A stretch of DNA of 23,401 nucleotides from Fibrobacter sp. Lineage in GTDB: Bacteria > Fibrobacterota > Fibrobacteria > Fibrobacterales > Fibrobacteraceae. The notes under the pieces were generated by a model. That model was not told the DNA's origin. It worked only from the letters and a program-made list of their open reading frames with translations, and ran no database searches. The first letter of the stretch is position 1. Each line of letters starts with the position of its first letter. This document shows positions 1-23,401 of the stretch, in pieces. The position numbers and the translations under genes are program-made. The stretch lies in NCBI GenBank assembly GCA_017550445.1, contig JAFZOV010000077.1, positions 1 through 23,401 of the forward strand, given 5' to 3'.

Positions 1-1327
1 CCTTGCCGAGTTCTTCTTCGATGCGGAGGAGGCGGTTGTACTTGCACACGCGGTCCGTACGGGAGAGAGAACCAGTCTTGATCTGGCCAGCGGCAGTACC
101 GACGGCGAGGTCAGCAATGAAGGTGTCTTCGGTTTCGCCAGAGCGGTGAGAAACGATCGGAGCGTAGCCTTCGTTCTGAGCGCGCTTGATGGCAGCGAGA
201 GTTTCAGACACAGAACCGACCTGGTTCACCTTGATGAGGATAGCGTTGGCGATGCCAGCCTTGATGCCTTCGTCGAAGATGGTCGGGTTGGTAACGAACA
301 GGTCGTCACCCACGAGGTTGATCTTGGAACCGAGCTTGTCGGTCATGACCTTCCAGCCAGCCCAGTCAGCTTCATCGAGACCGTCTTCAATGGAGAAGAT
401 GGAGTACTTGTCGATGAGCTTTTCATAGAGCTTCACCATGTCGGCAGACTTAACAGTCTTCTTGGTGCTCTTCTTGAAGGTGTAGGTTTCCGGCTTGCCA
501 GCCTTGGTGTTCTTGTCGCAGAATTCGGAAGAAGCAACGTCAAGAGCGATCTTGATGTCAGTGCCGAACTTGTAACCGGCATTGGTCGTTGCAGCCTTGA
601 GAGCGTCGAGAGCCTTTTCGAGGGTCATCACGCCAGTGATTTCGTAACCGAACTTGTTCTTAGCCGGCTTGATAGAAACGCCAGGAGCGAAGCCACCTTC
701 GTCACCGACGGTCGTGTCGAAGCCACCCTTCTTCAGCACAGCCTTGAGGGCGTGGAAGATTTCGGTGACCATCTGGAGACCCTTGGAGAAAGTCTTAGCG
801 CCAACCGGGGCGATCATGAATTCCTGGAAGTCGATCGGAGCGGAGGAGTGAGCACCGCCGTTGATCACGTTGCACATCGGGCACGGGAGAGTGAGCTTCT
901 TGGTGCCATGGAGCTTGGCGATGTACTGGTAAAGCGGAAGGCCAGCATCCTTAGCGGCAGCAACGCAAACAGCCATAGAAACGCCGAGGATAGCGTTTGC
1001 ACCGAGCTTGTTCTTGAGCATGCGGTTGCCGTCGAGAGCGATCATAGCGTCATCAACTTCGGTCTGCTTGGCCGGATCCATGCCAATGATCTTCTTAGCA
1101 ATCTTGGTGTTCACGTTCTTCACAGCAGTGAGGACGCCCTTACCGAGGTAGGTCTTCTTGTCACCGTCGCGGAGTTCGCAAGCTTCGCGTTCGCCGGTGG
1201 AAGCGCCGCTCGGAACAGCAGCGTGACCGGTCACGCCGTTTTCGAGGGTAACATCAACTTCGAGAGAGGGATTGCCGCGAGAGTCGAGAATCTGGCGGGC
1301 AACAACGGATTTGATTTTAGAAGCCAT
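1..1327 (-). CDS. eno: Enolase (phosphopyruvate hydratase), 3' end cut by window edge
   Basis: Enolase interconverts 2-phosphoglycerate and phosphoenolpyruvate in glycolysis, as a cytoplasmic Mg-dependent enzyme. About 442 codons are visible from the ATG at 1327, and the frame runs off the left edge without a stop. Family motifs seen in order are NPSLEVDV near the N-terminus, the VINGGAH loop, [33 protein letters not shown] with the catalytic lysine, [10 protein letters not shown] and [10 protein letters not shown]. These cover the metal ligands and the catalytic Glu and Lys residues of the family. The visible length already matches complete bacterial enolases (about 430 residues), so only a few C-terminal residues are missing. 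Codon use is strongly biased, as expected for a highly expressed gene. The start follows a weak AAGG-like ribosome site. Identity is certain. Confidence 0.97.
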
Positions 1328-1365
1328 TTTTTAGCCTTTTTGTTTAGTGTGAGATTTTATGCGTG

Positions 1366-1373
1366 CAAATATA
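1366..1373 (-). promoter_or_regulatory. Candidate -7 box for eno (TATATTTG)
   Basis: On the minus strand this reads TATATTTG, a perfect match to the Bacteroidota -7 consensus TAnnTTTG, and it lies 38 nt upstream of the eno start. The same string within CTATATTTGCAC occurs in front of rpsL. No TTG is found 19-21 nt further upstream, where the -33 box should be; that region is occupied by the GTGGTTAG repeats. The call therefore rests on the -7 box and its position only. Confidence 0.5.
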
Positions 1374-1380
1374 GAAAAAA

Positions 1381-1459
1381 GTGGTTAATGGTTGGTGATT
1401 AGTGGTTAGTGGTTAGAAAAAAAATGTGAAGATTTAGTGATTAGTGGTTAGCTGGTTAG
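1381..1459 (+). repeat. Imperfect GTGGTTAG / GTGATTAG repeat patch
   Basis: The stretch consists largely of short units such as GTGGTTAA, GTGATTAG, GTGGTTAG and CTGGTTAG, broken by an A-rich spacer at about 1417-1436. The 15-mer GTGATTAGTGGTTAG occurs twice, at 1395-1409 and 1437-1451. It lies between the divergent eno and lipoprotein genes, immediately upstream of the eno -7 box. No open reading frame or stable inverted repeat explains it. It could be a slipped-strand expansion or a degenerate interspersed repeat; its function is unknown. Confidence 0.7.
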
Positions 1460-1504
1460 ATGAAATTAGCAAAAAGTTGGGAAAAAACTATCATTTACAA
1501 CAAG

Positions 1505-2329
1505 ATGAAATGCATTATTGTTCTTATCACGGTCCTGTTACTAGTAGCATGTAACAAAGAGCAAAAGCCCGTAACGTTTTCAGAAGAGGAAAGCTTTATG
1601 GATGTTACTCCAAAATTCTATTCCGTAAACGGGGCGAAAATAGGCCTCACCGACAAAGACCTCATCGAAAACGGCAAAGATTCCGCAAAAGCCATTATAG
1701 AGATATTCAGAACAAAAGAGAATTTCAACAAGATGTGGTATAACGACAAATTAAAAAAGCCTGCCCCAGAAGAAAGAGTCCGCATACATTTTGACGAAAA
1801 TCTCCCTTACAAAGCACTCCATAGGGTTTTAACAGCTATCCGCATAGCAAGCATATCAGAAATTGAATACGTTATCGGAGACGATTTCAAGAACCCATTC
1901 AAAGTTCCCTACTTCACAATAAAACAATCTCCTATAACAGAGAGCCTTTTTGCCAGCATTATTCGTTTAGAACTGAAAGGTGTAAGTGAAGACAATCTCG
2001 ACTTACGCACATTGAACGAGTCGCACAGAAAAATGGCTCTCTATGATTTGAACAAATGCCGCTGGCCCAAAGTTTCCATTTATGTCAAAGAAGAAAATGA
2101 TTCATTATTTTATTATATGTACATCCATAAATCTATATTCCCCCACAAGGGGGATCCGCGAAAATTCCTTAATGAGTCAGAATTATGGAATTACATTGAC
2201 AGCATGGGTATAAAAAGACAATTGGAAAGCAAAGCCTGCGACAAGCACATCGGTTTCTACCCGGATTCAAACATTCCCTTAAAAGAACTCGTTCCAACGA
2301 TGCGAAAAATAGAAGCATTCCGAAAGTAA
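1505..2329 (+). CDS. Lipoprotein with two ExbD/TolR-like segments, function unknown
   Basis: A predicted 274-residue lipoprotein. From the ATG at 1505 the N-terminus is MKCIIVLITVLLLVACNKEQ, a short hydrophobic signal ending in the lipobox LVAC, so Cys16 would be lipidated. A longer frame opens at 1460 but would place 15 polar residues before the signal, so 1505 is preferred; neither start has a clear ribosome site. Two segments resemble each other and the periplasmic domain of ExbD/TolR: DENLPYKALHRVLTAI (about residues 97-112) and DSNIPLKELVPTMRKI (about 254-269), each preceded by a short beta-like stretch. The gene uses TTA and CTA codons and is AT-rich, unlike the flanking housekeeping genes. 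It converges on the A-B-C operon with a single base between the stop codons. I do not recognise a named family, and the ExbD-like reading is inference. Confidence 0.75.
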   Translation: MKCIIVLITVLLLVACNKEQKPVTFSEEESFMDVTPKFYSVNGAKIGLTDKDLIENGKDSAKAIIEIFRTKENFNKMWYNDKLKKPAPEERVRIHFDENLPYKALHRVLTAIRIASISEIEYVIGDDFKNPFKVPYFTIKQSPITESLFASIIRLELKGVSEDNLDLRTLNESHRKMALYDLNKCRWPKVSIYVKEENDSLFYYMYIHKSIFPHKGDPRKFLNESELWNYIDSMGIKRQLESKACDKHIGFYPDSNIPLKELVPTMRKIEAFRK

Positions 2330-2330
2330 C

Positions 2331-3689
2331 CTAGCGATTATCCCAAGCGTTGCACTTGTCGAGCGCTTCTTTCATCGAATTCAACTGGCCCTTACTAAAC
2401 TTTTCATAGAGGACTCTGCGCGTTCCCTTGTAGAACGCCATGCCCGCTGTTTTTCGTGCAGCCTCGTCGCCCAACTTTTGAACGGTCTTTTTAGATACAT
2501 TGGCCGGCAACAGAATCTCCATCACAGGATCATCGTATTTTAAAGAGTCCATAAACGAAACCGCATCTTTCGCTTCTTTCAATCGCGCATACTGCCAAAA
2601 CGCTTCGCGGTCCCAACCGCTAAATTCACCTTTTCCGTTCATCACGAAATCTAGGCCATGCTCTTTGGCCTTGCAACCTTTTGGCGATGTCAACTTTGTT
2701 TCGCAAGAATAAAATGGAGTTTCTCGTTTTTTCATTTCTTTAAATCCATTGAAGTTCTCGTAGCAATAAGTTCTTGTAAATTTTCCATAACAAACATCTT
2801 CAGAATAAAATTGATTCGGCACATTCGACCCGAATACTAAATAGCGCTTTCCATCCACTTCAAAGCACTCCAAGCTTTCTTCTGACGCCTCGGGCTTATC
2901 AATCATGTTCATCCGTTTGGTGCTTCCATAAGAATTAACAGGATGGTGTTTCTCATTAGCGTTATCATAATAGCATGGAAACACTCCTTCTGCCAGTACC
3001 ATGTCTTCTTCCGAAGAGTAACCGTTTCTACGCCACTCCCATACGGTTTCCAAGGAGTCCTCATCAAGAGAGTCGTCTTCTGTTGAATCCACTTCCGTTT
3101 TCGTGTCGACAACTTCTGTTTTCTTCTCTGACGCTGAAACTTCTACAGGAGGGCACGGCCCATCGATAACAACATTCAGCTTTGTCTTTAATGTTATAGA
3201 CTCGTAAGATGGGCACAAACATGAAAGTGTCGTCTCCCAATCCGCCTTGAACTTTTTACCATAAAGTTTTTTCACAGATGTAGTATCTATCGGTTTTTCG
3301 TTTCCGCAAAGACAGCCGCCCTCCCTCGTATCCAATTCGTCTATAAACGGACTCATAACGCTTCTTTTTTTTAATCGCTCCGTATCCGAGCACACTTTGC
3401 AACTAAATTTATCTGAATTTCCATCATATTCCCCGCTCATTTCAATTTGCCAGCCTTTAAAATTCAATACGAACTTATTTTTCCAAACAATTCGCCCACA
3501 CGTCAAAGAGTCAGGCCATTTCCATTTTGAATTCGGATTAATTTTTTTAACAGCCTTTATGCCCAAATCAAAATCGTCCGCAGTTTCATCAAATGACGAA
3601 ACGCAGAAATGCGCCGTCGAGGGCTCCTTCGCAAAAAGAGAACCAACCAACACGACCATCATAAGCAGGATCAACTTTACAGTTTTCAT
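2331..3689 (-). CDS. Exported two-module cysteine-rich protein C (B-like module fused to A-like module)
   Basis: A predicted 452-residue exported protein of unknown function, third gene of the minus-strand operon. The start at 3689 gives a signal peptide (MKTVKLILLMMVVLVGSLFA, then KEPS). Upstream in-frame codons lie inside the preceding gene, and this ATG overlaps that gene's TGA as ATGA, suggesting translational coupling. Module 1 (about 21-180) has FC, WKWPDSLTC, CKVC, CLC, LYGKKFKADW and DGPC, matching elements of protein B. An acidic Ser/Thr-rich linker (about 181-215) follows. Module 2 (about 235-452) matches protein A: FPCY, SNVPNQF, YCYEN, FYSCE, KGCK, TAGMAFY and a final KCNAW. The many conserved cysteines suggest disulfides outside the cytoplasm. 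No known enzyme motif is visible. Confidence 0.8.
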   Translation of the reverse strand: MKTVKLILLMMVVLVGSLFAKEPSTAHFCVSSFDETADDFDLGIKAVKKINPNSKWKWPDSLTCGRIVWKNKFVLNFKGWQIEMSGEYDGNSDKFSCKVCSDTERLKKRSVMSPFIDELDTREGGCLCGNEKPIDTTSVKKLYGKKFKADWETTLSCLCPSYESITLKTKLNVVIDGPCPPVEVSASEKKTEVVDTKTEVDSTEDDSLDEDSLETVWEWRRNGYSSEEDMVLAEGVFPCYYDNANEKHHPVNSYGSTKRMNMIDKPEASEESLECFEVDGKRYLVFGSNVPNQFYSEDVCYGKFTRTYCYENFNGFKEMKKRETPFYSCETKLTSPKGCKAKEHGLDFVMNGKGEFSGWDREAFWQYARLKEAKDAVSFMDSLKYDDPVMEILLPANVSKKTVQKLGDEAARKTAGMAFYKGTRRVLYEKFSKGQLNSMKEALDKCNAWDNR

Positions 3690-4831
3690 GGCAAAAGGTC
3701 CTTCACTTCGATGCATTTGGCCGGACATATATAACCATCGCCGCAATTTTCCCAATGTCCAACAATACTTTTTGTATGGAGTAGGACATCTTCGACCTGT
3801 TCCAATTCGAAAATATTCTGTTTCTTTTTCTCCTGCAAATCATGCTTAGTACATTTGCCGCCGATACGGGCATAAAGCAACACATTTCTTTCAATAGTAT
3901 CATAATTGCAAGTCAGTACATTCCTTGACATAACAGGAATATTCTTCCCGTATAATTTTTTTGCAGGAATACCCTTGAGCGCATCCGCACCGATATACTT
4001 AGGAATGGGCAGATAGACCTTGGTCGCAATGACGCTTGTCGCATTGCAGGTATCCTGCTCCACAAAATGTGTCAACATTCGTTTTCCATATTCCGCAAAA
4101 TCCATTTCGTACGACTTTTCGACACGCATCGCACCTTCGCACTTCATCTTTTTTCCATCGGCAAAAGTAAGCTTCGGCAACACATCGTAATAATTAGTCA
4201 AATGAAGTTCCGCTTCTTTCCCGCCAGCGACGCAATATTCCACAACAGGAATCGTATCGTTACATTCGCCCACGAACCGTGCCAAAAAGTCTCGCTTCAT
4301 CGGAGGAAATTTACCATTGCCATTGGTATCCCATTCGCCTTTCCAACGGCCCTTGAAAACTTGCCCATAAAAAGGCTTCAATGATTCGCGAGCGTTGCGA
4401 AGATAGAATGTAGCCTTATCCTCATATTCTTCACTTTTTCTACAGCAGGCGTTTTCATCTTTACTGCCGTACAATTTTATTTTCCTGATGCGTTCCAATT
4501 TAATCGGCCTTTTGGGGCAATGAGTACAGACGGCAATTCCTCCACCACCGCCACCCAATAAACCAACTAAACCATCTTCTCGGCATTCAATATCAAATGG
4601 GAAAAAGACTTTGCTTTCCGTTTCCCATTTGGCACGACACGGAGTGTGTTCGCAAGGAATCGAATCGGGATAGTTCCACTCCTTGATAGGTTCATCAAGG
4701 TCCTTTATCAGCAAAGGAACGTATGTACTATCGTCTAGAATCTTGGCGCAGTATTCTGCAATGCGGGGTGTTTCTGCCAGCGCTCCAGAAACAAAACAAA
4801 GATAGGCTATGCAAATACTATGGAATTTCAT
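3686..4831 (-). CDS. Exported cysteine-rich protein B with internal duplication
   Basis: A predicted 381-residue exported protein, second gene of the operon. MKFHSICIAYLCFVSGALA is a signal peptide with cleavage likely before ETPRIAEYC. Two similar halves are visible: residues 20-190 (EYC, EWNYPDSIPC, CTHC, CC, FYGQVFKGRW, FVGEC) and 195-327 (EYC, CEGAM, KKLYGKN, LTC, RIGGKC). The first half also matches module 1 of protein C. A run of six glycines (about 93-98, within LLGGGGGGIA) interrupts the first half. The C-terminal 50 residues (CGDGYICPAKC) add more cysteines. The start overlaps the end of gene A by 14 nt and the stop overlaps gene C as ATGA, so the three genes are almost certainly co-transcribed. 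No named family is recognised. Confidence 0.8.
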   Translation of the reverse strand: MKFHSICIAYLCFVSGALAETPRIAEYCAKILDDSTYVPLLIKDLDEPIKEWNYPDSIPCEHTPCRAKWETESKVFFPFDIECREDGLVGLLGGGGGGIAVCTHCPKRPIKLERIRKIKLYGSKDENACCRKSEEYEDKATFYLRNARESLKPFYGQVFKGRWKGEWDTNGNGKFPPMKRDFLARFVGECNDTIPVVEYCVAGGKEAELHLTNYYDVLPKLTFADGKKMKCEGAMRVEKSYEMDFAEYGKRMLTHFVEQDTCNATSVIATKVYLPIPKYIGADALKGIPAKKLYGKNIPVMSRNVLTCNYDTIERNVLLYARIGGKCTKHDLQEKKKQNIFELEQVEDVLLHTKSIVGHWENCGDGYICPAKCIEVKDLLP

Positions 4832-5597
4832 GCGCCATCCCCCAGTCCTTACAGGTTTTCATCACATCAGCTAGCGAAGAGAAGTTTCCTCGTTTATAAG
4901 ATTTACTTTCGACCTTTTGGGTCCGCAAATAGAAATCCATTCCCGTCAACCTGGGCGCAGCAGAATTCCACGCCTCCACGACATCTTCGTCTTTCAAGCC
5001 CCACGGCAATATTTGGTAAAAGCCCCATGACTTATGATTTTTCAAAAGCCAGCCCATCAAGGAATCCAAACTTTTCCTTTTATTCGCCTCGAAATAGTAA
5101 AGCAAGGCTTTTCGCGAAAGATTCGACATTTTCAAATCTTCAGTTACAAGAATTTCCATTCCCTTTTCCACAGGCTTGCAACCTTTGGCTGTCGCCTCCG
5201 TATTCTTGCAAGAGTTAAAATAGAGTCCAGACTTTTTCGTATAACGCAGAATTTCTACATCTTCGCCAAGATTGCCGCAATTCATGTTATCATCGTAACA
5301 GCGAGACTTGCTGCCCCAAAAAACGCTATCGCGAATCTGTTCCGGAATATTGCTCCGGGCAATTATATACGCATGACCTTCGCCATAAAAACAATCCACC
5401 TTATTTTCAACAAAGGCCAATTCGCCATCCATCGGCATTGTCGTGGAACTCGCGTAATTCGCAATCTTGCAAAAATGACCGTGAGGCTCATAGCACGGAA
5501 AAATATCCTTAGCGCCCTGCGGAATTCTTATCATTCCTGCGAAGCCAGCAACAATCGCTAAGCAAATCACAATCCAAAGAAGCTTCAATCCACCCAT
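4818..5597 (-). CDS. Exported or membrane-anchored cysteine-rich protein A
   Basis: A predicted 259-residue protein, first gene of the A-B-C operon. The ATG at 5597 begins MGGLKLLWIVICLAIVAGF, a signal anchor or signal peptide, and follows a GGGGAATAGG ribosome site. A longer frame from 5645 would begin upstream of the -7 box at 5630-5637, so it is rejected. The exported part contains FPCY, VDCF, SNIPEQI, SRCYDDN, FNSCKN, KGCK, LTGMDFY and the terminal KTCKDW, all in the same order as in module 2 of protein C, so the two are paralogous. In A the region stands alone, whereas in C it is fused behind a B-like module. No catalytic motif is visible. An extracytoplasmic structural or binding role is plausible but unproven. 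Confidence 0.78.
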   Translation of the reverse strand: MGGLKLLWIVICLAIVAGFAGMIRIPQGAKDIFPCYEPHGHFCKIANYASSTTMPMDGELAFVENKVDCFYGEGHAYIIARSNIPEQIRDSVFWGSKSRCYDDNMNCGNLGEDVEILRYTKKSGLYFNSCKNTEATAKGCKPVEKGMEILVTEDLKMSNLSRKALLYYFEANKRKSLDSLMGWLLKNHKSWGFYQILPWGLKDEDVVEAWNSAAPRLTGMDFYLRTQKVESKSYKRGNFSSLADVMKTCKDWGMAHEIP

Positions 5598-5629
5598 CGA
5601 CCTATTCCCCGAATCACGTTGCACGTTTA

Positions 5630-5659
5630 TAAATATAACATACAAAAATATAATTCCAA
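5630..5659 (-). promoter_or_regulatory. Promoter of the A-B-C operon (TTG-N19-TATATTTA)
   Basis: Read on the minus strand, TTG (5657-5659) is followed after 19 nt by TATATTTA (5630-5637), one base short of the Bacteroidota -7 consensus TAnnTTTG. Transcription would start near 5623, leaving a leader of about 26 nt with a GGGGAATAGG ribosome site before the ATG at 5597. It lies in the 71-nt gap after the regulator gene, so the operon can be expressed independently, though read-through from the regulator is not excluded because no clear terminator is seen in the gap. Confidence 0.55.
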
Positions 5660-5668
5660 GAAAAAGGC

Positions 5669-6988
5669 TTATTTTTCCACCACATGCCCCGAAAGCTCCC
5701 TAAAATCATCTTTTTTATACAAAGTAACACCAGGGGATACCAGGTGGAATACGGACTGTTCCGCAAGGGCATCGAGGCTGAACTCAAAGGAATCCAGACG
5801 GTTGCGGTAACTGTCGTTGGAATTGTCGAACGACACCATGTAAGGCGGGCGCTTGAGCTTACCCTGCTCCACAAGCGATAAAATTTCCACCCCTACCCTA
5901 TCGTTAGACACGACCCACGCATCTACAGGCGGAATCTCTTTCACCAGCTTTAGCAAAATACGGCTAAAAAGTTCGTGCACCCCCTTCTCCTGCATAAAAT
6001 CAAAATGGCTCGCATGGCTCGCATCGGTCGCCTCGACTACATCGAGCCCCACCTTCTTGAGCCCTTTCAAACGATCCCTCGACCACATGCTCATGTGGTA
6101 AGGCGAAATAAAGGCGACGCGTTCCATTCCCCTTTCTTTCAAGAAATGCCCCACCGCGCGCCCCGGAAAATCACCAAAGGCCAAATTGAAGAACGCGTAA
6201 CGCTTTTCTTTTTTTAACGCGCGGGGAATGTCGTACAGCGGGTGTTCCCACCACACCGAAATCGGGAACCGCGTGCAGGCAAGCAGGGCAAAGAGTTTGC
6301 TTATGTTGAACACCAGCATTGTCGAAACGACGGCACCGAAGTATTCGCCACAGTCCTCCAGCCGAACCCGGTTTCCGGCGGCATCTAGAAAAAGCCCCGC
6401 GTTCTCATAGTATCCAAGCGCCTTGACTTTAAGCTTGTTGCGGCGCGCCTCGGCATACACCTTCTGCATGAACGTAAGTTCACGTTCGCCAAGCCCGTTA
6501 AAATCCCCGTTCGGATTGCAACGCATAATCAAGAGGATTTCCTTCAAGTTGGCCGCAGACGACCTTGTATTCTTGAAGTAGTAACGCCCGCGGCCCTTGC
6601 GGTCGAGCACTCCCCTTTCACGCAGCATTTCAAGGGTACGGCTCATGGAGCCCGACGTGGTCCTGTAAACTAAGCACAAGTCCTTAATCGACGGCAGCGT
6701 ACTGTCTACCGAAATCTTGCCGGATTTCCAGTCTTCTAAAAGCAAGCGTTCCAGGCGTTCAGTCTCGTGCTCGCTTGCGTCTACCACGATTTCGGGCTTT
6801 TGGCCCCAAAAGTAACCATTACCGTGCTCTCCGTAGATTTTCCCTTGTTCTACCAAGCGCTTGTACGCCTGGAAAACCGTAAAGGTCGAGGCATGCAATG
6901 ACGCAGCCACCTTGCGCACAGATGGAAGCCTTGCGCCGTCCTTGAATCCGGACGATTCTATCCACTTGCAAAATTCATCGACAGTCAT
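5669..6988 (-). CDS. Transcription regulator: two tandem GntR-type winged helices plus LacI-type ligand-binding domain
   Basis: A predicted 439-residue cytoplasmic DNA-binding regulator. Residues 5-61 form a GntR-type winged helix (LPSVRKVAASLHASTFTVFQ, then AYKRLVEQGKI and GNGYF). Residues about 76-138 repeat the pattern (LPSIKDLC, SRTLEMLRERGVL, GRGRYYF). From about 148 on the protein resembles the periplasmic-binding-like domain of LacI/GalR and AraR regulators: HFLKERGMERVAFISPYH with a following RDRLKGLKKVGLDV, and DAWVVSNDRVGVEIL with MVSFDNSND. B. subtilis AraR has one GntR winged helix before such a domain; a second copy is unusual. The start has a GGAGG site. The gene is divergent from the GH26 gene with 131 nt between them, so control of that hemicellulase by a sugar ligand is the likely role. 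Ligand and operator are not known. Confidence 0.88.
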   Translation of the reverse strand: MTVDEFCKWIESSGFKDGARLPSVRKVAASLHASTFTVFQAYKRLVEQGKIYGEHGNGYFWGQKPEIVVDASEHETERLERLLLEDWKSGKISVDSTLPSIKDLCLVYRTTSGSMSRTLEMLRERGVLDRKGRGRYYFKNTRSSAANLKEILLIMRCNPNGDFNGLGERELTFMQKVYAEARRNKLKVKALGYYENAGLFLDAAGNRVRLEDCGEYFGAVVSTMLVFNISKLFALLACTRFPISVWWEHPLYDIPRALKKEKRYAFFNLAFGDFPGRAVGHFLKERGMERVAFISPYHMSMWSRDRLKGLKKVGLDVVEATDASHASHFDFMQEKGVHELFSRILLKLVKEIPPVDAWVVSNDRVGVEILSLVEQGKLKRPPYMVSFDNSNDSYRNRLDSFEFSLDALAEQSVFHLVSPGVTLYKKDDFRELSGHVVEK

Positions 6989-7023
6989 GGAGCCTCCGTT
7001 ATAACACTAGATACACTTTAACA

Positions 7024-7054
7024 TAAATATAAACAATTAAATAGTCTTTCACAA
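7024..7054 (-). promoter_or_regulatory. Promoter of the regulator gene (TTTTG-N20-TATATTTA)
   Basis: On the minus strand a TTG (7052-7054), part of TTTTG, is followed after exactly 20 nt by TATATTTA (7024-7031). This fits the Bacteroidota pattern TTTG-N19-21-TAnnTTTG except for the last base. The predicted transcription start is near 7017, giving a leader of about 29 nt. The -33 box lies inside the region expected to hold the divergent GH26 promoter, so the two promoters probably overlap. Confidence 0.6.
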
Positions 7055-7065
7055 AATCCCGAACA

Positions 7066-7073
7066 TATCTTTA
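7066..7073 (+). promoter_or_regulatory. Possible -7 box for the GH26 gene (TATCTTTA)
   Basis: TATCTTTA differs from the consensus TAnnTTTG only at the last base and lies 46 nt upstream of the GH26 start. No TTG is present 19-21 nt upstream, so the -33 box is poor, as might be expected for a promoter needing an activator. This is a tentative call. Confidence 0.35.
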
Positions 7074-7093
7074 AAACGTAAAACAACATCACC

Positions 7094-7106
7094 GGCGTTT
7101 AACGCC
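7094..7106. promoter_or_regulatory. Perfect palindrome GGCGTT-T-AACGCC, candidate operator
   Basis: A 13-nt perfect inverted repeat with a single central base lies in the GH26 leader, ending 5 nt before the GGGG ribosome site at 7111-7114. Its left part GGCGTTTAA recurs upstream of the GH8 gene on that gene's sense strand (10157-10165). It is small for a structural hairpin but typical for a dimeric repressor site. The adjacent tandem winged-helix regulator is the obvious candidate to bind it; binding is inferred. Confidence 0.45.
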
Positions 7107-7119
7107 TATCGGGGTTTAT

Positions 7120-8313
7120 ATGAACAAGAAACTATTCCTCTCTATGTGTGTCGCACCTGTCGCGGCCATGGCATTCCAGGTCGGCGCATGGGTCGGTGGC
7201 CCGGGTCAGTATCCGCAGCCCACACAGCAGAACGTGCAGGCATTCCAAGACTTACAGGGTACGCACCTCGACCTCATCAGCTACTTCGCACTCTTCGATA
7301 TCAACGACTGGAATGCAACTGAGCAGTATGCAAACGTCGCCAAGAACAACGGCTCCACGCTGGTGGTCACCTGGATGGCGAACGGCTACAACGCGCAGGA
7401 ACTGGTGAACGGCAAGGCCGACACCTACATCCGCGACTACGCCAAGGGCGTCAAGAATTACGGTGAAGAAATCTGGCTCAGGCCTCTCCACGAAGCAAAC
7501 GGAGACTGGTACGACTGGGGCGTGGGTAAAGAAGGCGCCGGCAATACCGACGCAAATGTGGCCGAGGCATTCCGCCACATCGTGAAAATCTTCCGCGAAG
7601 AAAATGTCGAGAACGTAAAATGGGTGTGGACCACCAACGCCTCGAACGCAGGAAAGGGTTCCACGCTTACCGGCAACTACCCCGGCGACGAATACGTGGA
7701 CTACATCTCTATCGACGGATACAACTGGGGCCAATGCCAGAGCTGGTCCAGCTGGCAAACATTCTCACAGGTATTCAAGAAGGCGTACAACGCGCTCGCG
7801 AATATCGACAAGCCGCTCTTCATCGCCGAAATTTCCAGCTCCGAACTCGGCGGAAACAAGGCCGAGTGGATTACCGATATGTTCGATCACTTCGCCACGG
7901 ACTTCTCCCGCGTATTTGCAGTGATGTGGTTCAGCCAGAGCAAGGAAGCGAACGAGGGCGACTGGGCGCTCAACACTTCGCAGGCCGCCGTTGACGCATG
8001 GAAGGCGGGCATCGCCAAGATGAAGGCAAGTGAGCCCACCTCATCCAGCAGCCAAGACATAAACTCAAGCTCTTCGGACAACAACACTGGTATCAAGCCT
8101 ACCGGGAGGGCCGCCGGCAGCTCCTTTCGCCTGCAAGACGGCAAGCTCTACATGCAAACCGACAAAGCGCTAAAGGCAAGCGTCGTGCAGTTCGACTACC
8201 AGGGCCGCATTTTGTGGCAGAGCGCCGTACAGCACTTCACCCCGGGCGTCCACGCCATTGACGCACCCAACACCCACATGCAAGGCGTATACAGGCTCCA
8301 CATACAGAAATAA
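7120..8313 (+). CDS. Secreted GH26 endo-beta-mannanase-type glycoside hydrolase with C-terminal sorting-like domain
   Basis: A predicted 397-residue secreted enzyme that likely cleaves beta-1,4-mannan; some GH26 members act on mixed-linkage glucan, so the substrate is not certain. MNKKLFLSMCVAPVAAMA is a signal peptide. The GH26 barrel spans about residues 20-300: GAWVGGPGQYP, LVVTWMANGYN, then RPLHEANGDWYDWG with the acid/base Glu125, YISIDGYNWG, and PLFIAEISSSE with the nucleophile Glu237. A Ser-rich linker (about 305-322) leads to a C-terminal domain of about 65 residues (KASVVQFDYQGRILWQS, GVYRLHIQK) that resembles type IX secretion sorting domains. The start follows a GGGG ribosome site. 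The gene is divergent from the regulator and convergent with the GH8 gene, forming a hemicellulose island. Confidence 0.93.
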   Translation: MNKKLFLSMCVAPVAAMAFQVGAWVGGPGQYPQPTQQNVQAFQDLQGTHLDLISYFALFDINDWNATEQYANVAKNNGSTLVVTWMANGYNAQELVNGKADTYIRDYAKGVKNYGEEIWLRPLHEANGDWYDWGVGKEGAGNTDANVAEAFRHIVKIFREENVENVKWVWTTNASNAGKGSTLTGNYPGDEYVDYISIDGYNWGQCQSWSSWQTFSQVFKKAYNALANIDKPLFIAEISSSELGGNKAEWITDMFDHFATDFSRVFAVMWFSQSKEANEGDWALNTSQAAVDAWKAGIAKMKASEPTSSSSQDINSSSSDNNTGIKPTGRAAGSSFRLQDGKLYMQTDKALKASVVQFDYQGRILWQSAVQHFTPGVHAIDAPNTHMQGVYRLHIQK

Positions 8314-8328
8314 CCAATCCACAAAAGC

Positions 8329-8363
8329 AAAAGTCCCGGAAGATTTTCCTTCCGGGACTTTTT
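8329..8363. terminator. Bidirectional rho-independent terminator between GH26 and GH8
   Basis: A perfect 14-bp stem, AAAAGTCCCGGAAG at 8329-8342 and its complement at 8349-8362, closes a 6-nt loop. T-runs flank it on both strands (CTTTTTAT on plus, CTTTTGCTTTT on minus). It lies between the convergent stop codons at 8313 and 8391 and can end both transcripts. Confidence 0.93.
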
Positions 8364-8390
8364 ATATACAAGCCTTAAATAGAAGCTTTA

Positions 8391-10061
8391 CTATTTCACG
8401 ATCTTGTATGCCTTGTTGCCGACAATGACAAGCATCGGGCCCGTTTTGGCGAGGCGGACTTCCTGGGTCGAAGTCGCAATCTTCGATGCCGAGAGCACGC
8501 GACCGTTGAGGTCAGTAACGGTATACTTGGTGCCTGCCGGAGCATTTTCAATAACAATAGCATTGTTGGTGGACCACACGCGAACATTATTATTCAAGGC
8601 AACCGTTGTGCGAATTGCAATCGTAGAATCCGGATCCGGAGCAGACTTCTTGGCGATTGTAGCCTTGTAGAGTTTGCAACCTTCAAAGTAGTCAACCTTG
8701 TCGCCGTCACTATAGGTAACGCCATTGATTTCGGTATCGGTAATGGTCTTTTCTTCGGATTCGACAGTCGGCTTCGGCTTCCAAATCTTGAAGTTACCGC
8801 TCAGATGAAGCATAGCGAGGTAGTGCACCAGGCCATCGTAGTAACGATACTGACCGGTCATGAGTTCCGTGTCCCAAGCCAGCTGGAGGTTCTTCTTGAT
8901 CTTTTCTTCAGAACCCGAAGTACTTCTCAAGGCAATGGCTGCGACAGCGTTTGCGCCGGCTTCGCCCTGCGTGTAGCTTTCGTCAGCACCCGAGCCGTCC
9001 CAGTTAAAGCGGGCGTGCTTGTAACCATCCTTTTCAAAGAAATTGATGATTCTTGTAGCCATTTCAATTTCTCTGGTGGAGTCAGCACCGAACAGGTAAT
9101 AGTCCATACCGAAGTTCATAGCGCAACGCATGGCGTCGTACATATACTTGGTCGAATTCGAGTTGTACGAATAAGACTGCGGCTGGCCATTGAAAGCACT
9201 GTAGTCGGCGAACAAACCGGAGCTCGTATTGGAAGACTTGTAAAGGTGATCGCGTGCAGCAGATACTGCTCTAGTCCACTTGTCCGTGTCCTTTTCTGCC
9301 CAGCGGGAGAACAATTCCAAGTATGCCGGCAAGTCATAAGACGGGTCAGAGAAATCGTTACCATTGCCAAGGGGCTGGAACACGATAATGTAATTGCCCT
9401 GGTTGAAGAGCTTGTGGCTCGGGTTGTTCCACATCTTGTCCATGATGTACAGAGCATCCTTTCTGTATTGGTCATCGTTCCAGCGGTTAGCTGCGAACAA
9501 GAGGGACATCATGAAATACATTTCACCATCCGGTGCGCAGTTATCATCACCATCGTAACCGCTATCGTTGCGCTTCCAAGCAAAGTAACCGTCCCAGTCG
9601 CCACCCTTGTGCCACATGTGGTTCTTGGCCCAATTCCAGAGCTTGTCGAATTCTTCCTTGTGGTTCGTCTGCACGGCAATCATCATGCCATAAGACATAC
9701 CTTCAGAACGTACGTCGTTGTTATTGATATCCTTGATGTAACCTTCGGAACCTTTATCGAAAAAGACCTGGGAATTTTGATCACCCTTGAAGTAGTGATT
9801 CCACATTTTGTCCATTTTTGCCTGGATTTCTTCGTCAGTCTTGCCCAAATAGGTCTTGAACGGGCTGGTGTAATTACCAGTGTAGTAAGCACCGTTCAGC
9901 TGGCTTCCATCCTTTTCGCAATCCGGGCCATAGTAGGCACCGTTTTCGTCAAAGAAGGTTCCTGCGTAGGTTTCTGCGGCCATCGATGTGGTGGCAGCAA
10001 ATGCACCCAAGCATGCTGCAGACGCCAAAATGCCTGCATAGGATTTAAGGTTCTTATTCAT
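8391..10061 (-). CDS. Secreted GH8 xylanase/oligoxylanase-type glycoside hydrolase with C-terminal sorting-like domain
   Basis: A predicted 556-residue secreted enzyme of family GH8, an inverting (alpha/alpha)6-barrel family. The start at 10061 gives a signal peptide (MNKNLKSYAGILASAACLGA, cleavage near SMAAET) and has a GGGAG ribosome site. The frame extends upstream to 10238, but that part crosses the promoter and a terminator. Diagnostic features are VRSEGMSYGMMIAVQ with the general acid near Glu120, APDGEMYFMMSLLFA with an Asp near 178, YMYDAMR with a candidate base Asp near 308, TQGEAGANAVAA and YLAMLHLSGNF. The last motifs resemble GH8 xylanases (pXyl, Rex type) more than GH8 endoglucanases, which is from memory of those families. 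After about residue 430 a linker and a C-terminal domain (TVTDLNGRVLSAS, ending GNKAYKIVK) resemble type IX sorting domains. Confidence 0.92.
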   Translation of the reverse strand: MNKNLKSYAGILASAACLGAFAATTSMAAETYAGTFFDENGAYYGPDCEKDGSQLNGAYYTGNYTSPFKTYLGKTDEEIQAKMDKMWNHYFKGDQNSQVFFDKGSEGYIKDINNNDVRSEGMSYGMMIAVQTNHKEEFDKLWNWAKNHMWHKGGDWDGYFAWKRNDSGYDGDDNCAPDGEMYFMMSLLFAANRWNDDQYRKDALYIMDKMWNNPSHKLFNQGNYIIVFQPLGNGNDFSDPSYDLPAYLELFSRWAEKDTDKWTRAVSAARDHLYKSSNTSSGLFADYSAFNGQPQSYSYNSNSTKYMYDAMRCAMNFGMDYYLFGADSTREIEMATRIINFFEKDGYKHARFNWDGSGADESYTQGEAGANAVAAIALRSTSGSEEKIKKNLQLAWDTELMTGQYRYYDGLVHYLAMLHLSGNFKIWKPKPTVESEEKTITDTEINGVTYSDGDKVDYFEGCKLYKATIAKKSAPDPDSTIAIRTTVALNNNVRVWSTNNAIVIENAPAGTKYTVTDLNGRVLSASKIATSTQEVRLAKTGPMLVIVGNKAYKIVK

Positions 10062-10095
10062 TTTCACTCCCATTAGTGTTGTTTTCCCTTTACCG

Positions 10096-10126
10096 CAAAG
10101 ATAAATCCCGCTGTATACAAAAGCAA
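10096..10126 (-). promoter_or_regulatory. Promoter of the GH8 gene (TTG-N20-TATCTTTG)
   Basis: On the minus strand TTG (10124-10126) is followed after exactly 20 nt by TATCTTTG (10096-10103), a full match to TAnnTTTG. The expected transcription start is near 10089, giving a leader of about 27 nt before the ATG at 10061. The spacing equals that of the rpsL and regulator promoters in this window. Confidence 0.65.
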
Positions 10127-10156
10127 TAAAAGTCCGACTATTTGCGTTGTATGGTT

Positions 10157-10165
10157 TTAAACGCC
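10157..10165 (-). promoter_or_regulatory. GGCGTTTAA motif upstream of the GH8 promoter
   Basis: The minus strand reads GGCGTTTAA followed by AACC, a half-match to the GGCGTTTAACGCC palindrome in the GH26 leader. It sits about 31 nt upstream of the GH8 -33 box. It may be a shared regulator site for the two hemicellulase genes; nine shared bases alone are weak evidence. The rest of the 10062-10312 gap holds the GH8 promoter and the two rpsG terminators. Confidence 0.3.
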
Positions 10166-10214
10166 TAAATTTGAGCAAATTCGCCAATTCCGTGTTAGAA
10201 TTTATGTCTACAAT

Positions 10215-10248
10215 AAAAAAGCCCGCCCACGAAGACACGTGCGGCGGG
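10215..10248 (-). terminator. Second terminator downstream of rpsG
   Basis: On the minus strand CCCGCCGCACG and CGTGGGCGGG form a GC-rich stem with one bulged G around a 6-nt loop, followed directly by GC and six T residues. It lies about 65 nt after the rpsG stop and backs up the hairpin at 10255-10278. Confidence 0.85.
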
Positions 10249-10254
10249 ATACAG

Positions 10255-10278
10255 AAAAGCTCCGCTTTTAAGCGGAGC
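10255..10278 (-). terminator. First terminator downstream of rpsG
   Basis: GCTCCGCTTTTAAGCGGAGC is a perfect 20-nt palindrome (10259-10278), giving an 8-9 bp stem. On the minus strand it is followed by TTTTC. It lies 35 nt after the rpsG stop and marks the end of the ribosomal/RNA polymerase cluster. Confidence 0.8.
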
Positions 10279-10312
10279 CTTCCTCTAGGATAATTCTGTG
10301 CTAATGCAAGAA

Positions 10313-10789
10313 TTAGAAACGGAAGTGGGCGAATGCCTTGTTGGCTTCGGCCATCTTGTGCGTGTCGTTCTTCTTGCGGACAGCGTTGCCTTCACCGTTC
10401 TTGGCAGCAACGAGTTCTGCAGCAAGGCGGTCAGCCATGTTGGCTTCGTTGCGGTTACGGGCAGCGTCGAGCAACCAACGGAGAGCGAGAGCCTTGGCGC
10501 GATCCGGTGCAACTTCCATAGGAACCTGGTAGTTGGCACCACCGATACGGCGGGACTTCACTTCGAGACGCGGCTTGATGTTTTCGAGGCAGATTTCGAA
10601 CTTTTCAAGCGGAGTTTCCGGGCCTTCGAGCTTCTGGCCGAGAGTTTCGAGAGCGGTATAGACGATCTGTTCAGCGATAGTCTTCTTGCCCTGCTTCAGC
10701 ACGACACCGACGAGTTCGGTAACGAGCGTGGACTTGTAACGCGGATCCGGGAGGATGGAGCGATGGAGAGCCTTTCTTCTTCTAGACAT
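10313..10789 (-). CDS. rpsG: Small ribosomal subunit protein S7
   Basis: S7 binds the 3' major domain of 16S rRNA and starts assembly of the 30S head; it also contacts E-site tRNA. The 158-residue product matches the family length. The N-terminus MSRRRKALHR, the LEVKSRRIGGANYQVP segment and the end DTHKMAEANKAFAHFRF are typical. It is the last gene of the cluster, 12 nt after rpsL, with a GGAAGG ribosome site, and is followed by two terminators. In many bacteria fusA and tuf follow rpsG in the str operon; here transcription stops and a GH8 gene lies beyond. Confidence 0.97.
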   Translation of the reverse strand: MSRRRKALHRSILPDPRYKSTLVTELVGVVLKQGKKTIAEQIVYTALETLGQKLEGPETPLEKFEICLENIKPRLEVKSRRIGGANYQVPMEVAPDRAKALALRWLLDAARNRNEANMADRLAAELVAAKNGEGNAVRKKNDTHKMAEANKAFAHFRF

Positions 10790-10801
10790 ATTCTACCTTC
10801 C

Positions 10802-11191
10802 TTACTTCTTGGCCGGAGCGGCACCTTTCTTCTTAACACCGTACTTGGAGCGGCCGTTCTGGCGACCGTTCACAGCCTGGGTATCCAAAGTACCACGGAT
10901 GATGTGGTAACGAACACCGGGGACGTCCTTCACACGACCACCGCGGATGAGCACGATGGAGTGTTCCTGGAGGTTGTGGCCTTCACCAGGAATGTATGCG
11001 GTCACTTCCATCTTGTTGGAAAGACGCACACGGGCGATCTTACGAAGAGCAGAGTTCGGCTTCTTCGGGGTGCTGGTGTACACGCGGGTGCAAACACCGC
11101 GCTTCTGGGGGCAGGACTTCAAGGCCACGGAAGCGGTCTTGTTGCTGATCTGTTCACGTCCGTTGCGGACGAGCTGTTGAATAGTTGGCAC
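10802..11191 (-). CDS. rpsL: Small ribosomal subunit protein S12 (GTG start)
   Basis: S12 sits at the 30S decoding centre and helps control accuracy. The 129-residue product carries [34 protein letters not shown] and [11 protein letters not shown]. The lysines whose replacement gives streptomycin resistance in E. coli are both present (TPKKPN and RVKD), as is the Asp of KDVPG that RimO methylthiolates in other bacteria. The start codon is GTG at 11191, 7 nt after an AGGAG ribosome site; the next residues [11 protein letters not shown] fit the family N-terminus. It has its own promoter-like sequence in the 66-nt gap after rpoC. Identity is certain. Confidence 0.97.
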
Positions 11192-11216
11192 TGTTAATCT
11201 CCTAGATTTTGGAGTG

Positions 11217-11247
11217 CAAATATAGTTTCTTTTCCAATTTTTTTCAA
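11217..11247 (-). promoter_or_regulatory. Internal promoter for rpsL-rpsG (TTG-N20-TATATTTG)
   Basis: On the minus strand TTG (11245-11247) is followed after exactly 20 nt by TATATTTG (11217-11224), a full match to the Bacteroidota -7 consensus. The start of transcription would be near 11210, about 19 nt before the GTG start of rpsL. The intervening CTATATTTGCAC also occurs upstream of eno. It suggests that rpsL-rpsG are transcribed separately as well as from upstream. Confidence 0.6.
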
Positions 11248-11257
11248 GTATCTCGGG

Positions 11258-14200
11258 TTAATTATCCGAATCATCATCGTCATTGATGCCGATTTCGTTA
11301 TCCAACATTTGGATATCGTTATCGTCAGACACGGTATAATCGCCCTGGATACCCATAGGCCGAGCCGCGGCATCCAGTTCGGCATCGGCATCCACCACCT
11401 GGACGTTCCTCAGGTGGCGTGCGCCAGTACCGCACGGAATAAGACGACCCATAATCACGTTTTCCTTAAGACCCAGGAGCGGGTCAACGCTACCTTCGAT
11501 GGAAGCGCGGGTAAGGATCTTGGTGGTCTCCTGGAACGAGCAGGCAGAAATGAAGCTGTCTGTCGCCAAGGATGCCTTCGTGATACCAAGGAGCATCGGC
11601 GTGAAGGTCGCCGGAGTCTTGCCGAGTGCGACCAAGCGGTCGTTCTCTGCGCGGAGACGGGCCTTGGAAATTTCTTCGCCCGGAAGCAGTTCGGAGTCTC
11701 CGGAATCCTTGACCTTCACCTTACGCATCATCTGACGAACGATACATTCGATGTGCTTATCTGCGATAGCCACACCCTGCAGGCGGTACACCGCCTGGAT
11801 TTCGTTCACCAAGTGACGCTGGACCTCTTCAGGACCAAGGACGTCGAGGATATCGTGGGGATCCACGCTGCCTTCACTGATCTTCTGACCAATGTGGACA
11901 CGGTCACCTTCGTTGACCGCCAGATGGACGCCGCGGGGAACCAGCACTTTCTCTTCCTGGTCATCCATCTTAATATAAACTACCTGGTTGTTGCGAACTT
12001 CTTCGATCTTTTCGACCAGGCCGTCGATCGGAGCGATAAATGCCTTGTTCTTCGGAACGCGAGCTTCGAAGAGTTCGGCCACGCGCGGAAGACCACCCGT
12101 AATATCGCGGGTCTTACCGGCAGCGCGCGGAAGTTTTGCAACTGTCTGACCGACGGTCACCATGTCGCCAGCCTTAACGGTAAGGATAGCGCCGTCCGGA
12201 AGCATGTAGTTACCGATCTTCGTGTTAGAAGAATCAACGATGGTAACTGCCGGGTGGAGGTCCTTCTTGCCGTGCTGCTTGTCGCTAATCACGGTCCAGG
12301 TTTCCACGCCCGTCACTTCGTCAGTTTCGGAACGGTAGGTGCGGTTTTCAACCATGTCCGTAAGGACAACCTTACCAGAAACGTTACTGATAATCGGGCT
12401 GTTATACGGATCCCATTCGAACATCACTTCGCCAGCGGTAACGGAGGCGCCGTTTTCGACATGGAGGATAGAGCCGTACGGAATCTGGTAACGACCCTTG
12501 TTGATGCCGGTCTTGTCAAAGATAACGAGTTCAGCCATGCGGCTGGTAACGACCTTCTGGCCATCGTGTTCGACGGTTTCCACCTGTTCGAGTTCGACGC
12601 GGCCATCCACGGTTGCCTTCTTGTCACTTTCAACAGTAAGACGAGAAGAAGCACCACCGATGTGGAAGGTACGGAGGGTAAGCTGCGTACCCGGTTCACC
12701 GATGGACTGAGCTGCAAGCACACCCACGGCTTCGCCGAGGTCAACCGGACGACCGGAAGCCAGCATACGGCCATAGCACTTGGAGCAGACACCATTGCGG
12801 GAATTACAGGTAAGCACGGAACGCATCTTGATGTGTTCGAGACCGGTAGCGGAGATCTTCGGAAGATCACGTTCGGTCACGAGTTCACCGGCCTTGACGA
12901 TCACTTCGCCAGTAACCGGGTGCTTGATGTCATCCACCGGAGCACGACCAAGGAGACGTTCTTCGAGAGCGATCACAGTATCGTCGCCGTCCTTGAATGC
13001 GGACACTTCGATACCATCGGTAGTACCGCAGTCTTCTTCGGTAATCACGAGGTCCTGGCCCACGTCAACGAGACGACGAGTCAAGTAACCAGCGTCAGCC
13101 GTCTTAAGAGCGGTATCAGCCAAACCCTTACGAGCACCGTGAGACGAGATGAAGTATTCCATCACGTTCAGACCTTCACGGAAGCAGGACTTAATCGGGT
13201 TTTCAATAACTTCCTGACCACCGAGCTGCTTGATCGGCTTCTGCATCAAACCACGCATACCGGACAGCTGCTTAATCTGTTCGCGGCTACCACGAGCGCC
13301 GGAGTCGGCCATCATGTAAACCGGGTTAAAGCCGTCGCGGTCGCTGGAGAGCAAATCCCACTGCTTGGCAGCGACTTCGGAGGTCGTCTTGGACCAGACG
13401 TCGATGGTCTGGTTATAACGTTCACCGTCAGTAATCACACCGTCTTCATAAAGGCCACGGATGCGGGAAACCTGTTCGGCAGCCTTGTCGAGCATTTCCT
13501 GCTTTTCCTTCGGAATCACCATTTCGGCGATAGCCACAGAAGAACCGGCGCGAGTTGCCCACTTGTAACCGTTAGCCTTCAGGTCATCCAGGTAATCCAC
13601 GGTCACGCGGTTACCGGTGCGGCGGTACAGGTCGTCAATGGACTTGGCGATCACCTTCTTGCCGAAGGTTTCGTTGGCGTAGCCAAGTTCCTTCGGAACG
13701 AATTCGTTGAAGATGATACGACCGACGGTCGTCTTGATAACATTGTCTTCCTTAAGGGTAAGGAACTTGATCTTTTCGCCAGCCTTTACAGCCTGTTCGA
13801 TGTTGCCGTTATCGTCGGCAGATTCGCGCAAGCAGACGGCATCCTTTTCGAGGGCGCCCATATAGATCTTCTTGCCGGCCTTAAGCTTCAAGTAAACGAT
13901 TGCGTTCAGATCGACAACACCGTTTTCGTAAGCGCGCACGGCTTCGGCAGAGTCGAAGAAGTGCATGCCTTCACCCTTACGAGCCGGACGCGGCTTGGTC
14001 AGGTAGTACAGACCGAGCACGATGTCCTGGCCCGGCACAGCGATCGGCTGACCGGAAGCCGGGTGAAGAATGTTGTTCGAAGAGAGCATGAGAACGCGGC
14101 ATTCGAGCTGCGTTTCGAAAGACAGCGGAAGGTGGCAAGCCATCTGGTCACCGTCGAAGTCTGCGTTGAATGCAGTACAGACGAGCGGGTGGAGGCGGAT

Positions 14201-15703
14201 TGCGTTACCTTCGATCAGGCGCGGGTAGAACGCCTGGATACCCAGACGGTGAAGCGTCGGGGCGCGGTTCAACATCACCGGGTGGTCTTCGATAATCTCT
14301 TCGAGGATATCCCACACTTCCGGACGTTCGGCGTCCACATACTTCTTAGCGGACTTGAGGGTATAGACGATACCTTCTTCTTCCAGACGGTGGATGATGA
14401 ACGGCTTGTAAAGTTCGAGAGCCATGCGCTTCGGAAGACCGCACTGGTGCATGCGAAGTTCCGGGCCCACCACGATCACGGAACGACCGGAGTAGTCCAC
14501 GCGCTTACCGAGCACGTTCATACGGAAGCGGCCCTGCTTACCCTTCAGGAGTTCAGCGAGGCTCTTCATCGGACGTGCAGAACCCGTACGGGCAGTGCGA
14601 CGACCGCTGTCGAACAGCTGGTCAACGGCTTCCTGCAACATACGCTTTTCGTTGCAGAGAATCACGTTCGGTGCACGGAGGTCAATCAACTTCTTCAAAC
14701 GGTTGTTGCGGTTGATGACACGGCGATAAAGTTCGTTCAAGTCAGACGTTGCGAAACGGCCGCCTTCGAGCGGAACGAGCGGACGAAGATCAGGCGGAAT
14801 CACCGGAAGCACGTCAAGAATCATCCAAGACGGCTGGTTTGCAAGAAGGCGAGCTTCGCTCGGGTACATCTTGCGGAATTCTTCGTAAGCGTCGGCAACA
14901 ACAAAGTTGTCGTGCTTGGCTTCGTAGTTAGCCTTGAATTCGGCAACGGCTTCGGCGAGGCCACGGAGCCAGGGCTGCTGGCTGTCGGCCTTCTGGGCCT
15001 TTTCAGGATCTTCGTAGTAGCTACGGAAACTGTCGCGCTGAGACTTGAGGAAGGAATCCACGACCTTGAGGCGCTTCAAAGCATCTTCCTGCTTGGTCTT
15101 GGACTTGGACATAGCCTGAGTACGCAGTTCAGCAGAAAGGGCGGTGAGGTCGACGCGGTCAAGCAGCTGCTTGATAGCGGAGGCACCCATCTTGGCGTCG
15201 AAGGTACGGCCTTCGTTGGTGAGGTCCTGATACTGGGCTTCATCGATCAAGGCATTCGGTTCGAGGTCAGCGTCACCCGGATCAATCACGACATACTTTT
15301 CATAGTAGATGATGTTGTCGAGATCCTTGGTGGACAAGTTAAGGAGAGCGCCAATGACGCACGGCTGGTTACGGACGAACCAGGTGTGGGTCAGAGGAAT
15401 AGCAAGTTCGATGTGGCCCATGTACTTACGGCGCACGTTGGAGTGAGTCACTTCCACGCCGCAACGGTCACACACCACACCCTTGTAACGGATGCGCTTG
15501 AACTTACCGCAGTTACATTCCCAGTTCTTCACCGGTCCAAAAATCTTTTCGCAGAAAAGACCATCCTTTTCAGGCTTGAAGGAACGGTAGTTGATAGTTT
15601 CGGGCTTGGTCACTTCACCATGGGACCAGCTACGGATCATTTCCGGAGCGGCGAGGTGAATCGAAATATCGCCAGAATTGTCGCGTTCAATTTCTTCGAC
15701 CAT
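11258..15703 (-). CDS. rpoC: DNA-directed RNA polymerase subunit beta'
   Basis: The beta' subunit carries the catalytic Mg site of RNA polymerase. With the start at 15703 the product has 1481 residues. That ATG lies 1 nt after the rpoB stop with GGAGA about 9 nt upstream; an alternative ATG at 15718 lies inside rpoB and has no better site. Seen in order: an N-terminal zinc site ([12 protein letters not shown]; Cys63, 65, 78, 81), NADFDGDQM with the three catalytic aspartates at 515, 517 and 519, the [17 protein letters not shown] bridge-helix region, [20 protein letters not shown], a second zinc site ([20 protein letters not shown]) and an acidic tail (NDDDDSDN). The catalytic motif is about 55 residues further in than in E. 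coli, pointing to a lineage insertion at about 140-280. No TTA, CTA or TCA codons occur over almost the whole gene. Confidence 0.98.
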
Positions 15704-15704
15704 A

Positions 15705-18700
15705 TTACTTATCTCCATTGGTCTGAATATTGAGACCCAAAGAACGAACTTCGCGGATCATAACGTTGAAGGATTCAGGAACACCCGGCTTCGGAGTGTT
15801 CTGACCGTGGACGATAGCATCGTACACCTTGGAACGGCCCTGCACGTCGTCAGACTTGACGGTGAGGAGTTCCTGCAGCGTGTAAGCGGCACCGTAAGCT
15901 TCCATAGCCCACACTTCCATTTCACCGAAGCGCTGGCCACCGAACTGGCTCTTACCGCCAAGAGGCTGCTGGGTCACGAGAGCGTAGCTACCGATAGAAC
16001 GGGCGTGGATCTTGTCGTCCACCAAGTGACCGAGCTTCAGGTAGTACATGTAACCGATCGTCACCGGGTTCAAGAAGGCTTCACCGGTACGGCCGTCATA
16101 GAGCTTTGCCTTACCGATAATCTTGTTGTTGTCCGGATCCATTTCGTAGTTCACGATCGGGTTCTTCTGGTAAGCCTTTTCAAGTTCCTTGCAGATGTCT
16201 TCGAACTTGGCACCGTCGAACACCGGAGTAGAAACCTTGAAGCCGAGGGTCTTTGCAGCCCAGCCAAGGTGAACTTCAAGCACCTGACCGATGTTCATAC
16301 GAGAAGGCACGCCCAGCGGGTTCAGAAGGATCTGCAGCGGACGACCGTCTTCGGTGAACGGCATGTCTTCGACAGGCACGATCTTGGAGACCACACCCTT
16401 GTTACCGTGACGACCTGCCATCTTGTCACCGATAGAGAGGCAACGCTTCTTGGCAATGTAGACCTTGACGCTCTTGAGAACGCCCGGCTTGAGTTCGTCA
16501 CCCTTAGTGACCTTGTCGATTTCCTTTTCCATGGTACGGGTCAAGGTATCGAGGTTGTCGCGAGCCACGAGCACGAGCGAGAGCACCTTTTCCTGGAGTT
16601 CGTCGTCGCCCACCACGAAGGTGGAGGCCGGAGAAACCTTGGTCACGTCGATCACGGACAGGTTCTGTTCGGTGTAAGTCTGGCCTTCGCGAATCAAGAG
16701 TTCATGGGTTTCGTTGTCCATGACCTTGCCGGCAGCCTTACCGCCGAGGAGTTCGAACAAGTGTTCGGAGCAAGAAGCCTTGATCTTGTCAATCTGAGCC
16801 TGGAAGTTGGCGCGGATTTCGTTGATGGTTTCCTGGTCCTTTTCCTTGCTGTTCTTGTCGGCCTTGTCCTTCTTGCTGAAGATACGGGTTTCGAGCACGA
16901 CGCCCTTCATTCCCGGAGGAGCCTTCAGAGAAGAATCGCGCACGTCGCCGGCCTTTTCGCCGAAGATAGCGCGGAGCAAACGTTCTTCCGGAGAAAGTTC
17001 GGTTTCGCCCTTCGGAGTCACCTTACCGACGAGGATATCGTCAGCGGAAACTTCGGCACCCACGCGGATCACGCCGTTTTCGTCGAGGTTGCGAAGAGCG
17101 TCTTCGCCAACGTTCGGAATTTCACGGGTGAGTTCTTCCGGACCGCGCTTAGTGTCGCGGACTTCGAGTTCATATTCTTCGATATGGATAGAGGTAAAGG
17201 TATCCTTGATGGCGAGTTCTTCCAAAATGATAACGGCGTCTTCGTAGTTGTAACCGTTCCAGGGGAGGAAGCCGATGAGGATGTTCTTACCGAGAGCCAG
17301 TTCGCCGTGATCGGTGGAAACGCCGTCAGCCAGCACGTCGCCAGCCTTAACGAAGTCGCCCACGTCTACGATCGGCTTCTGGTTGATGCAGGAATCCTGG
17401 TTGGAACGTTCGAACTTGCGCAGAACGTAATTGTCGATAGGATCCTTGCCGAGGAATTCGTAGTCTTCGCCGAGACCGGTGAGCGGCACAAAGTTGCCGT
17501 CGACCATGTCGCCACGCTGCACGGTGATGTTGCGAGCGTCAACGAAGGTCACCTTACCGTCGTGCTTTGCACGGACGACCGTACCCGAGTCGAGAGCGGC
17601 GCGGCGTTCGAGACCCGTACCCACGACCGGAGCTTCGGCGCGGAGCAGAGGCACAGCCTGGCGCTGCATGTTAGAACCCATCAATGCACGGTTAGCGTCA
17701 TCGTGTTCAAGGAACGGAATAAGACCAGCAGCCACAGACACAATCTGCATCGGGGCCACGTCCATGAGGTCGATACGTTCGGTTTCGGTGTCGTCGAGTT
17801 CGAAGCTGTCCTGACGCATGAGGTGCGGATATTCGCTCTTGTCGCGAACGATCACGTAGCCGTCCATGTCGCCCTTGAAGCGGTTGTCTTCGGTGAGTTC
17901 GGTAGAAGCCGGAGCCACCTTGAATGCGTCTTCTTCGTCGGCGGTGAGGAAGGTGATGTAGTCGGAAACGATCTGTTCGACCACAGTACCAACCTGTTCG
18001 TAGTCGGCCTTGCCGCCAAAGTCATCAACGGTGAAACCGTTACGGTAGTAAGTCACGTTGCCTTCGGCATCCTTGAACGCAAACACCTTGTTCACGAAAC
18101 CTTCGAAGAGGTCGCGCTGCTTGATGTCGAGGTTCATGCGCACGGAATCAATCTGCTTCTTGGAAAGTTCGAGTTCCAGGAAGAGGTGCGGGTCATGCAC
18201 GAAAGCCTTGAAGATACCGAAGTGCCACTTGGCTTCCGGAATCTTCACAATGTTGCCCTTGGCATCCTTGAAATCAATGAGACCCACAATACGGTACGGG
18301 GTTTCAATGAAGCCGAAGTGGTTCACCACGGCGAAAGATGCGAGGGAGTTGATAAGACCGATGTTCGGGCCTTCCGGAGTTTCGATCGGGCAGAGACGGC
18401 CGTAGTGCGTGTAGTGCACGTCACGGACTTCGAAGCCTGCGCGTTCGCGGGAAAGACCACCAGGACCAAGAGCGGAGAGACGACGCTTGTGAGTCAATTC
18501 AGAAAGCGGGTTCATCTGGTCCATGAACTGGGAAAGCTGAGAAGAACCGAAGAAGGACTGCACCGTGGAGCTGACCATACGGGTATTCACGAGGTCGCGC
18601 GGAGTGGTCTGTTCGTCTTCGCCGTGGAGGTTCAGGTTCTCGCGGATGACGCGAGACATACGAGAGAGGCCCACGGAAATCTGGTTAGCAAGGAGTTCGC

Positions 18701-19976
18701 CCACGGAACGGGTACGACGGTTGCCCAAGTGGTCGATATCGTCGAGGGTGTAACCTTCGGTATCGCTGTAGAGGCCAACCATGTATTCGATGATAGCAAG
18801 GAAGTCGGCCTTGCTCATGGTCATCGTGGTGAGGGACGGAATCTTGAATTCGTCGCCCTGTTCTTCGAGGACCTTCAAGATTTCGGGCTTGCTGTAAATC
18901 TTAGCGTTCAAGCGATAACGGCCAACTTCGCCGAGATCGTACTTGTGCGGATCGGAAATGAACTGGCTGTCGAAGTAAAGTTCGGCAGTGCGCATATCCG
19001 GAGCTTCGTCCTGCTGCTGGTGGGTCACGGAGTAGATAGCCTTGAGGGCGTCTTCGCGGGACTTGGACTTGTCGGCAGCGAGGGTGTAGTGGATGAGGAG
19101 GTTGTCTTCGTCCTTGGAGAGGAGCACAACCGTTTCCACCTTGTTTTCGATGAGGCATTCGAGCTTCTTTTCGTCAATCACGTCGTTGGCGTGAACGATA
19201 ACTTCGCCGGAATCCTTGTCAATCACGTCTTCGAAAATGATGCGGTCGATGAGGACGCAAACGCCATTTTCGTCAAACTGACCCTTGAGCTCGTCGATAG
19301 AAACTTCTTCGGTCTTCTTGTAGAAGAGCTTGAGAATTTCCTGCGTGGTTTCGAAACCGATGCAACGGAGCATGGTCGTAGCAGCGAGCTTCTTCTTGCG
19401 GTCAATGATAAGATAAAGGGTGTCGCCTTCGGTATTGAATTCCACCCAGGCACCACGGTGCGGAATAATACGGCTCTTGTAATCGGAGCGGCCGCTGGGC
19501 TGGAGTTCTTCGTCAAAGCTAATACCGTAGGAACGGTGCAACTGGGAAACGACAACGCGTTCAGCGCCATTGACGATGAACGTACCGTTTTCAGTCATGA
19601 TCGGGAGTTCGCAAATAAGAACGTCGTTCTTGACCTCTTCCTTCAGCTTGCGATCTTCGCCATCTTCTTCGAAAATCTGAAGAGAAAGAGTTGCGTAAAG
19701 CTCCATGGAATACGTGAGACCACGCTCACGGCATTCGGGGATGCTGTACTTCGGGATACCGAAATAATAACCTTCATAATTAAGGGAGTAAAGACCCTTG
19801 ACGTCAGTGATCGGGAAAATATCCTGGAACACGCGTTCCAGCCCTACCTTGAGACGTTTTTCAGGCGAGATTTCCTTCTGGAGGAATTGCTCGTACGAAG
19901 CCTTCTGGACTTCGATCAGGTACGGGAGTTCCAGCTGGAACTTGTTGGAGGAATAGCTTTTTCGCTCCGTGGTCAT
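15705..19976 (-). CDS. rpoB: DNA-directed RNA polymerase subunit beta
   Basis: The beta subunit forms the other half of the RNA polymerase active cleft and the rifampicin pocket. The 1423-residue product starts at 19976 after a GAGG site and ends 1 nt before rpoC. The rifampicin region begins at Gly477 ([14 protein letters not shown]); positions equivalent to E. coli Asp516, His526 and Ser531 are Asp486, His496 and Ser501, all wild-type, while Asn518 is replaced by Met488. Also visible are [30 protein letters not shown], the [20 protein letters not shown] segment and the C-terminal [20 protein letters not shown]-type motif (here [11 protein letters not shown]). It follows rplL after 132 nt containing a hairpin. 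TTA, CTA and TCA codons are absent. Confidence 0.98.
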   Translation of the reverse strand: [1423 protein letters not shown]

Positions 19977-20038
19977 TTGAAATACCTCATCCGGTGAAGA
20001 GCTTTTTTATCTAAAAATAGCAAAAAATAGTGACAAAC

Positions 20039-20044
20039 ATTATA
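20039..20044 (-). promoter_or_regulatory. TATAAT box between rplL and rpoB
   Basis: The minus strand reads TATAAT immediately after the hairpin at 20049-20073 and 63 nt before rpoB. It matches the classical -10 consensus, but no -35 box is present at 17 nt, and the Bacteroidota-type TAnnTTTG is only approximated nearby (TATTTTTTG). An internal rpoBC promoter is possible but weakly supported. Confidence 0.25.
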
Positions 20045-20048
20045 CACC

Positions 20049-20073
20049 AAAAGCCCGCACATATAGTGCAGGC
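20049..20073 (-). terminator. Hairpin with short T-run between rplL and rpoB, probable attenuator
   Basis: On the minus strand GCCTGCAC and GTGCGGGC form an 8-bp stem with one G-T pair around the loop TATAT, followed by TTTTGG. The hairpin lies 36 nt after the rplL stop. In E. coli a partial terminator in the same gap lowers rpoBC expression relative to the ribosomal genes. The short T-run suggests partial rather than complete termination here too. Confidence 0.7.
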
Positions 20074-20108
20074 AGTTGGCGTATAAATAAGTCAATGAAG
20101 TGAAAGCA

Positions 20109-20480
20109 TTACTTCAGAGCGACCTTTGCTCCGAGATCTTCCAGGTCCTTCTTGAGCTTTTCAGCGTCGGCCTTCGGCATTGCTTCCTTAACCACGCTGT
20201 TGGCCTTTTCGACCAGGTCCTTAGCTTCCTTGAGGCCCAGACCGGTGATAGCGCGAACGGCCTTGAGGACGTCCATCTTCTTAGCGCCGCATTCGACGAG
20301 GATCACGTCGAATTCAGTCTTTTCTTCAGCAGGAGCGGCAGCAGCGGCGGCCATTACGACGGCGCCACCGGCAGCAGCTTCGATGCCGTGGGTTTCTTTA
20401 AGGTAGTCAGCCAAAGCCTTGGCTTCGAGAAGGGTAAGACCAACGATTTGATCGCCCAGTGCCTTGATATCAGTTGCCAT
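20109..20480 (-). CDS. rplL: Large ribosomal subunit protein L7/L12
   Basis: L7/L12 forms the flexible stalk that recruits translational GTPases such as EF-Tu and EF-G. The 123-residue product shows the N-terminal dimerisation part ([18 protein letters not shown]), an Ala-rich hinge (about 37-50, [17 protein letters not shown]) and the globular C-terminal domain ([30 protein letters not shown], ending [14 protein letters not shown]). It starts with ATG at 20480, 9 nt after GGAG, and follows rplJ after 51 nt. The hairpin before rpoB comes next. Identity is certain. Confidence 0.97.
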
Positions 20481-20531
20481 GATGTGTTTCTCCGATTATT
20501 CCGTTTAAATTTTTTGGTTTGTGGTTTGTTG

Positions 20532-21068
20532 TTAAGCTTCCGCAGCGGCTTCAGGGGCAGCTTCGGAGCCCGATTCTTTTTCCAGCTTTTCCTGGAGTGT
20601 CTTGATTTGACCGGCGATCGTGGAGCCAGGTCCGAGAGCGATGGAGACGATCTGAGCGATCATGCCCTTACGATCCGGGATCTTGGAGAGGTTCACGACT
20701 TCGGAGCCAGGCATCGCCTTGCCATCAAGGTACACGCTCTTGGCAACCAAGAAATCGGGGTTTGCTTTGTGGAATGCTTCAATTTCGCGAGCAGGCAGAA
20801 GCGGATCTTCTTCGAAGCCGACCATCACAGAAGTTGCGCCGGTCAGCAAATCGTCGAGACCTTCGACCTTAAGAGCAGCGAGCACGCGCTTGAGAAGAGT
20901 GTTCTTCACAGCGTGGTACTTCACACCCTTAGATGCGAGTGCCTTGCGAAGGGCATTGTCCTTTTCTACGGTCATGCCTTGATAATTGAGCAGATAGACG
21001 GCGGTAGCGCCATTGAAGGACTCGACGAGCGCGTCCACAGTCTGTTGTTTTTTAACTACAGCTTTCAT
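20532..21068 (-). CDS. rplJ: Large ribosomal subunit protein L10
   Basis: L10 anchors L7/L12 dimers to the 23S rRNA at the stalk base. The 178-residue product has the usual N-terminal domain (NYQGMTVEKDNALRKAL, KYHAVKNTLLKRVL) and a C-terminal helix that binds L12 (about 145-170), ending in an Ala/Glu-rich tail. The start at 21068 has an AGGAG site that overlaps the rplA stop; only 8 nt separate the genes, so translation is probably coupled. In E. coli an L10-binding leader lies between rplA and rplJ; there is no room for one here. Confidence 0.96.
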   Translation of the reverse strand: MKAVVKKQQTVDALVESFNGATAVYLLNYQGMTVEKDNALRKALASKGVKYHAVKNTLLKRVLAALKVEGLDDLLTGATSVMVGFEEDPLLPAREIEAFHKANPDFLVAKSVYLDGKAMPGSEVVNLSKIPDRKGMIAQIVSIALGPGSTIAGQIKTLQEKLEKESGSEAAPEAAAEA

Positions 21069-21076
21069 GGTGTCTC

Positions 21077-21763
21077 CTATCGCGTCAGTGCCATATCAAG
21101 TTTGATGCCCGGAGCCATCGTTGCAGACAACGTAAGGCTCTTAATGTAGGTGCCCTTAGAAGATTGAGGCTTGTTCTTGACGACGGAGTCGATCACAGCC
21201 TTGGTGTTTTCAACCAGCTGTTCGACGCCGAAGGAGAGCTTGCCTACGGGGGCATGGACGTTGGCGCCCTTGTCAACGCGGTACTGAATCTTACCAGCCT
21301 TGAGTTCCTTAACCGTCTGAGCGACGTTAACCGTCACAGTGCCGGCCTTCGGAGAAGGCATCAAACCGCGAGGACCGAGGACCTTAGCGACCTTACTAAT
21401 CACCGGCATCATGTCGGGAGTAGCAACGACGGAATCAAAGTCCAGCCAGCCTTCCTGAATCTTCTGAACCAAGTCAGCACCACCAGCGTAGTCTGCGCCT
21501 GCGTTCTTTGCAACTTCAAGGTTATTGTCCTTGCAGAAAACCAAGACGCGGACCTGACGACCGGTACCATGCGGCAGCACAACAGTGCCACGAACCACTT
21601 GGTCGGAATGTTTTGGGTCCACACCGAGATTGAAGTGGATTTCGACCGTCTGGTCGAACTTCAATTCGGACTTTTTAAGGATTTGGACTGCTTCAGCAAG
21701 ATCATAAGCCTTGTTACGATCGATGCTTTCAGCAATCTTCTTGTATTTTTTTCCTCTGAACAT
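21077..21763 (-). CDS. rplA: Large ribosomal subunit protein L1
   Basis: L1 forms the mobile stalk near the ribosomal E site and in many bacteria represses its own operon. The 228-residue product matches the family: [62 protein letters not shown] and the end [14 protein letters not shown] (here [16 protein letters not shown]). It follows rplK after 39 nt and precedes rplJ by 8 nt. The start ATG at 21763 follows an AGGAAA site. No L1-binding leader was identified, although such a site is short and could have been missed. Confidence 0.97.
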
Positions 21764-21802
21764 GGTGTTTCCTGTCAGATACGTAACGGTGAATTACCTG
21801 CC

Positions 21803-22228
21803 TCAGTCAACCACTTCAACGCCCATGGAGCGAGCAGTACCCGCGACCATGCGCATAGCGGCTTCGAGGTCGATTGTGTTTAGATCCGGCATCTTCTTTT
21901 GGGCGATATCCTGGACCTGGGCCTTGGTGAGCTTACCAACTTTCTTACGGTTGGGTTCGCCAGAGCCGCTTTCAATGCCGGCAGCCTTCTTGATGAGGGC
22001 CGGAACCGGCGATACCTTCGTGATGAAGGTAAAGCTCTTATCGGCATAGACCGTAATAACGACCGGGATAATCATGCCCTTGTCGTTCTGAGTCTTTGCG
22101 TTGAACTGCTTGCAGAATTCCATGATGTTCACACCCTTCTGACCAAGGGCGGGACCCACCGGAGGAGCCGGGTTTGCGGCGCCTGCAGGAATCTGGAGCT
22201 TAATATAACCTGTGATTTTCTTTGCCAC
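21803..22228 (-). CDS. rplK: Large ribosomal subunit protein L11 (GTG start)
   Basis: L11 lies at the GTPase-associated centre and is needed for the stringent response factor RelA. The 141-residue product has [20 protein letters not shown], the flexible N-terminal region with the thiostrepton-site prolines, then the 23S-binding C-terminal domain ([35 protein letters not shown]). The start codon is GTG at 22228, 8 nt after GGAG; the following [11 protein letters not shown] fits the family N-terminus. It follows nusG after 29 nt. Confidence 0.97.
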
Positions 22229-22257
22229 TGTGTTATCTCCGTTTCAAAACCGTAGTC

Positions 22258-22797
22258 TTAAGCGATGTCGGATTCTACCTGGTTGTAGGAGAGTTCGACA
22301 GGCGTAGAACGACCGAAGACAGTCACCATGACCTTGATCTTGGTCTTGTCTTCCATGATTTCGTCTACGACGCCCACAAAGTCCTTGAACGGACCTTCCT
22401 TGATGCGGACATTTTCGCCAATTGTGTACGGATTTTGGATCTCACCTTCTGCGGAGCCACTAGGATCAACTCCAAGAAGACGATCGACCTCGCTCTGTTG
22501 TAAAGGAATAGCCACCCTCTTAGTGGGTGTCATTCCGAGGAAATGGGTGACGCCATTAATGTTCATCACCAAATGCTGGGTGAGCTCGTCCAGCACCATT
22601 TCGATGAAAACGTAAGTGGGCATTGCGTTCTGCACCGATACATGACGACGACCGCGAACGGTGGAAACCACTTCGCGGGTCGGAACAATGATACGGCCGA
22701 ACTTTTCTCGAACGCCTTCGCGTTCAATCATCTGCTCGATACGTTTCTTAATGTTGTTTTCTTGACCGGAAAAGGTGTGAATGGCATACCAAAGCAT
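22258..22797 (-). CDS. nusG: Transcription termination/antitermination factor NusG
   Basis: NusG binds RNA polymerase, keeps it processive and links it to Rho or the ribosome. The 179-residue product has the NGN domain (WYAIHTFSGQENNIKKRIE at the N-terminus, then PTYVFIEMVLDE) and a C-terminal KOW domain (GENVRIKEGPFKDFVGVVDE). It follows secE after 5 nt, with a GAGG site lying at the end of secE, so the two are probably coupled. The secE-nusG order is standard across bacteria. Confidence 0.97.
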   Translation of the reverse strand: MLWYAIHTFSGQENNIKKRIEQMIEREGVREKFGRIIVPTREVVSTVRGRRHVSVQNAMPTYVFIEMVLDELTQHLVMNINGVTHFLGMTPTKRVAIPLQQSEVDRLLGVDPSGSAEGEIQNPYTIGENVRIKEGPFKDFVGVVDEIMEDKTKIKVMVTVFGRSTPVELSYNQVESDIA

Positions 22798-22802
22798 ACT
22801 AA

Positions 22803-22991
22803 TTAACCTCTTCCCATAATTTTGTCAATGATCCAAGAGAAACCAACGTCGAGTCCGGCAATGTACAGACCCATAATGACGCTAAAGAGCATCACTACCA
22901 AAGTCGAACCCTTAAGTTCTTCCCAAGTAGGCCAAGTAACTTTCTTCAGTTCCTCGATGGATTCCTTGACATATTGCTGGATCTTGCGCAT
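22803..22991 (-). CDS. secE: Preprotein translocase subunit SecE
   Basis: SecE clamps the SecY channel of the Sec translocon in the inner membrane. The 62-residue product is of the short one-helix type: an amphipathic N-terminal part with the conserved KKVTWPTWEEL, then one membrane segment (about residues 30-53, LVVMLFSVIMGLYIAGLDVG) and a short tail. The ATG at 22991 has GGAG 7 nt upstream. The gene lies between tRNA-Trp and nusG, the usual position. Confidence 0.96.
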   Translation of the reverse strand: MRKIQQYVKESIEELKKVTWPTWEELKGSTLVVMLFSVIMGLYIAGLDVGFSWIIDKIMGRG

Positions 22992-23010
22992 AATGACTCC
23001 AGGAAGTGAG

Positions 23011-23083
23011 CAGGTCGGGAGGGACTCGAACCCCCAACCAACGGTTTTGGAGACCGTGACTCTACCAATTGAGCTACCGACCT
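23011..23083 (-). tRNA. trnW: tRNA-Trp (anticodon CCA)
   Basis: A complete 73-nt cloverleaf: acceptor stem AGGTCGG paired with CCGACCT, D arm, anticodon stem ACGGT/ACCGT with loop CTCCAAA, and T arm GGGGG-TTCGAGT-CCCTC. The anticodon CCA lies at 23048-23050, giving Trp. The discriminator is G. The 3' CCA is not encoded (CTC follows), so it must be added after transcription. It lies between rpmG and secE in the same transcript. Confidence 0.96.
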
Positions 23084-23095
23084 ATTCGGACTTCC

Positions 23096-23248
23096 TTACT
23101 TGGTTTCCTTGTGAACAGTATGCTTGCGGCAGAACGGGCAGTACTTCTTGTACTCCACGCGGGAGGGGTGAAGACGCTTGTTCTTGTCGCAGTCATAGTT
23201 GCGCTGATTGCATTCGGTGCATTCGAGCGTGATGAGTTCTCTGGGCAT
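23096..23248 (-). CDS. rpmG: Large ribosomal subunit protein L33, four-cysteine type
   Basis: L33 is a small protein near the ribosomal E site. The 50-residue product reads [20 protein letters not shown] at its start and [15 protein letters not shown] at its end. The two CxxC pairs (CTEC and CPFC) mark the zinc-binding form of L33. The start at 23248 lies 12 nt after tuf. The tuf-rpmG-trnW-secE order is common in bacteria. Confidence 0.96.
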
Positions 23249-23260
23249 TTTATTATCCGA

Positions 23261-23401
23261 TTACTTGATGATTTCGGTTACGGAGCCAGCGCCAACGGTA
23301 CGGCCACCTTCGCGGATTGCGAAGCGGAGCTGCTTTTCCATTGCCACCGGGGCGATCAGGTTCACGTGAATGGTCACGGTGTCACCCGGAGTCACCATTT
23401 C
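23261..23401 (-). CDS. tuf: Elongation factor Tu, C-terminal end only
   Basis: The last 46 residues of EF-Tu, which carries aminoacyl-tRNA to the ribosome. The frame enters from the right edge and ends with TAA at 23261. [20 protein letters not shown] followed by [20 protein letters not shown] is the conserved domain III end (family pattern [14 protein letters not shown]). The promoter and most of the gene lie outside the window. Confidence 0.96.

What the first reader, a model, noticed from the sequence alone, without database searches (positions are those of the whole stretch)
2331..5597. Operon of three exported cysteine-rich proteins built from two interchangeable modules
Module 2 of protein C (about 235-452) matches protein A from FPCY through KGCK and TGMxFY to the final KxCxxW, in order. 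Module 1 of C (about 21-180) matches the repeated unit of protein B (PDSxxC, CxxC, LYGKxFKxxW, GxC). C therefore looks like an A+B fusion sitting downstream of separate A and B genes. All three carry signal sequences, overlap by 4-14 nt and have no recognisable catalytic motif. Such a stand-alone plus fused arrangement usually means the modules act together, here outside the cytoplasm. I know of no named family that fits.
Basis: partly seen in the sequence, partly recalled or inferred. Interest (0 to 1): 0.72.

Follow-up and report, generated by a model that had tools for sequence, protein, structure and literature searches.

The report
Toxin-free immunity-like operon in Fibrobacter
Three exported, cysteine-rich rumen-bacterium proteins share their two building blocks with a family of secreted, swappable protease proteins and the partner genes that travel with them, so this operon is probably a toxin-free protective offshoot of a bacterial warfare system, although that has not been tested at the bench.

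Summary
A (4818-5597), B (3686-4831) and C (2331-3689), minus strand, are overlapping genes for exported, cysteine-rich proteins; C is a B-type plus an A-type module. No Pfam or NCBIfam family matches.

Relatives change the meaning. B-type modules are near-constant downstream partners of exported proteins ending in an HExxH zincin domain: 28 of 31 zincin places found in 167 phylum genomes. Those proteins behave like polymorphic toxins: the zincin end is exchanged on similar N-terminal parts, and the B-type gene follows the zincin (nearest zincin neighbour is nearest B neighbour in 17 of 25 loci; for the N-terminal part 0 of 19). A-type modules are middle domains of some of these proteins.

The operon carries both module types without a zincin, at a variable site between a GntR gene and enolase. 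Most likely it is a toxin-free, immunity-like operon (orphan immunity, perhaps with a decoy). Shown: homology, architecture, association, covariation, purifying selection. Inferred: toxicity, inhibition, protection.

The parts
4818..5597 (-). gene A, 259 aa: signal-like N-terminus plus one A-type module (about 4821-5516)
   Evidence: ORF and translation; A-type profile; relatives
3686..4831 (-). gene B, 381 aa: signal peptide-like N-terminus and two B-type modules
   Evidence: ORF and translation; profiles; fold model mean pLDDT 81
4250..4768 (-). B-type module 1 of gene B (residues about 22-194)
   Evidence: profile hits
3836..4249 (-). B-type module 2 of gene B (residues about 195-332)
   Evidence: profile hits
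2331..3689 (-). gene C, 452 aa: signal-like N-terminus, one B-type module, acidic low-confidence linker, one A-type module
   Evidence: ORF and translation; linker 183-229 has pLDDT under 50
3144..3629 (-). B-type module of gene C (residues about 21-182)
   Evidence: 99.3% to B module 1
2334..2996 (-). A-type module of gene C (residues about 232-452)
   Evidence: E 4e-20 to A; 100%
5669..6988 (-). GntR-type regulator upstream on the same strand; neighbour, also present in genomes without the operon, so not a defining part
   Evidence: Pfam GntR E 3.3e-12; adjacent to A or B in 5 loci; present without the operon in L129

Best explanation
The A-B-C operon is a toxin-free, exported offshoot of a polymorphic zincin system of the family Fibrobacteraceae. 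In that system a long exported, cysteine-rich protein ends in an exchangeable zinc-metallopeptidase-like (HExxH) domain, and B-type proteins encoded directly downstream are its cognate exported partners, most likely immunity proteins that bind and block the zincin in the periplasm or at the surface. The operon keeps immunity-type modules (two in B, one in C) and A-type modules, which elsewhere are middle, possibly targeting, domains of the exported zincin/chassis proteins. I propose that it protects the cell against zincin effectors of relatives: the B-type modules inhibit, and the A-type modules anchor the inhibitors or compete for the surface site that A-bearing proteins use. Shown: homology, architecture, zincin/B-type association and covariation, variable presence, purifying selection. 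Inferred: toxicity of the zincins, inhibition by B-type modules, protection by the operon, any role of A.
For: B-type genes lie within 400 bp downstream of 26 of 31 zincin places by profiles A5/A7 and of two more by other B-type profiles: 28 of 31. Downstream neighbour is B-type after 21 of 28 called zincin genes against 12 of 655 other genes in the same loci. C-terminal exchange: L147_09 and L186_02 share 99% of the first 200 residues and 80% of the 350 upstream ones but 32% of the zincin; L185_01 and L188_09 91%, 80% and 25%. Covariation: zincin-B rank correlation 0.50, N-part-B 0.26; nearest-neighbour agreement 17 of 25 against 0 of 19; all 24 pairs with zincins at least 50% alike have B at least 42% alike, and 12 of 13 pairs with N-part at least 55% but zincin under 45% have B at most 31% alike. 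One ORF fuses zincin and B-type module. The operon's B-type modules fall among zincin-linked ones in a tree. A-type modules occur in exported Ser-linked proteins with and without zincin. No zincin in the operon; 9 of 15 operon-bearing genomes show no zincin place.
Against: No toxicity, binding or protection was shown. Covariation also fits a chaperone or pro-region-like inhibitor. The N-part-B correlation is weaker but not nil (0.26, p 0.006), and one of 13 N-similar pairs has B 53% alike. Many partners are recognised only by profile A7, which was built from such partners: with A5 alone 15 of 31 places have a B-type hit within 400 bp and 22 of 31 within 1.5 kb. Two zincins of genome G162 have no recognised partner. 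Tree support for the placement of operon modules is modest. A-type modules are unexplained by immunity alone. No sign of positive selection. Co-occurrence of operon and zincin in genomes is not significant (6 of 15 against 13 of 65, p 0.17).
Confidence: 0.45

Rival explanations
1. A-B-C is an independent exported envelope or fibre-adhesion complex; B-type modules are general binding modules used both here and beside zincins, and A-type modules are surface-binding modules. The modules act together, with no role in immunity.
For: B-C order kept in 20 of 20 operons and A in 15 (L080); purifying selection; module B models as a beta-sandwich-rich protein with only generic Ig/FN3-like matches; relatives share CYxC modules with proteins that look like cellulases (L239, L244, judged by eye).
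Against: The B-type family otherwise sits behind zincins and covaries with them; sparse presence in 15 of 80 genus genomes.
Confidence: 0.3
2. B-type proteins are export chaperones or activation partners (pro-region-like inhibitors) of the zincins rather than immunity proteins, and the operon controls a protease encoded elsewhere in the genome.
For: Gene order zincin then B-type, often overlapping; covariation with the zincin; one fusion.
Against: Several B-type genes in a row behind one zincin (for example L015, L147, L093) and B-type genes without a zincin nearby (L195-L197, L200) fit immunity better; 9 of 15 operon-bearing genomes show no zincin.
Confidence: 0.15
3. The operon is a decaying remnant of a former zincin locus with no present function.
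For: Sparse, site-dependent distribution; zincin-less chassis proteins exist.
Against: dN/dS 0.10-0.48 in 18 comparisons; intact reading frames and kept order.
Confidence: 0.05

Closest known systems
Polymorphic toxin systems with zincin-like metallopeptidase toxin domains (Zhang et al. 2012, PMC3482391; passages read)
   Same: In the zincin relatives: signal-bearing multi-domain protein, exchangeable C-terminal HExxH domain, small gene directly downstream that covaries with it.
   Different: The window's operon has no toxin domain. The paper's table lists no immunity protein for Tox-MPTase1-5 and Imm-SuFu for the ALF-type class (which it reports in Fibrobacteres); none of these was matched here, and no Pfam toxin family was hit.
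Orphan immunity genes / acquired interbacterial defence in Bacteroidales (PMC10470768, abstract and passages)
   Same: Immunity-family genes without the toxin, variable presence, genomes lacking the effector.
   Different: Here B-type modules are fused to A-type modules from the effector side, proteins are exported, the site is a fixed chromosomal interval, and protection is untested.
DUF922 zincins (Pfam PF06037; predicted zincin in PMC3650047, passages)
   Same: HExxH; weak match of 4 of 12 zincin domains, best E 0.0021.
   Different: Below the curated cut-off (15.2 against 27 bits for L036); concerns the relatives, not A, B or C.

Membership tests
Polymorphic toxin system (the zincin relatives) | Exchangeable C-terminal toxin domain on a similar N-terminal part | tested here: met
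   pairs 99% and 91% alike in the first 200 residues with zincins 32% and 25% alike. Only zincin-type C-termini were found.
Polymorphic toxin system (the zincin relatives) | Cognate gene directly downstream that covaries with the toxin domain | tested here: met
   28 of 31 places; covariation
Polymorphic toxin system (the zincin relatives) | Toxicity neutralised by the partner | not testable with these tools
   Needs expression experiments
Polymorphic toxin system (the zincin relatives) | Association with a secretion system | not tested
   Only signal-like N-termini were seen
Polymorphic toxin system (the window's A-B-C operon itself) | C-terminal toxin domain | tested here: not met
   No HExxH and no Pfam or NCBIfam family in A, B or C
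Orphan immunity / acquired interbacterial defence | Immunity-family genes without the cognate toxin | tested here: met
   B-type modules without zincin in the operon; 9 of 15 carrier genomes without a zincin place (genomes incomplete, and L101 is cut at a contig end next to a B-type gene). That B-type genes are immunity genes is itself inferred.
Orphan immunity / acquired interbacterial defence | Arrays of diverse immunity genes on mobile elements | tested here: inconclusive
   Variable site and low GC, but no mobile-element gene recognised; no relative in viral contigs with A5
Orphan immunity / acquired interbacterial defence | Protection against an incoming effector | not testable with these tools
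   Needs competition experiments
DUF922 (relatives' C-terminal domain) | Score above Pfam's gathering threshold | tested here: not met
   15.2 bits against 27 (L036); best E 0.0021 in 4 of 12
Ig-like / FN3-like beta-sandwich (module B) | Clear structural match to a solved fold | tested here: inconclusive

The most novel reading that the evidence does not exclude
A two-pronged exported resistance operon: B-type modules inhibit zincin effectors while stand-alone and fused A-type modules, shared with the middle of such effector proteins, occupy the surface receptor those proteins need (decoy plus inhibitor in one operon), on top of a new zincin-effector/immunity family confined to the fibre-degrading Fibrobacteraceae.
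Probability: 0.2. Interest if true: 0.78.

Novelty: new variant of a known kind. Interest (0 to 1): 0.6.

Why it matters
It turns three anonymous exported proteins into a testable prediction about conflict among cellulose-degrading rumen bacteria, for which my full-text searches returned no paper on an effector/immunity system of this kind. It also offers a predicted inhibitor family for secreted zincins, and an operon that recombines effector-side and immunity-side modules without the catalytic part.

Tried and rejected

Idea that all middle domains of zincin proteins are A-type: shown for L089_12, L090_08 and L096_06 (99.8%); L138_03 and L192_01 join them by BLASTP clustering (the 99.9% printed there is partly by construction, as three of the five were in the A profile); not shown for the clusters of nine (15.7%) and four (38.4%). 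Idea that D and the lipoproteins at the site are one family: 18% first, 91.5% over 119 columns with 11 lipoproteins; likely, not proven. Positive selection as an arms-race sign: not found. Co-occurrence of operon and zincin across genomes: not significant. Viral contigs with A5: 13 stretches matched a pattern, none a relative.

Dropped before counts: in the covariation test two of 27 zincin ORFs (both G162) because no B-type partner was recognised, though L182_03 has an unrecognised 245-aa gene 4 bp downstream; N-part comparisons used 19 of 25 loci, as the other six lack enough upstream residues. Of the 31 zincin places one is a 132-bp fragment; it was kept in the count. In one search some '100%' zincin pairs come from very short alignments with free end gaps and were not used; one search repeats the comparison normalised by length. 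L231_00 looked like a zincin-less chassis but runs off its contig end and is not counted. Gene calls came from a simple codon-score script, so 21 of 28 undercounts partners that searches find.
Full report
THE OBSERVATION. All start with a hydrophobic signal-like stretch. A and C module 2 are clear homologues (E 4e-20; 0 of 1000 shuffles). C module 1 and the two B units are homologous by profile (99.3% and 86.4%) though weakly alike pairwise. A-type and B-type modules are unrelated to each other by the same tests (0.1%; 867 of 1000 shuffles). None of the three matches a Pfam or NCBIfam family at E <= 1. GC is 0.41-0.45 in the 1-kb windows from 1001 to 6000 and 0.48-0.57 in the others.

RELATIVES. 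A search of 5.8 billion proteins listed 33 relatives of C, 22 of B and 21 of A (the last including the window's own), none with a precomputed Pfam domain; the three with a source name are from Fibrobacter. In 80 genus genomes, 22 have a match to the C profile and 21 to the B profile; 15 carry the operon (list). A scan of named genome records gave 11 loci, 10 titled as Fibrobacter MAGs and one as a bacterium isolate. Across 167 phylum genomes B-type modules occur in 34, in 5 of 40 genera, all in the same family.

OPERON ANATOMY. Among 20 operons (the window's and 19 others) B lies directly upstream of C; 19 were called as genes and the one in L080 rests on the profile hit. A is present in 15. 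In six operons C carries a third C-terminal domain D (706-755 aa), and five of these lack A. D also occurs alone (L014_01) and is probably related to lipoproteins found at the same site (91.5% over 119 columns). So A is optional and B-C is the core.

LOCATION. The window's operon lies between a GntR-type regulator and enolase. In eight operon-less genomes fetched for the same interval none has A, B or C there: in L129 the GntR gene is followed directly by enolase, in L131 only a 91-aa remnant of the GntR gene stands there, and others hold lipoprotein-like or other genes. Other operons sit elsewhere, beside genes that look like glutamate synthase (L011, L012, L085, L100; names judged by eye). 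Between the window and genome G080, A, B and C have dS 0.35, 0.47 and 0.58 and dN/dS 0.18, 0.11 and 0.18, while four flanking genes have dS 0.03-0.37; over all 18 comparisons of A, B or C dN/dS is 0.10-0.48. The genes are constrained; the unequal dS suggests exchange of segments.

THE ZINCIN SYSTEM. B-type genes also stand behind a second kind of gene: long exported proteins with serine-rich linkers, CYxC repeats, often a [YF]DxLGR motif, and a C-terminal domain with HExxH. In an alignment of 12 such domains the H, E and H of HExxH are invariant and a further His is nearly so; 4 of 12 match DUF922 weakly, best E 0.0021, below the curated cut-off. DUF922 has itself been predicted to be a zincin (PMC3650047, passages). 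A profile search found 31 zincin places in 22 of 167 phylum genomes. A B-type hit lies within 400 bp downstream on the same strand in 26 of 31, and two further partners were found with other B-type profiles (L090_09; L181_06): 28 of 31. The other three are G078:C21, where both the zincin match and a B-type match about 550 bp downstream hold stop codons, and two in genome G162. With the A5 profile alone, which does not contain the small partners, the counts are 15 of 31 within 400 bp and 22 of 31 within 1.5 kb. The small partners are tied to the rest by independent hits: the B2 profile finds L015_07 at 4e-28, and profile A7 finds the second module of a two-module B-type protein of G008 at 9e-71 whose first module matches the B1 profile (L095_08, 5e-38). 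Three more zincin proteins of a divergent class were found through their chassis and are not in the count (L236_04, L237_02, L238_03); B-type ORFs lie about 650 bp downstream of them (L236_05; L037 and L038).

POLYMORPHISM AND COVARIATION. Proteins with near-identical N-terminal parts carry zincins only 25-32% alike. The B-type partner follows the zincin: rank correlation 0.50 over 25 loci (Mantel p 0.001), against 0.26 for the N-part (p 0.006); partial correlations 0.49 and 0.21; the nearest zincin neighbour is also the nearest B neighbour in 17 of 25 loci, the nearest N-part neighbour in 0 of 19. All 24 pairs with zincins at least 50% alike have B at least 42% alike; of 13 pairs with N-part at least 55% alike and zincin under 45%, 12 have B at most 31% alike and one 53%. 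One protein fuses zincin and B-type module (L192_01). This is the pattern of polymorphic toxin/immunity pairs as described by Zhang et al. (PMC3482391; passages read). Toxicity is not shown. Eight chassis proteins end without a zincin (L089_12, L096_06, L145_04; L232_06, L233_04, L234_04, L235_03, L243_06).

WHERE THE WINDOW'S OPERON FITS. Its B-type modules fall among zincin-linked B modules in a tree of 103 modules (134 before removing near-duplicates), with modest support. Its A-type module is the middle domain of some exported Ser-linked proteins, with zincin (L090_08; by clustering also L138_03 and L192_01) and without (L089_12, L096_06). It has no zincin. In two genomes it lies near a zincin-type locus: L079 (zincin, B-type gene, then A-B-C within 10 kb) and L101 (B-type gene at the contig end). 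Nine of 15 operon-bearing genomes show no zincin place, with incompleteness as a caveat, and co-occurrence is not significant (p 0.17). I therefore read the operon as a toxin-free, immunity-like offshoot, at 0.45. The main rival is an independent envelope complex using the same modules, at 0.3.

STRUCTURE. The B model is fair (mean pLDDT 81, pTM 0.77), the C model modest (72, 0.48); both are strand-rich in the B-type regions, with no informative match among solved structures.

LITERATURE. Full-text searches for Fibrobacter with polymorphic toxins, with interbacterial toxins and immunity, or with cysteine-rich hypothetical proteins, and for polymorphic toxins with zincin and immunity protein, returned no paper whose title or abstract start describes such a system in Fibrobacter (listings only, apart from the passages named). 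PMC3482391 lists Fibrobacteres among carriers of several toxin classes, including an ALF-type metallopeptidase; beyond the absence of a Pfam toxin hit I could not test whether any zincin here belongs to it. Orphan immunity genes that protect are documented in Bacteroidales (PMC10470768, abstract and passages). PMC6851124 (passages) proposes type IX secretion for F. succinogenes cellulases; I did not test secretion.

Noticed in passing
L014:1867-3987 and L014:1006-1857; P0025, P0027, P0029, P0031, P0032, P0034: A third module D (about 290 aa) is fused to the end of C in 6 of 20 operons and also stands alone; it is probably related to lipoproteins at the same chromosomal site.
   Followed up: partly
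L192:423-3770 (+): One 1115-aa ORF holds a zincin domain followed by a B-type module, a natural fusion of the predicted effector and its partner.
   Followed up: partly
L089_12, L096_06, L145_04, L232_06, L233_04, L234_04, L235_03, L243_06: Chassis proteins of the zincin family that end without a zincin, most of them about 20-30 residues after the [YF]DxLGR-like motif.
   Followed up: partly
L239:4216-6495 (+), L244:5222-6775 (-): CYxC modules of the zincin chassis also occur in proteins that look like family-45 cellulases (judged by eye), so they may be carbohydrate-binding modules.
   Followed up: no
window 1460-2329 (+): Convergent 289-aa lipoprotein with a weak ExbD-like stretch (E 0.0036, below cut-off); between the window and G080 its dS is only 0.03 while the operon beside it has 0.35-0.58.
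   Followed up: no
L233:8037-8561, L234:8632-9171, L235:1363-1935: A short lipoprotein gene with a similar start lies directly upstream of several chassis genes.
   Followed up: no
window 8391-10238 (-): GH8 protein whose C-terminus weakly matches DUF6383 and a T9SS sorting domain.
   Followed up: no
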